From Actinomycetes bacterium (GTDB lineage Bacteria; Actinomycetota; Thermoleophilia; Solirubrobacterales; 70-9), in NCBI GenBank assembly GCA_016861045.1, contig BOKP01000003.1, positions 187,501 through 251,500 of the forward strand: a stretch of DNA of 64,000 nucleotides, given 5' to 3'. Of the stretch, positions 1 through 64,000 are shown in pieces. The notes under the pieces were generated by a model. That model was not told the origin of the DNA and did no database searches. It saw only the letters and a list, made by a program, of their open reading frames with translations. A program made the position numbers and the translations under genes. Position 1 is the first letter of the stretch. Every line of letters begins with the position of its first letter.

Positions 1-401
<401 letters not shown>

Positions 402-693
402 AAGTGACTCGAGGGGTTTCAATCCCCGTCCGCGGGTCAGGCGGAGCGGGGCTCCTCTGTCTTACTGAGAGTCGTCATGCCTTTGGCTTGCGGTCCCCGC
501 TTACACGTGCGGCGACCGACATGACAGGTTCATGTATGCCCGGCCTGCCGCTGGCGACATGCCGGGTCGGACTTCGATGCGCCTCGGAGGTCGAAACCTC
601 CGCGGCACATGCGCTGCTCAGTTTTCAAGGACCGTCGTGCTCCGGCGACGGGGGGCTCCCGGGCCGGAGCGGCTGCCTTCGAGGCGGCGCCGG
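402..693 (-). other. rRNA operon leader region
   Basis: This non-coding stretch lies between the predicted rRNA promoter and the 16S 5' end. It contains CCTTGAAAACTGAGCAGC (about 616-633 on the complement), resembling the conserved leader element before actinobacterial 16S genes that is linked to antitermination and processing. It also contains a small GGAGGT-CGAA-ACCTCC hairpin (585-600). I see no protein-coding gene here. Confidence 0.6.
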
Positions 694-723
694 ATGATAG
701 CGACCTCGGGGCCCGCTGTCCAG
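694..723 (-). promoter_or_regulatory. predicted rRNA operon promoter
   Basis: On the minus strand a -35-like CTGGAC (718-723) is followed after 18 bp by the -10 hexamer TATCAT (694-699). Transcription would start near 687, giving a leader of about 290 nt before 16S. It lies just past the tyrS stop codon, so tyrS transcription may read into it. Confidence 0.5.
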
Positions 724-731
724 GGCGCCGG

Positions 732-1910
732 TCAGTCGGGCACGACGCGGACGAATCGCCGCCTGCCGAGCTGGATCACGCGACCTGCCAGATCGCCGCT
801 CGGGAGGTCGAGCCGGTCGGCGGGCACCGTCTCGCCGTCGATCCGGACCGCGCCCTGCGCGAGCAGCCGCCGGGCCTCGCTGCCCGAGACCCCGAACGCC
901 TCGCGGATCAGCGCCGGCAGGTGGACGTCGCCGCCGATCTCGATCCGGTGGACGGGAGCGTCGGCGGGGGTCTCGCGATCGAGGTGGATCCGGTCGAACC
1001 GCTCCTCCGCCGCCGTCCCGCTGCCGGGGCCGGCGAAGCGGTCGCAGATCCGTCGCGCGAGGTCACGCTTGGCCTCGTTCGGGTGCCGGGAGCGATCGAG
1101 CCGCTCCCCGACGAGGAGCTCCCAATAGAGCGGCATCGCGTCGTCGGGAACGCTCATCAGCTTGCCGAAGATCTCGCTCGCGGGCTCGGTGACGCCGACG
1201 TAGTTGCCGAGCGACTTGCTCATCTTCCGGACGCCGTCGGTCCCGGGAAGGATCGGCATCGTCATGACCGCCTGCGGCTCGCGCCCGAACGACGTCTGAA
1301 CGTCGCGGGCGAACAGCAGGTTGAAGCGCTGCTCGGTGCCGCCGAGCTCGAGGTCGGACTCGACGGCCACCGAGTCGTATCCCTGAAGCACCGGGTAGAG
1401 GAGCTCGAGCAGCGACACGGGCTCGGCCGCCGCCATCCGCTTGCTGAAGTCGTCGCGCTCGAGCAGGCGCGCGACGGTGAAGCGGCGGACGAGGGCGAAC
1501 AGCTCGGCGCTGGGCATGTCGAGCCACTCGCTGTTGCGCCTGACCTCGGTCGCGTCGGGGTCGAGCACCTTGAACGCCTGCTCCTGGAAGGTCCTCGAGT
1601 TGGCATCGATCTCCTCGGGGGCGAGCAGCGGCCGCAGCGCCGATCGACCGCTCGGATCGCCGACCCGGGCCGTGTAGTCGCCGATGATGAGGACCGCGAC
1701 GTGGCCGGCGGCCTGGAACTGCCGCAGCTTCTCGAGCACGACGACGTGGCCGAGGTGGATGTCGGGCGCGGTCGGGTCGATGCCGAGCTTGACCCGCAGG
1801 GGCCGGCCCGAGGCGAGGCGCTCCTCGAGCGCTCCCGCGGGCAGCACGTCGACCGCGCCGAGGGCCAGCTCGGTGCTCGCCCCGCCGCCCTCGGAGTGCG
1901 ATCCACGCAT
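732..1910 (-). CDS. tyrS: tyrosyl-tRNA synthetase
   Basis: This 392-residue class I aminoacyl-tRNA synthetase charges tRNA-Tyr with tyrosine in the cytoplasm. The HIGH-type motif reads HLGH (residues 52-55) and the KMSKS signature is exact (229-233). A C-terminal S4-like RNA-binding domain is visible (RRLLAQGAVRIDGETV). The length and the HLGH motif fit the TyrZ-type bacterial enzymes. The start at 1910 was chosen because a TAGCAT -10 ends 7 bases upstream, predicting a leaderless message. The much longer open frame continuing to 4067 is antisense to the neighbouring pbp gene and is not real. Confidence 0.95.
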   Translation of the reverse strand: MRGSHSEGGGASTELALGAVDVLPAGALEERLASGRPLRVKLGIDPTAPDIHLGHVVVLEKLRQFQAAGHVAVLIIGDYTARVGDPSGRSALRPLLAPEEIDANSRTFQEQAFKVLDPDATEVRRNSEWLDMPSAELFALVRRFTVARLLERDDFSKRMAAAEPVSLLELLYPVLQGYDSVAVESDLELGGTEQRFNLLFARDVQTSFGREPQAVMTMPILPGTDGVRKMSKSLGNYVGVTEPASEIFGKLMSVPDDAMPLYWELLVGERLDRSRHPNEAKRDLARRICDRFAGPGSGTAAEERFDRIHLDRETPADAPVHRIEIGGDVHLPALIREAFGVSGSEARRLLAQGAVRIDGETVPADRLDLPSGDLAGRVIQLGRRRFVRVVPD

Positions 1911-1917
1911 CGGGCCA

Positions 1918-1927
1918 ATGCTAGACT
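1918..1927. promoter_or_regulatory. overlapping divergent -10 elements of tyrS and pbp
   Basis: The string ATGCTAGACT holds TAGCAT on the minus strand (1918-1923, 7 nt before the tyrS ATG) and TAGACT on the plus strand (1922-1927, for the penicillin-binding protein). The two hexamers share two base pairs, so RNA polymerase probably cannot occupy both at once. Confidence 0.5.
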
Positions 1928-2051
1928 CACCCGTCGTCCGGGGACGCCCGGAGCCGGAGATGAACCTCGCCAGCAGCGGCTCATGGCGCCGGGCCTGAGC
2001 GCCGGGGGCCTCGGCGGCGTCACCACCCCCGGGTTCCCGCCGCCTTCTTCG

Positions 2052-4526
2052 ATGCCCGAGAGCAGAGACAACACCGGCGACCGCGCGCGCACCGGCGACG
2101 ACGGGAATCCGATCGTGGCGCTCGAGCCCGGCCCCGAGCCGCCGGGCGTCGCGGAGCCGGCCGCGGACCCCGCGACCGCGGAGCGGTCGAGCGGCGCGCC
2201 GCCGGATCCGCGGGAGCAAGCCAAGGAGGCCGCCCGCCGGCGCGCCGCCGAGCGCAAGGCCAAGCGCGCCGAGCGCAGGGCCGAGCGCGGGCGCGAAGGC
2301 CGCAGCCTCGCTGCCCGCCTGCGGCGCTTGCGCTCCGGCGACGGCTGGCGTCGCCCGCCCGCCGACGGCGGCACCCGGCCGCGGATCAAGAAGCTCAGGT
2401 TCGTCCTCGTGCTCCTCGGCCTCGGCCTGCTGGCGATCGTCTCCTGGGTCTTCGGGGTGATGATGGCCGTCGCCCAGGACCTGCCCGACCTCGAGGCGCG
2501 GGCGCAGTACGACGCCGCCGAGAACTCGGTCGTGCTCGCCCGCGACGGCACCCCGTTGACGACGCTGACCGGCAACGAGAAGCGGATCCTCGTCGAGTCC
2601 GACGAGATCGCTCCGTCGCTGAAGCAGGCCGTCGTCGCGATCGAGGACGAGCGGTTCTACGAGCACCGGGGGATCGACTTCCTCGGGATCGCCCGCGCGC
2701 TGCAGCAGGACATCCTCTCGGGAGGCGCGGTCCAGGGAGGCTCGACGATCACCCAGCAGTTCGTCAAGAACGCGCTCGAGGCGCAGGGAAGCCGCACCGT
2801 CTTCCAGAAGCTCCGCGAGGCCGCGCTCGCCTACCAGATCGAGCGCCAGTGGCCGAAGGACAAGATCCTCACCAACTACCTGAACAACATCTACTTCGGC
2901 AACGGCGCCTACGGGGTCGAGGCCGCTGCCCACACCTACTTCGGAACCGCGCATCCCGGCTGCGGCGATCCGGACGATCGCTGTGCCGCCGCCCTCCTCC
3001 CCGAGGAGTCGGCGATGCTGGCCGCGCTGATCTCCTCTCCGGCCGCCTACGACCCGCGAACCAATCCCGACGCCGCCCGCTCGCAACGCAACGTGGTCCT
3101 GACGAAGATGCGCGAGCAGGGGGTGCTGGAGATCAGCGATGAGGACTTCCAGGCGCTGCTCGACTCCCCGGTGCCGGGCAGGGACGACATCCAGCCGCCG
3201 ACCGAGGAATCGAAGGCCCCGTACTTCACCGATTGGCTGCGCCAGCAGGTCGTCGACAAGTACGGCGCCGGGCAGGCGTTCGGGGGCGGCCTGCAGATCA
3301 AGTCCACGCTCGACCTCGGCCTCCAGCAGGCCGCGAGCCAGGCCGTCACCGACAACCTCGCCGGCCTCGGACCCACCGCCGCGGTCGTCGCCATCGAGAA
3401 CGGCACCGGCGAGGTCCTGGCCATGGTCGGCGGCCAGGACTTCGACGAGAGCCCGTTCAACCTCGCGACCAACGGGCAGCGTCAGCCCGGCTCGTCGTTC
3501 AAGCCGTTCACGCTGGTGACCGCGCTCGCCGAAGGGCATTCGCCGGACGAGACGTTCGAGTCGGCGCCGCAGCAGCTTCCGTTCGAGGCGACGGTCCGCA
3601 GGAACGGGAAGAAGAAGGAGGTCACCGACCTCTTCCGCGTCAACAACTACGACGACAACTACCTCGGCACCGCATCGATCGCGACCGCCACGACCTACTC
3701 CGACAACTCCGTCTACGCGCAGCTCGGGCTCGAGGTCGGGATCAACGACGTGGTCAAGACGGCACACGAGCTCGGCATCGCCTCGCGGATCGACGACAAC
3801 CCGGCGGTCATCCTCGGCGGGCTGACCCGCGGGGTGACGCCGCTGGAGATGGCGTACGCCTACAACACCCTGGCCAACGGCGGTGCCCGGATCAGCGGCT
3901 CGCTGGCGAGCAGGGGCAACGGCGAGGGGCCCGTGGCGATCGACCGGGTCCTCGGCCAGGACGGCGACCCCGTCCCCGACAACCTCGGCGCGAGCGGCGA
4001 GAACGAGGAGGTCTCCGAGCAGGTGGTCGACCCGACGGTCGCGGAGACCGCGACCGAGATCCTCCACACCGTCGTGACCAGCGGCACCGGCGAGCGGGCG
4101 CAGGTCGGCGACGACTACATCTGGGGCAAGACCGGGACGACCGACAACAACGCCGACGCCTGGTTCGTCGGCGCCAACGAGGAGATCACGGTCGCTGTCT
4201 GGGTCGGCTATCCGGACGGGGCGACGCCGATGGAGACCGAGTTCGGCGGCCTGCCCGTCGACGGCGGCACGCTCCCGGCGCTGATCTGGAACGAGGTCGT
4301 CTCCTCCTGGGACGCCCTGCAGGCGGAGCGCGGCGCCGGCGAGGAGACCGCGACGGTCCCTGAGACCTACGTGGCGCCACCGACGACGACCGCGCCGGCC
4401 CCGACGACGACCGCCCCGGCCCCGACGACGACCGCGCCGGCCCCGACGACGGCCCCGGTCGACCCCGCCCCGGCCCCGACCGACCCCGCCCCGGCGCCGA
4501 CCGGGACCGGCGGCGCCGTCCCGTAG
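2052..4526 (+). CDS. class A penicillin-binding protein (glycosyltransferase/transpeptidase)
   Basis: This bifunctional peptidoglycan synthase polymerises lipid II and cross-links the stem peptides outside the membrane. From the start at 2052 it has 824 residues. A basic, Arg/Ala-rich cytoplasmic tail (~50-115) precedes a single membrane anchor (~117-139). The GT51 domain carries EDERFYEHRG (catalytic Glu198). The transpeptidase has SSFK (Ser481, Lys484), SDN (550-552) and KTG (693-695). The C-terminus is a Pro/Thr-rich tail encoded by an imperfect 21-bp tandem repeat (about 4379-4452). An in-frame ATG at 1983 is an alternative start; neither has a clear ribosome binding site. The gene diverges from tyrS. 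Confidence 0.93.
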   Translation: MPESRDNTGDRARTGDDGNPIVALEPGPEPPGVAEPAADPATAERSSGAPPDPREQAKEAARRRAAERKAKRAERRAERGREGRSLAARLRRLRSGDGWRRPPADGGTRPRIKKLRFVLVLLGLGLLAIVSWVFGVMMAVAQDLPDLEARAQYDAAENSVVLARDGTPLTTLTGNEKRILVESDEIAPSLKQAVVAIEDERFYEHRGIDFLGIARALQQDILSGGAVQGGSTITQQFVKNALEAQGSRTVFQKLREAALAYQIERQWPKDKILTNYLNNIYFGNGAYGVEAAAHTYFGTAHPGCGDPDDRCAAALLPEESAMLAALISSPAAYDPRTNPDAARSQRNVVLTKMREQGVLEISDEDFQALLDSPVPGRDDIQPPTEESKAPYFTDWLRQQVVDKYGAGQAFGGGLQIKSTLDLGLQQAASQAVTDNLAGLGPTAAVVAIENGTGEVLAMVGGQDFDESPFNLATNGQRQPGSSFKPFTLVTALAEGHSPDETFESAPQQLPFEATVRRNGKKKEVTDLFRVNNYDDNYLGTASIATATTYSDNSVYAQLGLEVGINDVVKTAHELGIASRIDDNPAVILGGLTRGVTPLEMAYAYNTLANGGARISGSLASRGNGEGPVAIDRVLGQDGDPVPDNLGASGENEEVSEQVVDPTVAETATEILHTVVTSGTGERAQVGDDYIWGKTGTTDNNADAWFVGANEEITVAVWVGYPDGATPMETEFGGLPVDGGTLPALIWNEVVSSWDALQAERGAGEETATVPETYVAPPTTTAPAPTTTAPAPTTTAPAPTTAPVDPAPAPTDPAPAPTGTGGAVP

Positions 4527-5105
4527 TCAGCCGGCAGGGCGTGAGAGGAACCCGCTGTCCGCCAGGCAGTAGCGCCACGGGTAGTCCGCCGCCCGGTTGA
4601 GGCCGATCCGCGGCCCGGCGACGACCTCGCCGTCGAAACCGCGCTCCGGCGCGAGGATCCGGAACGGCTCCCGCAGCGCGTCCTCGCCCGTCTGCGAGAG
4701 CACGATCGCAAGCGCCTCGCAGATCTTCCCGGGCCCCGAGCAGAGCTCGCGGATCCCGTCGCGACCCCGGCGCCGGCGCATCGACTCGAGCCCCGCGGTG
4801 GGCTCGAGCGCCCGCACGAGCACAGCGGCGGCCGTGCCGGTGGGCTCGGCGACGAGGTTGAACATCGCGTGGATCCCGTAGCAGAGATAGACGTAGGCGT
4901 GCCCCGGCGGCCCGAACAGCGGCGCGCTCCTCGGCGTCGGCCCGCCGAAGGCGTGGCAGGCGGGGTCGCCGCGCTCGTACGCCTCGGTTTCGACGATGAC
5001 GCCGCCGACGCCCCGGTGAAGCAGGGTGCAGCCGATCAACCCGGCGGCGACGTCGCGGGGCGACCGCTCGAAGAACGCCCGGTCGAGCGTCGCGGCGGAT
5101 CTCAT
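4527..5105 (-). CDS. 3-methyladenine DNA glycosylase (AAG family)
   Basis: This 192-residue base-excision repair enzyme removes alkylated purines such as 3-methyladenine from DNA. Family features are visible: IVETEAYE with the catalytic Glu region, the HAFGGPTPRSAPLFGPPGHAYVYL core and MFNLV. The ATG at 5105 overlaps the argH stop as ATGA, so translation is probably coupled to argH although the functions are unrelated. Its stop abuts the end of the convergent penicillin-binding protein gene. Confidence 0.92.
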   Translation of the reverse strand: MRSAATLDRAFFERSPRDVAAGLIGCTLLHRGVGGVIVETEAYERGDPACHAFGGPTPRSAPLFGPPGHAYVYLCYGIHAMFNLVAEPTGTAAAVLVRALEPTAGLESMRRRRGRDGIRELCSGPGKICEALAIVLSQTGEDALREPFRILAPERGFDGEVVAGPRIGLNRAADYPWRYCLADSGFLSRPAG

Positions 5106-6472
5106 CCCCGCAGCTCGGCGAGGCTCGCCGCGGCGAGCTCGAGCTGGGCGGCGATCGCCTCCGGGGATGCGCCGCCGCGCGACACCTTCGATGCCAGCCA
5201 CTCGCCACCGCGAAGGACCTCGTAGTACTCCTCGTCGAGAAGCTCCGAGAAAGCCGCGAGCTCCCCGCGGGGGATCGCCGAGAGCGGGATGCCGGCCTCG
5301 AGGGCGTGGCGGACGAGGCCGCCGACGACGGCGTGGGCTTCGCGAAACGGCAGCCCGCGGCGGACCAGGAGATCGGCGACATCGGTGGCGGCCGCCATCT
5401 CGTCTGACGCCGCCGACGCCATTCGCTCGAGATCGAACTCGATCCCGACGAGCATGCCCGCGAGCGCGCGCAGGCCGAGCTCGATCGCGTCGGCGGCGTC
5501 GAACAGCGGCTCCTTGTCCTCCTGCAGGTCCTTGCTGTAGGCGAGCGGGAGCGCGTGCAGGACCCCGGTGAGTGTCATCAGGTCGGCGCTGACCCGCGGC
5601 GCCCTGGCCCGCAGGAGCTCGGCCGCGTCGGGATTCATCTTCTGCGGCATGATCGACGAGCCCGAGCTGAACTCCTCCGCCGGGCGGCAGAAGCCGAACT
5701 CGGACGTCGACCAGAGGACGATCTCGGCGCCGATCCGCGAGAGGTGGGTGGCGCAGGTCGAAGCGGCGCCGAGGTAGTCGAGGGCGAAATCGCGGTTCGA
5801 GACGGCATCGATCGAGTTCTCGACGAGGGAACCGAAGCCGAGCTCGGCGGCGACGGCAGCCCGGTCGAGATCCCAGTTGATCCCCGCCAGCGCCCCGGAC
5901 CCGAGCGGCATCGCGCCCGCCGCGCTGCGGGCGGCGCCGAACCGGTCGGCATCGCGGCGAAGCATCCAGAACCAGGCGAGCAGGTGGTGACCGAGAGTGA
6001 CGGGCTGGGCCCGCTGCAGATGGGTGTAGCCCGGCATCGGCGCGGCGCGATGCTCGTCGGCGAGGGCGTGGATGCGCTCGAGGCAGTCGAGCAGGAGCGA
6101 GCGCCCGGCGTCGGCGCGCTCGGCCACGAACAGGGCCAGGTCCGTGGCCACCTGGTCGTTGCGTGAGCGGCCGGTGTGGATCTTGCCGCCGACGGGCCCG
6201 GCGATCTCGGTCAGGCGACGCTCGATCGCCATGTGGACGTCCTCGTCGCCGGGCTCGAATGGGAACTCCCCGCCCTCGAGCTCGGCGGCGACGCGGTCGA
6301 GGGCGCCCAGCAGCGCCTCGAGCTCCCCGTCGTCGAGCACTCCCGCCCCGCGCAGTGCCCGCGCGTGGGCCCGGGACTGGCGGATGTCGTAGGGCGCCAG
6401 CCGGACGTCGAAGCGGAGCGAGGCGTTGAGCTCCCAGAAGACGGGATCGGGCTCGTTCTCGAAACGCGGCAT
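5102..6472 (-). CDS. argH: argininosuccinate lyase
   Basis: This 456-residue enzyme cleaves argininosuccinate to arginine and fumarate, the last step of arginine synthesis. The superfamily signature GSSIMPQKMN lies at residues 271-280 and TGRSRNDQ at 100-107. The start at 6472 is supported by a TAGACT hexamer ending 6 nt upstream, predicting a leaderless transcript. argH is not beside argG, which is 56 kb away in this window. It overlaps the downstream glycosylase gene by 4 bp. Confidence 0.97.
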   Translation of the reverse strand: MPRFENEPDPVFWELNASLRFDVRLAPYDIRQSRAHARALRGAGVLDDGELEALLGALDRVAAELEGGEFPFEPGDEDVHMAIERRLTEIAGPVGGKIHTGRSRNDQVATDLALFVAERADAGRSLLLDCLERIHALADEHRAAPMPGYTHLQRAQPVTLGHHLLAWFWMLRRDADRFGAARSAAGAMPLGSGALAGINWDLDRAAVAAELGFGSLVENSIDAVSNRDFALDYLGAASTCATHLSRIGAEIVLWSTSEFGFCRPAEEFSSGSSIMPQKMNPDAAELLRARAPRVSADLMTLTGVLHALPLAYSKDLQEDKEPLFDAADAIELGLRALAGMLVGIEFDLERMASAASDEMAAATDVADLLVRRGLPFREAHAVVGGLVRHALEAGIPLSAIPRGELAAFSELLDEEYYEVLRGGEWLASKVSRGGASPEAIAAQLELAAASLAELRG

Positions 6473-6478
6473 CGGCGC

Positions 6479-6484
6479 AGTCTA
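6479..6484 (-). promoter_or_regulatory. argH -10 element (leaderless type)
   Basis: TAGACT lies 6 nt before the argH ATG. Its first three bases are also the TAG stop codon of the upstream aminotransferase gene. Confidence 0.5.
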
Positions 6485-7657
6485 TGAAGGCCCCCGGGCC
6501 GCCCCGCGTCCGAGGATCGCGGCGAGCTCGGCGACGACCCGCTCCACGGACTCCTCGGGGAGGGTCGGATGGAACGGCAGCGCCAGCGAGCGCCTCGAGA
6601 ACTCCTCCGCGACCGGGAACTGCCCCTCGCGGGTGCCGAGCAGCTCCCGGTAGGGGTCGGACAGGTGGATGCAGGGCAGGTACGGGCGAGCATCGATGCC
6701 GCGGCGGTCGAGCTCGGCGATCACGGCGTCCCGGTCGCTCGCCGCCGGCAGCCGGACGACGTAGACGAACCAGCTCCTCCGCTCCCGACCGCGATCGGCC
6801 AGCGGCAGCACGAGGTCGGCCGGATCGCCGGCGCCGGGCTCCGCCGCACCGATCGCCGCGAGGCGCTCCGAGTAGGCCGCCGCGACCTCCGCCCGCCGCC
6901 GGAGCAGCTCATCGAGGCGCTCGAGCTGCCCGACCCCGACGGCGGCCTGGAGGTCGGTCAGCCGGTAGTTGTAGCCGAGGCGATCGTGGTCCATGAGCTT
7001 CATGTTCGGCGCCCGCCCCTGGTTGCGCTCGCTGCGCGCGGCGGCGGCGGCCCCGGGCCCCGGCGGGACCAGCATGCCCCCCTCCCCCGTCGTCATCTGC
7101 TTGTTCGCGTAGAAGGCGAACACCGCGGGGTTGCCACGGGCGCCGACCTCGCCGCCGTCGGCGCAGACCGCGCCCAGGGCCTGCGCCGCGTCCTCGACGA
7201 CCCCGACGCCGTCGGCGGCGGCGATCCGCTCGATCTCGGCCATCGCCGCGGGCCAGCCGAAGATGTGGACGGCGAGGATGCCCGCCGCGCTCCCACCCGC
7301 GGCGGCATCGGCCGCGGAGGGGTCGATCGTCAAGGTGGCCGGATCGACGTCGCAGAAGCGGGGTCGCGCGCCCTCGTAGAGGAGGCAGTTGGACGAGGCG
7401 ATGAAGCTCAGCGGCGTCGTCACCACCTCGTCCCCCGGGCCCCAGCCCTGCCCGCGGACCGCGAGGTGGAGGGCCGCGGTCCCGCTCGAGACGGCGACCG
7501 CGTCATCGACGCCGAGCCGCCGCGCGAACGCGGACTCGAAGCGCTCCAGCATCGGCCCCAGCGAGAGCGTCCCCGAGCGCAGGACCTCCGCCACCAGCTC
7601 TCCCTCGCGCTCGCCGATCGACGGCCGCGCGAGCGGTATCCGCCCGCCGGCGCTCAC
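6482..7657 (-). CDS. DegT/DnrJ/EryC1-family PLP aminotransferase
   Basis: This 391-residue fold-type I aminotransferase belongs to the family that aminates keto-sugars for surface polysaccharides or antibiotics. The PLP-binding lysine is Lys186 in FYANKQMTTGEGG, and Asp156 in VEDAAQA pairs with the cofactor. The GTG start at 7657 overlaps the cimA stop as GTGA, so it appears co-transcribed with cimA. No nucleotide-sugar gene lies nearby, so the substrate is unknown. A role in amino-acid or cell-surface metabolism is possible but not shown by the sequence. Confidence 0.85.
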   Translation of the reverse strand: MSAGGRIPLARPSIGEREGELVAEVLRSGTLSLGPMLERFESAFARRLGVDDAVAVSSGTAALHLAVRGQGWGPGDEVVTTPLSFIASSNCLLYEGARPRFCDVDPATLTIDPSAADAAAGGSAAGILAVHIFGWPAAMAEIERIAAADGVGVVEDAAQALGAVCADGGEVGARGNPAVFAFYANKQMTTGEGGMLVPPGPGAAAAARSERNQGRAPNMKLMDHDRLGYNYRLTDLQAAVGVGQLERLDELLRRRAEVAAAYSERLAAIGAAEPGAGDPADLVLPLADRGRERRSWFVYVVRLPAASDRDAVIAELDRRGIDARPYLPCIHLSDPYRELLGTREGQFPVAEEFSRRSLALPFHPTLPEESVERVVAELAAILGRGAARGPS

Positions 7658-9249
7658 CCCGGAAGCTCCGCCGCCTCGGCGCCGGCGTGCTCGGGCCGGG
7701 GCTGGAAGGCGAACTCGAGCGAGTCGACCAGCGCCTCCCAGGAGGCCTCGATGACGTTCTCGGAGACGCCCAGCGAGCTCCACTCGCGAACGCCGTCGGA
7801 GGAGTCGAGGAGCACGCGCGTCACCGACGCCGTGCCGTGGTGCTCGTCGAGGATGCGGACCTTGAAGTTGGTCAACTCGACCGTGGCGATCTCCGGGCGC
7901 TGCTCGGTGATCGCCTCGCGCAGCGCGCGGTCGAGCGCGTTGACCGGCCCGTTGCCCTCGGCGGTGCGGATGTAGCGGCGATCGCCGACCCAGAGCTTGA
8001 TCGTGGCCTCCGTCTCGACGCCGCCGTCGGCGCGCTTCTCGGTCACGACCCGGAAGCTCTCGAGCCGGAAGAGGGGCACGTAGGTCCCGGCTTCGCGCCG
8101 GAGCAGGAGCTCGAACGAGGCATCGGCCGCCTCGTAGGAGTAGCCGCGGTGCTCGCGCTCCTTCAGCTTCTCGACCGAGCGGCGCACCGCGTCGTCGTCG
8201 AGGGGGATGCCGGCCCGGGCGGCCCGAGCGAGGACCGAGCCGCGGCCGGCCAGCTCGGAGATCAGGATCTCGCGCTCGTTCCCGACCAGGGCCGGATCGA
8301 TGTGCTCGAACGTCCGCGCGTCGGCCTCGACCCCGGCGGCATGAAGGCCGCCCTTGTGGGCGAAGGCGTTGCGGCCGACGTAGGGCTGCGAGGGATCCGG
8401 CGCGAGGTTGCAGATCTCGTCGACGAGGTGCGCCGTCCCGGTCAGCAGCCGCAGCCGCTCGGGGGCGACGCAGTCATGGCCGAGCTTGAGCTGCAGCGCC
8501 GGCAGGATCGACACGAGGTTCGCGTTGCCGGTCCGCTCGCCGTATCCGTTCAGCGTTCCCTGCACCAGCGTCGCGCCGGCACGGACGGCGGCCAGCGAGT
8601 TGGCGACGCCGCAACCGGCGTCGTTGTGGGTGTGGATGCCGACCGTCCCGACGCCGGCGAGCGCCGCGGCGGCGGCCGTCGCCTCCTCGATCTCGTGCGG
8701 CAGGCTCGAGCCGTTCGTGTCGCAGAGGCTGACGTTCTCGGCGCCCGCCTCGATCGCCGCTTCGATGCAGGCGTGCGCGTAGCCCTCGTCGTCGCGCCAG
8801 CCGTCGAAGAAGTGCTCGGCGTCGTAGATGACCCGCTTCCCGGCGTCGACGCAGTGTCGGACCGAGTCGGCGATCATCGCCAGGTTCTCGTCGCGCGACA
8901 CCTTCGTGACCTTCTCCAGATGCAGCGCCCAGGTCTTCCCGACGAGCGTCACCACCGGCGCGAAGCAGCCCACGAGCGCCGCCAGGCCTGGATCCTCGGC
9001 CGCATCGAGGTCGCGCCGGCGGGTCATGCCGAAGGCCGCGACCGTCGTCTGTTCGAGCGGCGTCGAGGCCAGCCGCTCGAACAGCTCCACGTCCTTCGGG
9101 TTGGAATCGGGGAACCCGGCCTCGACGTAATGGACGCCGAGGCGGTCGAGCGCTTCGACGACCCGCACCTTCTCGCTCGCCGAGAGCGACATGCCCTGTC
9201 CCTGCATGCCGTCCCGCAACGTCGTGTCGTAGAGATGAACCTTGCTCAA
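7654..9249 (-). CDS. cimA: (R)-citramalate synthase
   Basis: This 531-residue HMGL-like enzyme condenses pyruvate with acetyl-CoA to citramalate, opening the threonine-independent route to isoleucine. It has the DTTLRDGMQGQG metal/catalytic motif at the N-terminus, HTHNDAGCGVANS, NGYGERTGNANL, and a C-terminal LeuA-type allosteric domain. The DGMQGQGMS variant and QLKLG region fit the CimA/LeuA2 subgroup rather than 2-isopropylmalate synthase, which is encoded separately at 15922-17529. The start is TTG at 9249, preceded by GGAAGCAGG. The upstream 200 bp are highly structured and include a leader ORF. Confidence 0.92.
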   Translation of the reverse strand: MSKVHLYDTTLRDGMQGQGMSLSASEKVRVVEALDRLGVHYVEAGFPDSNPKDVELFERLASTPLEQTTVAAFGMTRRRDLDAAEDPGLAALVGCFAPVVTLVGKTWALHLEKVTKVSRDENLAMIADSVRHCVDAGKRVIYDAEHFFDGWRDDEGYAHACIEAAIEAGAENVSLCDTNGSSLPHEIEEATAAAAALAGVGTVGIHTHNDAGCGVANSLAAVRAGATLVQGTLNGYGERTGNANLVSILPALQLKLGHDCVAPERLRLLTGTAHLVDEICNLAPDPSQPYVGRNAFAHKGGLHAAGVEADARTFEHIDPALVGNEREILISELAGRGSVLARAARAGIPLDDDAVRRSVEKLKEREHRGYSYEAADASFELLLRREAGTYVPLFRLESFRVVTEKRADGGVETEATIKLWVGDRRYIRTAEGNGPVNALDRALREAITEQRPEIATVELTNFKVRILDEHHGTASVTRVLLDSSDGVREWSSLGVSENVIEASWEALVDSLEFAFQPRPEHAGAEAAELPG

Positions 9250-9330
9250 CTTGATCGAACCTGCTTCCTCACCGTCTCACCGGATAGGGATTGGACCCGA
9301 TGCCCGCCGGGGCGAGCCGGGTCGTGCGCC

Positions 9331-9352
9331 CCTGCGCCGCCGCGGGCGCAGG
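9331..9352 (-). promoter_or_regulatory. stable hairpin in cimA leader
   Basis: Perfect 8-bp arms CCTGCGCC and GGCGCAGG flank a 6-nt loop. It follows a second long hairpin (arms about 9354-9364 and 9371-9382, one bulge) and precedes the cimA ribosome binding site. Together with the leader ORF it could form an attenuator. There is no U-run after it, so a terminator role is uncertain. Confidence 0.4.
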
Positions 9353-9363
9353 CCTCCGCGCCG

Positions 9364-9456
9364 CTACGAGGCGGCCGCGGAGCCGGTAATTCGGATCGGC
9401 GCCCGGGCGGGCGCCGGAAGCCCGCGCGACGGACCGGTTGCGAGCGCCGCGTTCAT
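9364..9456 (-). CDS. putative 30-codon leader peptide of cimA
   Basis: The short ORF begins MNAALATGPSRGL and contains I-R-I-T at residues 21-24, ending at TAG inside a long hairpin. The ATG overlaps the ilvE stop (TGATG). A TAGAGT hexamer ends 9 nt upstream, exactly the geometry seen at the leuA leader peptide. Two close Ile codons, one the rare ATT, and a Thr codon would suit isoleucine sensing for an isoleucine-pathway gene. The composition is otherwise Ala/Pro-rich, so chance cannot be excluded. Confidence 0.35.
   Translation of the reverse strand: MNAALATGPSRGLPAPARAPIRITGSAAAS
9398..9415 (-). terminator. palindromic hairpin downstream of ilvE
   Basis: Perfect 7-bp arms GGCGCCC and GGGCGCC flank a GGGC loop, 40-60 nt after the ilvE stop. 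No T-run follows. It could be a GC-type terminator or the first hairpin of the cimA leader. Confidence 0.35.
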
Positions 9457-10388
9457 CAGGAGGCGACTCTACTGGGTTCGTCGACCGGATCGAGCCATTC
9501 CGAGTACTCGGGCGCCTTCCCGTGCAGGGCATCGTCGAACTTCGCGGCCACCACCGCCGTGGTCTCACCCGGAGCCTTGATCGGGTGGTCGTCGATCTCG
9601 CGCACCGGCACGAGCTCGGCGGCGGTGCCGGTGAGGAAGATCTCCTCGGCGAGATAGAGCTCGGAGCGGCCGACGTCGCGCTCGATCACCTGGTAGCCGA
9701 GGTCGCGCGCGATCTGGATCACGGACCGGCGGTTGACGCCGTCGAGGATCGACGCGGTGTGCGGCGGGGTCACGATCTCACCCTCGCGGACGAGGAAGAT
9801 GTTCTCGCCGGAGCCCTCGCAGACGTTGCCGCGCTGGTCGAGCAGGATCGCCTCCTCGTAGCCGGCGTTCGCGGCCTCGGTCTTCGCCAGGATCGAGTTC
9901 AGGTACTGGCCGGAGGCCTTCGCGTGCGGGATCAGCCCGTCCGGGGAGATCCGCCGCCACGAGGAGACCTTGGCGCGGATTCCGTCGCGCTTGCCGTCCT
10001 CCCCCAGGTAGGCGCCCCAGGGCCAGGTCGCGATCGTCACGTCGACCGGCGAGCCCTTCGCGAACAGTCCCATCTCGCCGTAGCCGCGGAAGGCGATCGG
10101 GCGGATGTAGCAGGAGGCGAGGCCGTTGCGACGGATCAGCTCGTTCGTCGCGGCGCGTAGCTCCTCGACCCCGAACCGCATCGGCAGGTAGTAGAGCTCG
10201 GCCGACTTCATCAGCCGCTCGAGGTGATCGCGATGCCGGAAGACGGCGGTGCCGGCCTCGGTCTCGTAGGCGCGGATCCCCTCGAACACGCCGGTGCCGT
10301 AGTGAAGGCCGTGGCTGAGCACGTGCACCCTGGCGTCGTCCCAGGCGACGAACTCGCCATTCATCCAGATCGTCTCGGCCTTCTCCAC
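9456..10388 (-). CDS. ilvE: branched-chain amino acid aminotransferase
   Basis: This 310-residue fold-type IV PLP enzyme interconverts leucine, isoleucine and valine with their keto acids. The PLP lysine is Lys157 in HAKASGQYLNS, and the EGSGENIF and GTAAELVPVREID regions are typical. The GTG start at 10388 is chosen because GAAGGAG sits 5 nt upstream. It lies 56 bp downstream of leuB on the same strand, suggesting a leuB-ilvE operon. A TAGAGT hexamer for the cimA leader lies within its last codons. Confidence 0.95.
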   Translation of the reverse strand: MEKAETIWMNGEFVAWDDARVHVLSHGLHYGTGVFEGIRAYETEAGTAVFRHRDHLERLMKSAELYYLPMRFGVEELRAATNELIRRNGLASCYIRPIAFRGYGEMGLFAKGSPVDVTIATWPWGAYLGEDGKRDGIRAKVSSWRRISPDGLIPHAKASGQYLNSILAKTEAANAGYEEAILLDQRGNVCEGSGENIFLVREGEIVTPPHTASILDGVNRRSVIQIARDLGYQVIERDVGRSELYLAEEIFLTGTAAELVPVREIDDHPIKAPGETTAVVAAKFDDALHGKAPEYSEWLDPVDEPSRVAS

Positions 10389-10444
10389 CAGATCTCCTTC
10401 GCTCGCGACGCGATTATTGCGGATGGCAGCGGCGCCGTCGCGGC

Positions 10445-11521
10445 TCAGAGGGCCGCGATCACGGCCGCGGTCATCGCCTCGGTGTCGGCGCGGCGCTCGC
10501 CGGCGGCGCCAGTGAACAGGTCCGCGGTCCGCAGCCCGGCCCCGAGGGCGGCGCCGACCGCGTGCTCGATCCGGTCGGCCCCGTCGCCGTCTCCGAGGCC
10601 GTGGCGGAGCATCATCGCCGCCGACAGGAAGGTGGCGAGCGGGTTCGCCACGCCCTCGCCGGCGATGTCGGGGGCCGACCCGTGGACCGGCTCGAAGACG
10701 CCGGGTCCGGAGTCTCCGAGGCTGGCCGAGGGCAGCATCCCGAGCGAGCCCGTGATCATCGCCGCCTCGTCGCTGAGGATGTCGCCGAACATGTTCTCGG
10801 TCACGATCACGTCGAACCGGGTCGGCTCGGCGACGATCTGCATCGCCGCGTTGTCGACCAGCAGGTGCTCGAGCTCGACCTGGGGGAACCGCCTCCCGAC
10901 GTCGCCGACGACCTCGCGCCAGAGCCGCGACGTCTCGAGCACGTTCGCCTTGTCGACGGAGGTCACGCGACCGTGGCCTCCCCGCCCCCGGCGCTCGGCG
11001 GCGGCGAACGCGATCGTCGCGATCCGCTCGACCTCGGCGCTCGTGTAGACGCACTCGTCGACCGCCGTGCCGGCGTCGCGCTCCTTGCGGCCGAAGTAGA
11101 TGCCGCCGGTGAGCTCGCGGACGACGAGCAGATCGGTGCCCTCGATCCGCGAGCGACGGAGCGGGCTCGCGTCGAGCAGGGCCGGGATCGGCTTGACCGG
11201 ACGCAGGTTGGCGTAGAGGCCGAGACCCTTGCGGAGGCCGAGCAGCCCCTGCTCGGGGCGCGGCGCGTCGGGGTCGGTGCTGTCCCACTTCGGTCCGCCG
11301 ACGGCCCCGAGCAGGACCGCGTCGGCGCCCCGGCAGGCCGCCAGCGCATCCGCGGTGAGCGCCTCCCCGCCGGCGTCGATGGAGGCGCCCCCGATCAGGA
11401 CGTCCTCGTACTCGAAACCGCCGAGGGCGTCGAGGAGCAGCCGCGCGGCGGCGACGATCTCGGGGCCGATGCCGTCGCCGGCGAGGACCGCGATACGTGG
11501 CTTGTCGGCGTCCGGCGCCAT
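10445..11521 (-). CDS. leuB: 3-isopropylmalate dehydrogenase
   Basis: This 358-residue enzyme oxidatively decarboxylates 3-isopropylmalate in leucine synthesis. With cimA present it probably also handles 3-methylmalate for isoleucine. It has the isocitrate/isopropylmalate dehydrogenase features GDGIGPE near the N-terminus, [29 protein letters not shown] and [12 protein letters not shown]. The ATG at 11521 follows TACGGT by 10 nt, so a leaderless message is plausible. It diverges from a lipoprotein gene. Confidence 0.95.
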
Positions 11522-11531
11522 CGTCGGCGGC

Positions 11532-11566
11532 ACCGTATCGCCTCCGGCCGCGCCGGCGGCTAGGCT
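11532..11566. promoter_or_regulatory. divergent promoters leuB / lipoprotein
   Basis: TACGGT on the minus strand (11532-11537) lies 10 nt before the leuB ATG. TAGGCT on the plus strand (11561-11566) serves the lipoprotein gene, which unlike leuB has a leader of about 45 nt with a ribosome binding site. Confidence 0.45.
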
Positions 11567-11623
11567 CCCCGACCGCCTTCCGGAATCGCAGCCGCCACGT
11601 TCACGACAACCAACGGAGGAACC

Positions 11624-12016
11624 ATGCGCAAGACCCACCTGACCCTGATCGCGCTCGGCGCCCTGACGCTCGGTCTGCTGGCCGCCGGCTGCGGTGGCGA
11701 CGACGAGACGGGCGCCACCGACGCCACGACCGCCGCCACCACGACCACGACCGCCGCCACCACGACCACGACCGGGGACGCGAGCGTCGAGGGCGCCAGC
11801 TCCGAGGACGTCTACAACGCCTGCATCGACGCGATCGAGGGGACCGCGGCCGAGCAGATCGGGCAGACGGCCTGCGAGCAGGCGCGGGACGCCTTCGAGC
11901 AGTGCGCGAAGGAAGCCGAGCAGGCCGGCGGCGACGCCGCCGAGACCGCGCTCGGCATCTGCCAGCAGGCCGCCGACCAGGCGGTCAAGTCGCTGCAGGC
12001 GTCGGCCGGGGGCTGA
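11624..12016 (+). CDS. small lipoprotein of unknown function
   Basis: This 130-residue exported protein has a signal peptide and lipobox LAAGC (Cys23 lipidation site), so it should be anchored to the outer face of the membrane. A Thr/Ala linker from a short tandem repeat (TTTTTAATTTTT) follows, then a helical domain with four cysteines (ACID, ACEQ, QCAK, ICQQ). I recognise no family. CGGAGGA (11614-11620) precedes the ATG. A strong hairpin follows the stop. Confidence 0.75.
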
Positions 12017-12022
12017 TCGGAA

Positions 12023-12059
12023 CGGCCCGTCCCGGTCCGCGGCGGATCGGGACGGGCCG
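12023..12059. terminator. bidirectional terminator between lipoprotein gene and leuD
   Basis: Perfect 12-bp arms CGGCCCGTCCCG and CGGGACGGGCCG flank a 13-nt loop between two convergent genes. There is no T-tract, which is usual in such GC-rich genomes. Confidence 0.65.
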
Positions 12060-12077
12060 CCGCGCCGGTCCGGGTGG

Positions 12078-12638
12078 CTAGAGACCCGTGGTCGCGACGC
12101 CGAGCGGCGGATTGGCCTGTTCGTAGGCGGAGATCGCGTCCTCGGACTCGAGCGTGATCGAGATCTCGTCGTGGCCGCCGAGCAGCCGGTGCTTGGTCTC
12201 CTCGTCGATGTCGAAGCGGACGACGCCGCCCTCGTAGTCGACCGTCTGGTCGTCGAGGTCGATGCGGACGGCGCCCGCGGCGGCGATCCCCCGGCAGTCC
12301 TCGCGCGGGAGGATCACCGGCAGCAGCCCGTTCTTGGTCGCGTTCGAGTAGAAGATGTCCGAGAACGACGGCGCGATGACGGCCTCGAAACCGAAATCGG
12401 CGAGCGCCCAGACCGCGTGCTCGCGCGATGACCCCGAGCCGAAGTTCGGTCCGGCGACGAGCACCGGGTTCGGCTCGAGCTCGATCTCGCCGTCTCGGAT
12501 CCAGTCGTAGAAGAGGAACTCGCCGAACCCGGTTCGCTCGATCCGCTTCAGGAACTGCTTCGGGATGATCTGGTCGGTGTCGATGTCGGCGCGGTCGAGC
12601 GCCGACACCTTCCCCTCGATCACGTCGATCGCCTTCAT
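12078..12638 (-). CDS. leuD: 3-isopropylmalate dehydratase small subunit
   Basis: This 186-residue partner of LeuC isomerises 2- to 3-isopropylmalate, and probably also citramalate to 3-methylmalate. Features include [25 protein letters not shown] and FYDW. The ATG at 12638 overlaps the leuC stop (ATGA) and is preceded by GGAGGAGCGCG inside leuC, so re-initiation is likely. Confidence 0.95.
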
Positions 12639-14047
12639 CGCGCTCCTCCTTCGCTCGTCTCCGGCCAGTCCCTGATGTCGACGAACCGTCCCTCGATGGC
12701 GGCGGCCGCGGCCATCCGCGGGCTGACGAGGTGGGTGCGGCCGCCCCTGCCCTGGCGGCCCTCGAAGTTGCGGTTCGACGTCGAGGCACAGCGCTCGCCC
12801 TCGGTCAGGATGTCCGGGTTCATGCCGAGGCACATCGAGCAGCCCGACGCCCGCCATTCGAAGCCTGCCTCCCGGAAGACCCGATCGAGGCCCTCGCGCT
12901 CGGCCTCGGCGCGAACCTGCTCGGATCCGGGCACGACCATCGCCCTGATGCCCGCCGCCACCGAGCGCCCCCCGACCATCGACGCGGCCGCGCGCAGATC
13001 CTCGATCCGCGAGTTGGTGCAGGAGCCGATGAAGACCCGGTCGAGCTCGATGTCGGTCATCGCCGTGCCCGGCTCGAGCGCCATGTACGCAAGCGCCCGC
13101 TCGGCCGTCTCGGCGTCGACCGGCCCCTCGAGGGTGGCCGGGTCGGGCACCGCGTCGGTGACCTCGACGACCATGCCCGGGTTCGTGCCCCAGGTCACCA
13201 TCGGCGACAGCGTCGAGGCATCGATCTCGACCTCCGCATCGAAGCCGGCCCCGTCGTCGCTCGCGAGCGCGCGCCACTCGGCGACCGCGGCGTCGAGCTC
13301 GGGCGGAGCACCCGGGCGACCGCGGACGTACTGGAACGTGGTCTCGTCGGGGGCGACCATCCCAGCGCGGCCACCGCCCTCGATCGTCATGTTGCAGATC
13401 GTCATCCGGGCCTCCATCGAGAGATCGCGGACGGTCTCGCCGGCGTACTCGACCGCGTATCCGACCATGCCGCCGGTCCCGAGACGGCCGATCGTCGCCA
13501 GGATCATGTCCTTGGCACCGACGCCGCCGGGCAGCTCGCCGCGGTAGTTGATCCGCATCGTCTTCGGCTTGCGCTGCACGAGCGTCTGGGTCGCGAGGAC
13601 GTGCTCGACCTCCGAGGTTCCGATCCCGAACGCGAGCGCGCCGAAGGCGCCGTGGGTCGCCGTGTGCGAGTCGCCGCAGACGATCGTCATCCCGGGCTGC
13701 GTGATCCCGAGCTCGGGCCCGATCACGTGCACGATCCCGCGCCGGTCCGATCCGAGCGAGTAGAGCGGGACGCCGAACTCCTCGCAGTTGCGCTCCAACG
13801 CCTCCACCTGCCTGCGCGAGAGCTCGTCCGCGATCAGCCGGGCCGCCGGCGTGTCGTCGGTCGGCACGTTGTGGTCGGCCGTGGCCAGCGTGCGGTCCGG
13901 GCGGCGGACCTCGCGACCGGCCAGCCTGAGGCCGTCGAAGGCCTGCGGAGAGGTCACCTCGTGGACGAGGTGAAGGTCGATGTAGATCAGCCCGTCGGCG
14001 ACCTCATGCCGCTTCCAGATCTTGTCGAACATCGTCTCCGCGCTCAT
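12635..14047 (-). CDS. leuC: 3-isopropylmalate dehydratase large subunit
   Basis: This 470-residue aconitase-family enzyme carries the catalytic [4Fe-4S] cluster. Its cysteines are in GSCTNSR and [10 protein letters not shown]. It starts [11 protein letters not shown] after a short extension and has the DHNVPT and [26 protein letters not shown] motifs. CAGGAGCG precedes the ATG. It lies 33 bp downstream of an XRE-cupin regulator gene on the same strand and overlaps leuD by 4 bp, so the three probably form one operon. Confidence 0.96.
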
Positions 14048-14080
14048 CGGCTCGCTCCTGTCGGGGGTGCTTGCATCGGC

Positions 14081-14686
14081 TCAGCTTCGGCGCAGGCCTG
14101 CCGCGATCACGGCGAGGACCTCGGCCGTTCCGGTGCCGGGGTTGTGGAGATCGTGGGGAAGATCGGCGTCGAAGGTGGCGCTGTCGCCCGCCGCGAGCGG
14201 GTAGCGCTCGCCGTCGACGGTCAGATCGACGCTGCCGGCGAGGATCACGATGGTCTCGCGGCTGCCGGGCTCGTGGATCGGCGGGTCGTCGGCGCCGCCG
14301 GTCGCCCGTCCCGGCTCGATCCGGTGGCGGGAGACGTCGGCGCGCTGCCCCGGCAGAGGCGGGGTCAGCTCCTCGATCTCATGCCCCGGCCGGCTGCTGC
14401 GGCGGCCGCGGCCGGAGCGGACGACGGCTACGTTCCCGCCCTCGTCGAGCCGCAGCAGCTGCGACAGCGTCAGCTCGAGCCCGTCGGCGATCCTCGCGGC
14501 GACGACCAGGGTCGGGCTGCTCTCGCCGCGCTCGACCTGCGACAGCGTCGCGGCGCCGACGCCACAGCGGTCTGCGAGCTCCCGCAGCGACAGGTCCATA
14601 CCCTCGCGCAGCGCCTTCACCCGCGCGCCGATCGCGAGCGGCTCGGCGGAGGGGGCTTCAAGCATGGGCGTTGATGCTGGTCCCAT
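14081..14686 (-). CDS. XRE-family regulator with C-terminal cupin domain
   Basis: This 201-residue DNA-binding protein has an N-terminal helix-turn-helix (~20-72, IGARVKALREGMDLSLRELA then GAATLSQVERGESSPTL). A C-terminal cupin_2 barrel (~110-195, HEPGSRETIVILAGS and LPHDLHNPG) probably binds a small ligand. Relatives control amino-acid, polyamine or sulfur metabolism. Its place as first gene of the leuC-leuD operon suggests it regulates that operon or itself, which is inference. The ATG at 14686 follows TAACGT by 9 nt. Confidence 0.88.
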   Translation of the reverse strand: MGPASTPMLEAPSAEPLAIGARVKALREGMDLSLRELADRCGVGAATLSQVERGESSPTLVVAARIADGLELTLSQLLRLDEGGNVAVVRSGRGRRSSRPGHEIEELTPPLPGQRADVSRHRIEPGRATGGADDPPIHEPGSRETIVILAGSVDLTVDGERYPLAAGDSATFDADLPHDLHNPGTGTAEVLAVIAAGLRRS

Positions 14687-14692
14687 CGGCTC

Positions 14693-14710
14693 AGTACGTT
14701 ATCACATACT
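14693..14710 (-). promoter_or_regulatory. promoter and imperfect palindrome before the XRE gene
   Basis: The TAACGT -10 (14696-14701) lies inside an 18-bp imperfect palindrome, AGTATGTGATAACGTACT on the minus strand (14 of 18 positions symmetric). The stretch is AT-rich against its surroundings and could be an operator for the XRE protein itself. A TTGCAC lies about 23 bp upstream of the -10. Confidence 0.45.
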
Positions 14711-14975
14711 AGCGTCCGTTTTTACGTGCAACGCTGCCCCACCGCCCGAGCGAAGGCCAGAAGCTTCGGCATACCGAAGGAGAAGCCCCTCGCTCGACCG
14801 CCAGCGGTCCAGAGGCGGCGGGAAGGGGCCGGCGGCAGAAGCAAGCAACCGCCGTAGAACCTCCCCCACTGCCCGAGGCAACCGTGTGGCAGCGATGGAA
14901 GCTCGGCGCGAGCCCACGCCCAGCGCCGGCCGACCGATGCGGACGGGCGCGGCCCGGAGCGTTCGGTCGGGGTGA
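14711..14975. other. non-coding stretch between SDR and XRE genes
   Basis: About 265 bp without a convincing gene. It contains a small hairpin at 14766-14781 (CTTCGG / CCGAAG, CATA loop) that could terminate the SDR transcript. A 71-codon open frame (14702-14917, minus) lacks start signals and recognisable sequence. Confidence 0.4.
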
Positions 14976-15725
14976 TTACCGCACCTGCGTCGTAGGGCGG
15001 ATCAGGATCTCGTTGACGCTGACGTGGGGCGGCTGGGTCACCGCGTAGGTGATCGCGCGGGCGATGTCCCCGGGCTCGAGGACCTTGTCGATGTGCCGCA
15101 TCGCCTTCTCCATTCCCGCGACGACGGTGGGGTGCTCGTTGTGGCCCTGAAGCTCGGTATCGACCCAGCCCGGCTCGATCGCGGTGACGCGGACGCCGGC
15201 GCGCGCGCACTCCTGCCGCAACGCCTCGGAGAAGCCCACGACCCCCCACTTGGTCAGGTTGTAGACACCGCTTCCGAACGAGGCCGTCCGGCCCGCGACC
15301 GAGGCGACGTTGACGATGTCGCCGCTGCCCGCGGCGCCCATGATCGGCAGCGCCGCGTGGGTGCTGTAGAGGAGCCCGAGCAGGTTGACGTCGACCATCC
15401 GCCTCCACTGCTCGGTGGCGGCGCCGGCGACCGGGCCAAGGAGCATCACCCCGGCGTTGTTGACGAGGATGTCGAGCCCGCCGAGCTCGTCGCCGGCGCG
15501 GGCGACGAAGGCGTTGGCCTGCTCCTCGTCGCTGACGTCGGTCGTGACCGCGAGAGCGCGGCCGCCGCCGTCCTCGACCCGCCCGGCGAGGTCGGCGATC
15601 CGGTCCTGGCGACGGGCGGCGAGCGCGACCGCCGCCCCCTCGGCGGCGAGCGCCAGCGCCGTCGCCTCGCCGATCCCCGACGAGGCGCCCGTGATCGCCG
15701 CGACCTTGCCCTCGAGCGCTCCCAT
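14976..15725 (-). CDS. short-chain dehydrogenase/reductase
   Basis: This 249-residue classical SDR has a Rossmann fold with the TGASSGIG nucleotide motif at residues ~13-20, NNAG at ~90-93, a serine in NVASVAG, and the catalytic YNLTK (YxxxK). The arginines after the second strand (AARRQDR) favour NADP(H). The substrate cannot be deduced; the sequence resembles YdfG/serine dehydrogenase-like SDRs. The ATG at 15725 follows a TAGACT hexamer by 9 nt. It appears monocistronic. Confidence 0.92.
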   Translation of the reverse strand: MGALEGKVAAITGASSGIGEATALALAAEGAAVALAARRQDRIADLAGRVEDGGGRALAVTTDVSDEEQANAFVARAGDELGGLDILVNNAGVMLLGPVAGAATEQWRRMVDVNLLGLLYSTHAALPIMGAAGSGDIVNVASVAGRTASFGSGVYNLTKWGVVGFSEALRQECARAGVRVTAIEPGWVDTELQGHNEHPTVVAGMEKAMRHIDKVLEPGDIARAITYAVTQPPHVSVNEILIRPTTQVR

Positions 15726-15734
15726 CGGGCGACG

Positions 15735-15740
15735 AGTCTA
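15735..15740 (-). promoter_or_regulatory. SDR -10 element (leaderless type)
   Basis: TAGACT on the minus strand, 9 nt before the ATG, identical in sequence to the argH hexamer. Confidence 0.5.
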
Positions 15741-15824
15741 TCCAGGGGCCATCGCGCCGGCGAGCGACGAGCCCTGCCCCCTGTCGCGAAGTCGGTCGCC
15801 ACCCGCCCACGGCGCACCGCTTCC

Positions 15825-15858
15825 GGCGCCCCGGCAGGGCGAAGCCCGGGGAGGCGCC
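15825..15858 (-). terminator. second hairpin downstream of leuA
   Basis: Outer arms GGCGCC/GGCGCC enclose further paired GC blocks around a GAAG loop. It sits about 65-100 nt past the leuA stop. Confidence 0.4.
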
Positions 15859-15889
15859 GTGACCCGTGCGCCGCCGCGGCCCGGCAACG

Positions 15890-15918
15890 GTCCGGCGAGG
15901 CGGAGCATTCCGCCGGAC
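15890..15918 (-). terminator. hairpin just downstream of leuA
   Basis: Arms GTCCGGCG and CGCCGGAC (8 bp) enclose an inner alternative hairpin (GGCGGA/TCCGCC). It begins 3 bp after the leuA stop and is the likely terminator. Confidence 0.5.
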
Positions 15919-15921
15919 GAT

Positions 15922-17529
15922 CTAGGGCCCCGGCGGGAACGGCGAGGCCGACGCGGCGTCGGCCGCGACCGACTCCGCCTCCCTGACCGCGGCGCCGTCG
16001 AGGGCGTTGGCGATCGCCCGCACGTAGGCCTGCGCGGATGCCTCGATGATGTCGGTCGAGACGCCCTGGCCGCTGGCGAGCCGTCCATGGGCTCGCAGCA
16101 TCACCGTGACCTCGCCGAGGGCGTCATCGCCCTCGCCGACGGCGGAGACGAGGTATCGGCTGAGCTCGCAGCGCGTGTCGACGGCCGCCTGGATCGCTCC
16201 GAAGACGGCATCGACGGGGCCGTCCCCGCCGGAGCTCCCCTGCACCTCCTCGCCGGCCGGGGTCGTAACGCCGACCCGGGCCGCCGGCTCCCGCCGCGTC
16301 CCCGCCTCGACCTCGAACCAGGCGAGCTCGTACTTCTGAGACGCCTCCCGCATCTCGTCGGAGACGATCGCCTCGAGATCGAGCGAGGTCACCTGCTTCT
16401 TCTTGTCCGCGAGCTCCTTGAAGCGCTTGAAGGCCTGGTTCAGCGCGTTGCCCTCGACGACGAAGCCGAGCTGCTCGAGCGCGTCCTTGAGCGCGTGCCG
16501 TCCCGAATGCTTGCCGAGCACGATCTGGTTCGAGTCGAGGCCGACGTCGCGCGCGTCCATGATCTCGAAGGTGGTCCGCTCCTTGAGGACGCCGTCCTGG
16601 TGGATCCCGGACTCGTGGGCGAACGCGTTGCGACCGACCACGGCCTTGTTCGGCTGCACGACGTACCCGGTGAAGCGGGAGACCATCCGGCTCGTTCGCG
16701 CGATCTCGGTCGTCTCCAGCCCCGTGTCGAGGCCGTGATCGACGCGGCGGGTGCGCAGCAGCATCACGATCTCCTCGAGCGAGCAGTTGCCGGCCCGCTC
16801 GCCGATCCCGTTGACGGCGCACTCGACCTGCCGGGCGCCGGCCAGGACGCCGGCGAACGAGTTGGCGACCGCGAGCCCGAGGTCGTCGTGGCAGTGGACG
16901 GACAGCCGCACGTCCGCCAGCTCGGGCAGGAGCTCGTAGAGCCGCGTCAGGTAGGCGGTGTACTCGGCCGGGGTCGTGTAGCCGACCGTGTCGGGAATGT
17001 TGATCACTCCCGCCCCCTCGGCGATCGCGATCCCGCAGACCTCGGCCGTGAACCCGACGTCGGCCCGCGTCGCGTCCATCGGCGAGAACTCGACGTCCTC
17101 GCAGAGCTCGCGGGCGTGTGCGACCGCCGCCCGCGCCTGCCCGCGAACGTCGTCGCGGTCGGTCCGGAGCTGGTGCTCGATGTGGATGTCCGAGGTCGAG
17201 ATGAACGTGTGGATGCGGGGGCGTTCGGCGTCCTTGACGGCGCCCCAGGCGGCGTCGATGTCGCCCTTCTGGGTCCGCGCCAGACCGCATACGACCGGGC
17301 CCGAGACCGTCCGCGAGATCGCCTGCACGGCCTCGAAGTCCCCCGGCGAGGTGATCGGAAAGCCGGCCTCGATCACGTCGACGCCGAGGCGCGCGAGCTG
17401 GCTCGCGATCTCGACCTTCTCCTGCGTGTTCAGCGAGATCCCGGGCGACTGCTCGCCGTCACGCAGCGTCGTGTCGAAGATCTCGACCCGCTCGTAGGGC
17501 CCCGTCGTCTCTGCTCGATCAGCGCTCAT
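15922..17529 (-). CDS. leuA: 2-isopropylmalate synthase
   Basis: This 535-residue enzyme commits carbon to leucine by condensing 2-ketoisovalerate with acetyl-CoA. It has FDTTLRDGEQSPG (residues 19-30), HCHDDLGLAVANS metal ligands, NGIGERAGNCSLEE, and a C-terminal regulatory domain where leucine normally inhibits. The length matches the bacterial LeuA type 1 family. AGAAGGAG precedes the ATG by 7 nt, and that same sequence is complementary to Leu codons of an upstream leader peptide. It diverges from an AI-2E family transporter gene. Confidence 0.97.
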   Translation of the reverse strand: MSADRAETTGPYERVEIFDTTLRDGEQSPGISLNTQEKVEIASQLARLGVDVIEAGFPITSPGDFEAVQAISRTVSGPVVCGLARTQKGDIDAAWGAVKDAERPRIHTFISTSDIHIEHQLRTDRDDVRGQARAAVAHARELCEDVEFSPMDATRADVGFTAEVCGIAIAEGAGVINIPDTVGYTTPAEYTAYLTRLYELLPELADVRLSVHCHDDLGLAVANSFAGVLAGARQVECAVNGIGERAGNCSLEEIVMLLRTRRVDHGLDTGLETTEIARTSRMVSRFTGYVVQPNKAVVGRNAFAHESGIHQDGVLKERTTFEIMDARDVGLDSNQIVLGKHSGRHALKDALEQLGFVVEGNALNQAFKRFKELADKKKQVTSLDLEAIVSDEMREASQKYELAWFEVEAGTRREPAARVGVTTPAGEEVQGSSGGDGPVDAVFGAIQAAVDTRCELSRYLVSAVGEGDDALGEVTVMLRAHGRLASGQGVSTDIIEASAQAYVRAIANALDGAAVREAESVAADAASASPFPPGP

Positions 17530-17536
17530 CCGCTGA

Positions 17537-17626
17537 CTCCTTCTCTCTGGTGGTTCGGATTCCCTCTGTCCCTTGCGGCTGTCGCGCCGCCCAGCGCTAT
17601 TCCCCCCGGAGGGGGAGGAGAAGGAG
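17537..17626 (-). promoter_or_regulatory. predicted leucine-responsive anti-SD element of leuA
   Basis: The leuA Shine-Dalgarno segment GAGAAGGAG (17537-17545) is the perfect 9-nt complement of CTCCTTCTC (17618-17626), which is exactly Leu codons 11-13 of the leader peptide. Between them lie a CCCCC/GGGGG hairpin and a GCGGC/GCCGC hairpin. A ribosome stalled on the Leu codons would cover the anti-SD and free leuA. A ribosome that reaches the leader stop would leave it free to pair and block leuA. Confidence 0.6.
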
Positions 17627-17656
17627 AAGCGCGAGGCTGGTCGGCCGGGAGGTCAT
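17597..17656 (-). CDS. leucine-rich leader peptide of leuA
   Basis: This 19-residue ORF reads MTSRPTSLALLLLLPLRGE. It has seven leucines, five of them consecutive (codons 10-14, CTT/CTC), and ends at TAG 67 nt before the leuA ATG. Leaders of this kind sense charged tRNA-Leu by ribosome stalling. The ATG lies 9 nt after a TAGAGT -10 element, so the leader itself is predicted to be translated from a leaderless mRNA. It is too short to appear in ordinary gene calls. Leucine-codon leaders before leuA are known or predicted in other bacteria, including Actinobacteria. Confidence 0.7.
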   Translation of the reverse strand: MTSRPTSLALLLLLPLRGE

Positions 17657-17665
17657 CCGGCAGGG

Positions 17666-17693
17666 ACTCTAGCGGAAGCGGGGAACCCTGCAA
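17666..17693 (-). promoter_or_regulatory. leuA leader promoter
   Basis: A -35 TTGCAG (17688-17693), a 16-bp spacer and -10 TAGAGT (17666-17671) on the minus strand. The -10 ends 9 nt before the leader-peptide ATG. Confidence 0.6.
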
Positions 17694-17716
17694 GAGCCAA
17701 AGGAGCTCCGTACCCC

Positions 17717-18826
17717 ATGGACCGCGTTCAGATCGACTCCCGGGCCGTGTTCAGGATCGTCGCGGTGACGCTTCTGACCATCGCCGCGGCCGCCCTCCTC
17801 GGCCTGGTCGTGGTCGAGGTGGAGACGACGATCCGCTGGCTCGTCACCGCGATCTTCCTGGCCCTGGTGCTCGCGCCCGCGGTCGAGCTGATCGGCGGAG
17901 CCCGGATTCGGGGCCGCCGGGCGCCGCGATGGCTCGCGATCCTGGTCACCTTCGGGCTCGCGTTCACGGCGCTCGCCTTCATCGTCCTCAGCGTGATCCC
18001 GCCGATGGTCGACGAGGTCGAGCGCGTCGGCTCGCTCGGCCCCGAATACGTCCGCGACGCCGAGGAGTGGGCCAACGACGACGAGCGGTTCCGGGACCTC
18101 AACGCCCAGTACCACCTGACGGCCACCCTGAAGTCGCAGGCAAGCGGCCTCCCGGGCGAGTTCTCGAGCGCCGCCGGCGAGCTCGAGTCGTTCACCGTCG
18201 GCCTGCTCAAGCACCTGGTCAGCGCCGTCTCGGTGGTCGTCCTCGCCTTCTTCCTGCTGCTCGAGGGCCCGCGCATCCTCGATCGCGTGCTCGCCTGGAT
18301 CGGTGGCCGCCACGAGCAGCGCGGGCGCGAGATCGCCGCGGGGATCTACGGCGTCGTCCGCGGCTACGTGACCGTCAACCTGGCGCTGGCGATCGCCGCC
18401 GGGCTGTTCGCTTGGGCGATGCTCGAGGCGCTCGGGGTGGACCTCGCGGTGCCGCTCGCGATCCTCGTCGCCCTCCTCGACCTCGTGCCGCTGATCGGCC
18501 TCACGATCGGCGGCGTCGTCGTCGCGCTCGTCGCTGCGCTGCATTCGTTCCCCGATGCGATGGTCGTCTGGATCCTCGCCTTCCTGGCCTACCAGCAGGT
18601 CCAGGACCGTGTCGTCCAGCCGCTGCTCTACGGCCGCGCGGTCAGGGTCAACCCGTTAATCGCGATCGTGGTCCTGTTCATGGGGGCCCAGATCGCCGGC
18701 ATCCTCGGAGCGCTGATCGCGATCCCCGTCGCGGCGTCGATCGCGGTCGTCTTCAAGGCCTACCGGCCCCAGCGCGGCGACGCCGGGACCGAGCCGGCGG
18801 TGGCGGGCGACGCGCAGCCCGCCTAG
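17717..18826 (+). CDS. AI-2E family transporter (YdiK/TqsA-like permease)
   Basis: This 369-residue polytopic membrane protein of the AI-2E exporter superfamily has hydrophobic segments at roughly residues 12-32, 36-56, 73-95, 160-185, 233-258, 262-290 and 325-355. A soluble loop (~95-160) lies in the first half. The family includes TqsA and Na+/H+-antiport-like members, and the substrate here is unknown. AAAGGAG lies 11 nt upstream of the ATG. The gene diverges from leuA, and part of the leuA leader lies upstream of it. Confidence 0.85.
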   Translation: MDRVQIDSRAVFRIVAVTLLTIAAAALLGLVVVEVETTIRWLVTAIFLALVLAPAVELIGGARIRGRRAPRWLAILVTFGLAFTALAFIVLSVIPPMVDEVERVGSLGPEYVRDAEEWANDDERFRDLNAQYHLTATLKSQASGLPGEFSSAAGELESFTVGLLKHLVSAVSVVVLAFFLLLEGPRILDRVLAWIGGRHEQRGREIAAGIYGVVRGYVTVNLALAIAAGLFAWAMLEALGVDLAVPLAILVALLDLVPLIGLTIGGVVVALVAALHSFPDAMVVWILAFLAYQQVQDRVVQPLLYGRAVRVNPLIAIVVLFMGAQIAGILGALIAIPVAASIAVVFKAYRPQRGDAGTEPAVAGDAQPA

Positions 18827-18842
18827 CCGTGGGAGCCGGTCG

Positions 18843-19628
18843 TCAGGGGCGGCTCGCGTCGCCCCCACCGCGGACGCGGCGCAGCGAATCGCGGACGTGG
18901 CGCAGCGAGGGCACGTGCGGGGCCTCCAGCATCCGCCGGCCTTCGAAGCGGGCCCGAGCCCGCTCCCGCTTGCGCTCGCCGCGATAGAAGAGCCGCGCCC
19001 AGGGAGAGCTTGGCCGCCCGAGCCGGAAGGCGCCGACCAGCGACACGAACGGGACGACGAGCCCGATCAGGGCGATCCCGAACTTCTCCTTGGCGCAGTT
19101 GACGACGGCGAGGACGAGGCCCCCGACCCCGATGAGGCCGACCACCGCGTGGACGGCGACCGCAACCTCGTTGGCCGCATCGACCCAGACCGTGAACCCG
19201 AGCACGCCGAAGCCGGCGACGATCGCGGCGACGATCACCGCATCGATCGACTTGCGGCCGTCGTCGGACCAGTAGACGTCCTCGAGCTCGAGCCAGAGCG
19301 CGAACTCGTCGAGCGTCAGGCCGGAGCCGACGCCGAACGCGGCGGCGACGATCTCACGGCCCGGCGACCCCGCCACCAGGACGATGCCGACCCAGCCCGC
19401 GATCAGCAGCAGGCAGATCCCCCAGACGAGATGGTGGATGTGGGTGCCGCCGACCTCGACGTTCCCCGGCCACCAGCTCACCTGGGCGCGAATCATGTGG
19501 GCGCTGGTGCGGATGAACGCGAAGGTGCCGAGGAAGAAGACCAGGTAGATGAACGCCGGCAGCTTGTGGGCGTCGACGATGTGCTCGTCGAAGAAGCTTG
19601 CGACCGACGCCAGGGCGGGCGTGCTCAC
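18843..19628 (-). CDS. integral membrane protein of unknown function
   Basis: This 261-residue protein has about six hydrophobic helices, a HIHHLVWG motif at the start of one helix, acidic ELEDVYWSDDGRKS between helices, and a basic C-terminal tail. The His cluster hints at metal or haem binding, but I recognise no family. The GTG start at 19628 overlaps the stop of the upstream MDR gene as GTGA, so the two are co-translated. Confidence 0.75.
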   Translation of the reverse strand: MSTPALASVASFFDEHIVDAHKLPAFIYLVFFLGTFAFIRTSAHMIRAQVSWWPGNVEVGGTHIHHLVWGICLLLIAGWVGIVLVAGSPGREIVAAAFGVGSGLTLDEFALWLELEDVYWSDDGRKSIDAVIVAAIVAGFGVLGFTVWVDAANEVAVAVHAVVGLIGVGGLVLAVVNCAKEKFGIALIGLVVPFVSLVGAFRLGRPSSPWARLFYRGERKRERARARFEGRRMLEAPHVPSLRHVRDSLRRVRGGGDASRP

Positions 19629-20656
19629 GGCACCAGCACGACCTTGCCGACGTTGCGCCGCTCGTGGATCATGTCGTGCGCCGCGGCGGCCTCCGCGAAC
19701 GGGAATGACGCGGCGAGCACCGGGGCTATCCGCTCGGCCCCGAGATCCTCCCGGAGCGGATCGATCACCCTCGTGAGGGTGCCCTCCCGGTCCCACCAGT
19801 GCAGCATGTTGAGACCGAACACCCCCTTGTTCTCGTTCATGACCGCCAGGCTCTTCCACCACGGCATCGTCGCCGTCGCCATCCCCGCCAGGCCCTTGAG
19901 CAGGGCCGGGATGTCCCGCCCCCGCCCCGACTGGACCTCGCTCATCCCGTAGCAGACGAGCCTGCCTCCGGAGCGGAGCAGCCGGTAGTCCTTGCGGAAG
20001 CTCGACGGCCCGATCGCGTCGAAGGCGATGTCGATCCCCTCACCGCCGGTCAGCTCCTCGACCCGGCGCTCGAAGTCGTCCGTGCGGTAGTCGATCGCGT
20101 GGGTCACCCCCTGGGCCCGGATCGCGTCGTGCTTGGAGGCGGAGGCCGTCCCGAACACCTCGGCGCCACGGCCAGCGGCGATCTGGACGGCGGCGGTGCC
20201 CACGCCTCCGGCCGCGGCGTGGATCAGGACGCGATCGCCCGCCCGCAGCCCGCCCATCACCACGAGGCCGGCGTAGGCGGTGCCGTAATTGACCGGAACC
20301 GCCGCCCCCTGCTCGAAGCTGAGCCGCTCCGGCAGGGGAATCACGTCGCCGGCCCGGACCGTGCAGAGCTCGGCGTGACCGCCGAACCTGGTCGCCGCCA
20401 TCACCCGCTCGCCCGCCGCGACTCCCTCGACCCCGGGCCCGACCGACTCGACGACGCCGGCGACCTCGTAGCCGACCACGCACGGCGGCGACGGCGCGTC
20501 CGGATACATCCCGGACCGGGCCATCAGATCCGCGAAGTTGATCCCGGCCGCGCGAACCTCGATCCGGACCTCGCCCGCGGCGACCGGCGGGTCGGGCCGC
20601 TCGCGGACCTCGAGGACCTCGGGCCCGCCATGGCGTGGGATCACGACCGCGCGCAC
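19625..20656 (-). CDS. zinc-independent MDR oxidoreductase (quinone oxidoreductase-like)
   Basis: This 343-residue medium-chain dehydrogenase/reductase has a GroES-like N-terminal domain (~1-130) and a Rossmann domain with HAAAGGVGTAAVQIA (~150-165), typical of NADPH:quinone reductase/VAT-1 relatives. No structural or catalytic zinc cysteines are evident, as expected for this subgroup. GTG start at 20656, 16 bp after the serA stop. It is probably in a serC-serA-qor-membrane protein operon, although its substrate is unknown. Confidence 0.88.
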   Translation of the reverse strand: MRAVVIPRHGGPEVLEVRERPDPPVAAGEVRIEVRAAGINFADLMARSGMYPDAPSPPCVVGYEVAGVVESVGPGVEGVAAGERVMAATRFGGHAELCTVRAGDVIPLPERLSFEQGAAVPVNYGTAYAGLVVMGGLRAGDRVLIHAAAGGVGTAAVQIAAGRGAEVFGTASASKHDAIRAQGVTHAIDYRTDDFERRVEELTGGEGIDIAFDAIGPSSFRKDYRLLRSGGRLVCYGMSEVQSGRGRDIPALLKGLAGMATATMPWWKSLAVMNENKGVFGLNMLHWWDREGTLTRVIDPLREDLGAERIAPVLAASFPFAEAAAAHDMIHERRNVGKVVLVP

Positions 20657-20672
20657 GCCGGCCAGCCACCCG

Positions 20673-23473
<2,801 letters not shown>

Positions 23474-23476
23474 TCA

Positions 23477-23511
23477 TATATTCGCACCGAACCGGCAACC
23501 CCGAGGGAGCA
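23477..23511 (+). promoter_or_regulatory. promoter and RBS of the DUF4389 gene
   Basis: TATATT (23477-23482) is the most AT-rich -10 in the window. GAGGGAGCA lies about 8 nt before the ATG at 23519, so this mRNA has a normal leader of about 30 nt. Confidence 0.5.
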
Positions 23512-23518
23512 GACAACC

Positions 23519-24199
23519 ATGAACCCGATTCGATTCGAGGCCGACTACGCCGATGCGAGGGATCGCCTGACCGCCTTCTTCCGCCTCATCGTCGTCATCC
23601 CCTGGTACCTGTGGCTGAGCCTCTACGGCATCGTCGCGATGCTCGCGGCGATCGGCGCATGGTTCGCCCTGATGTTCACGAAGCGCTACCCGCAGGGGCT
23701 CTACGACTTCGTCGCCGGCTACGTCAAGCTGAGCGCGCAGATCGGCGGCTTCGCCATGCTCGTCACGGACGAGTGGCCGCCGTTCATGCCCGACCGGGAC
23801 GATTACCCGGTCCGGGTGGAGGTGGCGCCGCAGCAGGTCGAGTACCGGCGCGCCCAGACCTTCTTCAAGTACGTGCTCAGCTTCCCGCAGCAGGTGATCC
23901 TGTTCGGGCTCTCGTACGTCTACATGGGCGCCGCGTTCGTCACCTGGTGGCGGATCCTCTTCACCGGCCGGCAGTCGGCGACGATGCACGACGCGCTCCG
24001 CGCCGGGCTCGCCTACAGCACCCGCGCCGGAGCGTTCCTCTTGCTTCTGACCGAGATCCATCCGCGGCTGCTCGACCTGCCGCCACAGGCATACCCGGCC
24101 GACGCTCCGGCGCTGCCGGCGCCGGCTCAGATGCCGGTCAACGAGGCGCCGCTGCCGGCCCAGGCCGGGCCGGCCGAGCCGCCCCCGCCCCCGGCCTGA
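23519..24199 (+). CDS. DUF4389 membrane protein
   Basis: This 226-residue protein has two hydrophobic segments (~20-52 and ~120-145) and the family pattern FFRLIVVIPWYLWL, GAWFALMFTKRYPQGLYDF, then a loop ending in a YPVRVEV strand. The C-terminus is a Pro/Ala-rich tail. DUF4389 proteins are common in Actinobacteria, and I know of no established function. It is transcribed alone. Confidence 0.85.
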   Translation: MNPIRFEADYADARDRLTAFFRLIVVIPWYLWLSLYGIVAMLAAIGAWFALMFTKRYPQGLYDFVAGYVKLSAQIGGFAMLVTDEWPPFMPDRDDYPVRVEVAPQQVEYRRAQTFFKYVLSFPQQVILFGLSYVYMGAAFVTWWRILFTGRQSATMHDALRAGLAYSTRAGAFLLLLTEIHPRLLDLPPQAYPADAPALPAPAQMPVNEAPLPAQAGPAEPPPPPA

Positions 24200-24214
24200 G
24201 CACCCGGCTCGCCC

Positions 24215-24763
24215 CTAGAAGATCTCGTAGCCCTCGACGGCGATCGAAAAGCCGCGGCCGGTCTCGGCGTCGCGGCAGGTCATGCCCGACTCCTCGCTCT
24301 CGCAGCGCAGGAGGCCGGCGGCGATCGAGCTGCCGTAGTCGAGGGGCTCGCCGCCGCCGAGGGCGGTGTCGCCGGCGCACACGAACCCGGCGCGACCGCC
24401 GGCGCGGAGCTCGATCCCCTGGCCGTAGTCGAGCTCGCATCCGGGCGGGGCCGGGGGCGGCTCCCAGTCGCGGTCGCCGATGTCGCAGCGGACGCCGCCG
24501 GAATCGATGTAGCAGCCGATGTTCCCGGTCGGCGAGCTGAACGCGGTCAGCTCGTCGACGGTCAGATCGGCGGGCGGGTTCCCGCCGTCGCCAGCGGCCG
24601 TCGTGGTCTGCTCCGTGGTCGTCGTCGATGTCGCCGCCGGCGGCCCCGGCGTCGGTCCCGGAGCCCCGGTCTCGGTCACCGTCACCGTCGCCTCCTCGCC
24701 GCCGCAGGCCATGATCGCGAGCGCCAGGGCGATCACGGCCGCGAAAGCGAGGCGCGCCGCCAA
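24215..24763 (-). CDS. putative lipoprotein, DUF6636-like
   Basis: From a TTG start at 24763 this is a 182-residue exported protein with a hydrophobic signal and lipobox AIMAC (Cys20). A Thr-rich linker (~42-58) is followed by a domain with the pattern SSPTGNIGCYID, VRCDI, FVCAGDT and MTCRDAETGRGF that matches the actinobacterial DUF6636 family. Six cysteines suggest disulfides. It begins 2 bp after the ilvC stop and may be co-transcribed with it. A CTG six bases earlier is another possible start. Confidence 0.7.
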   Translation of the reverse strand: MAARLAFAAVIALALAIMACGGEEATVTVTETGAPGPTPGPPAATSTTTTEQTTTAAGDGGNPPADLTVDELTAFSSPTGNIGCYIDSGGVRCDIGDRDWEPPPAPPGCELDYGQGIELRAGGRAGFVCAGDTALGGGEPLDYGSSIAAGLLRCESEESGMTCRDAETGRGFSIAVEGYEIF

Positions 24764-24765
24764 GG

Positions 24766-25821
<1,056 letters not shown>

Positions 25822-25839
25822 CAGCCCCGGCGCCTCCCC

Positions 25840-25962
25840 CCGAACGTGGGTCGGCCCACCCGCGCCATGCGGGGTTCGGACGACCCACCCCCCGGCGCAA
25901 AACGGCTCCCTCGGGAGGTGGGCGGCCTCACCCGCCCTGTGCGCGGTCGAGATGACCCGGGT
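25840..25962 (-). terminator. hairpin-rich region downstream of menE
   Basis: GTGGGTCG and CGACCCAC arms (about 25846-25887) enclose a CCCGC/GCGGG hairpin. A CTCCC/GGGAG hairpin and a GGTGGGCG/CACCCGCC near-match follow. The region separates the menE stop from the ilvC promoter and probably ends the menE transcript. Confidence 0.45.
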
Positions 25963-25970
25963 CGGGGCGG

Positions 25971-27290
25971 CTAGGCGAGGAGGCGACGCAGGACCTTTCC
26001 CGACGCCGTCCGCGGCAGCTCGGCCACCAGCTCGACCCGCTTCGGGACCTCGTGAGGCGCAAGCCGGGCCCGGGCGTGGGCGATCAGCGCGTCGCCGTCG
26101 ACCGGCCCGGCGGCGACGACGAACGCGGTCACGACCTGCCCCCACTCCCGATCCTCGCGGCCGACCACGGCGACCTCCGCGACCCCGGGATGGGCCAGGA
26201 GCGCCTCCTCGACACGCCGCGGGCGCACGTTCTCGCCGCCGCTGACGATCAGGTCGTCGCGGCGACCCTCGATCCAGAGGTAGCCGTCGCCGTCGATCCG
26301 GCCGATGTCGCCGGTGTGGAGCCAGCCGTCGGCGGCGACCGAACCCGGCGCGACCGTCGGCCCGCGGACGAGGATCTCCTCGCCGTCGAGGCCGATCTCG
26401 GTGCCGGGAAGCGGGCGCCCGGCCGAGCCCACCCGCTCGGCGGCCTCGCGCGGGCCCAGCGTGCAGACCTGCGAGCAGGCCTCGGTCAGGCCGTATGTCT
26501 GGACGACGACGGCGCCGCGCCCGATCGCCTCGTCGAGGACCTCCGCGGGCACGGGCCCGCCTCCGACCAGCAGGAGCCGGGGCCGATCGACCGGCGCGTC
26601 CGCGTCGAGGAGCCGCACGAGCTGGGTCGGGACCAGCGAGGCGAGCGTCGCCTCGCGGGCCTCGAAGGCCGCGCCGACCCGATCGACGTCGAAGCCGGGG
26701 TGGATGACGGCCGCGGTGCCGTAGATCGCCGAGCGGATCAGGATCGTCAGGCCGCCGACGTGGTTCAGCGGCAGGCAGCAGAGCCAGCGGTCGTCGCGCT
26801 CGACGCCGAGGTTGAGGGCGCTGCCGAGGGCGCTCCAGAGGTGGTTGCCCGCCGTCAGCATGACCGGCTTGGGGGCGCCCGAGGTGCCGCTGCTCAGAAC
26901 CCGGGTGAGCGGCCGCGACGGATGCCTGGAGAGTGCGGGCGGCCGCGCGTCGCGGTCGCCGGCGCGGGCCCGGGCCATCCAGCCCGCGCCGACGTGCTCG
27001 GCGCCCACGGCGACGTCGACCCCCTCGCGCCCGCACGGCGGCAGCGGCTGCGCGACGGCGCCGGCGAGGATCGCGCCGTGCAGCGCGATCGCATGCTCGA
27101 TCCCCGCCGGCAGGTCGATCGCGACCGGGTCGCCGACCCCGACCCCCGCGTCGGCCAGCGCGGCCGCAACCGCTCCCGCCTCGGCGCGAAGGCCGACGTA
27201 GTCGAGCCTCTCGCCGTCGGCCACCACGGCGACGGCGCCGGGACGGGCGCGGGCGCTGCGATCGAGCCAGTCTGTCGGTGCTGCCTTCAT
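25971..27290 (-). CDS. menE: o-succinylbenzoate-CoA ligase
   Basis: This 439-residue ANL-superfamily adenylating enzyme activates o-succinylbenzoate with CoA for menaquinone synthesis. It has the P-loop [42 protein letters not shown] and the C-terminal catalytic lysine in [12 protein letters not shown]. It is short for the family but complete. Its divergence from menB and the adjacent menA, menC and menD genes fix the function. Confidence 0.9.
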
Positions 27291-27321
27291 CTCCGGACCC
27301 GGGCGACCACGGCCGGCGGGC

Positions 27322-27327
27322 TATCGT
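27322..27327 (+). promoter_or_regulatory. menB -10 element
   Basis: TATCGT in the 88-bp gap between divergent menE and menB, about 50 nt before the menB ATG. No strong ribosome binding site is visible. Confidence 0.35.
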
Positions 27328-27378
27328 TGCCGATATCGCCGGGCCGCCACGGCCCGGCGGCCGCAACCGCCAAGCACG

Positions 27379-28257
27379 ATGCCCGAACGACACAAGAACG
27401 CACCGCCCGAGGCCGACCTGTACGCGCCGATCGAGTGGAGCGTCGCCGGCGACTACGAGGACATCCTCTACGAGAAGGGCGACGGGATCGCCCGGATCAC
27501 GATCAACCGGCCGGAGCGGCGCAACGCCTTCCGCCCGCCGACCCTGGCCGAGCTCCGAGACGCCTTCACGAAGGCGCGCGACGACCTCGACGTCGGCTCG
27601 ATCATCCTCACCGGCGCCGGCGATGAGGCGTTCTGCTCGGGCGGAGACCAGGCGATCCGCGGCGACGACGGCTACATCGGCTCCGACGAGGTCGCCGGGC
27701 AGGGGGTCGGCCGGCTCGACGTCGGCGACCTGCACGTTCAGATCCGCCGCACGCCGAAGCCGGTCCTGGCGGCGGTCGCCGGCTACGCGGTGGGCGGCGG
27801 CCACATCCTCCACCTCGTCTGCGATCTGACGATCGCCGCCGACAACGCCCGGTTCGGCCAGACGGGCCCGCGCGTCGGCAGCTTCGACGGCGGGTTCGGC
27901 GCCGGCCTGCTGGCCCGGCAGATCGGCGCCAAGCGGGCCAAGGAGATCTGGTTCCTGTGCCGGCTCTACGACGCCGACGAGGCGTTCGCGATGGGCCTGG
28001 TCAACGCGGTCGTGCCGGTTGCCGACCTCGAGCGCGAGGCGGTCGCCTGGTGCCGCGAGATGAGCTTCCTCTCGCCGCTGTCGCTGCGGTTGCTGAAGTC
28101 GAGCTTCAACGCCGCCGAGGACGGGATCACCGGCCTGCAGCAGCTCTCCCACGACGCGACGCTGCTCTTCTACATGAGCGAGGAGGGTCAGGAGGGGCGC
28201 AACGCCTACCAGGAGCAGCGCCCGCCCGATTTCTCGAGGTTCCCGCGCCGGCCCTGA
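27379..28257 (+). CDS. menB: 1,4-dihydroxy-2-naphthoyl-CoA synthase
   Basis: This 292-residue crotonase-fold enzyme closes the naphthoquinone ring from succinylbenzoyl-CoA. Typical motifs are [27 protein letters not shown] (oxyanion hole and the MenB-type GGDQ), [32 protein letters not shown] and the conserved [14 protein letters not shown]-terminal segment. It heads the menB-menA-menC-menD operon. Confidence 0.95.
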
Positions 28258-28311
28258 CCGGACCGACCCTTCTCGATGGCCGATCCGGCGGAATCGACCA
28301 CCTAGCGGACC

Positions 28312-29211
28312 TTGAGCGGGCTCCGCACCTGGGCGATGGCCGCGAGGCCGCGGACGCTGCCGGCGGCGCTCGCGCCGGTGCTCGTCGGCAGCGCGGCGGC
28401 CTGGGCGGCGGTCGACGCGGCCCCCGGCGCCGCCGCGTTCAGCTGGCCCCGGCTCGCCGCCGCCGTGGTCGGGGCCGTCTTCATCCAGGTCGGCACCAAC
28501 CTTGCCAACGACTACTCGGACGCCAAGCGGGGCGCCGACACCGTCGACCGGCTCGGGCCCGTCCGGGTGACGGCGGCCGGCCTCGTCGCGCCGCGCCGGG
28601 TCCTCCGCGCGACGTGGGGCGCGTTCGGCGTCGCGGCGCTCGCAGGCCTCTACCTGACGATCGTCGTCGGCCCCGAGATCCTCGCGATCGGGATACTCTC
28701 GATCGCCGCGGGGATCCTCTACACCGGTGGACCCCGCCCGTACGGCTACGAGGGCCTCGGCGAGGTCTTCGTCTTCCTCTTCTTCGGCCTCGTCGCCGTC
28801 AACGGCTCCTACTACGTCCAGCTCGAGGAGCTGCGGGCGCTGCCGGTCCTGCTCTCGATCCCGATCGGACTGCTTTCGGCGGCGATCCTGGTCGTCAACA
28901 ACATCCGCGACATCGACACCGATCGCCGCGCCGGCAAGCGCACCCTCGCGGTCCGGATCGGCCGCCGCCGCAGCCGCGACCTCTACGTCGCGATCATCGC
29001 CCTCTCCTACGCGCTGCTGCCGCCGGCGCTGTGGCTCGGTGACGGATCGGCCTGGGCGCTGCTCGGGTTGCTCAGCCTGCCGCTCGCCGTCGCCCCGGTC
29101 CGGGCGGTCCGCAACCGCACCGACGGCGCGGCGCTGAACGACGCCCTGGCGGCGACCGGGGCGCTGCTCGCCGCCTACGCCCTGATGGTCTCGATCGGCC
29201 TGCTGGTCTGA
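28312..29211 (+). CDS. menA: 1,4-dihydroxy-2-naphthoate polyprenyltransferase
   Basis: This 299-residue UbiA-family membrane enzyme attaches the isoprenoid side chain to DHNA. The Asp-rich motif NLANDYSDAKRGAD and the second motif NNIRDIDTDRRAGKRTLA are present, with eight or nine hydrophobic helices. The TTG start at 28312 is preferred because family members begin with W-AARP-TLPAA; an ATG at 28336 would remove part of it. It lies 54 bp after menB. Confidence 0.94.
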   Translation: MSGLRTWAMAARPRTLPAALAPVLVGSAAAWAAVDAAPGAAAFSWPRLAAAVVGAVFIQVGTNLANDYSDAKRGADTVDRLGPVRVTAAGLVAPRRVLRATWGAFGVAALAGLYLTIVVGPEILAIGILSIAAGILYTGGPRPYGYEGLGEVFVFLFFGLVAVNGSYYVQLEELRALPVLLSIPIGLLSAAILVVNNIRDIDTDRRAGKRTLAVRIGRRRSRDLYVAIIALSYALLPPALWLGDGSAWALLGLLSLPLAVAPVRAVRNRTDGAALNDALAATGALLAAYALMVSIGLLV

Positions 29212-29218
29212 GGGCGAG

Positions 29219-30313
29219 ATGCGAATCGCCGAGCTCGACGTGATCCCGATCGCGCTCCCCTTCGCGCACCCTTACGTTTCCGCCACGGGCCGGCTCGAGC
29301 GGCGCGAGATGCTGCTCGTCAGGATCGAGTGCTCCGACGGCACGATCGGATGGGGCGACGCGGTGCCGTTGAGCCTGCGCGGCGGGCCGGGGATGGCAGC
29401 GGTGCGGCGGGAGCTCGAGGGGGCTTGCAGGCCGGAGCTGGTCGGGACCGCGATCGGGGCCGAGCCGGCCCGGCTCGCCGCCGGCGCCCGCGCGCGCTGC
29501 CGGGCGCGCGGCGCCGGGCGGCAGGCCGGGTCGGCGATCGACATCGCCCTGCTCGATCTCTGCGGGAAGCTCGAGGGGCGTCCGGCGTGGCGGCTGCTGG
29601 GGGCCCGGGCGGCCGCCCCGGTCGCCTGCAACGCGTCGATCGGCGCGGACCCGCCGGAGCTCGCGGCGCCGGCTGCGGTGTCGGCCGTGCGGGCCGGCTT
29701 CGGGACCATCAAGGTCAAGGTCGGCGACGCCGGAGAGCTCGATCGGGTCGGGGCCGTGCGGGCGGCGGCCGGCCCCGGGGCGCTGCTGCGGGTGGACGCG
29801 AACGGATCGTGGGACGTGGCGTCCGCCACGGATCGCATCGCGTCGCTGGAGCCGCTCGGCATCGAGCTCGTCGAGCAGCCTGGCGCGACGGCGGCCGACC
29901 TCGCCGCGGTCCGTGCCGCAACCGCCGTGCCCGTGGTCGCCGACGAGAGCGTCGGCGACCTCGCCACGGCGACTGCGGCGATGCGGCTCGGGGCCTTCGA
30001 CGCGGCGACGCTGAAGCTCGCCAAGGTCGGCGGGCCCCACGCGGCGGTCGAGATCGCCGCGGCGGTCCCCGCCTACCTCTCGAGCGCGCTCGACTCCGCC
30101 GTCGGAATCGCCGCCGCCGCGCACACGGCGCAGGCGATGCGCCGGCGCGGGTTCGCCGCCGGGAGGGCGCACGGGCTGGCGACCTCGCCGCTGTTCGCGG
30201 ACAATCTCACCGATGACGGCCACCTCTCCGGACCCGAGATCGAAGTGGGGGACGCGCCCGGGCTCGGCGTCGACGTCGAGCCCGAGGCGGTCGAGCGGCT
30301 GCGGCTGAGATGA
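29219..30313 (+). CDS. menC: o-succinylbenzoate synthase
   Basis: This 364-residue enolase-superfamily enzyme dehydrates SHCHC to o-succinylbenzoate. Catalytic features are the KVKVG lysine pair, LRVDANGSWD, IELVEQP, VVADESV and KLAKVGG. GAGGGCGAG precedes the ATG, 7 bp after menA. Its stop overlaps the menD start (ATGA). Confidence 0.93.
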   Translation: MRIAELDVIPIALPFAHPYVSATGRLERREMLLVRIECSDGTIGWGDAVPLSLRGGPGMAAVRRELEGACRPELVGTAIGAEPARLAAGARARCRARGAGRQAGSAIDIALLDLCGKLEGRPAWRLLGARAAAPVACNASIGADPPELAAPAAVSAVRAGFGTIKVKVGDAGELDRVGAVRAAAGPGALLRVDANGSWDVASATDRIASLEPLGIELVEQPGATAADLAAVRAATAVPVVADESVGDLATATAAMRLGAFDAATLKLAKVGGPHAAVEIAAAVPAYLSSALDSAVGIAAAAHTAQAMRRRGFAAGRAHGLATSPLFADNLTDDGHLSGPEIEVGDAPGLGVDVEPEAVERLRLR

Positions 30314-32049
30314 TCGACGCGACGAACCGCAACACCGCGCTCGCTTCGGCGCTGGTCGAGGAGCTCGCCCGAGCCGGAGTCCGCCACGCGTTCCTCTCCC
30401 CGGGCTCGCGCTCGACGCCGATCGCCCTCGCCCTCGATCGCGAGCCCGCGATCGCGCTCGAGGTCGTCCTCGACGAGCGCTGCGCCGCCTTCGCCGCGCT
30501 CGGCGCCGGCCTCGCCTCCGGGGCGCCGGCGGTCGTCGCCTGCACGAGCGGCTCCGCGGCCGCGAACCTGCATCCGGCGGTCGTCGAGGCGGACGAGGCG
30601 GGCGTCCCGATGATCGCCCTTACCTCGGATCGCCCGGCGGAGCTGCGGGCGGTCGGGGCCGGGCAGACGATCGACCAGATCGGCCTGTTCGGCTCCGCGA
30701 CCCGTTGGTTCTGCGAGGTCGGCACCCACGCCGCCGATGACGCCGGCCTGCTCCACATGCGGGCGACCGGCTCCCGGGCGGTCGCCGAGGCGAGCGGCCG
30801 TCGCGGGCCTGTCCACCTCAACCTCGCCTGGCGCGAGCCGCTCGGCCCCGAGCCCGCCGCGGACGTCTCCGCCCGCGACGGGCTCGCGCTCGGGGGGAGG
30901 TCGGGAGGCGGGCCGCTGACCGCCGCGCCCGCCGGCCGGGAGGCCGGCGCCGATCTCGTCGCCGCGACCGCGGAGGCCGTCGGGCGGGCCGCCCGGGGGA
31001 TGATCGTGGCCGGCCGGCTTCCCGGCCGTCGTCTCGTCCCCGCGATCAGCGCGCTCGCCGAGCGGACCGGGTTCCCGCTCCTCGCCGACCCGACCTCGCA
31101 GCTCCGGTTCGGACCGCACGACCGCACCGCGGTGGTCACCGCCTATGACCTGATCGTCCGGGCCGGCCGCGCCGAGCTGGCCCCCGACCTCGTGCTTCGG
31201 TTCGGCGACATGCCGACGAGCAAGGCGCTGCGGCTCTGGCTTCGCGAGTCCGGCTGCGACCAGATCGTCGTCGACCCCCCCGGTCGCTGGAACGAGCCGA
31301 CCCGGGTCGCCGGCGCGTTCGTCCGCGCCGACCCCGAGGCGCTGATCGAGCGCCTCCTGCCCCTCCTGCCGCAGGCCCGCTCCGAGCGGTCGCCGTGGCA
31401 GCGGGGCTGGCGCGAGGCGGAGTCGGCCGCGCGCGCCGCGATCGCCGCCGCCCTCGACCGTGCCGGGGGGCTCAGCGAGCCCGCCCTGCAGCGCGCCCTC
31501 GGACGCGCCTACGGTGACGGCGAGCGCGTCCTGCTCGGCTCCAGCATGCCGATCCGCGACGCCGAGGCGTTCCTCGAGGGAGGCCCGCGGTCGGTCACCT
31601 TCCATGCCAACCGGGGAGCCAACGGGATCGACGGCCTCGTCTCGACCGGCGCCGGGATCGGACTCGGCGCCGCGGCCCCGGCCTGGATCGTGATCGGCGA
31701 CCTCGCGCTCGCCCACGACATCGGCGGCCTCGCGCTGGCCGCGCGGATCGCGACGCCGATCCGCGTCGTCGTCGTCGACAACGGCGGCGGTGGCATCTTC
31801 GACTTCCTACCACAGGCGGAGCGGATCGATCCGGACCGGTTCCGGCGGCTCTTCACGACCCCGTCGGGACTCGACCTCGAGCCCGCCGCCGCCGCCTACG
31901 GCCTCCCCTACGAGCGGATCGCCGACGAGGACGGCATCGAGGGGCTGGCGGGGCGCGACCGGGTCCTGGCCCACGTGCCGATCGGCCGCGGGGACAACGT
32001 CGGGCTTCACCGCCGGATCGCGGCCGCGGTGGCCTCGCCACCGTCCTGA
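30310..32049 (+). CDS. menD: SEPHCHC synthase
   Basis: This 579-residue thiamine-diphosphate enzyme adds a 2-ketoglutarate-derived unit to isochorismate. It has the N-terminal RHAFLSPGSRSTPIALAL with the conserved VLDERCAAF, SDRPAELR, HANRGANGIDGLVSTGAGI, and the ThDP motif GDLALAHDIGGLA through NNGGGGIFDFLPQ-like VDNGGGGIFDFLP. The ATG overlaps the menC stop. It ends 18 bp from the convergent menF gene. Confidence 0.96.
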   Translation: MIDATNRNTALASALVEELARAGVRHAFLSPGSRSTPIALALDREPAIALEVVLDERCAAFAALGAGLASGAPAVVACTSGSAAANLHPAVVEADEAGVPMIALTSDRPAELRAVGAGQTIDQIGLFGSATRWFCEVGTHAADDAGLLHMRATGSRAVAEASGRRGPVHLNLAWREPLGPEPAADVSARDGLALGGRSGGGPLTAAPAGREAGADLVAATAEAVGRAARGMIVAGRLPGRRLVPAISALAERTGFPLLADPTSQLRFGPHDRTAVVTAYDLIVRAGRAELAPDLVLRFGDMPTSKALRLWLRESGCDQIVVDPPGRWNEPTRVAGAFVRADPEALIERLLPLLPQARSERSPWQRGWREAESAARAAIAAALDRAGGLSEPALQRALGRAYGDGERVLLGSSMPIRDAEAFLEGGPRSVTFHANRGANGIDGLVSTGAGIGLGAAAPAWIVIGDLALAHDIGGLALAARIATPIRVVVVDNGGGGIFDFLPQAERIDPDRFRRLFTTPSGLDLEPAAAAYGLPYERIADEDGIEGLAGRDRVLAHVPIGRGDNVGLHRRIAAAVASPPS

Positions 32050-32054
32050 GCCCG

Positions 32055-32078
32055 TCGCCGGCGCGCGTCAGCCGGCGA
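32055..32078. terminator. bidirectional terminator between menD and menF
   Basis: 8-bp arms TCGCCGGC and GCCGGCGA flank an 8-nt loop. It spans the menF stop codon between two convergent genes. Confidence 0.55.
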
Positions 32079-33474
32079 GCAGCGGCAGCAGCGCCCCGAG
32101 CTTGAGCTCGGTCTCGGCGAGCTCGGCGGCCGGATCGGAGTCGGCGACGATGCCGGCGCCGGCGAACAGATGCGCGGTGCGGTCGCGCAGCAGGGCCGAG
32201 CGCAGCGCGACGCAGAACTCGCCGTCCTCGGCGGCGTCCATCCAGCCGACCGGCCCCGCGTACCAGCCGCGCTCGAGCCGCTCGAGCTCGGCGATCATCC
32301 CGATACCGGCCGGGCCGAGCGGCTCGGGGCCGACCGCCGGCGTCGGATGCAGGAGCCCGGCCAGCTCGAGGACCGATCGCGACGCGGTGAGCTGGGCGTG
32401 GATCGGGGTCGCGAGATGCTGGACGTTGGCCACCCTGACCACGACCGGCTCGGGGGCGCGCTCGACCCAGACCGACAGCGGGGCCAGGCGCCGGGCGATC
32501 CGCTCGACGACGATCGCGTGCTCGGAGCGGTCCTTGGCGCTGAGGCGGAGCTGCTCGCCGAGGTGGTCGTCGACCGCGGGGTCGGCGCTGCGGCGGGCGG
32601 AGCCGGCGAGCGCGACGGTGGCGGCGACGGCGCCGCCGCGGCGCACCAGAAGCTCCGGGCTGGCGCCCACGAACGCCGCCTCGGGCGTGCCGACGCAGAA
32701 GCAGAAGCAGGAGCCGAACGCGGAGCGGAGCGCCCCGAACAGCGCCGCCGGCGAGTGCGCGGCCGGAGCGGTCACCCGCACCTCGCGGGCGAGCACGAGC
32801 TTCCGCGAGCGGCCCGCCCGGATCGCCTCGACCGCCGCGGCGACGGCGTGCTCGTAGCTGACCGGGGGCCGGGCCGAGCTGACCTCGACCGGGCCCGGCA
32901 GCGGATCGAGCGGCGGCAGCGGCGCCGCGCGCATCCCCGCGATCCGCGCGGCGACGCGGGCGCGTACGCCCGCCGGGTCGAGGTCGGGCCCGGCGATCGC
33001 GCAGGCGGTGAGCATCCGCCGCCCCGAGCTCCCCGCGATCAGGATCTCGGGCATCGTCAGAAGCGCCGGCGGCAGCGAGGCCCAGGGCCCGGCCCCGGCG
33101 GCGTCGTCTGCGAACGCCATCCCCCCGACCCAGAGCGGCCCGGCGCCCGGCGGCATGTCGTCGGGCTCGGAGGCGAGCCGGGAGCCGAGCAGCGACGACG
33201 CGTCGGCCCGCAGGTCGGCGAAGCGGCCCGGACCGCGCGAGACCAGGTCGCGGACGCTGCCGATCGCGCCGATCGCGAATCCGTCGCGCTCCGGCTCCTC
33301 CCAGCAGAACCAGCGATCGTCGGCGCGGCGGGAGGCGAACGCCGCCGCGCAGGGATCGACGTCCCCGACCGGGACCGTGACGCTGATCAGCCTGCGCCGA
33401 CCCCCCGCGGCCGCCCGCTCGGCGAGGTCCGCGACCGCCTCGAGGAGGCCGTCCGTCTCGACCGCGGCGGTCAG
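32068..33474 (-). CDS. menF: isochorismate synthase, CTG start
   Basis: This chorismate-binding enzyme makes isochorismate, the entry step of menaquinone synthesis. C-terminal signatures include SRKLVLAREV, FVGASPELLVRR, VALAGSARR, VQHLATPIHAQL, HPTPAVGP, GWYAGPVGW and FAGAGIVADSDPAAE. The first ATG (33156) would cut off a clearly family-like N-terminal region (LISVTVPVGDVDP, WFCWEEPERDGFAIGAIG). The frame has no ATG, GTG or TTG upstream of that up to about 33570. The CTG at 33474 overlaps the ilvN stop as CTGA, matching the 4-bp overlaps seen elsewhere, and gives 468 residues, normal for MenF. Confidence 0.85.
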   Translation of the reverse strand: MTAAVETDGLLEAVADLAERAAAGGRRRLISVTVPVGDVDPCAAAFASRRADDRWFCWEEPERDGFAIGAIGSVRDLVSRGPGRFADLRADASSLLGSRLASEPDDMPPGAGPLWVGGMAFADDAAGAGPWASLPPALLTMPEILIAGSSGRRMLTACAIAGPDLDPAGVRARVAARIAGMRAAPLPPLDPLPGPVEVSSARPPVSYEHAVAAAVEAIRAGRSRKLVLAREVRVTAPAAHSPAALFGALRSAFGSCFCFCVGTPEAAFVGASPELLVRRGGAVAATVALAGSARRSADPAVDDHLGEQLRLSAKDRSEHAIVVERIARRLAPLSVWVERAPEPVVVRVANVQHLATPIHAQLTASRSVLELAGLLHPTPAVGPEPLGPAGIGMIAELERLERGWYAGPVGWMDAAEDGEFCVALRSALLRDRTAHLFAGAGIVADSDPAAELAETELKLGALLPLLAG

Positions 33475-34025
33475 CTCTCCGGACGCGCCCGCGTGATCGC
33501 GACCTCTCCGGTGCGGGCCATCTCGATCAGCCCGTGCGGTCGCACCATGCGCTCGAACGAGTCGATCTTCTCGGTCGTCCCGGTCACCTCGACGGTGATC
33601 GACCGACGCGAGACATCGACGATGTGGGCGCGGAAGATCTGCGTGAACTCGATGATCTCGGCGCGGTTGTCGGCGGCGGCGTTGATCCGGAACAGGGCCA
33701 TCTCGCGGGCGACCGCCGTGCCCGGGTCCATGTCGCGGATCTTGATCACGTTGACGAGCTTGTGGAGCTGCTTGGTGACCTGGTCGATCGGGTGGACGGC
33801 GCCGTCCACGGTAAGAGTCACCCGCGAGATGTCCGGGTCCTCGGTCGGGCCGACGGCGAGGGTGTCGATGTTGAAGCCGCGGCGGCTGAACAGGCCCGCG
33901 ATCCGGGCGAGGACGCCGGGGCGGTTCTCGACCAGCAGCGAGAGCAGGTGGCGGCGCCCCGTGAGGCCGCCCTCGGCGCGGAGATCGTCGAGGTCGAGCA
34001 GGTTCTTGGTTCCGGATTCGGCCAT
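33471..34025 (-). CDS. ilvN: acetolactate synthase regulatory subunit
   Basis: This 184-residue ACT-domain protein binds the catalytic subunit and confers valine feedback. The N-terminal ACT domain reads HLLSLLVENRPGVLARIAGLFSRRGFNIDTLAVGPTE (~27-62), followed by the C-terminal ALS_ss domain. GGGAG precedes the ATG, 14 bp after ilvB. Its stop overlaps the CTG start of menF. Confidence 0.96.
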   Translation of the reverse strand: MAESGTKNLLDLDDLRAEGGLTGRRHLLSLLVENRPGVLARIAGLFSRRGFNIDTLAVGPTEDPDISRVTLTVDGAVHPIDQVTKQLHKLVNVIKIRDMDPGTAVAREMALFRINAAADNRAEIIEFTQIFRAHIVDVSRRSITVEVTGTTEKIDSFERMVRPHGLIEMARTGEVAITRARPES

Positions 34026-34039
34026 CGGTCTCCCGTTCC

Positions 34040-35719
34040 TCAGCCGACCATGTCCCGGGCCGCGGCGCCGGCCGGGATCATCGGGAAGCAGTTCTCGTTC
34101 GGCGTCACGCGGACGTCGAGCAGCACCGGGCCCTCGGTCTCGAGCGCGGTCTTCATCGCGCCCGCGAGATCGTCCTTGCGGTCGCAGAGGATCCCGGTCC
34201 AGCCGAAGGCCTCGGCGAGCTTCACCCAGTCCGGGCTCGGGCCCATCTCGATCGCCTTGTAGCGCTCGTCCCAGAACAGCTCCTGCCACTGGCGGACCAT
34301 CCCGAAGTTGCCGTTGTTCATCAGGAAGACCTTGATCGGGAGCTCGTGCGCGGCCGCGGTCGCGAACTCCTGGCAGACCATGATCAGGCTTCCGTCCCCT
34401 GCGAGGCAGACGACCTGCTCGTCGGGCATCGCGACCTGAGCGCCGATCGCCGCAGGCAGGCCGAACCCCATCGTCCCGAGGCCACCCGAGTTGAGCCACC
34501 TGTTCGGCTCCGAGAAGGGGTAGTACTGCGCCGCCCACATCTGGTGCTGGCCGACGTCGGAGGTGACGATCGCCTCGCCGCCGGTCGCCCGGTACATCTC
34601 CTCGACCATCAGCTGCGGCTTGATCTCCTGGTCGGAGCTGTCCTCGTAGCGCAGCGGGTACTGCTCGCGCCAGCCCTCGATCCGGCGCCACCACTCGTCG
34701 AGGCGGGAGGGATCGGGAGCGAGCGCCCGGTACTCGCCGGTGAGCTTCGGCAGGACCTTCTTGACGTCGCCGACGATCGGGATGTGCGCCGGCACGTTCT
34801 TCGAGATCTCGGCCGGATCGATGTCGATGTGGACGAACTTCGCGCGCGGCGCGAACTCGCTCAGCTTGCCGGTGATGCGATCGTCGAAGCGGGCGCCGAT
34901 CGCGACGATCAGGTCCGCCTCGTCCATCGCGTAGTTGGCGGTCCGGGTCCCGTGCATCCCGAGCATGCCGAGCCACTGCTCGTGCGGCGCCGGGAACGCC
35001 CCCAGGCCCATCAGCGTGCAGGTGACCGGGAAGCGATCGGCGCCGGCGAGCTCGCGCAGCTCCTCGGAGGCGGTCGCGTTGACGACGCCTCCGCCCGCGT
35101 AGAGGACCGGCCGCCGCGCGTTCGCGAGCGCCTTCGCCGCGATCCTGATCTGCTTGATGTTCCCCTCGGTGTTCGGCTGGTAGCCGGGCAGCCTCGGGGC
35201 GGCGGTGATCGGCTCGTAATCGATCTCCATCTTCGACAGGTCCTGGGGGATGTCGACGAGGACCGGGCCGGGCCTGCCGGTCTTCGCGATGTGGAAGGCC
35301 TTGTGGATGTAGTCGGGGATCTGGCTCGGGTCGGTGACGAGGAAGGAGTGCTTGACGACGGGCATCGTGATCCCGGTCACGTCCGCCTCCTGGAAGCCGT
35401 CGGTCCCGATCAGGTCGGTCCGGACCTGCCCGGTGATGAAGACGGTCGGCACCGAGTCCATGTGCGCGTCGGCGATCGCGGTGACGAGGTTGGTGGCGCC
35501 GGGACCCGAGGTGGCGAACGCGACCCCGACCTTGCCGGAGGCCTTCGCGTAGCCCTCGGCGGCGTGCCCGGCGCACTGCTCGTGTCGAACCTGGATGTGC
35601 TCGAAGTCGGCGTCGTAGAGCGCGTCGTAGATCGGCAGGTTGGCGCCGCCGGGGATCCCGAAGATGTGCTTGACGCCCTCGGCCTTCAGGGCCTCGAAGA
35701 GAGCGTCGGCGGCGCGCAT
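34040..35719 (-). CDS. ilvB: acetolactate synthase catalytic subunit
   Basis: This 559-residue ThDP- and FAD-dependent enzyme makes acetolactate or acetohydroxybutyrate, the first common step to valine, leucine and isoleucine. It has the conserved IFGIPGGANLPIYDAL, RHEQCAGHAAEGYAKASG (catalytic Glu) and the ThDP motif GDGSLIMVCQEFATAAAHELPIKVFLMNN. CGGAGG lies 7 nt before the ATG. It heads an ilvB-ilvN-menF operon. Confidence 0.97.
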   Translation of the reverse strand: MRAADALFEALKAEGVKHIFGIPGGANLPIYDALYDADFEHIQVRHEQCAGHAAEGYAKASGKVGVAFATSGPGATNLVTAIADAHMDSVPTVFITGQVRTDLIGTDGFQEADVTGITMPVVKHSFLVTDPSQIPDYIHKAFHIAKTGRPGPVLVDIPQDLSKMEIDYEPITAAPRLPGYQPNTEGNIKQIRIAAKALANARRPVLYAGGGVVNATASEELRELAGADRFPVTCTLMGLGAFPAPHEQWLGMLGMHGTRTANYAMDEADLIVAIGARFDDRITGKLSEFAPRAKFVHIDIDPAEISKNVPAHIPIVGDVKKVLPKLTGEYRALAPDPSRLDEWWRRIEGWREQYPLRYEDSSDQEIKPQLMVEEMYRATGGEAIVTSDVGQHQMWAAQYYPFSEPNRWLNSGGLGTMGFGLPAAIGAQVAMPDEQVVCLAGDGSLIMVCQEFATAAAHELPIKVFLMNNGNFGMVRQWQELFWDERYKAIEMGPSPDWVKLAEAFGWTGILCDRKDDLAGAMKTALETEGPVLLDVRVTPNENCFPMIPAGAAARDMVG

Positions 35720-35811
35720 CGAATACCTCCGGAGTTCGTCGGGTCGGGCGGAAAGCGGAATGTACGGATGCCGCGACCGACCCGCAGGCGGTCGATTCGC
35801 GGCTGCATACG

Positions 35812-35817
35812 AGGTTA
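35812..35817 (-). promoter_or_regulatory. ilvB -10 element
   Basis: TAACCT on the minus strand predicts a transcript start near 35805 and a leader of about 85 nt. The leader has an open frame with scattered I, L and V codons but no cluster, so I do not call a leader peptide. Confidence 0.4.
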
Positions 35818-35849
35818 CCAGCCGGCCGCCGGCCGGCCGCGACGGGCGG

Positions 35850-36137
35850 TCAGCTCCGGCGCAGGTCGGGGCCGGGCCGGACCTCGGCGGGGTCGGGCAG
35901 GTACATGTCCTCGCCGCAGCGGTGGCAGACCTGGACGTAGAGCTTGTGGACGGTGCCGCAGCGCGGGCAGCGACGCTCGGGCTCGGACTGCTCGCGCCGG
36001 TAGAGCACGGCGGCGACGAGCCCGAGCAGCGGCAGCACGCCGCCGACGAGGAACCAGATCAGAAAGCTCGAGCCCTTGGCCCGCCCGATCAGCCCGGTCG
36101 CGACCGCGAAGCAGATGCAGATGGCGACGTAGGCCAC
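35850..36137 (-). CDS. small membrane protein with C-terminal zinc ribbon
   Basis: This 95-residue protein has two hydrophobic helices (~3-17 and ~25-46), a short basic/acidic linker, then two CxxC knuckles (RRCPRCGTVHKLYVQVCHRCG, ~56-76) that should bind one zinc ion. The architecture suggests a membrane-bound adaptor; no function is known to me. The GTG start at 36137 follows TAAGCT by 6 nt. It lies downstream of nothing on its strand and is probably monocistronic. Confidence 0.8.
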   Translation of the reverse strand: MAYVAICICFAVATGLIGRAKGSSFLIWFLVGGVLPLLGLVAAVLYRREQSEPERRCPRCGTVHKLYVQVCHRCGEDMYLPDPAEVRPGPDLRRS

Positions 36138-36143
36138 CGGCCA

Positions 36144-36149
36144 AGCTTA
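36144..36149 (-). promoter_or_regulatory. -10 element of zinc-ribbon gene (leaderless type)
   Basis: TAAGCT on the minus strand, 6 nt before a GTG start codon. Confidence 0.5.
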
Positions 36150-36243
36150 GGCCAGCCCCCGCGGCCGGCGGGGAGCCGCGCCGCCGGGGAGCGGCTTCGG
36201 CCCGGCATCGAGCCGGACGGAAGGCGGGACCGCGGACGCTCAG

Positions 36244-36273
36244 ACGAGCGGGCGGCAGCCGCCGCCCGCTCGT
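36244..36273 (-). terminator. terminator of the amidohydrolase gene
   Basis: Perfect 13-bp arms ACGAGCGGGCGGC and GCCGCCCGCTCGT flank an AGCC loop about 60 nt after the amidohydrolase stop. It is one of the most stable hairpins in the window. Confidence 0.6.
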
Positions 36274-36331
36274 CCCGCTCTGCTCGCGGCGGCCGCGGGC
36301 GGGCGGCCGGCCGAAACCGGGGGGCGGCCGG

Positions 36332-38308
36332 TCAGTTGCCGCCCCAGTCGTTCTCCTCGCCGCCCCACTCGCCGCGCATCGACGGATCCACCCAGACCCG
36401 CTGGCCGCCGACCATCGTCATCAGCGGATTCGTCTCGGAGATGTCGTCGAGCGGGATCTCGGTGATGTTCTGGTCGAGCACGAGCAGGTCGGCCAGCTTG
36501 CCGCGCTCGAGCGACCCGGTGACGTTGTCCTGGTGGAGCTGGTAGGCGCCGTTGATGGTTTCCACCCGGATCGCATCCGCCAGCGAGAGGGCGGGGGCGT
36601 CATTGAGCTTCCCTTCGAACTGCGGGAACTCCGGTCCCCAGTCCGCCTCGCGGAGGACCGTGACCTCGAGGCCGACGAACGGCTTGAACGGATCGAGGCA
36701 GCAGTCGCTTCCCTGCGAGACCCTGCCGCCGGCGTTGGTGATCCAGCCCGAGGGCTCGTAGTAGTTCCAGCGCTCCGGCCCGACGTACGGCATCACCGCC
36801 TCGGTCGAATCCGGTGCAGGCTTCGCCCACTGCAGGCCCATCGAGGCCGTCACGTTGAGGCGGGCGAAGCGCGGGATGTCGGCGGGATCGACGAGCTCGG
36901 CATGGGCGATGGTCGGCCGCGACCTGCGCTCGAGCTTCGGGTTCCAGCGCTTCGCGCTCTCGAAGGCGTCGAGCGTCGTGCGGACGCCGCGATCGCCGAT
37001 CGCGTGGATATGGGACTGGAAGCCGCGCTCGGTCAGCCCCTTGACCAGCGGGTTGAGCGCGTCGCTCTCGATCGCCAGGAACCCGCGGGCGTTCGGATCG
37101 GTCCGCGGAACGCCGCTCTCGTCCAGATAGGGCTCGAGCATCGCGGCGGTCTGGGTCGGGTGCTGGATGATCCCGTCGTCGAGGAGCTTGACGCCGGGGA
37201 TCGCGACTCCGGGCTCGGCGACGAGCCGCGGGCCCTCCTTCTCCGCCCCCGGACGCCACGAGTAGACCTGCCAGGGGAGCTGGTCGCGCTTCTCGATCTC
37301 GTCGCGGACCTGCTCCGCCTGCGCGAGGTAGGCCTCGCGCCCCTCGGGCGTGTCGATCGGAAGCCCCCGCGCGACACTGGCGCCGAAGTGGGCTCGCGCG
37401 GTCAGGCCGTGCTGCTCGCGCAGCTCCTGGAACACCGGGGCCAGACGGCTCCCCGGGATGTAGAAGCCGGTCACGCCCTTCTCGCTGAACGTCTTCATCC
37501 GCGACGCCGCGAGGTCGACCTGCTCCTGCAGGGTGAGCGGCGGCGGCGGCGGGATCAGGCTCGAGACCAGCCCGGAGGCCGGGAAGTCGGCGAGGAAGCC
37601 GTTCGGCTCGCCGTCCGGCCCCTTGAGGATGTGCCCGCCGGGCGGGTCCGGCGTGCTGGCGTCGATGCCGGCGAGGTCGAGGGCCGCCTGGTTGACCAGC
37701 CCGCCGTGCGTGGTGACGGCGAAGTTGGCGAAGATCGGCCGGTCGGTGAGGCCCTCGAAGAGCGCCTTGGTGGGCATCGTTCCGGCCGGACGCAGGAACT
37801 GGGCGTAGAAGCCGTCGATGACGAGGAAGTCGTCGGGGGCGCCGGGGGCGGCGGTGTGGAGCGCCGGATCATCCAGGCACGCCGCGACCAGGGCCCGGAA
37901 CTCGGGAATCGTCAACGGCCCGCCACCGAGATCGCAGGTCGGCTGGGCGGGATCGATGATGTCGTGGATGTGGCCGTCGATGATGCCGGGCATCACCATG
38001 CGGTCGTCGAGGTCGACCACGTCGGTTCCGCGGCCGATGTAGCGGCGCGCGCCCCGGTTGGACCCGACGTAGAGGATCTTGCCCTTCTTCACCGCGATCG
38101 CGTCGGCGACGCTGTCGCGGTCGTCGACCGTGTACACGAAGCCGTCGCGCAGGACGGTGTCCGCCGCGGGTTGGTGGCCGTGGCGGTGCTTGAAGCTCGC
38201 CGTCGCCGCGCCGGCCGAGATGGCGGCGATCAGCATGACGACGACGCTCAGCGCGACTGTGACCCGGAGGCCGCTTCCGGCGGTCCGGTCGAACGGCTTC
38301 ATACCCAT
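36332..38308 (-). CDS. exported amidohydrolase, YtcJ-like
   Basis: This 658-residue amidohydrolase_3-family hydrolase has an N-terminal hydrophobic signal/anchor (~14-36), so it likely acts outside the cytoplasm. Metal-site motifs are GHIHD (~108-112), HAIGDRG and SQGSDCC. A lysine in GVKLLDDG is typical of the family. Two Pro-rich loops are present. The substrate is unknown; relatives act on N-acyl or formamide bonds. GGGAGGCAAAGG precedes the ATG; a second ATG two codons on is possible. Confidence 0.85.
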   Translation of the reverse strand: MGMKPFDRTAGSGLRVTVALSVVVMLIAAISAGAATASFKHRHGHQPAADTVLRDGFVYTVDDRDSVADAIAVKKGKILYVGSNRGARRYIGRGTDVVDLDDRMVMPGIIDGHIHDIIDPAQPTCDLGGGPLTIPEFRALVAACLDDPALHTAAPGAPDDFLVIDGFYAQFLRPAGTMPTKALFEGLTDRPIFANFAVTTHGGLVNQAALDLAGIDASTPDPPGGHILKGPDGEPNGFLADFPASGLVSSLIPPPPPLTLQEQVDLAASRMKTFSEKGVTGFYIPGSRLAPVFQELREQHGLTARAHFGASVARGLPIDTPEGREAYLAQAEQVRDEIEKRDQLPWQVYSWRPGAEKEGPRLVAEPGVAIPGVKLLDDGIIQHPTQTAAMLEPYLDESGVPRTDPNARGFLAIESDALNPLVKGLTERGFQSHIHAIGDRGVRTTLDAFESAKRWNPKLERRSRPTIAHAELVDPADIPRFARLNVTASMGLQWAKPAPDSTEAVMPYVGPERWNYYEPSGWITNAGGRVSQGSDCCLDPFKPFVGLEVTVLREADWGPEFPQFEGKLNDAPALSLADAIRVETINGAYQLHQDNVTGSLERGKLADLLVLDQNITEIPLDDISETNPLMTMVGGQRVWVDPSMRGEWGGEENDWGGN

Positions 38309-38498
38309 CCTTTGCCTCCCTTGGCTTGCCCTGAAAAGATCTCAGGAGATTTGGCGCAACATCCCACCGGAGCCGGGCGCGGTCAATCGACATGGTGGAT
38401 GAACTCCGCTCTTGCTGTTGTCCAATATGGACGAACGTTCCGGGCGGCGGCGCACGGCCGTCCGCCCGCGACCGCCGACGGCGGCCGCCACCCCGCGG
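38309..38498. other. amidohydrolase upstream region
   Basis: This 190-bp gap is AT-richer than average. It holds GTCCA-ATA-TGGAC (38427-38439), a small inverted repeat, and an ATCTC/GAGAT hairpin about 30 bp before the amidohydrolase ribosome binding site. A promoter for the amidohydrolase is expected here, but I cannot assign its hexamers confidently. Confidence 0.35.
38468..38488 (-). terminator. terminator of the PaaK-like gene
   Basis: On the minus-strand RNA, GCGGCCGCC pairs with GGCGGUCGC over 9 bp (one G-U) around a GUC loop, about 10 nt after the stop. Confidence 0.5.
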
Positions 38499-39890
38499 TC
38501 AGGCGTCCCGGGAGAGGACGACCTTCGCCTTGCCCGAACCGGGGTGGCGCTCGATCGCGTCGACGGCGACCGCGGCGACCGGCGGCACGGCCGCACCGGA
38601 CGAGCGCAACGCATCGATCACCGCCCGCCTCGCCGTTTCGGCGACGTCGGCGGCCGCGGCAGCGGCCACGACCTCGATCGTGACCCCGCCCGGTTCGTGG
38701 ACCAGCCGGTACTGGCGCAGCCCGGAGACCGCCGCGAGCGGGCCGCGCAGGGTGAGCGGATGGATCGGGACGGTTCCTCCGGACCGGCCCGGAAGCGTGA
38801 GGATGTCGTCGCTGCGGCCGTCGACCGCCGCCAGCAGCACCGAGGGGCGGCCGCAGGGGCAGCGCGCCGGCGAGATCGTGACGAGGTCGTCGAGCTCGAA
38901 GCGGATCAGCGGCTGCGTGCGGTTGACCAGGTTGGTGACGAGAAGCTTCGCCCCCGGGGAACCCGCGGCGACAGCCCGCCCCGCCTCGTCGACGACCTCG
39001 ACGTGGACGAGGTCCTCGAGGACGTGCAGCCCCCGATGGCGATCGCAGTCGGTGGCGAGCATCCCGGTCTCGGTGGCCGCGTAGCCGTTGAAGGGCACAC
39101 GGCCCCATGCGGCCTCGATCCGCTCGCGCATCTCGGCGCCGCATACCTCGCTCGTCGTGGCGACCGTGGCGGGCTCGATCCGGAGCCGGCCGGCGATCTG
39201 CTCGTCGGCGAGCAGTGCCGCGATCGAGGCGTAGGCCGTCAGCGCCTCGGGCCGGAAGTCGTTCAGGGCGGCGACGACGGTCCCGAGCGGCGCCCGCGCG
39301 TCGAGCCGCAGCATCCTGTGGGCGCCGACGTCGACGCCGCGCCCCATCCGCGCGGTCATGTGGAGCGGGCTGTCGGCGACCACCGCCGCGAGGCGCCGCC
39401 GCGGCAGCCTCGGGGGGAGGCCCAGGTAGTCGCCGGTCCAGCGGAGGAGGCCGCCGAGGACGAGCGACCAGTCCGCCCGGCCATAGACGAAGATCCCGCG
39501 GCGGCCGCTCGTCCCGCCGCTGGCCATGACGCGATACTCGCCATCGAGCAGGACGTCCTCGCCTTCGCGGCGCTCGAGCTCGCCCAGGTGCGCCTCGAGC
39601 CGGGCCAGCGTCAACGCCGGATCGCAGACGATCCGGTCGAAGCTCTCGAGCAGGGTCGCCTTGTCGAGCGTCGGAACCGCGGCGATGTCGAGCGAGTCGT
39701 CGAGCGCGAGCCCGGCGAGCCGCTCGCGATAGAAGGGGGACTCGCGTGCGGCATGGCGGATGATCGAGAGCAGGCGGGCCCTCCGCATCCGGCGGTAGGA
39801 GCCGCGATCGAGCCGGTCGTTGGCCCCGAGCCGCCGGGCGCTGCGCAGCGCCGTTCCGACCTCGACGAGCCGTCGCGCTGAGGCGATCAC
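38499..39890 (-). CDS. phenylacetate-CoA ligase/CapK-like adenylating enzyme
   Basis: This 463-residue AMP-binding enzyme of the PaaK/CapK branch has the phosphate loop MASGGTSGRRGIF, FNGYAATETGMLA, and a CPCG pair in SPARCPCGRPSVLL that binds zinc in some relatives. The C-terminal lysine in HPGSGKAKVVL is present. The substrate is an unknown carboxylic acid. The GTG start at 39890 overlaps the ndh stop as GTGA, so it is in an operon with the NADH dehydrogenase gene. Confidence 0.82.
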   Translation of the reverse strand: MIASARRLVEVGTALRSARRLGANDRLDRGSYRRMRRARLLSIIRHAARESPFYRERLAGLALDDSLDIAAVPTLDKATLLESFDRIVCDPALTLARLEAHLGELERREGEDVLLDGEYRVMASGGTSGRRGIFVYGRADWSLVLGGLLRWTGDYLGLPPRLPRRRLAAVVADSPLHMTARMGRGVDVGAHRMLRLDARAPLGTVVAALNDFRPEALTAYASIAALLADEQIAGRLRIEPATVATTSEVCGAEMRERIEAAWGRVPFNGYAATETGMLATDCDRHRGLHVLEDLVHVEVVDEAGRAVAAGSPGAKLLVTNLVNRTQPLIRFELDDLVTISPARCPCGRPSVLLAAVDGRSDDILTLPGRSGGTVPIHPLTLRGPLAAVSGLRQYRLVHEPGGVTIEVVAAAAAADVAETARRAVIDALRSSGAAVPPVAAVAVDAIERHPGSGKAKVVLSRDA

Positions 39891-41203
39891 CCCAGGGGGC
39901 GGTGCGAGCCGCCGCGCTCGTAGAGCTCGTCGCCGAGCGGTCGCGGGTGGCCGATCGAGCCGACCTCGGCGGTGTCGCGCCGGAACGGCAGCCCCACGGT
40001 CCAGTCGACGACGGCCCTGAGCCTCCGCGCCGGGCCGGGGATCTGGCTGACGTGATAGGTGCGAGCCGCCCACCAGGCGGGGAAGCCCGACAGGGTGACG
40101 CCGCCGGGGACGCTGGCGACCGCCTTCCAGCGCCCGAGGTTGACGAACGACCCGCGGCTGCGGTAGGCGAAGGCCCGGGGCCGGCCGACCCCGAGGTTGG
40201 CGGCCATGTTGCGGGCGGCCACGCGGGCCTGGCGGATCGCGTGCTGGGCGGTCGGCGGGCAGAGCCCGCCGTCGGGGCTCGGCACGGCGGCGCCGTCGCC
40301 GGCGGCGAAGACCCCGTCGAGCCCGGTGACGGCGAGGTGGTCGTCGACGGTGACCCGCCCGCGCTCGTCGAGCGGCAGCCGCATCGAGCGCAGGCTCGGG
40401 TGGGCGATGACGCCGGCCGTCCAGACGACCGTGCGAGCCGGGATCGCCTCCCCGGTCGAGAGCTCGACCCGGTCGATCTCGACCCGGTCGAGCGTCGTGT
40501 CGAGGCGGATGTCCATGCCGCGCCCCCGGAGCTCGCCGCAGGCGTACTCGGCGAGCCCGGCGTCGATCTCGGGCAGGACGCGCGACGTCGCCTCGACGAG
40601 CGTCCAGCGCATCCCGTGCAGGCGGGCGCGGGGGTAGCGCTGGATCGCATCGGCGGCGAAGTCCTGCAGCTCGGCGAGAGCCTCGAGCCCGGCGTAGCCG
40701 CCGCCGACGAAGACGTAGCTGAGCAGCGCGTCGCGGCGGGCCGGGTCCTCGGTCGCGTTCGCCTCCTCCAGCGTCTCGACGATGTGGTTGCGGAGCCAGA
40801 TCGCGTCGGCGAGGCTCTTGAAGCCGATCGCATGCCGGTCGAGCCCGGGAACGGGCAGCGAGCGGCTGACCGAGCCGAACGCGACCAGGAGCTGGTCGTA
40901 GCGGAGCTCCTCGACCTCGCCGTCGTGGGTCGTGAGCGTGACCGTGCGGGCGGCGGGATCGTGGCCGCTGACCGCTCCCATTCGCAGGTAGGTCCGCCTG
41001 AGCAGGTCGCGCAGCGGCGTGACCACGTGGCGGGGCTCCAGGGTCCCGGCTGCGGCCTCGGGCAACAGCGGCGTGTAGAGCAGGAAGTTGACGTCGTTGA
41101 CGAGGATCAGGCGGGCCGATTGCCGGGGCAGGATCCGCTCGAGCTCCCGCGCCGCGTTCGCCCCCGCGAAGCCCCCGCCTGCGATGACGACGTCGTGTGC
41201 CAC
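39887..41203 (-). CDS. ndh: type II NADH dehydrogenase
   Basis: This 438-residue single-subunit flavoprotein transfers electrons from NADH to menaquinone without pumping protons. Two Rossmann motifs are seen, AGGGFAGANAA (~8-18) for FAD and VGGGYAGLEA for NADH, plus GVFAAGDGAA. The C-terminal region is moderately hydrophobic and should associate with the membrane. The GTG start at 41203 follows TAGCGT by 7 nt, and a perfect palindrome overlaps the -35. It fits with the menaquinone cluster 8 kb away. Confidence 0.9.
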   Translation of the reverse strand: MAHDVVIAGGGFAGANAARELERILPRQSARLILVNDVNFLLYTPLLPEAAAGTLEPRHVVTPLRDLLRRTYLRMGAVSGHDPAARTVTLTTHDGEVEELRYDQLLVAFGSVSRSLPVPGLDRHAIGFKSLADAIWLRNHIVETLEEANATEDPARRDALLSYVFVGGGYAGLEALAELQDFAADAIQRYPRARLHGMRWTLVEATSRVLPEIDAGLAEYACGELRGRGMDIRLDTTLDRVEIDRVELSTGEAIPARTVVWTAGVIAHPSLRSMRLPLDERGRVTVDDHLAVTGLDGVFAAGDGAAVPSPDGGLCPPTAQHAIRQARVAARNMAANLGVGRPRAFAYRSRGSFVNLGRWKAVASVPGGVTLSGFPAWWAARTYHVSQIPGPARRLRAVVDWTVGLPFRRDTAEVGSIGHPRPLGDELYERGGSHRPLG

Positions 41204-41210
41204 GCCGGCA

Positions 41211-41241
41211 ACGCTACCAGCTTGTAACGATGCGTTACAAG
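41211..41241 (-). promoter_or_regulatory. ndh promoter with perfect palindromic operator
   Basis: On the minus strand a -35 TTGTAA, 18-bp spacer and -10 TAGCGT (41211-41216) precede the GTG by 7 nt. The arms CTTGTAACG and CGTTACAAG (41221-41241, 3-bp centre) form a perfect palindrome covering the -35 and most of the spacer. That is a classical repressor position. It resembles, but does not match, the Rex operator TTGTGAA-N4-TTCACAA. Confidence 0.6.
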
Positions 41242-41251
41242 AATGGAAGGG

Positions 41252-41274
41252 AGCCGCCCCGCCGCGGGGCGGCT
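41252..41274 (-). terminator. gatB terminator
   Basis: Perfect 10-bp arms AGCCGCCCCG and CGGGGCGGCT flank a CCG loop. The hairpin overlaps the last base pairs of the gatB stop codon. Confidence 0.6.
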
Positions 41275-42706
41275 ACAGGTCGAGCTGCTCGCGGATCAGC
41301 CTCGTCACCTCGCCCCCGTCGGCCTTGCCGCGGGTCTCCCGCATCACGGCGCCGACGAGGGCTCCGATCGCCTTCCCCTCCCCCGCCCTGACCTTGGCGG
41401 CGGCGTCGGCATCCTCCTCGATCGCCCGCTTCACGATCGCCGCGAGCTCGTCGGGGTCGCCGGCCCCGAGGTCGAGGCGATCGACGATCGCGGCCGGCTC
41501 GCCGCCGTCACGGACGAGCACCTCGAGGACCTCGCGGGCGCCGCCCCGGTTGACCTCGCCGGCGGCGAGCAGGCCGACGAGCGCAGCGACGGCCGCCGGC
41601 GTCGCCGCGGTCGCGGCCGGCTCGAGCCCGCGCTCACGGGCGAGCGCGACGAGATCGCCGGTGATCCAGTTGGCCAGGGCCGCGGGCGCGGAGGCGGAGC
41701 CAGCCGTCACCGCCTCCTCGAAGAAGGCGGCCAGGGAGGCATCGAACGCGAGCCGCCGGGCGACCTCGGGCTTCAGCCCGAGGTCGGCCTCGTAGCGATC
41801 ACGACGCTGCTCGGGCAGCTCGGGCAGCGAGGCGCGGGCCGCGTCGACGGCGGCGGCCGACGGCGCCACCGGCGCGAGGTCGGGCTCGGGGAAGTAGCGG
41901 TAGTCGTGGGCGTACTCCTTCGATCGCAAGGGCGTCAGGGTGCCGCCGGCGGGGTCGAAGTGCAGGGTCTCCTGCTCGACCGCCCCGCCCGACTCGACGA
42001 TCTCGCGCTGGCGCGCGATCTCGGCCTCGACCCCGCGCTCGAGGTAGCGGAAGCTGTTCATGTTCTTGAGCTCGGTCTTTACGCCGAGCTCGGGGCTGGC
42101 GGCCGGCCTGATCGATACGTTCGCGTCGCACCGCAGGCTGCCCTCCTCCATGTTGACGTCGGAGACGCCGAGCTGGCGCAGCGTCGTCCGCAACAGCGCG
42201 AGCCACTCGCGAGCGGCGGCGGGATCGTCGATGTCGGGCTCGGTGACGATCTCGACCAGCGGCGTGCCGCCGCGGTTGAAGTCGACGAGCGAGGCGCCGG
42301 AGCCGTGGATCCTCCCGGTCTCGCCGACGTGGCTCAGCTTCGCCGCGTCCTCCTCGAGGTGGACGCGATGGATGCGGACGCCACCGAGCCTGCCGGCCGT
42401 CGCGAGCGGCACGTCGAACTGGCTGATCTGGTAGCCCTTCGGCAGGTCGGGGTAGAAGTAGTTCTTGCGGTGGAAGCCGGACCGCGGCGCAACCTCGCAG
42501 CCGAGCGCAACCGCGATCCTGATCGCGGACTCGATCGCCTGCTCGTTCGGCACCGGCAGGGTCCCGGGATGGCCGAGGCACACCGGGCAGGTGTGGACGT
42601 TGGGCTCGGCCCCGAACTCGAGCTCGCAGCCGCAGAACATCTTCGTCCGCGTCAGCAGCTGGACGTGGATCTCGAGGCCGATGGTCGGGACCAGCTCGGC
42701 ACTCAT
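41273..42706 (-). CDS. gatB: Asp/Glu-tRNA(Asn/Gln) amidotransferase subunit B
   Basis: This 477-residue kinase/transamidase subunit activates misacylated tRNA and receives ammonia from GatA. It has the GLEIHVQLLTRTKMFCGC cradle motif, CPVCLGHPGTLPVPN (zinc-site cysteines), YFYPDLPKGYQISQ, and the C-terminal YqeY-like tail. The ATG at 42706 overlaps the gatA stop (ATGA). Confidence 0.97.
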   Translation of the reverse strand: MSAELVPTIGLEIHVQLLTRTKMFCGCELEFGAEPNVHTCPVCLGHPGTLPVPNEQAIESAIRIAVALGCEVAPRSGFHRKNYFYPDLPKGYQISQFDVPLATAGRLGGVRIHRVHLEEDAAKLSHVGETGRIHGSGASLVDFNRGGTPLVEIVTEPDIDDPAAAREWLALLRTTLRQLGVSDVNMEEGSLRCDANVSIRPAASPELGVKTELKNMNSFRYLERGVEAEIARQREIVESGGAVEQETLHFDPAGGTLTPLRSKEYAHDYRYFPEPDLAPVAPSAAAVDAARASLPELPEQRRDRYEADLGLKPEVARRLAFDASLAAFFEEAVTAGSASAPAALANWITGDLVALARERGLEPAATAATPAAVAALVGLLAAGEVNRGGAREVLEVLVRDGGEPAAIVDRLDLGAGDPDELAAIVKRAIEEDADAAAKVRAGEGKAIGALVGAVMRETRGKADGGEVTRLIREQLDL

Positions 42707-44154
42707 CGTCGCCCCTCCGCGAGCTTCGGGCGGTGGTCGAACCCGACCGCGCCCTCGATCGCGTGCGCCGCGTCGAGGATCAGCGACTCGCTGAACGCCG
42801 GGCCGGTGATCTGCAGGCCGACCGGCAGCTCCGGTCCGCCCCCGTCCGGGGGCGCAAGCCCGGCGGGGATCGAGATCGCGGGCAGCCCGGCCAGCGACAT
42901 CGGCACCGTGCAGTAGTCGGACATGTACATCGCCAGCGGATCGGCCGCGCGGGCGCCGAGCTCGAAGGCGACGGTCGGCGACGTCGGCGTGACCAGGAGG
43001 TCGAAGTCGCCGAACGCGGCGGCGAAGTCGCCGGCGATCAGCGTCCGCACGCGCTGGGCGCTGCCGTAGTAGGCCTCGTAGAAGCCGGACGAGAGCGCGT
43101 AGGTGCCGAGCATGATCCGCCGCTTGACCTCGGGCCCGAAGCCCGCCGAACGGGTCAGCTCGTACATCTCGTCGAGCGACTCGGCCTCGACGCGCATCCC
43201 GAAGCGGACCCCGTCGTAGCGGGCGAGGTTCGCCGACGCCTCCGCCGGGGCGAGCACGTAGTAGGCGGAGATCCCGTGGCGGGCGTTCGGGAGACTGGTC
43301 TCGGCGACATCGGCCCCGAGCCGCTCGCAGAGCGCCACCGCCCGCTCGAAGACGTCGCGGACGCCGGCCTCGATCCCCTCGGCCTCGAGGCCGAGCTCGC
43401 TCGGCACCCCGACCCGCAGCCCCTCCAGGTCCTCGCGGCCGGGGATCGCGATCGGCTCCGGGAAGCCGATCGAGGTCGTGTCGCGCTCGTCGCCGCCGCC
43501 GAGGGCGCCGAGCAACAGCGCCGCGTCGCGGACGTCGCGGGTGAGCGGCCCGCACTGATCGAGCGAGGAGGCGAACGCGATCATCCCCGAACGGGAGATC
43601 GAGCCGTAGGTCGGCTTCATCCCGACGACCCCGCAGAGCGCCGCGGGCTGGCGGATCGAGCCGCCGGTGTCGGTCCCGATCGAGCAGGGCGCGAGGCCGC
43701 CGGCGACGGCGGCGGCCGAGCCTCCCGAGGAGCCGCCGGGGACCCGGCCGCGGTCCCATGGGTTGCGGACGTCGCCGAAGGCCGAGTTCTCGTTCGAGGA
43801 GCCCATCGCGAACTCGTCCATGTTGGTCTTGCCGAGCAGGCGGGCGCCGGCGGCGAGGAGCCGCTCGACGGCGGTCGCCGTGTACGGCGGCGCGTAGCCC
43901 TCGAGGATCCGCGATCCGGCGGTCGTCGGCACATCCTCGATGCAGAAGATGTCCTTGATCGCAACCGGGGTCCCCGCGAGCGGCCCATGCTCGCCCCCGG
44001 TCGGCACGGCGCCCGCGCCCTTCGCCCGCCACAGGTAGGCGCCGAGCTCGTCGGGCGCTTCCGCGTAGGCGTCGAACCACTCATCGGCGGACAGGCTCCC
44101 GTCGCCGATCTCGCCGAGGGCCTCGGCGACCGTCAGCTGCCGCGGGTCGCTCAC
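42703..44154 (-). CDS. gatA: Asp/Glu-tRNA(Asn/Gln) amidotransferase subunit A
   Basis: This 483-residue amidase releases ammonia from glutamine. The Ser-cisSer-Lys triad is visible as Lys67, Ser142 and Ser166, with spacing identical to characterised GatA. The GGSSGGSAAAVAGG signature is present. The GTG start at 44154 overlaps the gatC stop (GTGA). Confidence 0.97.
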   Translation of the reverse strand: MSDPRQLTVAEALGEIGDGSLSADEWFDAYAEAPDELGAYLWRAKGAGAVPTGGEHGPLAGTPVAIKDIFCIEDVPTTAGSRILEGYAPPYTATAVERLLAAGARLLGKTNMDEFAMGSSNENSAFGDVRNPWDRGRVPGGSSGGSAAAVAGGLAPCSIGTDTGGSIRQPAALCGVVGMKPTYGSISRSGMIAFASSLDQCGPLTRDVRDAALLLGALGGGDERDTTSIGFPEPIAIPGREDLEGLRVGVPSELGLEAEGIEAGVRDVFERAVALCERLGADVAETSLPNARHGISAYYVLAPAEASANLARYDGVRFGMRVEAESLDEMYELTRSAGFGPEVKRRIMLGTYALSSGFYEAYYGSAQRVRTLIAGDFAAAFGDFDLLVTPTSPTVAFELGARAADPLAMYMSDYCTVPMSLAGLPAISIPAGLAPPDGGGPELPVGLQITGPAFSESLILDAAHAIEGAVGFDHRPKLAEGRR

Positions 44155-44435
44155 GCCTGTGGAGACGGGACCCGGAACGAGCCGGAGGCGGAGTCGGGAG
44201 CGCCGGCGAGCGCCCGCTCGCGGTCGAGGCTGGGGGCGGGAACGTCGGCGCGCAGCACGTTCTCGAGCGCCACCACGTGGGTCGTCGGCTCGACGCCCTC
44301 GAGGTCGAGCTCGCCGATCGCCTCGACGTGCTCGAGGATTCCCGAGAGCTCGGCCGCCATCCGCTCGACCTCCTGGTCGTCGAGCCGTAGCCGGGCCAGG
44401 CGGGCGATGTGGAGGACCTGCTCGCGGTCGATCAT
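44151..44435 (-). CDS. gatC: Asp/Glu-tRNA(Asn/Gln) amidotransferase subunit C
   Basis: This 94-residue subunit wraps around GatA and stabilises the complex. It has the pattern VLHIARLARLRLDDQEVERMAAELSGIL and ends FRVPSPQA, typical for GatC. The ATG at 44435 follows a TACAAT hexamer by 9 nt. gatC-gatA-gatB form one operon linked by 4-bp overlaps. Confidence 0.94.
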   Translation of the reverse strand: MIDREQVLHIARLARLRLDDQEVERMAAELSGILEHVEAIGELDLEGVEPTTHVVALENVLRADVPAPSLDRERALAGAPDSASGSFRVPSPQA

Positions 44436-44444
44436 CGGGGCGCC

Positions 44445-44450
44445 ATTGTA
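44445..44450 (-). promoter_or_regulatory. gatCAB -10 element (leaderless type)
   Basis: TACAAT on the minus strand, 9 nt before the gatC ATG. It is close to the sigma-70-type consensus. Confidence 0.5.
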
Positions 44451-44526
44451 GGCGCGGCGGCGATTGCGGTCGGGGGCCGCCGGCGTGCGTGGCCTTCGCG
44501 CTCGGGCGCGCGGCGACGTGGCCGGC

Positions 44527-45138
44527 TCAGCTCGCCGGCGGCGGCGGTGGCGGCGGCGGCACGGACCCGCCGGCCTCGGGCGGCTGCGAGGGAGGGGCGG
44601 CTCCGCCGGCGTCGGATGGCGGCGGCGGCGCGCCGCCGCCGCCGCGGAAGCGGTCGGCCTGGTCGGCGAGCGAGACACCCTCCTCCTCCATCGCCCGCCA
44701 GCCTCCGAATGCGATCGCCGCGGTGAGGATCAGTCCGAGCCAGACGCCGATGCCGCGGTCGATGCCGATCCCGGCCGCGTCGGGGATGTCGCCCGACCCG
44801 GGCGGGCTGATGACCCGGAAGAGGACCAGCAGGAAGCTGAGAACGCCGAGGCCGGCGGTGATCGCGCTGACGGCGACCGGCGTGTTGACGCTCGTCGCGT
44901 TGGCGGCGATCAGCGCGCCGCCGACGGCGACGAGGATCGTCACGAACAGGATGATGTCGACGAGGTCGAATGCCTGCCACGCGTTCACCCCGGTGTCGAC
45001 GCCCGCGGCGTCGAGGAAGATCTCGCCCTCCCCGCCCGCGTCGAGGCTGAACCAGGTGAACACGAACATGACGATGAGGAGGAGCAACGCCGCGACCGCG
45101 GCGATCATCTCGCCCTGGTTGATCCTGTTCGTGTCCAT
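44527..45138 (-). CDS. four-helix membrane protein with proline-rich tail
   Basis: This 203-residue protein has hydrophobic segments at ~11-31, ~58-80, ~86-108 and ~127-147, a short polar loop, then a Gly/Pro-rich C-terminus ending in a run of eight prolines. I recognise no family. GAGGGAG precedes the ATG by 7 nt, and TAGGGT on the minus strand (about 45190-45195) is the likely -10, so this gene has an ordinary leader. Confidence 0.75.
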   Translation of the reverse strand: MDTNRINQGEMIAAVAALLLLIVMFVFTWFSLDAGGEGEIFLDAAGVDTGVNAWQAFDLVDIILFVTILVAVGGALIAANATSVNTPVAVSAITAGLGVLSFLLVLFRVISPPGSGDIPDAAGIGIDRGIGVWLGLILTAAIAFGGWRAMEEEGVSLADQADRFRGGGGAPPPPSDAGGAAPPSQPPEAGGSVPPPPPPPPAS

Positions 45139-45219
45139 TGACGCTCCCTCGGTTCGACGGCCGTGAGCGGCCGGATTGCGCTTGGGCGCACCCTACACCG
45201 GCCGCAAGCGGAATCCTGC

Positions 45220-46104
45220 TCAGCGGGCGGCGCGAACGGTGTTCGCGAGCAGCATCGCGATCGTCATCGGCCCGACGCCTCCCGGCACCGGCGTGATCCG
45301 CCCCGCCACGGCGGAGGCGGCGTCGAAGTCGACGTCGCCGACGAGGCCCTCGTCGGTCCGGTTCATGCCGACGTCGATCACGGTCGCGCCCGGCTTGATC
45401 GACTCCGCTCCGACCATCCCGGGCCGGCCGACGGCGGCGATCAGCAGATCGGCGCGGCGGCATGCGGCCGCCAGGTCGCGGGTCCGGGAATGGCAGACCG
45501 TGACGGTCGCGCTCGCGTTCAAGAGCAGGCTCGCCATCGGACGCCCGACGAGGATCGAGCGGCCGACGACGACCGCCTCGGCGCCGGCGAGCTCGACGCC
45601 GGAGCGGTGGAGGATCTCCATCACGCCGGCCGGCGTGCAGGCGACGAGGCCGACGGCCGGCCGGTCCGATTCGAGCTCGAGCGCCTCGCGGACGCCGATC
45701 CGGCCCTGCGCGAGGTGACCGGCGTTGGCGGGCGTGAGCCCGTCGACGTCCTTGCCGGCCGAGATCTCGGCGAGGACGCGATCCTGGTCGATCCGTGCGG
45801 GCAACGGCATCTGGACGAGGATGCCGTCGACACCCGGGTCGCGATCGAGGGCCGCGACGAGATCGATCAGCTCCTCCTCGGCCACGTCGCCGGGAAGCTC
45901 GTGGTGGATCGACCGGATCCCCGCCTCGGCGCACGCCTTGCGCTTGCTGCCGACGTAGACGTGCGAGGCCGGATCGTCGCCGACGAGGACGGTCGCCAGG
46001 CCCGGCGGCCGGCGGCCGGCGCGGACGCGCGCGGCGACGACCTCCTCGACCCGGCTCCTGAGGTCGGCGGCGATCGCCTTGCCGTCGAGGACCTCGGCCG
46101 CCAC
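45220..46104 (-). CDS. folD: methylenetetrahydrofolate dehydrogenase/cyclohydrolase
   Basis: This 294-residue bifunctional enzyme interconverts 5,10-methylene- and 10-formyl-tetrahydrofolate with NADP. Features are the catalytic lysine in VYVGSKRKACAEAGI, QMPLPARIDQ, VVGRSILVGRPMA and the C-terminal PVPGGVGPMTIAMLL. The GTG start at 46104 matches the family N-terminus (AEVLDGKAIA). It follows uvrD on the same strand after a 112-bp gap holding a long inverted repeat. Confidence 0.96.
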   Translation of the reverse strand: MAAEVLDGKAIAADLRSRVEEVVAARVRAGRRPPGLATVLVGDDPASHVYVGSKRKACAEAGIRSIHHELPGDVAEEELIDLVAALDRDPGVDGILVQMPLPARIDQDRVLAEISAGKDVDGLTPANAGHLAQGRIGVREALELESDRPAVGLVACTPAGVMEILHRSGVELAGAEAVVVGRSILVGRPMASLLLNASATVTVCHSRTRDLAAACRRADLLIAAVGRPGMVGAESIKPGATVIDVGMNRTDEGLVGDVDFDAASAVAGRITPVPGGVGPMTIAMLLANTVRAAR

Positions 46105-46108
46105 TATC

Positions 46109-46212
46109 CGTGGCGCTCCGGACCGGGCAGGGCAGGGACGCGGGAGGTGGGGTGCGCCCGGGGCGAGCGAGCCGACGAAGACGCAGAGATGCGACCGGTC
46201 CGGAGCGCCACG
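46109..46212. repeat. 18-bp perfect inverted repeat between uvrD and folD
   Basis: CGTGGCGCTCCGGACCGG (46109-46126) is exactly repeated in inverse orientation at 46195-46212, separated by 68 bp. It fills the uvrD-folD gap from 4 bp after the uvrD stop to 4 bp before the folD start. A long-loop hairpin in the transcript is possible. A 35-codon open frame crosses the loop but has no independent support. Confidence 0.7.
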
Positions 46213-46216
46213 AGCG

Positions 46217-48481
46217 TCACGAGGCCTTCTGGATCGGGGCGTAGTCGGCCATCAGCTTGCGATCGTCGCCGCCACGGAAGCGGACGACGACCACGTTGCC
46301 GGGCTCGACGGCGGTGACCACCCCCTCGCCGAAGGAAGCGTGGACGACGTCGTCGCCGACCGTCAGCTCGACCGCATCGCCACGCCTCTCCACGGCCGCG
46401 CCCCCGCGCTCGCCGCCGAAGCCGGCGCCCACGCCCCAGCCGGTCGACACCGGCGCCGTGACGTGGCGCTCGACGAGGTTGGCGGGGATCTCGCCGAGAA
46501 ACCGCGAGGGAACGCCCGCGCCCTGCGCGCCGAAGAGGCTGCGGCGGCGGGCGTAGGTGAGCGTGAGCAGCCTGCGCGCCCGGGTCAGCCCGACGTAGCA
46601 GAGCCGCCTCTCCTCCTCGAGGTTTCCCTCGTCGACCGAGCGCGAGTGCGGGAAGACGCCGTCCTCGCAGCCGATCATGAAGACCGCCTCGTACTCGAGC
46701 CCCTTCGCGTTGTGGAGGGTCATCAGGGTCACCTTGGTGTCGTCGTCGGCGAGGGCGTCCTGCTCGTTGATCAGCGCGATCTGCTCGAGGAACTCCTCGA
46801 GCGGCGCCAGCTCGCCGGGGCCTTCGAGCTCGCGGTTGGCGTCGAACTCCGCCGCCATCCCGACCAGCTCCCGGAGGTTCTCGATCCGGCCCTCCGCCTC
46901 GACCGTCCGCTCCACCTCGAGCGCCTCGGTGTAGCCCGACTCCGACAGCGTCGCCTCGAGCAGCTCGGCGACGCTGCCGCCCCGCGACGCCCGCTCGGTC
47001 AGGCTCGAGATCAGCTCGGCGAAGCGGCCGATCGCCTTGCGGGCGGCGGTGCCGAGGCCCGGGATCGAGTCGGCGGCGGCGAGGGCCTCCAGCGGCGTGG
47101 TCCCGGCCGTGTTCGCCCAGGCGAGCACCCTGCCCTCCGAGGTCCTGCCGATCCCGCGCCGCGGCGAGTTGATGATCCGTGCCAGCGCGACGCTGTCGTC
47201 GGGGTTGGCGAGCACGCTCAGGTAGGCGATCGCGTCGCGGATCTCGGCCCGCTCGTAGAACTTCGTGCCGCCGATCACCTGGTAGGGGACGTCGAAGCGG
47301 ACCAGCGTGTCCTCGAGCACCCGGCTCTGCGCGTTGGTCCGGTAGAAGACCGCGACCTCGTCACGGCCGACCCCGTGCTCGTCGACGACGCGGTCGATCT
47401 CGGCGGCGACCCAGCGGGCCTCCTCGTGCTCGTCGGCGAGCTCGGCGATCGTCACCGGATCGCCACGGCCGGAGTCGGTCCACAGGCTCTTGTCGAGCCG
47501 GTCGCGGTTGTGGGCGATGAGGCCGTTGGCGGCGTCGAGGATGGTCCCGGTCGAGCGGTAGTTCTGCTCGAGCTTGACCGTCGCCGCCGCCGGGAAGTCG
47601 CGCTCGAAGTCGAGGATGTTGCGGATGTCGGCGGCCCGGAACCCGTAGACCGACTGCGACTCGTCGCCGACCACGAACAGGTTGCCGTGCTCGCCGGCCA
47701 GCAGCTGCAAGAGCCGGTACTGGACGCGGTTGGTGTCCTGGTACTCGTCGACGAGCACGTGGCGGAAGTTGCGCGCGTAGCGCTCGCGCAGGTCGGCGAA
47801 CAGCTCGAAGAGGTTGACCGTGCGGACGAGCAGGTCGTCGAAGTCCATCGCGTTGGCCGCGTGCATCCGCCTCTCGTAGAGCTCGTAGACGTCGGCGACG
47901 ACGGTCTCGAAGAACGAGCCCTGCTCCTCGCGGACGGTCTCGGCGTCGCGCAGCCGGTTCTTGGCGCCGGAGATCTGGCTGCGGATCGACCGCGGCGGGA
48001 ACCGCTTCGGGTCGATCTCGAGCTCGTCCATGCAGCGCTTCACCATCCGCCTCGAGTCGGCCTCGTCGTAGATCGTGAAGCTGCGCTTGTAGGCGAGCCT
48101 GTCGGCGTGCTGGCGCAGGATCCGGGCGCAGGCCGAGTGGAACGTCATCACCCACATGGATCGGGCGGCCGCCCCCGTCAGCGCCGCCACCCGCTCCTTC
48201 ATCTCCCCCGCCGCCTTGTTCGTGAAGGTGATCGCGAGGATCTCGCCCGGCCGCGCCATCCCGGTCGCCAGCAGGTAGGCGATCCTGTGGGTCAGGACGC
48301 GCGTCTTGCCCGAGCCGGCGCCGGCCAGGACGAGCAGCGGCCCCTCGCCGTGGCGGACCGCCTCCGCCTGGGCCGGATTGAGGTCGGCGAGCAGGCCTTC
48401 GACCGCGGTCGCGCCGGCGCTGACCGGAGCGCCGGCGGCCTCATCCTGCTCCCGGCCGGTCTCGGAATCGGTCACGTCCAT
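46217..48481 (-). CDS. UvrD/PcrA-family ATP-dependent DNA helicase
   Basis: This 754-residue superfamily 1A 3'-5' helicase acts in nucleotide excision repair and replication restart. Motifs present: Walker A AGAGSGKT (Lys59), TFTNKAAGEM, VDEYQDTN (Walker B), GDESQSVYGFRAADI, QNYRSTGTI, TLHNAKGLEYEAVF and YVGLTRAR. The C-terminal KOW/Tudor-like tail (VGDDVVHASFGEGVV) is typical of PcrA. The ATG at 48481 follows TATCCT by 9 nt. Confidence 0.95.
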   Translation of the reverse strand: MDVTDSETGREQDEAAGAPVSAGATAVEGLLADLNPAQAEAVRHGEGPLLVLAGAGSGKTRVLTHRIAYLLATGMARPGEILAITFTNKAAGEMKERVAALTGAAARSMWVMTFHSACARILRQHADRLAYKRSFTIYDEADSRRMVKRCMDELEIDPKRFPPRSIRSQISGAKNRLRDAETVREEQGSFFETVVADVYELYERRMHAANAMDFDDLLVRTVNLFELFADLRERYARNFRHVLVDEYQDTNRVQYRLLQLLAGEHGNLFVVGDESQSVYGFRAADIRNILDFERDFPAAATVKLEQNYRSTGTILDAANGLIAHNRDRLDKSLWTDSGRGDPVTIAELADEHEEARWVAAEIDRVVDEHGVGRDEVAVFYRTNAQSRVLEDTLVRFDVPYQVIGGTKFYERAEIRDAIAYLSVLANPDDSVALARIINSPRRGIGRTSEGRVLAWANTAGTTPLEALAAADSIPGLGTAARKAIGRFAELISSLTERASRGGSVAELLEATLSESGYTEALEVERTVEAEGRIENLRELVGMAAEFDANRELEGPGELAPLEEFLEQIALINEQDALADDDTKVTLMTLHNAKGLEYEAVFMIGCEDGVFPHSRSVDEGNLEEERRLCYVGLTRARRLLTLTYARRRSLFGAQGAGVPSRFLGEIPANLVERHVTAPVSTGWGVGAGFGGERGGAAVERRGDAVELTVGDDVVHASFGEGVVTAVEPGNVVVVRFRGGDDRKLMADYAPIQKAS

Positions 48482-48490
48482 GGGCGGCCG

Positions 48491-48496
48491 AGGATA
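48491..48496 (-). promoter_or_regulatory. helicase -10 element (leaderless type)
   Basis: TATCCT on the minus strand, 9 nt before the ATG. Confidence 0.45.
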
Positions 48497-49167
48497 GCCG
48501 CGCGCCCGGCGCGCGCGGGGCTGCCGCGGCGTTCGGCGGGGTGGCGGCCGTTTCGGCGGGCGGCGCAGTCGGCGATCGATGTCGGGCCGGTGCCACGGGC
48601 GTCGGGCGGCACCGGGGGTCGGCCACCGAAGGGGACGAATCGCCGCCCAGGGCCCGTTTCGTAACGCTCGACCGCGCTCTCGCCACGGAAGTTGCGAAAT
48701 CGGGGCTGTGGGACCAGCTTCGTAAACCCACACCCGCGGCTGACCGAAATGCAAGTGACGTTGTCGGGGCCGCGGTGCTCCCGGCCGCGGTGCTCGCTCG
48801 AGGCCGCCGTTCGCTGCCATCCACCCCGCCTACTTCGTGACACTCGGACGTCGGCAGACACCGAGAGTCACGTTCCGGGTCGTATGTGCCCCTTTCGTGA
48901 CAGTCAGACCCTCCGTCTCGTCGAGATCCACGTTGCGGTCAGCCGCTCCCCGACGTTGCGGTCAGCCGCTCCCCGACGTTGCGGTCAGCCGCTCCCCGAC
49001 GTTGCGGTCAGCCGCTCCCCGACGTTGCGGTCAGCCGCTCCCCGACGTTGCGGTCAGCCCGCTCCCCGCGCGCCAGGCTGTGCAGCGCCTCCCGCAGCCC
49101 ACCAGGGCTGCCGTGATCCGGCGCGGCGGCTCCGGCCGAAGCGGACGGCAGTCGGCCGGGGCGATGA
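48497..49167. other. 670-bp non-coding region with repeats
   Basis: This is the longest gene-free stretch in the window apart from the rRNA leader, and it is lower in G+C than its surroundings. It contains scattered degenerate copies of a TTTCGTRAC-like motif (near 48657, inverted near 48689, 48718, 48832 and 48893) and then a 23-bp tandem array. No coding frame survives across the array. It separates the helicase promoter from the 3' end of cysE. Confidence 0.6.
48930..49068. repeat. 23-bp tandem repeat, six copies
   Basis: Units begin at 48930, 48953, 48976, 48999, 49022 and 49045 with the core ACGTTGCGGTCAGCCG followed by CTCCCCG. Five are identical; the last has one inserted C. The period is not a multiple of three, so it is not a coding repeat, and there are no spacers, so it is not CRISPR. 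Confidence 0.95.
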
Positions 49168-49893
49168 TCACCCGCCGGCGGTGGTCGGTCCGCGCTTCGG
49201 GCGAAGCTCGTGGACCTCGGCGCCCGCCTCGCCGCCGTCGAGGTCGGCGAGGCGCTTCTCGATCGCGGCGAGGCGGTCCGAGAGCGCCTTGATCGCGTCG
49301 GCGATCGGATCGGGGAGGTGGATCCAGTCGGTGTCGGGCCCCTCCGGGCGCCTGCCCTCGACGCGGACGACGTGCCCGGGGTTGCCGACGACCGTCGCCC
49401 GCCGGGGAACGTCGGCGATGACGACGGTGTTCGCCCCGACCTTGGCGCCGTGGCCGACCGTGATCGGGCCGAGCAGCTTCGCGCCGGAGCCGATCGTGAC
49501 GTTGTCCTCGACCGTCGGGTGGCGCTTGCCGCGCTGGAACCCGGTCCCCCCGAGCGTCACCCCCTGAAAGATCGTCACCCGGTCGCCGATCTCGGCCGTC
49601 TCCCCGATCACCACGCCCGAGCCGTGGTCGATGAAGAAGCCCTCGCCGATCCTCGCGCCGGGGTGGATCTCGATCCCGGTCAGCGCCCGCGTGGCGTAGA
49701 CGATGATCCGCGGCACGAGCTTCCAGCCGTTGCGGTGGAACGCGTGGGCGACGCGGTGGGCGAGGATCGCCTGGACGCCGCCCCAGGAGGAGAGGATCCC
49801 GAAAAAGCTCACGTCGCGCGCGGCGGGATCACGGTCTCGCGCGGTCGCGACGTCGTCGCGAACCTCCTTCCAGATCCTCCGTAGCACGCCCAT
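49168..49893 (-). CDS. cysE: serine O-acetyltransferase
   Basis: This 241-residue hexapeptide-repeat enzyme makes O-acetylserine from serine and acetyl-CoA. It has GIEIHPGARIGEGFFIDHGSGVVIGETAEIGDRVTIFQGVTLGG and PTVEDNVTIGSGAKLLGPI, with the catalytic His in IDHGSG. It is followed by a longer than usual acidic C-terminal tail. GAGG lies 10 nt before the ATG. It starts 11 bp after cysK. Confidence 0.95.
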   Translation of the reverse strand: MGVLRRIWKEVRDDVATARDRDPAARDVSFFGILSSWGGVQAILAHRVAHAFHRNGWKLVPRIIVYATRALTGIEIHPGARIGEGFFIDHGSGVVIGETAEIGDRVTIFQGVTLGGTGFQRGKRHPTVEDNVTIGSGAKLLGPITVGHGAKVGANTVVIADVPRRATVVGNPGHVVRVEGRRPEGPDTDWIHLPDPIADAIKALSDRLAAIEKRLADLDGGEAGAEVHELRPKRGPTTAGG

Positions 49894-49904
49894 CGAAGGC
49901 GACC

Positions 49905-50855
49905 TCACGCGCCGAACCAGGGCAGGGACATGTAGCGCTCGCCGGCGTCGGCGAAGACGATCACGATCCGCTTGCCGCCCATCTCGGGCCGGCTCGCGAG
50001 CTCGATCGCCGCATGCAGCGCGGCGCCGGCGGAGATCCCGATCATCAGTCCCTCGCGCGTCGCGGCAAGCCGGGCGGTGGCGAGGGCCGACTCGTCCTCG
50101 ACCGCCAGCACCTCGTCGATCACCGACCGGTCGAGAACCTCCGGCACGAACCCGGGCCCGATCCCCTGGATCCTGTGCGGGCCGGGCTCGCCGCCCGAGA
50201 GCACCGGCGACGCCGCCGGCTCGACGGCGAGCACGTGGCAGCCCGGGTTGCGCTCCTTCAGCACCTGTCCGACGCCGGTGATCGTGCCGCCGGTACCGAC
50301 GCCGCAGACGATCGCATCGACCTCGCCGCCGGTGTCGCGCCAGATCTCCTCCGCCGTGGTGCGGCGATGGACCTCGGGGTTGGCCGGGTTCTCGAACTGC
50401 TGCGGCAGGTAGGCGTCCTCGTGCTCCTCGGCGAGCCTGCGCGCGAGCGCCACCGACTCGTCCATGCCGCCCATCGACGGCGTCTCGCGGACGACCGCTC
50501 CGTAGCTCCGCAGCAGCGCCGAGCGCTCCCGGCTCATCCCCTCCGGCAGCGTCAGGATGCAGCGGTAGCCACGGGCGGCGCACACCATCGCCAGGGCGAT
50601 CCCGGTGTTGCCGGACGTCGGCTCGACGATCACCGTCCGGCCCGGCTCGATCCGGCCCTCGGCCTCGGCGGCGTCGATCATCGCGACGCCGATCCGGTCC
50701 TTGATCGACCCTCCGGGATTGAACCACTCGAGCTTGCCGACGAGCTCGGCTTCGAGCCCGGCGCCGACCTTGGCCAGTGCGACCATCGGCGTATCGCCGA
50801 CGACCGCCGAGGCCTCGGCGGCGATCCGCAGCGTCGGGGACGCGCTCGCAGCCAT
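49905..50855 (-). CDS. cysK: cysteine synthase A
   Basis: This 316-residue PLP enzyme condenses O-acetylserine with sulfide to give cysteine. The PLP lysine is Lys52 in [11 protein letters not shown], with [11 protein letters not shown] and the [10 protein letters not shown] phosphate loop. The ATG at 50855 follows TACCGT by 6 nt. It is followed by cysE and preceded by an Rrf2-type regulator gene. Confidence 0.96.
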
Positions 50856-50861
50856 GCCGGA

Positions 50862-50889
50862 ACGGTAGCGCCGATGGCGTCGTGCTCAA
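50862..50889 (-). promoter_or_regulatory. cysK-cysE promoter (leaderless type)
   Basis: -35 TTGAGC, 16-bp spacer and -10 TACCGT (50862-50867) on the minus strand, 6 nt before the cysK ATG. A regulator bound here would control both genes. Confidence 0.5.
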
Positions 50890-50966
50890 CCGGACGGCGA
50901 CGTCTGCCGGCGGCTGCCCGGCGGCCACCGACCCATGCGGGCTCCGCCCACGGCGTCCCGCCCCGA

Positions 50967-51365
50967 TCAGATGAAGTACATCCCGGCGCCCTCCTCGGCC
51001 TCCTCGCGGCGGGCGACGTCCGCGATCGTGGCACGGGCGAAGACGCCGCGGAGGGCATCGACGCCCTCGGCCCAGATCCCTCCGGCCTCGCGGCCCTCCT
51101 CGCCGAGCTTGCCGTCGAGGGCCTGGACGACCTCGAGGACGGTGATCTCCTCGGCGTCGCGGGCGAGCGAGTAGCCGCCCTTGACCCCCCGCTGGGAGGT
51201 CAGCAGGCCTGCCCGGCGCAGGGTCGAGAAGAGCTGCTCGAGGAACTGGACCGGGATCCCGCGGCGCTCGGCGACGGTCGCCAGCGGTACCGGGCGGCCG
51301 CTGTTGCGGGCCAGCTCGGCCATCGCGACGACGGCGTAGCGGGACTTGGCCGTGACCGAGATCAT
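50967..51365 (-). CDS. Rrf2-family transcriptional regulator, CymR-like
   Basis: This 132-residue winged-helix repressor has the Rrf2 pattern MISVTAKSRYAVVAMAELA, IPVQFLEQLFSTLRRAGLL and SQRGVKGGYSLAR. It contains no cysteine at all, so it cannot hold the Fe-S cluster of IscR/NsrR. Lying just upstream of cysK-cysE it resembles CymR, the cysteine regulator that acts with CysK in Firmicutes; that role here is inference. A TACAAC hexamer lies 9 nt before the ATG, one base off the TANNNT pattern. Confidence 0.88.
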   Translation of the reverse strand: MISVTAKSRYAVVAMAELARNSGRPVPLATVAERRGIPVQFLEQLFSTLRRAGLLTSQRGVKGGYSLARDAEEITVLEVVQALDGKLGEEGREAGGIWAEGVDALRGVFARATIADVARREEAEEGAGMYFI

Positions 51366-51388
51366 CGCGCCCCCGTTGTAGCGGATCG

Positions 51389-51423
51389 GGCGGGCCCGGC
51401 AGCGCCCGGCGGCCGGGCCCGCC
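51389..51423. repeat. 11-bp perfect inverted repeat in a divergent promoter region
   Basis: GGCGGGCCCGG and CCGGGCCCGCC flank a 13-bp centre between the Rrf2 gene and the LuxR-type gene. It lies beside the Rrf2 promoter and upstream of the plus-strand TAGGCT (51450-51455). It may be an operator, or simply a stable GC cruciform. Confidence 0.5.
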
Positions 51424-51449
51424 GGCGTGGGGGTTTCGGATCGATCGTC

Positions 51450-51483
51450 TAGGCTGCCCCGCGGGTGACCCGTCGAAAGGGGG
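51450..51483 (+). promoter_or_regulatory. promoter and RBS of the LuxR-type gene
   Basis: TAGGCT -10 (51450-51455) and AAAGGGGG just before the ATG at 51485, so this transcript has a leader of about 25 nt. Confidence 0.45.
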
Positions 51484-51484
51484 C

Positions 51485-52108
51485 ATGGAGAGACCGTTGC
51501 GGGCAGACCGCAGTTGCATGATCATCGACTCGCATCCGGTCGTCCGGCTGGGAATCAAGCGACTCCTGGAGCCGTCCTGGGATTTCGAGGAGCTCGCCGA
51601 CGGGCGCGGAGCCGTCGACCTGCTGGCCAGCGTCAGCTTCGAGGTCGCGATCGTCGAGATGCGGGCCGCCGCCGACGGCGCCCCGTCGGGAGCGGCGACG
51701 ATCCGGCGGCTGCACCATCATCAGCCCGGCCTCGGTGTGGTCGCTCACGGGGGGCGCACCGACCGGCATGCGATCTCGGAGGCCCTCGACGCCGGCGCCT
51801 CCGCCTACGTCAGCAGGCACTCATCGCCGAGCACGATGCGCGCCGCGGTCGATGCGGTGCTCACCTTCGGGTCGTTCATCGACCCCGATGTCGAGTCGGG
51901 TCGCGGCAAGGGCGCCCGTGTGACGCCGCGGCAGCGGCAGATCCTGCAGCTCTACGCGGACGGGCACTCGACCGAGGAGGCGGCGCGCCGGCTCGGCCTC
52001 AGCGCCGAGACGGTCCGCACCCACGCGAAGGCGAGCCTGCCTCGGCTCGGGGCCCGCGATCGCGCGCATGCGGTCGCGATCGCGCTGCGAAGCGCGCTCA
52101 TCGACTGA
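51485..52108 (+). CDS. NarL/LuxR-type regulator with degenerate receiver domain
   Basis: This 207-residue protein has an N-terminal receiver-like domain (~9-125) and a C-terminal LuxR helix-turn-helix (~144-205, RVTPRQRQILQLYADGHSTEEAARRLGLSAETVRTHAKASLPRLGA). The phospho-acceptor Asp is replaced by Glu58 (VAIVEMR), the switch Thr/Ser region reads VVAHGG, and the conserved Lys is Arg111. It is therefore unlikely to be phosphorylated; Glu may mimic the active state. No kinase gene is adjacent. Confidence 0.85.
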   Translation: MERPLRADRSCMIIDSHPVVRLGIKRLLEPSWDFEELADGRGAVDLLASVSFEVAIVEMRAAADGAPSGAATIRRLHHHQPGLGVVAHGGRTDRHAISEALDAGASAYVSRHSSPSTMRAAVDAVLTFGSFIDPDVESGRGKGARVTPRQRQILQLYADGHSTEEAARRLGLSAETVRTHAKASLPRLGARDRAHAVAIALRSALID

Positions 52109-52197
52109 AGCGCCCTGCGGGCCCGGCAAAGCAGCCCGCTCGCCGTGGCCGCTCGCAGCCTGCAGCACGCGGGGGGCGATGCCGCCCGCCGCTTCGC

Positions 52198-53256
52198 TCA
52201 GACCCAGCCGCGCTCGCGGGCGACCAGGACGGCCTGAGCCCGATCGGCGGCGCCGATCTTCCGGTAGACGTTGTGGAGGTGGGTGCGGACGGTGCTCGCG
52301 GAGAGCCCCATCTCCTCGGCGATCTCCTTGTAGACCTTGCCCTCGGCGAGGCCGCGCAGCGCGTCGACCTCGCGGCGTGAGAGCGGACAGGGCTCGCCGC
52401 GCCGCTGGCGCGGGGCCCGCGCGTAGGGGAACTCGTAGACGAGCTGGCGCAGGCGCGCCTCGCTGAGCCCGCAGGCGGCGGCGGCCTCGACCATCGCGTC
52501 GGGAGCGACCGTGTCCCCGGCGGCGTGGTGGGCGACCAGGTCGCTGAGCCGTACCGCCGCCGGAAGCCCCTCGGCGCCGTCGGAGTGATGGCGCTCGATC
52601 GCGCCGGCTATGACCGCGGGCAGGCCCCAGCGCCGCGCGAGCACGCCGCCGACGATCGTGTGGTCCATGCCGAACTCGCGGCGCTCGACCTTGACCCGCT
52701 CCTCCGGGGCGAGCCCGCGATCGGCGAGAAGCTGCTCGTAGCCGGGATAGAGGCGGATCAGGACGAGCTGGCCGACGTCGTGCAGAAGCGCCGCGGTCGC
52801 GAGCTCGTCACGGCCGGGGACGTCGGCGAGGGCGGCGAGGCTCTCGGCTGCGTGCCGGGTCGCCACCGCGTGGCGGCGAAAGCGCTCCGGCAGGCTCGCC
52901 CACGAGGGCGATGGCTGGAAGAGCTCGTAGGTCGGAAGCGAGCCGGCCACGGCCCGGACCCCGGCCGCCGTCAGCGCCTCGACCGCGTCGGGCACGCTGG
53001 CGATGCGACCGCTCGGGCCGCCGCCGTTGTTGGCGGATCGCATGACGGCGATCGCCATCGCCGTGTCGGTCTCGACGAGATCCCCGATCTCGGCCAGCGA
53101 CGAGCCCTCCTGCCCGGTCGCCTTCATCACCCGCTCGACCGTCTCCTCGAGCGCCGGCATCCGGCTGATCGCGTCGAACGCGGCGGCGAGGCGCTGGCCC
53201 CCCTTCCCCCGGGAGCCGGACGCGGCGGATGTGGCGGTCTTCTCTGCTGTGCTCAT
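52198..53256 (-). CDS. HDOD domain-LuxR helix-turn-helix fusion regulator
   Basis: This 352-residue protein joins an HDOD/HD signalling domain (~20-245) to a LuxR DNA-binding domain (~288-350, PLSRREVDALRGLAEGKVYKEIAEEMGLSASTVRTHLHNVYRKIGA). The HD pair is kept (His159-Asp160 in ALLHDVGQ), as are His199 and His223-His224, so metal binding or catalysis is possible. HDOD proteins are usually linked to motility, stress or second-messenger signalling. It lies 90 bp downstream of gltX on the same strand. Confidence 0.85.
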   Translation of the reverse strand: MSTAEKTATSAASGSRGKGGQRLAAAFDAISRMPALEETVERVMKATGQEGSSLAEIGDLVETDTAMAIAVMRSANNGGGPSGRIASVPDAVEALTAAGVRAVAGSLPTYELFQPSPSWASLPERFRRHAVATRHAAESLAALADVPGRDELATAALLHDVGQLVLIRLYPGYEQLLADRGLAPEERVKVERREFGMDHTIVGGVLARRWGLPAVIAGAIERHHSDGAEGLPAAVRLSDLVAHHAAGDTVAPDAMVEAAAACGLSEARLRQLVYEFPYARAPRQRRGEPCPLSRREVDALRGLAEGKVYKEIAEEMGLSASTVRTHLHNVYRKIGAADRAQAVLVARERGWV

Positions 53257-53346
53257 CGCGGGTCGATGCGCGTGAAACGGGGGCCCGGAGCTTCCGCGAG
53301 CGCCCCTGCGCTTCGCACCCCTGATCGGCAGATGCCCGGAATCCCG

Positions 53347-54786
53347 TTAGCCCGGGTCGGAGTCATCCGCGGCCGAGCCCTCGCCGAGCCGCCCGATCGC
53401 CCGGTCGATGCGGGCAAGCGAGCGCTCACGGCCGAGCGCGGCCAGCGACTCGAAGATTCCCGGCGAGACATTGGAGCCGGTGATCGCGAGCCGGATCGGC
53501 TGCAGGACCCTCGTCGCCGACACCCCCTCGGCGTCGATCAACGCGCGCAGCCCGTCCTCGAGCCGGTCGGCGTCGAACGGGTCCGCGTCGGCGATCTCCC
53601 GGGCCGCGGCGACGAGCAGCGACCGGGACCCGGGCTTCATCACCTTGCGCCAGACCCGGCCGTCGACGGCGTCGAGGCGGGGCTCGACGAACAGGAACGA
53701 GATCAGCGGCCAGACCTCGACCAGCGTCTGCGCCTTGTCGCGGACGATCTCGCACGCCTCGCGGCGGGCTTCGTGCGCCGCCGCGGCGAACGCCGCCGCG
53801 GCCGCCGGGTCGCCGCGCTCGAGCTGTGCCGCGACTTCGGCCTCGTAGCGGTCGAGCGCCTCGGCCCGCATGTGGCGGCCGTTGAGCCAGCGCAGCTTCC
53901 GCTCGTCGAAGACGGCCGACGCGCGGCCGACCCGGTCGATCGAGAACCGCTCGACCAGCTCCGGCGTGGTCAGGACCGTCTCGTCGTCCTCCGCACCCCA
54001 GCCGAGCAGCGTCAGGTAGTTGCGGACCGCCGCGGGCAGATATCCGGCCGCGCGGAGCGCCTGCACCGAGGCGGCGCCGTGGCGCTTCGACAGCTTCTTG
54101 CCGTCGGGCCCGTGCAGGAGCGGCAGGTGGGCGTAGCGGGGCGCCGGCTCTCCCAGCGCCGCGAGGACGAGCAGCTGCTTGGGGGTGTTCGACAGGTGGT
54201 CGTCACCGCGGATCACGTCGGTGATCGCCATGTCGGCATCGTCGACGGCCACCGCGAAGTTGTAAAGGACCGAGCCGTCGCCGCGGGCGATGACCGGGTC
54301 GTCTTGAAGCGCGTTCTCGAACGCGATCTCGCCGCGCAGCGCGTCGTCGACGACGGTGCGCCCGGAGCCGGGCACACGCAGGCGCACCGCGGCGCCCTCG
54401 GCGGCGGCACCGCTCAGCGGCTCCCCGCGGTAGCCCCGCCCCGGGTTCAGCCGCCGCCATTCCTGAACCTCGGCGCCCGTCGTCGCGTCGTGGTAAGCGG
54501 CTCCGGATGCGATCAGGTCCTCGAGCCGCTCGCGGTGGCGGGGGGCGCGCTCGTGCTGGCTGACCGGGCCCTCGTCGAAGTCGAGCTCGAGCCAGCGCAG
54601 CGCATCGAGGATCTGCTCGACGTTCGCGTCGGTGGACCGCTCGCGGTCGGTGTCCTCGATCCGGAGGACCAGGGCGCCGCCGCGGCCGCGCGCCACGAGC
54701 CAGTTGTACAGTGCCGTCCGCGCTCCACCGATGTGCAACGCGCCGGTCGGCGAGGGGGCGAAACGGACTCGGACTGACCCATCCAT
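53347..54786 (-). CDS. gltX: glutamyl-tRNA synthetase
   Basis: This 479-residue class I synthetase charges tRNA-Glu. RFAPSPTGALHIGGARTALYNWL carries the HIGH motif, and KLSKRHG is the KMSKS equivalent. With GatCAB encoded in the window it may be non-discriminating and also charge tRNA-Gln, which is inference. The ATG at 54786 overlaps, on the opposite strand, the ATG of endonuclease IV. An in-frame ATG at 54810 would lie deeper inside that gene. Confidence 0.95.
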   Translation of the reverse strand: MDGSVRVRFAPSPTGALHIGGARTALYNWLVARGRGGALVLRIEDTDRERSTDANVEQILDALRWLELDFDEGPVSQHERAPRHRERLEDLIASGAAYHDATTGAEVQEWRRLNPGRGYRGEPLSGAAAEGAAVRLRVPGSGRTVVDDALRGEIAFENALQDDPVIARGDGSVLYNFAVAVDDADMAITDVIRGDDHLSNTPKQLLVLAALGEPAPRYAHLPLLHGPDGKKLSKRHGAASVQALRAAGYLPAAVRNYLTLLGWGAEDDETVLTTPELVERFSIDRVGRASAVFDERKLRWLNGRHMRAEALDRYEAEVAAQLERGDPAAAAAFAAAAHEARREACEIVRDKAQTLVEVWPLISFLFVEPRLDAVDGRVWRKVMKPGSRSLLVAAAREIADADPFDADRLEDGLRALIDAEGVSATRVLQPIRLAITGSNVSPGIFESLAALGRERSLARIDRAIGRLGEGSAADDSDPG

Positions 54787-55645
54787 GCTGATCGGAGCGC
54801 ATGTTTCCACAGCCGGTGGCCTGCGAAACGCGGTCGACCGCGGCGTCGAGCTCGGCTGCGAGGCGATCCAGATCTTCCACCAGAGCCCGCGCGCCTGGCG
54901 CCCGACGAGCTACGGGCCCGACGACTTCGAGGCGTTCAACGAGGCCTTCGCGGCCTCGCCGCTGGGCTCGACCGTGATCCACGCGGTCTACCTGATCAAC
55001 ACCTGCAGCCCCGACCCCGAGATCAGAGCGAAGTCGCTCGCGTCGCTGACCCATGCGCTCCGGATCGGCGACGCGATCGGCGCCGACGGGGTCGTCCTCC
55101 ACGCGGGCTCGCGCAAGCAGGACCCGCTCGACGAGGCGGTCGCGCGCTCGGGCGAGCTCGTCCGCGAGGCCCTCGCCGAATCAGCGGGCTGCCCCGTCCT
55201 GTTCGAGAACACGGCGGGGACCAGCGGCCCGCTCGGGCGCGACTTCGACGAGCTCGCAATGCTCGTCGAGGCGGCCGGCGGCGGCGAGCGGATCGGCCTC
55301 TGCATCGACTGCTGCCACCTGTTCGCGAGCGGGTTCGACATCGTCTCGCCGGAAGCCCTCGGCGGGGTGGTCGACGACCTCGACCGGACGGTCGGGCTCG
55401 ACCGGCTGCGCTGCCTTCACGTCAACGACAGCGCCGTGCCGCAGGGCGCCAACCGCGACAAGCACGCCAGCGTCGGCAAGGGCGAGATGGGCAAGCAGGG
55501 CATCGCCACGTTCCTGTCCGAGCCCCGCTTCGACGGCCTGCCGGCCCTGCTCGAGACGCCGGGGCCGGACCGGCGAGGCCCGGACCGGGCCGAGGTGCGG
55601 TTGACGAAGAAGCTGCGCGAGCAGGGCCTCGCCGCCCGCGCCTGA
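54785..55645 (+). CDS. nfo: endonuclease IV (AP endonuclease)
   Basis: This 286-residue zinc-dependent enzyme cleaves DNA 5' of abasic sites. The TIM-barrel signatures are IGAHVSTAGGL, HAGS, ENTAGTSG, IDCCHLFASGFD, HVNDSAVPQGANRDKHASVGKGEMG and LLETPG. ATG 54785-54787 matches the family N-terminus. Divergent gltX starts at 54786, so the two start codons overlap and each promoter must lie in the other gene. Confidence 0.94.
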   Translation: MLIGAHVSTAGGLRNAVDRGVELGCEAIQIFHQSPRAWRPTSYGPDDFEAFNEAFAASPLGSTVIHAVYLINTCSPDPEIRAKSLASLTHALRIGDAIGADGVVLHAGSRKQDPLDEAVARSGELVREALAESAGCPVLFENTAGTSGPLGRDFDELAMLVEAAGGGERIGLCIDCCHLFASGFDIVSPEALGGVVDDLDRTVGLDRLRCLHVNDSAVPQGANRDKHASVGKGEMGKQGIATFLSEPRFDGLPALLETPGPDRRGPDRAEVRLTKKLREQGLAARA

Positions 55646-55703
55646 CCGGCGGGCGAACGACGATCCCCGCCCCCGTCGCGGAAACCGCTCGCCTGGGGCC
55701 GGC

Positions 55704-56102
55704 TCAGCCGGCGAGCGGCAGCCCGGTGCGGAGATCGAGCTCGGCCGGGTCGTTGATGTCGAAGAACGACGGGTTCAGGCAGGTGTGCGAGGGCCCGTCG
55801 CCCGCGAACGCCGGCTCGACCCGGAACTGGCATTGCGGCAGCGGCTCGCCGGTCATCTTGATCCCGCCGAAGCCGCCGTTGCGCTCGGCGGCCTCGAAGC
55901 CTGCGATGTCGATCTCGGCCCGGAAGACCTTCTGCACGCATCCCATGTAGCGGCGGCCGCTCGGCCCGTCGACGTAGCTCCACAGATACGGGCAGCGCAT
56001 CACGAGGCAGTCGCGGGGCTCGATCAGCTTGTCGCAGAACGTGCTGCAGCTGCGGCACTCCCCGTGCCGGGCCGGGAACGCGGCGACGCCCGATGCTTCC
56101 AT
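55704..56102 (-). CDS. cysteine-rich protein of unknown function
   Basis: This 132-residue soluble protein has ten cysteines: C17, C20 and C24 (ECRSCSTFCDK), then DC, RC, GC and QC, and HTC near the end. That suggests metal or Fe-S binding. It has no signal peptide. The segment MRCPYLWSYVDGPSGRRYMGCVQKVF looks conserved in style, but I recognise no family. The ATG at 56102 follows TAGAAT by 6 nt. Confidence 0.75.
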   Translation of the reverse strand: MEASGVAAFPARHGECRSCSTFCDKLIEPRDCLVMRCPYLWSYVDGPSGRRYMGCVQKVFRAEIDIAGFEAAERNGGFGGIKMTGEPLPQCQFRVEPAFAGDGPSHTCLNPSFFDINDPAELDLRTGLPLAG

Positions 56103-56108
56103 GCCGGG

Positions 56109-56114
56109 ATTCTA
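56109..56114 (-). promoter_or_regulatory. -10 element of the Cys-rich gene (leaderless type)
   Basis: TAGAAT on the minus strand, 6 nt before the ATG, inside the 68-bp gap after dnaE. Confidence 0.5.
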
Positions 56115-56170
56115 GTTCCGGCGCCCGGGAGGAGGGACGCTTCGGCGGCCGCCGGGGGGCGTGATTGCCC

Positions 56171-59100
56171 TCAGGCGGCCAGGGGACGCCCGAGCAGCTC
56201 CTCGATCTCGGCTCGAAGTCCGACCGAGGCGTCGACCCGGTAGGCGCTGCCGAGGCGCAGCCGGCGGACGCCCTCGCGGGTCTTCATGTCGAGGATCACA
56301 CCGACGTCGCCGGGGAAGCCGGCGAGGACCGACTTCAGCTCCTCGATGATCGCCGGGCCGTGGGCGACGGCGTCGAGCTCGATCGCGAAGCTGCGGGGGC
56401 GGTCGAGCCGTGCCCGCTCCTTCGCGCTCTCGACCTCCTCGCCGGTCGGCTCGAACCGCTCGGCATCGTTGACGACGAGCTTGACCTCGCCCCGGTCCTT
56501 GCGATCGACGCGGCCGCGGACGAGCAGGACCGCATCGGTGTCGATCAGCCCCCCGCTCGCCTCCAGGGTCTTGGTGAAGATGATCATCTCGACGCGCCCC
56601 TCGAGGTCGTCGAGGGTCGCGAACATCATGCTGTTGCCGGTCTTGGTCCGGATCCGCTTCGCCTCGGTGACGATGCCGCCGACCGTGACGATCGCCCCGT
56701 CGGGCTTGTCCTCGAGCTCGGCGAGGGCACAGTCGCAGCGGACCCGCAGCGCCTCACGGACCTGCGAGAGCGGGTGGTCGGAGAGGAACGTCCCCAAAGT
56801 CTCCTTCTCGATCGCCAGCAGCTCGCGCTGCTCGAACTCCTCGCCGAGGATCGGCGGGTGCTGGGGACGGGCGGCGTCGCCGGCCGCGTCATCGAGGGCG
56901 AAGATCGAGGCCTGGCCGCGCTCGGCGTCGTCCTGCGCCTTCTGGCCCGCCGACTGCGCCTGCGGCAGCACCGCCAGCATGGCCTTGCGGGTGGCGCCGG
57001 TCGAGTCGAGGCCGCCGCACTTCACCAGGCACTCGATCGCGCGCTTGTTGACCGCGCGCTGGTCCACCCGCTCGCAGAAGTCCCAGAGCGAGTCGAACGG
57101 CCGGTCCTTGCGCGCCCTCAGGATCGCCTCGACGGCGGCGTGGCCGACGTTCTTCACCGCGTCGAGCCCGAAGCGGACCTTGTTCCCGGTCACCACGAAG
57201 CCGTGGTCGGAGGCGTTGACGTCGGGGGGCAGCACCTCGATCCCCATCTCCTCGCAGCGGTTGACGAAGAACGGGACCTTGTCCTTGGTCGACATCACCG
57301 AGCTGATCACCGCCGCCATGTACTCGGCCGGGTAGTTGGCCTTGAGGTAGGCGGTCCGGTAGGAGATCAGCGCGTAGCAGGCGGCGTGGCTCTTGTTGAA
57401 CGAGTAGTCGGCCGCCGCCGTCATCAGGTTCCAGAGGTCGCGGGTGACGCCGGGGTCGGTTCCGGAGGCGGAAGCGCCCTCGCGGAACTCGGCCTCCATC
57501 GTCGCCATCATGTCGCGCTTCTTCTTCCCGATCGCCTTGCGGAGGTCGTCGGCGCGGGCCGGGCTGAAGCCGGCGATCCGCTTCGAGATCTCCATCAGCT
57601 GCTCCTGGTAGATGCAGCAGCCGTAGGTGGCCTCCGTGATCGATCGCAGGCGCTCGTCCTGGTAGCGGACGCTGTCCGGGTTGCGCTTGCCGCGCGCGTA
57701 GTCGGGGATGGAGCTCATCGCGCCCGGCCGGTAGAGGGCGCCGATCGCGACGATGTCGTCGAACTGCGTGGGCCTGATCTGCCGCAGGGCCTCGCGCATC
57801 CCCTCCGACTCGAGCTGGAAGACCCCGATCGAGTCGCCGCGGGCGAGCATCTCGTAGGTCTTCGCGTCGTCGAGCGGCACCGCCTCGATGTCGAGCTCGA
57901 CCCCGCGCGAGCGCCCGACGATCTCGACCGCGTCCTCGATCACGTCGAGGTTGCGGAGGCCGAGGAAGTCCATCTTCAGCAGCCCGACCTCCTCGACCGG
58001 GCCCATCGAGTACTGGGTGACGATCTTGTACGAGCGCTCACCGTCCTTCGTCGCGCCGCGATCTTCGGCGAGCTGCAGCGGGACCACCTCCTGCAGCGGA
58101 CGGTCGGCGATCACGACCGCAGCCGCGTGGATCGAGTTGCTGCGGACGATCCCCTCGAGGCCGCGCGCGGTGTCGACGATCTGGCGCGTCTCGGGCTCGG
58201 CGTCATAGGCCTTCCGCAGCTCCTCGCCCTCGCGCAGGCAGTCCTCGAAGCTCGGGTTGCGGCCCTGGATCGGCTCCGGGATCAGCTTCGCGACGCGGTC
58301 GCCGACCGCGTACTCGAGGTCGAGCACCCGCGCCGCGTCCCGGGTCGCCTGCCGCGGCGCCATCGTCCCGAAGGTGATGATCTGGGCGACCGATTCGCGA
58401 CCGTACTTGTCGGCGACGTAGCGGATCACGCGCTCGCGGCCGCGGACCGAGAAGTCGATGTCGATGTCGGGCATCGAACGCCGATCGGGATTGAGGAAGC
58501 GCTCGAACAGCAGGTCGTTCTCGAGCGGGTCGAGGTCGGTGATCCCGAGGCAGTAGGCGACGATCGAGCCGGCGGCGGAGCCGCGGCCCGGGCCGACGGC
58601 GATGCCGCTCTGCTTCGCGTGGCGGACGAAGTCCCAGACGATCAGGAAATAGGACGGGAAGCCCATCTCCCCGATGACGCCGAGCTCGAGCTCGAGGCGC
58701 TCGGCCGCCGCCGCCGGCGCCGGATCGCCGTAGCGGCGACGGAGCCCCTGGGCGGCGACCTCGCGCAGCATCGCCTCGGGCTCGGAGCCGTCCGGCGTCG
58801 GAAAGCGCGGCAGGAGGAGCTCGCCGAGCTTGATCTCGACGTTGCAGCGGTCGGCGATCTCGAGCGTGTTCGGAACCGCCTCCGGCCACGGCGCGAACGA
58901 CTCGTGGAGCTCGTCGGCTGACTTCAGGTAGAACTCGTTGGTGTCGAAGCTGAGCTTCGGCTCCTTCAGCTTCGACTTCGTCTGCACGCAGAGCAGCGCC
59001 TTGTGGTTGTCGTAGTCCTCGCGCCGCAGGTAGTGGACGTCCGCCGTGCCGACCAGCGGCTTGCCGAGCTCGCGGGCGATCCGGGCGATGCCCTCGTTCG

Positions 59101-59671
59101 CCTTGTCCTGCTCGGGGATCCCGTTGACCTGCAGCTCGAAGTAGACGTTCCCCTCGCCGAAGATCTGGATCAGGTCGTCGACATGGGCGCGGGCATCCCC
59201 CGGCCGGTCCTCGACCAGGCGCCGGCAGAAGCGCGAGGCCAGACAGCCGGTGAGCGCGATCACGCCCTCCGAGTAGCGCTCGAGCAGCCGGGGGTCGACG
59301 TTCGCCTTGCCGCGCACGAAGCCCTCGAGGAAGCCCGCCGTGCTGAGCTTGACGAGGTTCCGGAAGCCGGCCTCGTCCGCCGCCAGCAGCGTCAGGTGGT
59401 TGCGCTCCCACTTCGTCTTCCGCCTGATCTCCTCGACGTCGTCGACGAGGTACGCCTCGACGCCCATGATCGGCTTGACCCCGTGCTCGCGGCAGGCCTT
59501 GAACAGCTCGACGGAGCCGTTCATGACGCCGTGATCGGTCAGCCCCAGCGCCGGCATCCCGAGCTCCGCGGCCCGCGCCGCCATCGCGTCGATCTTGTTG
59601 GCGCCGTCGAGCAGCGAGTACTCGCTGTGGACGTGGAGGTGCGCTGCCTGCGGTGCGACCGTCGTGCTCAC
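56171..59671 (-). CDS. dnaE: DNA polymerase III alpha subunit
   Basis: This 1166-residue catalytic subunit of the replicative polymerase belongs to the DnaE1 type. The N-terminal PHP domain has HLHVHSEYSLLDG and LTDHGVM. The palm has PDIDIDF (401-407, catalytic Asp402 and Asp404) and GPGRGSAAGS (361-370). A helix-hairpin-helix and C-terminal OB fold follow. The GTG start at 59671 matches the family N-terminus. A mini-ORF MMAR (59682-59668) ends in a TGA overlapping that GTG. Confidence 0.96.
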   Translation of the reverse strand: MSTTVAPQAAHLHVHSEYSLLDGANKIDAMAARAAELGMPALGLTDHGVMNGSVELFKACREHGVKPIMGVEAYLVDDVEEIRRKTKWERNHLTLLAADEAGFRNLVKLSTAGFLEGFVRGKANVDPRLLERYSEGVIALTGCLASRFCRRLVEDRPGDARAHVDDLIQIFGEGNVYFELQVNGIPEQDKANEGIARIARELGKPLVGTADVHYLRREDYDNHKALLCVQTKSKLKEPKLSFDTNEFYLKSADELHESFAPWPEAVPNTLEIADRCNVEIKLGELLLPRFPTPDGSEPEAMLREVAAQGLRRRYGDPAPAAAAERLELELGVIGEMGFPSYFLIVWDFVRHAKQSGIAVGPGRGSAAGSIVAYCLGITDLDPLENDLLFERFLNPDRRSMPDIDIDFSVRGRERVIRYVADKYGRESVAQIITFGTMAPRQATRDAARVLDLEYAVGDRVAKLIPEPIQGRNPSFEDCLREGEELRKAYDAEPETRQIVDTARGLEGIVRSNSIHAAAVVIADRPLQEVVPLQLAEDRGATKDGERSYKIVTQYSMGPVEEVGLLKMDFLGLRNLDVIEDAVEIVGRSRGVELDIEAVPLDDAKTYEMLARGDSIGVFQLESEGMREALRQIRPTQFDDIVAIGALYRPGAMSSIPDYARGKRNPDSVRYQDERLRSITEATYGCCIYQEQLMEISKRIAGFSPARADDLRKAIGKKKRDMMATMEAEFREGASASGTDPGVTRDLWNLMTAAADYSFNKSHAACYALISYRTAYLKANYPAEYMAAVISSVMSTKDKVPFFVNRCEEMGIEVLPPDVNASDHGFVVTGNKVRFGLDAVKNVGHAAVEAILRARKDRPFDSLWDFCERVDQRAVNKRAIECLVKCGGLDSTGATRKAMLAVLPQAQSAGQKAQDDAERGQASIFALDDAAGDAARPQHPPILGEEFEQRELLAIEKETLGTFLSDHPLSQVREALRVRCDCALAELEDKPDGAIVTVGGIVTEAKRIRTKTGNSMMFATLDDLEGRVEMIIFTKTLEASGGLIDTDAVLLVRGRVDRKDRGEVKLVVNDAERFEPTGEEVESAKERARLDRPRSFAIELDAVAHGPAIIEELKSVLAGFPGDVGVILDMKTREGVRRLRLGSAYRVDASVGLRAEIEELLGRPLAA

Positions 59672-59698
59672 CGCGCCATCATGGCAAGGGCCGTGGAT

Positions 59699-59736
59699 GC
59701 AAAACCGGGGCCCGCGGGCGCTTCGCCGCGTTTTGC
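59699..59736 (-). terminator. hairpin between the coiled-coil gene and dnaE
   Basis: Arms GCAAAAC and GTTTTGC enclose a GC-rich centre with further pairing. It begins 12 nt after the coiled-coil gene stop on the minus strand and lies 28 nt before dnaE. Confidence 0.4.
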
Positions 59737-59747
59737 GGAAGCTCGTC

Positions 59748-61082
59748 TCAGGCCGTCCCGGGCCGGTCGCGTTCGAGGCGCCCGAGCAGTTCGGCGAGCC
59801 GCCGCTCGGCCGCGCGAACCCGCGCCGCGGCCTCGCGCTCGGCGCGCCGCGTCCGCTCCCCGATCCGCTCCTCGCGATCGAGGGCGCGCCCGGCGTCGGC
59901 GGCGAGGTCGCCGAGCCGTGCCGCAAGCCGGGCCGCCTCCTCGCGTAGCGAGGCTCCCGCGTCGGCCGCGTGCGCCCCGACGCGAGCGTCGATCGTGCCC
60001 GCGGCGGCGGTGGCGGCCGCGGCGGCGGACTCGTCGGCGGCGGTCGCTAGCTCGGCGCGCGCAGTCGCGACCGCGCGCCCGACGGTCTCATCCGCGCTCG
60101 TCGCAAGCCGGCGCTCGGCGGCCTCGAGCGCGGCCGCGACGCGTCCGTCCAGGGCGCGCTCGATCGCGGCCCCGGTCCCTGCGAGGCGCACCTCGCCCTT
60201 CGACGCCTCGCGGGCGACCATCGCCTCGATGCCGCCGCGGGCGTCCTCGCGGGCGCCCGCGAGCGCCGCGGCTCCGGTCTCGGCAACCGCGGCCCGCGCC
60301 GCCGCGAGGCCACGGTCGATCTCGCGGTCGACCCGGGCCCCGAGCTCGGCGGCGAGCCCGTCCAGACGCGCCTCGACCCGGCGGCGCAGCTCCTCCTCGC
60401 GCTCGGCCGCCGCGACCGCCTGCTCGTCGCGGAGCCCTTGGAGGAGACCGGACACGCGGCTCTCGACCGCGCCGGCGTCGTCATCCACTGCGGCGCGGGC
60501 CTGCTCGAGGTCGCGGCGCAGCTCGGCGGCGAGCGACTCCCGAACCGACCCGAGCCGCTCGGCCGCGACCTCCTCCGCGGTCCGGGCCGCGTCGCGGAGC
60601 GCCGCCGCCCGGAGCGCGTCGATCCGCTCGGCGGCGGCCGCCGCGGTGACCCGGCCCGCGGCCTCGACCTCCCGGCGCAGCCGCGCGCGCTCGGCCTCGA
60701 GCTCCCGGCGGAGCTCCGCCGTGGCGCCGCCCAGCGCCGCCGCGTGCTCCTCGCCGAGGCGCCTGCGGTGGGCTTCGACCTCGCCGCGCACGCGCTCCTC
60801 GCGATCGCCCCGGCTCGCATCGAGGGCGGCATCGACCCGGGATCGCAACTCGGCCTCGACGGCCGCGAGGCGGGCGTCGATCAGCGCCTCCCGCGGGTCC
60901 GCCCGGGCCTCCGGGGGCGGGCCCGGAACCGCGCCCGCGGCCCCCGGCCCCGCCGAGCCGGCGCCCGCCTCGCCGCGCGCGATCAGCTCCTCGAAGCCGG
61001 CGCTGATGGTCGAGCGGGCGCGGGCGATCCGGTCGTCGTGCCCCGGTCCCGGCTCCGCTCTCTGATCGCCGGCTCTCGCCAC
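59748..61082 (-). CDS. long alanine/arginine-rich coiled-coil protein
   Basis: This 444-residue protein is predicted to be almost wholly helical. After a short Pro/Gly-rich segment (~40-60) comes a run of about 370 residues built from A, R, E and L in heptad-like spacing, with no cysteine or tryptophan. It has no signal or membrane segment. I recognise no family; a cytoskeletal or scaffold role is only a guess. GTG start at 61082; a TAGGAC lies 6 nt upstream. It diverges from another coiled-coil gene. Confidence 0.7.
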   Translation of the reverse strand: MARAGDQRAEPGPGHDDRIARARSTISAGFEELIARGEAGAGSAGPGAAGAVPGPPPEARADPREALIDARLAAVEAELRSRVDAALDASRGDREERVRGEVEAHRRRLGEEHAAALGGATAELRRELEAERARLRREVEAAGRVTAAAAAERIDALRAAALRDAARTAEEVAAERLGSVRESLAAELRRDLEQARAAVDDDAGAVESRVSGLLQGLRDEQAVAAAEREEELRRRVEARLDGLAAELGARVDREIDRGLAAARAAVAETGAAALAGAREDARGGIEAMVAREASKGEVRLAGTGAAIERALDGRVAAALEAAERRLATSADETVGRAVATARAELATAADESAAAAATAAAGTIDARVGAHAADAGASLREEAARLAARLGDLAADAGRALDREERIGERTRRAEREAAARVRAAERRLAELLGRLERDRPGTA

Positions 61083-61155
61083 CCGTCCGTCCTACCACGA
61101 ACGCGCTCGCGCCGCAGCCCGATCTGCGACGCGGCGGTGACGCCACCGCGCCTTC

Positions 61156-61161
61156 TACGAT
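61156..61161 (+). promoter_or_regulatory. -10 element of the 135-residue coiled-coil gene (leaderless type)
   Basis: TACGAT, 6 nt before a GTG start codon on the plus strand. Confidence 0.5.
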
Positions 61162-61167
61162 GGGCGC

Positions 61168-61575
61168 GTGGAGCCCCCGGCCGGCGAGCGGATCAGAGCG
61201 ACGATCGACGCCGCCCGCGGCGATGCCGACCGCATCGTCGCGATCGCCGCGCGCGAGGCGAACCGGATCGTCGCCGTCGCCGAGGGCGCCGATCGCGCTC
61301 TCGCGACGGCCCGGGTCGAGCGCCTGCGAGCCCTCGGACGGGAGATCGAGGATCAGCAGCAGCGAATCCAGAGCGGCTACGCGGGGATGGTCGAGGCGAT
61401 GGCCGCTTCCACCAGCCGGCTCGTGGAAGCGGCGCGGGACGCCGACTTCACGAGCCCCACGGGCCCGTCCACGCTCGGCCGCACCGTCGAGGTCAGGCTC
61501 GCCCAGACGCGGGAGATCACCCTGCGCTTCGACCCCCGGGCCGGCGCCGGGCCCGGCCCCTCCTACGCGGTCTAG
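61168..61575 (+). CDS. small coiled-coil protein of unknown function
   Basis: This 135-residue protein begins MEPPAGERIRATIDAARGDA and has a helical segment (~8-90) of DivIVA-like character (ADRIVAIAAREANRIVAVAEGA). A less regular C-terminal part includes VEVRLAQTREITLRFDP. No membrane segment is seen. The GTG start is fixed by the TACGAT hexamer 6 nt upstream. Its stop codon TAG is the start of the TAGAAT hexamer of the next gene. Confidence 0.7.
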   Translation: MEPPAGERIRATIDAARGDADRIVAIAAREANRIVAVAEGADRALATARVERLRALGREIEDQQQRIQSGYAGMVEAMAASTSRLVEAARDADFTSPTGPSTLGRTVEVRLAQTREITLRFDPRAGAGPGPSYAV

Positions 61576-61578
61576 AAT
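61573..61578 (+). promoter_or_regulatory. -10 element overlapping a stop codon
   Basis: TAGAAT begins with the TAG stop of the preceding gene. A GAGGAG follows at 61585-61590, but it is 16 nt from the next ATG. Confidence 0.4.
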
Positions 61579-61606
61579 CGCCGCGAGGAGCCGAGATCCG
61601 ACGGCG

Positions 61607-62530
61607 ATGACCGAGCAGGACCCCCAGCAACAACCGAACGCGCCGGCGGGTCCGATCCGGTGGACCCAGGCATCGTGGCCGGCGCCGTCGGGCAGCGTCC
61701 AGTCCACGATCGACCAGATGACCGACCAGCTCCAGACGGTCATCGCGGCCGCCGAGCGCGCGGCCGAGGCGATCCGCCGCGACGCCGAGGAGCAGGCCAG
61801 GCGCCACCTGGCCGAGGCCCAGCGGAAGGCGGATCGCCTCACCGCCGAGCGGGTCGGCCTGATCTCGGAGCTGACCGACGACCTGATTCGCCACGCCGGC
61901 AACGTCCGCGACCATTCCGAGCAGATGGTCCGGGCGCTCGAGGACGCGATCAGCTCGGTCACCGGCAAGCTCGAGCAGCCCGGGCTGAGCGATCGCCTCG
62001 ACCGGAGCCTTCCGGGGCCGCCGCTTCCGCCGGGGGCCGCGGCCGCGGTGGGACCCGCGACGGCCGCTCCGGCCGAGCCGGCGACCCCCGCGCCCGCCGA
62101 GCCGCCCCCGCCGCCGGCCGCCGTTCCGGCCGAGCCGCCCCCGCCGCAACCCGCGGCCCCCGGGCCGGCACCGTCACGGGCCGCGCCGGTCCAGGCGCCT
62201 CCGACCGGCACCTACACGGACATCGTCGGCGCCCCTCCCCCGCCCCCGCCGGCCTCCGCCCCCGCCCCGCTGCCGCATCCACCGCCGCACCCGGAGCCCG
62301 CCACCGGGCCGCCGCAGCCGACTCCGGAGGCCGCCGCCGCGGCCGCGGCGGCCCCCGTGGTTCCCGCCGGCGGCGACGGGCCCGAGCACGTGGCCGAGGC
62401 GATCGACCATGCGCGCCGGCTCGCCGATGCCGGCAGCGACCGCGAGACGATCGCCAGCGTCCTCCGCCAGCTCTGGGGGGTCAGCGACCCCGACCCGATC
62501 GTCGACCGCGTCCTCGGCGGGCGGCGCTGA
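61607..62530 (+). CDS. DivIVA-like coiled coil with long proline-rich linker
   Basis: This 307-residue protein has an N-terminal helical region (~30-125; AAERAAEAIRRDAEEQARRH, then AQRKADRLTAERVGLISEL) resembling DivIVA/SepIVA-type coiled coils. A Pro/Ala linker of about 130 residues (~130-265) and a small C-terminal helical domain (~270-307, HVAEAIDHARRLADAGSDRE) follow. Such architecture often marks cell-division or polar-growth scaffolds in Actinobacteria; that is inference. It is cytoplasmic, with no signal. Confidence 0.7.
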   Translation: MTEQDPQQQPNAPAGPIRWTQASWPAPSGSVQSTIDQMTDQLQTVIAAAERAAEAIRRDAEEQARRHLAEAQRKADRLTAERVGLISELTDDLIRHAGNVRDHSEQMVRALEDAISSVTGKLEQPGLSDRLDRSLPGPPLPPGAAAAVGPATAAPAEPATPAPAEPPPPPAAVPAEPPPPQPAAPGPAPSRAAPVQAPPTGTYTDIVGAPPPPPPASAPAPLPHPPPHPEPATGPPQPTPEAAAAAAAAPVVPAGGDGPEHVAEAIDHARRLADAGSDRETIASVLRQLWGVSDPDPIVDRVLGGRR

Positions 62531-62546
62531 GCGCGAGGCCGGGCGC

Positions 62547-62711
62547 TCAGCCCTCTTCGACGTCCCGGGAGGCGAGCAGGTAGGCCCCGATCGCGCCGCC
62601 GATCAGCGCACCGGCGAGGGCGATGCCGCCGGCGACCCGGATCTGGCGGCCGAAGCGCCGGCGCACGACGTAGACGACGAGGCGCCCGATCGATTCGTAG
62701 GCGAAGCTCAT
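62547..62711 (-). CDS. 54-residue single-span membrane protein
   Basis: This short ORF, MSFAYESIGRLVVYVVRRRF at its start, has a basic segment (RRRFGRQIR) followed by a Gly/Ala-rich membrane helix (~26-47, with GxxxG spacing) and an acidic end (DVEEG). The ATG at 62711 lies 6 nt after TAGCCT, the same leaderless geometry as other genes here, which supports it as real. It lies just downstream of argG on the same strand. Function unknown. Confidence 0.65.
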   Translation of the reverse strand: MSFAYESIGRLVVYVVRRRFGRQIRVAGGIALAGALIGGAIGAYLLASRDVEEG

Positions 62712-62717
62712 GGCACG

Positions 62718-62723
62718 AGGCTA
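62718..62723 (-). promoter_or_regulatory. -10 element overlapping the argG stop codon
   Basis: TAGCCT on the minus strand, 6 nt before the 54-residue ORF; its TAG is the argG stop. Confidence 0.45.
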
Positions 62724-63977
62724 GCGGTCACGCCGCCGGACGGCGTGCGCCATCCGCGTCTGCAGCGAGAAGAGCTCGATGAAACCGGGGCTCGCGAGCT
62801 GGCTGAACTCGCCGCCGGACTCGCTGAACCCGGCCAGGGACTTGTCGTAGAGGGCGTAAGGCGAGCTGCGGGCGACGACCGTGGCCGAGCCCTTGTAGAG
62901 CTTCACCGTCACCTCGCCGGTGACGAACTCGTTGGCGGCGACCATGTAGGCGTCGAGGTCGGTGCGCAACGGCTCGTACCAGAGGCCCGCGTAGCAGAGG
63001 TACGCCCAGTGGTTGTCGAGCGACGCCTTGAAGTTGTTCTGGTGGATCGTCGAGACGAGCTTCTCGAGGTCCCTGTGCGCCGCGAGGATGATCGTCGCCG
63101 CCGGCACCTCGTAGATGTCGCGGACCTTGAGGCCGACGATCCGGTCCTCGATGTGGTCGACGATGCCGACCCCGTGCCGGCAGCCGGCCCCGGCGACGCG
63201 CTCGATCAGCTCGACGAGCGCGAGCTCGTCGCCGTCGAGCGAGGCAGGCCGGCCGGACTCGAAGCCGATCCGGACCAGCTCGGGCTCGTCCGGCGCCTCC
63301 TCGGGACGGGTGACGAGCCGGAAGACGTCGTCGGGGGGCGGCTGGTCGATCTCCTCGATCACCCTGCCCTCCGACGAGCGCCCCCAGAGGTTGTCGTCGA
63401 TCGAGTAGGGCGGCCTCTCGGTCCCGCCGGAGACCGGGATCCGGTGCTCGCGGGCGTAGGCGATCTCCTCCTCCCTCCCCATCTCCCACTCGCGGACCGG
63501 GGCGAGCACCCGCAGCTCGGGCGCGAGCGCCGCGATCGTCGCGTCGATCCGGACCTGATCATTCCCCTTGCCGGTGCAGCCGTGCGCGATCGTGTCGCAG
63601 CCGTGCTCGCGGGCGGCCGCGACGGCGACCTTCGCGATCAGCGGCCGCGCCAGCGCCGTGAACAGCGGATAGCCGCCGCCGTAGAGCGCGTTGGCACGGA
63701 TCGCGGGGGCGACGAAGTCGGCTGCGAACTCCTCGCGCGCATCGACGACCAGCGTCTCGACGGCGCCCATGTCGCGCGCCTTGGCGACGATCGCCTCCCA
63801 GTCCTCGCCGGGCTGCCCGAGCTCGACCGTCAGCGTCACCACCTCGGCCCCGTACTCGGCCTGGATCCAGTGCAGCATCACGCTCGTGTCGAGGCCGCCC
63901 GAGTACAGCAGCAGGACGCGCGCGACCTGCTCGGGGTCGGCCTGGTAGGCGGCGATCGGTCGGTGGCCGGCGCTCAC
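62721..63977 (-). CDS. argG: argininosuccinate synthase
   Basis: This 418-residue enzyme joins citrulline and aspartate with ATP. The N-type ATP pyrophosphatase loop is LLYSGGLDTSV (~24-34), with AHGCTGKGNDQVR and YSIDDNLWGRS. The N-terminus is about 18 residues longer than usual before the loop. The GTG at 63977 was taken as start, but only 23 bases remain upstream in the window, so the true start and promoter are uncertain. Confidence 0.95.
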   Translation of the reverse strand: MSAGHRPIAAYQADPEQVARVLLLYSGGLDTSVMLHWIQAEYGAEVVTLTVELGQPGEDWEAIVAKARDMGAVETLVVDAREEFAADFVAPAIRANALYGGGYPLFTALARPLIAKVAVAAAREHGCDTIAHGCTGKGNDQVRIDATIAALAPELRVLAPVREWEMGREEEIAYAREHRIPVSGGTERPPYSIDDNLWGRSSEGRVIEEIDQPPPDDVFRLVTRPEEAPDEPELVRIGFESGRPASLDGDELALVELIERVAGAGCRHGVGIVDHIEDRIVGLKVRDIYEVPAATIILAAHRDLEKLVSTIHQNNFKASLDNHWAYLCYAGLWYEPLRTDLDAYMVAANEFVTGEVTVKLYKGSATVVARSSPYALYDKSLAGFSESGGEFSQLASPGFIELFSLQTRMAHAVRRRDR

Positions 63978-64000
63978 GGGACGGGCAGTCTTGCAGGTGC

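What the first reader, a model, noticed from the sequence alone, without database searches (positions are those of the whole stretch)
48657..49068. Non-coding region with dispersed TTTCGTRAC motifs and a 23-bp tandem array
Several degenerate copies of a TTTCGTRAC-like motif in both orientations precede six head-to-tail 23-bp units. The unit reads CCGCAACGT on the complement, similar to the TTCGCAAC form of the dispersed motif, so the array may derive from it. The period is close to two helical turns and not a multiple of three. Possibilities are a protein-binding array, a replication-slippage product or a chromosomal architecture site.
Basis: seen in the sequence. Interest (0 to 1): 0.5.

Follow-up and report, generated by a model that had tools for sequence, protein, structure and literature searches.

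The report
Scattered 60-base palindromic repeat beside slippage array
The motif cluster is a copy of a scattered palindromic DNA repeat of about 120 bases, built of two units on a fixed 60-base spacing and found in several related actinobacterial genomes, and the neighbouring 23-base array is probably a recent copying stutter that grew from its edge.

Summary
The array (48930-49068) is six 23-bp units, five identical, the last with one extra C; its 13-bp core occurs only here in the genome. The dispersed motifs are not a free motif: exact TTTCGTRAC occurs seven times in 2.70 Mb. They are arms of a structured repeat. At 48833-48937 lies a head-to-tail dimer of a 45-nt imperfect palindrome (TTTCGTGGCACTCG-N15-CGAGATCCACGAA) with a 15-nt linker and exactly 60 bp between units. 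Eleven such dimers lie in this genome, aligned without one indel, arms 73-83% but loops 40-45% identical. Relatives in the same order carry 60-61-bp arrays with other, still complementary arms; one has at least 35 loci, some near-identical. A congeneric genome has 46 bp where this one has 686. No RAYT-type (Y1) transposase in 10 of 10 genomes tested, no Rfam family, no terminator. Best reading: a REP-like, probably non-autonomous mobile palindrome family, RAYT-independent and head-to-tail, with a slippage array seeded at the 3' end of one copy. The mobilising enzyme is unidentified, and mobility is inferred.

The parts
48482..49167 (.). 686-bp gap between cysE (my reading; Pfam Hexapep) and pcrA/uvrD, both on the - strand, holding all features below
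   Evidence: same-genus G002 has 46 bp here (L021 1455-1500)
48833..48937 (+). intact 105-nt core of the dispersed element (two units head to tail, about 115-120 bp with its ends)
   Evidence: R2 91.6 bits, E 2.3e-19 in the window (this copy is one of R2's 11 training rows); member of an 11-copy family
48833..48877 (+). unit 1: imperfect palindrome CTTCGTGACACTCGG..CCGAGAGTCACGTT
48878..48892 (+). 15-nt linker with conserved AT centre
48893..48937 (+). unit 2, 60 bp after unit 1
48657..48762 (+). possible degenerate second copy of the element (first unit with a 9-bp stem, second unit decayed and shifted by 1)
   Evidence: R1 38.8 bits but this unit was in R1's training set; the untrained R2 gives only 15.6 bits, E 0.039, no better than background hits in the window: uncertain
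48930..49068 (+). 23-bp tandem array, 6 units, starting inside the 3' arm of unit 2
49068..49168 (.). piece of a second, unrelated dispersed repeat (GGCAGCCC..GGGCTGCCGTGATC type), 3 other places in this genome

Best explanation
The region is a landing place of a dispersed REP-like palindromic element, and the array is a slippage product at its edge. The basic unit is a 60-bp imperfect palindrome: 13-14-nt arms around a loop of about 15 nt, closed by half of a small palindromic linker. The usual element is two units head to tail (about 120 bp). Inferred: these are miniature, non-autonomous mobile palindromes, moved as folded single-stranded DNA or by an enzyme that recognises the arms, and tolerated mainly between convergent or same-strand genes. 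Old copies keep arms and spacing while loops drift. One copy inserted between cysE and pcrA; polymerase then slipped at the palindrome's 3' edge and amplified 8 nt of the element plus 15 nt of flank into six tandem copies. Shown: family, architecture, spacing, dispersal, absence of Y1 transposases in the genomes tested, longer gap than in the relative, place where the array starts. Inferred: mobility, its enzyme, insertion here rather than loss in the relative, and slippage as the mechanism.
For: 11 dimers in G000 with 60-bp spacing in 11 of 11 and no indel in 105 columns; core identity 62.5%, flank identity 34%. Arms 73-83% identical, loops 40-45% (35% expected from composition). Related arrays with other arms in genera g29 and g33 and in G029 of the same family. 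In 22 dimers from 8 genomes arm complementarity far exceeds shuffles (covariation 0.336 against 0.126, 0 of 500; slid registers at most 0.102). In G124 0.797 and 0.834 paired against 0.647 and 0.671 with permuted arms (0 of 2000; 25 of 35 elements kept). Recent amplification in G124: L262 and L267 match L271 at 93-94% over 119 and 114 bp only, in different flanks. Outermost bases of G000 copies are complementary element by element (cols -5..1: 41 of 77, 27.8 expected, p 0.002). Placement: G000 6 convergent, 3 same-strand, 0 divergent (9 of 11 callable); G124 12, 12, 3 (27 of 35 callable) against 8, 28, 11 for other gene pairs in those G124 loci. Gap in G002 46 bp. Array starts at element column 98.
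Against: No mobilising enzyme found; Y1 transposases absent in 10 of 10 genomes, eight of which carry the element; no other transposase family was searched. No target-site duplication was established. In G000 no two copies are close (at most 71%), so there is no sign of recent movement there. Within G000 alone arm covariation is weak (78.1% paired against 76.6%, 47 of 500; p 0.11 for arms 2-14; unit 1 p 0.007, unit 2 p 0.50). Loop 1 and loop 2 are not complementary (p 0.66). The end test covers nine blocks, some overlapping, uncorrected; the next block out gives p 0.99. All four arms of an element co-vary, so subfamily descent explains part of the covariation. My simple gene caller put 1 of 11 G000 and 4 of 35 G124 copies inside a reading frame. 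G124 is rated 75% complete with 5% contamination, so some copies may belong to another organism.
Confidence: 0.62

Rival explanations
1. The dimers are functional double-stranded DNA sites: four 13-bp half-sites in alternating orientation, centres 28, 32 and 28 bp apart, bound by a symmetric protein complex for chromosome organisation. The protein's specificity drifts between lineages, so arms change together.
For: Arms conserved while loops are near random in G000, with no indel in 11 copies; weak covariation within G000, as for a fixed binding specificity; all four arms of an element share their sequence; copies on four of five contigs.
Against: No copy found in congeneric G001 and G002 (no match at E 0.01; best E 0.05; G001 is 89% complete); within G124 many different arm sequences coexist; copy number runs from none found to at least 35 loci between relatives; near-identical copies in G124 and the excess between convergent genes fit insertion better.
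Confidence: 0.2
2. The units act as RNA: stem-loops in the 3' ends of messages, stabilising them or ending transcription of convergent genes.
For: Often behind genes; three of the 12 convergent G124 copies lie within 20 bp of both neighbouring genes; stems preserved between genomes; some dimers fold better than shuffles as single strands (DNA parameters; 6 of the 11 G000 dimers at z -2 or below).
Against: No terminator with a T run in 48400-49300; no consistent strand bias in wobble pairs: G000 G-T 6 and A-C 17, G124 G-T 31 and A-C 24 after collapsing; no Rfam match at gathering score; the window dimer folds no better than shuffles (z -0.60). Here the copy lies between two co-directional genes, not convergent ones.
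Confidence: 0.13
3. The 23-bp array is an assembly artefact or an independent regulatory array of pcrA.
For: It lies upstream of pcrA; identical tandem units are prone to mis-assembly (recalled).
Against: Core unique in the genome, begins in the arm of a dispersed element, and the last unit carries its own insertion, as expected of a real array.
Confidence: 0.05

Closest known systems
GTAG-tagged REPs / REPINs / BIMEs (RAYT-mobilised; PMC2817692 and PMC3116915: abstracts seen; PMC3733652: abstract, 12 passages and the first part of the discussion seen)
   Same: Short extragenic palindromes, often paired, preferentially between convergent or co-directional genes, species-specific families, probable miniature mobile DNA.
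   Different: No Y1/RAYT gene in 10 of 10 genomes tested; pairs are head to tail at about 60 bp instead of inverted; long arms with a loop of about 15 nt; no GTAG tag seen at the stem foot.
CGTC-tagged REPs (PMC3733652)
   Same: Palindromic, extragenic, and in that paper without a dedicated transposase.
   Different: Published CGTC stems are 8-9 bp with 4-5-nt loops and mainly head-head dimers; these have arms of 13-14 nt, loops of 15-16 and head-to-tail units.
MITEs (recalled, no paper read)
   Same: About 120 bp, complementary ends, scattered, near-identical copies in one genome.
   Different: No parent transposon and no target-site duplication shown; internal tandem structure on a fixed period.
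Minisatellite / VNTR (for the 23-bp array; recalled)
   Same: Identical head-to-tail units, unique locus, period not a multiple of three.
   Different: Copy-number variation between strains could not be tested.

Membership tests
REP / REPIN (GTAG superfamily) | short extragenic palindrome in several copies | tested here: met
   11 copies in G000, at least 35 loci in G124; mostly intergenic by a simple caller
REP / REPIN (GTAG superfamily) | cognate RAYT (Y1 transposase, PF01797) in the genome | tested here: not met
   0 of 10 genomes, eight of them carriers; control genomes ring in 5 of 14; several of the ten are incomplete, and carriers G029, G121 and G177 were not tested
REP / REPIN (GTAG superfamily) | inverted (head-head or tail-tail) pairs | tested here: not met
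   pairs are direct repeats at 60 bp in G000 and 59-62 bp in G124, though each unit is itself nearly palindromic and matches on both strands
REP / REPIN (GTAG superfamily) | unpaired GTAG tag at the stem foot | tested here: not met
   by eye in the aligned copies
CGTC REPs | stem 8-9 bp, loop 4-5, head-head dimers | tested here: not met
   arms 13-14 nt, loops 15-16, head to tail
MITE | terminal inverted repeats | tested here: met
   ends complementary element by element in G000, p 0.002, uncorrected for nine blocks tested; similar ends in G124 by eye
MITE | target-site duplication and parent transposase | tested here: inconclusive
   no duplication seen by eye at L262 and L267; no parent searched beyond PF01797
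CRISPR array | near-identical repeats with unique spacers | tested here: not met
   two-unit arrays at 11 dispersed loci, conserved parts diverged; cas genes not searched
Intrinsic terminator | GC hairpin followed by a T run | tested here: not met
   0 found in 48400-49300
Known structured RNA (Rfam 15) | covariance-model match at gathering score | tested here: not met
   0 matches in 16 loci; only two sub-threshold miRNA matches at 48400-49300
Minisatellite by slippage | identical tandem units at a unique locus | tested here: met
Minisatellite by slippage | copy-number variation between strains | not testable with these tools
   no conspecific strain held; G002 lacks the region

The most novel reading that the evidence does not exclude
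A separate class of bacterial palindromic element, built of head-to-tail 60-bp quasi-palindromes on a fixed ruler, spread in this actinobacterial order by an enzyme that is not a Y1/RAYT transposase and that follows the hairpin or arm symmetry rather than one fixed sequence, so that each lineage carries its own arm alphabet.
Probability: 0.3. Interest if true: 0.65.

Novelty: new variant of a known kind. Interest (0 to 1): 0.46.

Why it matters
RAYT transposases are the proposed movers of GTAG-type REPs (PMC2817692, PMC3116915); the CGTC type was left without an enzyme in PMC3733652. A family in another phylum with no Y1 transposase in the genomes tested, long arms and a 60-bp head-to-tail ruler, with both old copies (G000) and near-identical ones (G124), gives a tractable place to look for another way of moving hairpin DNA. 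It also shows how a one-off tandem array can be seeded at the edge of such an element.

Tried and rejected
1. TTTCGTRAC as a genome-wide motif: 7 sites in 2.70 Mb, reversed control 2; rejected as a stand-alone element.

2. A first gapped pattern for the family was wrongly written (one N too many before CACG) and missed even the window's own copy. Its '2 of 50' carries no information and was replaced by covariance models R1-R3.

3. Long single hairpin with loop 1 pairing loop 2, suggested by folds: tested by permutation and rejected (53 of 165 pairs, 33% expected).

4. RNA with a fixed transcribed strand: G-T and A-C mismatches show no consistent bias.

5. Remnant of the lipoprotein gene that lies between cysE and pcrA in some relatives: no protein-level similarity in the window's gap (E up to 10). 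In one search I had read five gaps from the wrong strand; redid them.

6. Phage or plasmid cargo: no match in viral contigs (one exact pattern), phages (one other G000 copy) or plasmids (a G124 copy, the window region).

7. Weak model hits read by eye: L185, L189, L234, L235 and L236 show no 60-bp array and I treat them as chance; L250 is unclear. In one search I had printed the wrong stretch of L234, L236 and L240; one search corrected this, and L240 (G177) is a real array. Not every weak hit was read. R3 over 29 loci of named records (L067-L095) gave 4 weak matches (best E 0.005), not read further.

8. The array's similarity to C1:438218 lies in a reading frame that I read as superoxide dismutase (no family search) and is taken as chance.

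Full report
What is there. The window (73% G+C) is contig C3:187501-251500 of a 2.70-Mb, five-contig genome, G000. The first 22 cysE matches listed in named records are 61-73% identical and mostly titled Solirubrobacterales or Solirubrobacteraceae, so I place the genome in or near that order by inference. The finding lies in the 686-bp gap 48482-49167 between two genes on the - strand: pcrA/uvrD (Pfam UvrD-helicase and UvrD_C) and a hexapeptide acyltransferase (Pfam Hexapep) that I read as cysE from its neighbour, which I read as cysK. The 23-bp array is six units, five identical, the last with one extra C, and its 13-bp core is found nowhere else in the genome. Exact TTTCGTRAC occurs seven times in the genome against two for the reversed control.

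From motif to element. Searching the genome with the region's DNA returned a 72%-identical stretch at C4:318289 that kept both motif positions 60 bp apart, and the motif search showed a third such place at C1:690289. Aligned without internal gaps, the units are 45-nt imperfect palindromes. A covariance model of seven units (R1) found the strong matches in G000 in pairs with 60 bp between units. Eleven of these pairs gave an ungapped 105-column alignment and a second model, R2, with E values from 5e-20 to 2e-14 for the eleven (these are its own training rows, so the E values are not independent). Eight of the eleven had neither unit in R1's training set. In congeneric G001 and G002 R2 finds nothing at E 0.01 and R1's best is 0.05.

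Constraint in G000. Core identity averages 62.5%, flanks 34%. Arms are 73-83% identical between copies; the 15-nt loops are 40-45% identical, little above the 35% expected from composition. A family decaying neutrally would lose arms as fast as loops and would gather indels; these have none in 105 columns. So arms and spacing were held either by selection at each site or by the need to be recognised when each copy was made. Within G000 the arms are not clearly compensatory (in one search unit 1 p 0.007, unit 2 p 0.50), whereas the outermost bases of each copy are complementary element by element (p 0.002; nine blocks tested, some overlapping, uncorrected; the next three bases out give p 0.99).

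The family elsewhere. R2 over 232 genomes of the order matched 21 at E 0.01, and R3, built from 22 dimers of eight genomes, matched 12 of 399 genomes of the class at E 0.001. The tables show 17 and 9 scored candidates per genome, so both searches undercount; some weak hits are chance. By eye, 60-61-bp arrays are present in G029 of the same family and in G121, G122, G124, G125, G177, G179, G181, G182 and G183; five weak hits looked like chance and one is unclear. Ten genomes searched more deeply gave up to 78 matches on both strands, in G124. I fetched 32 further G124 loci chosen from that list, 35 with the three already held; all 35 score again, as they must. Arm sequences differ between and within genomes (for example TTTCCTGACACTCG, TTTCGTGTAACTCG, TAACCGCACACTCG, TTTCTCGCCACTCG) but stay complementary: covariation score 0.336 against 0.126 in shuffles and at most 0.102 in slid registers. 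In G124 true arm pairs match 80-83% against 65-67% permuted (25 of 35 elements after collapsing one subfamily). That same test shows that all four arms of an element agree, so it cannot tell a folded strand from a symmetric protein site. Unit spacing in G124 is 61 (18), 60 (15), 59 (1) and 62 (1). One G124 subfamily looks recent: L262 and L267 match L271 at 94% and 93% over 119 and 114 bp and no further, while other members share a larger repeat of up to about 340-370 bp.

Where it sits. With a simple gene caller of my own, G000 copies lie between convergent genes in 6, same-strand in 3 and divergent in 0 of 9 callable (of 11; 1 fell inside a reading frame, 1 lacked a neighbour); G124 12, 12 and 3 of 27 callable (of 35; 4 inside, 4 lacking a neighbour); other gene pairs in the G124 loci are 8, 28 and 11. 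This is the placement reported for REPs in PMC3733652 (passages seen). At this locus G002 has 46 bp. One search returned loci for the 30 best cysE matches of 50 genomes; of the 29 that are not the window's own, 28 show pcrA. Eleven of these 28 have some 740 bp or more between the cysE stop and the conserved start of pcrA (753 in the window, 49-157 in the other 17): ten hold a related lipoprotein-like gene there and one a gene that I read as glyoxalase-like. The window's gap shows no trace of the lipoprotein gene. It is therefore extra sequence relative to G002, and it holds the element, its array and part of a second dispersed repeat. Gain here rather than loss in G002 is an inference.

Mechanism. 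The array's first unit starts at column 98 of the intact element, so the array joins the last 8 nt of the element, 5 of them arm, to 15 nt of flank. Identical units, a unique locus and a palindrome edge are what slippage at a stalled polymerase would leave; that step is inferred. For the element I favour non-autonomous mobile hairpin DNA of the REP kind. The standard enzyme is missing: PF01797 is absent in 10 of 10 genomes, eight of them carriers, while the control set rings in 5 of 14. Head-to-tail pairing, arm length and loop size also differ from the published GTAG and CGTC classes (PMC3733652). So I call it REP-like in behaviour but not a member of either class.

Print. Full-text searches for Thermoleophilia or Solirubrobacter with repeat, palindrome or MITE terms, and for REP terms with Actinobacteria, listed five papers in all, none of them on this family by title and start of abstract; I did not open those five. 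The library lacks most subscription journals, so this is not proof of novelty.

Changes made on checking: the training-set count (eight, not seven), the number of genomes in R3 (eight, not seven), the status of L240 (a real array), and the strength of the placement claim.

Noticed in passing
window 49068-49168; G000 C4:307903, C1:884375, C1:468263: Second dispersed repeat with a GGCAGCCC..GGGCTGCCGTGATC-type hairpin, 70-78% identical at three other places in the genome and one weaker match in G001.
   Followed up: partly
L039, L046, L048, L050-L052, L057-L060, L063 between cysE and pcrA: In 11 of 28 relatives the same junction holds a lipoprotein-like gene of about 200 aa or (L039) a glyoxalase-like gene, so it is a variable junction.
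   Followed up: partly
G124 loci L264, L271, L272, L273, L277, L282: A subfamily of the element is embedded in a larger repeat of up to about 340-370 bp, with short GCCACC-type tandem repeats beside it in some copies.
   Followed up: partly
L245 and L240 (G177), L244 (G125), L209 and L210 (G179): Longer arrays of three to five or more units on the 60-61-bp period, in G179 running to the ends of contigs, so true lengths may be greater.
   Followed up: partly
window 4380-4504 and 62057-62146: Other tandem repeats found by the repeat finder (periods 10-54 bp), probably low-complexity coding sequence; not examined.
   Followed up: no
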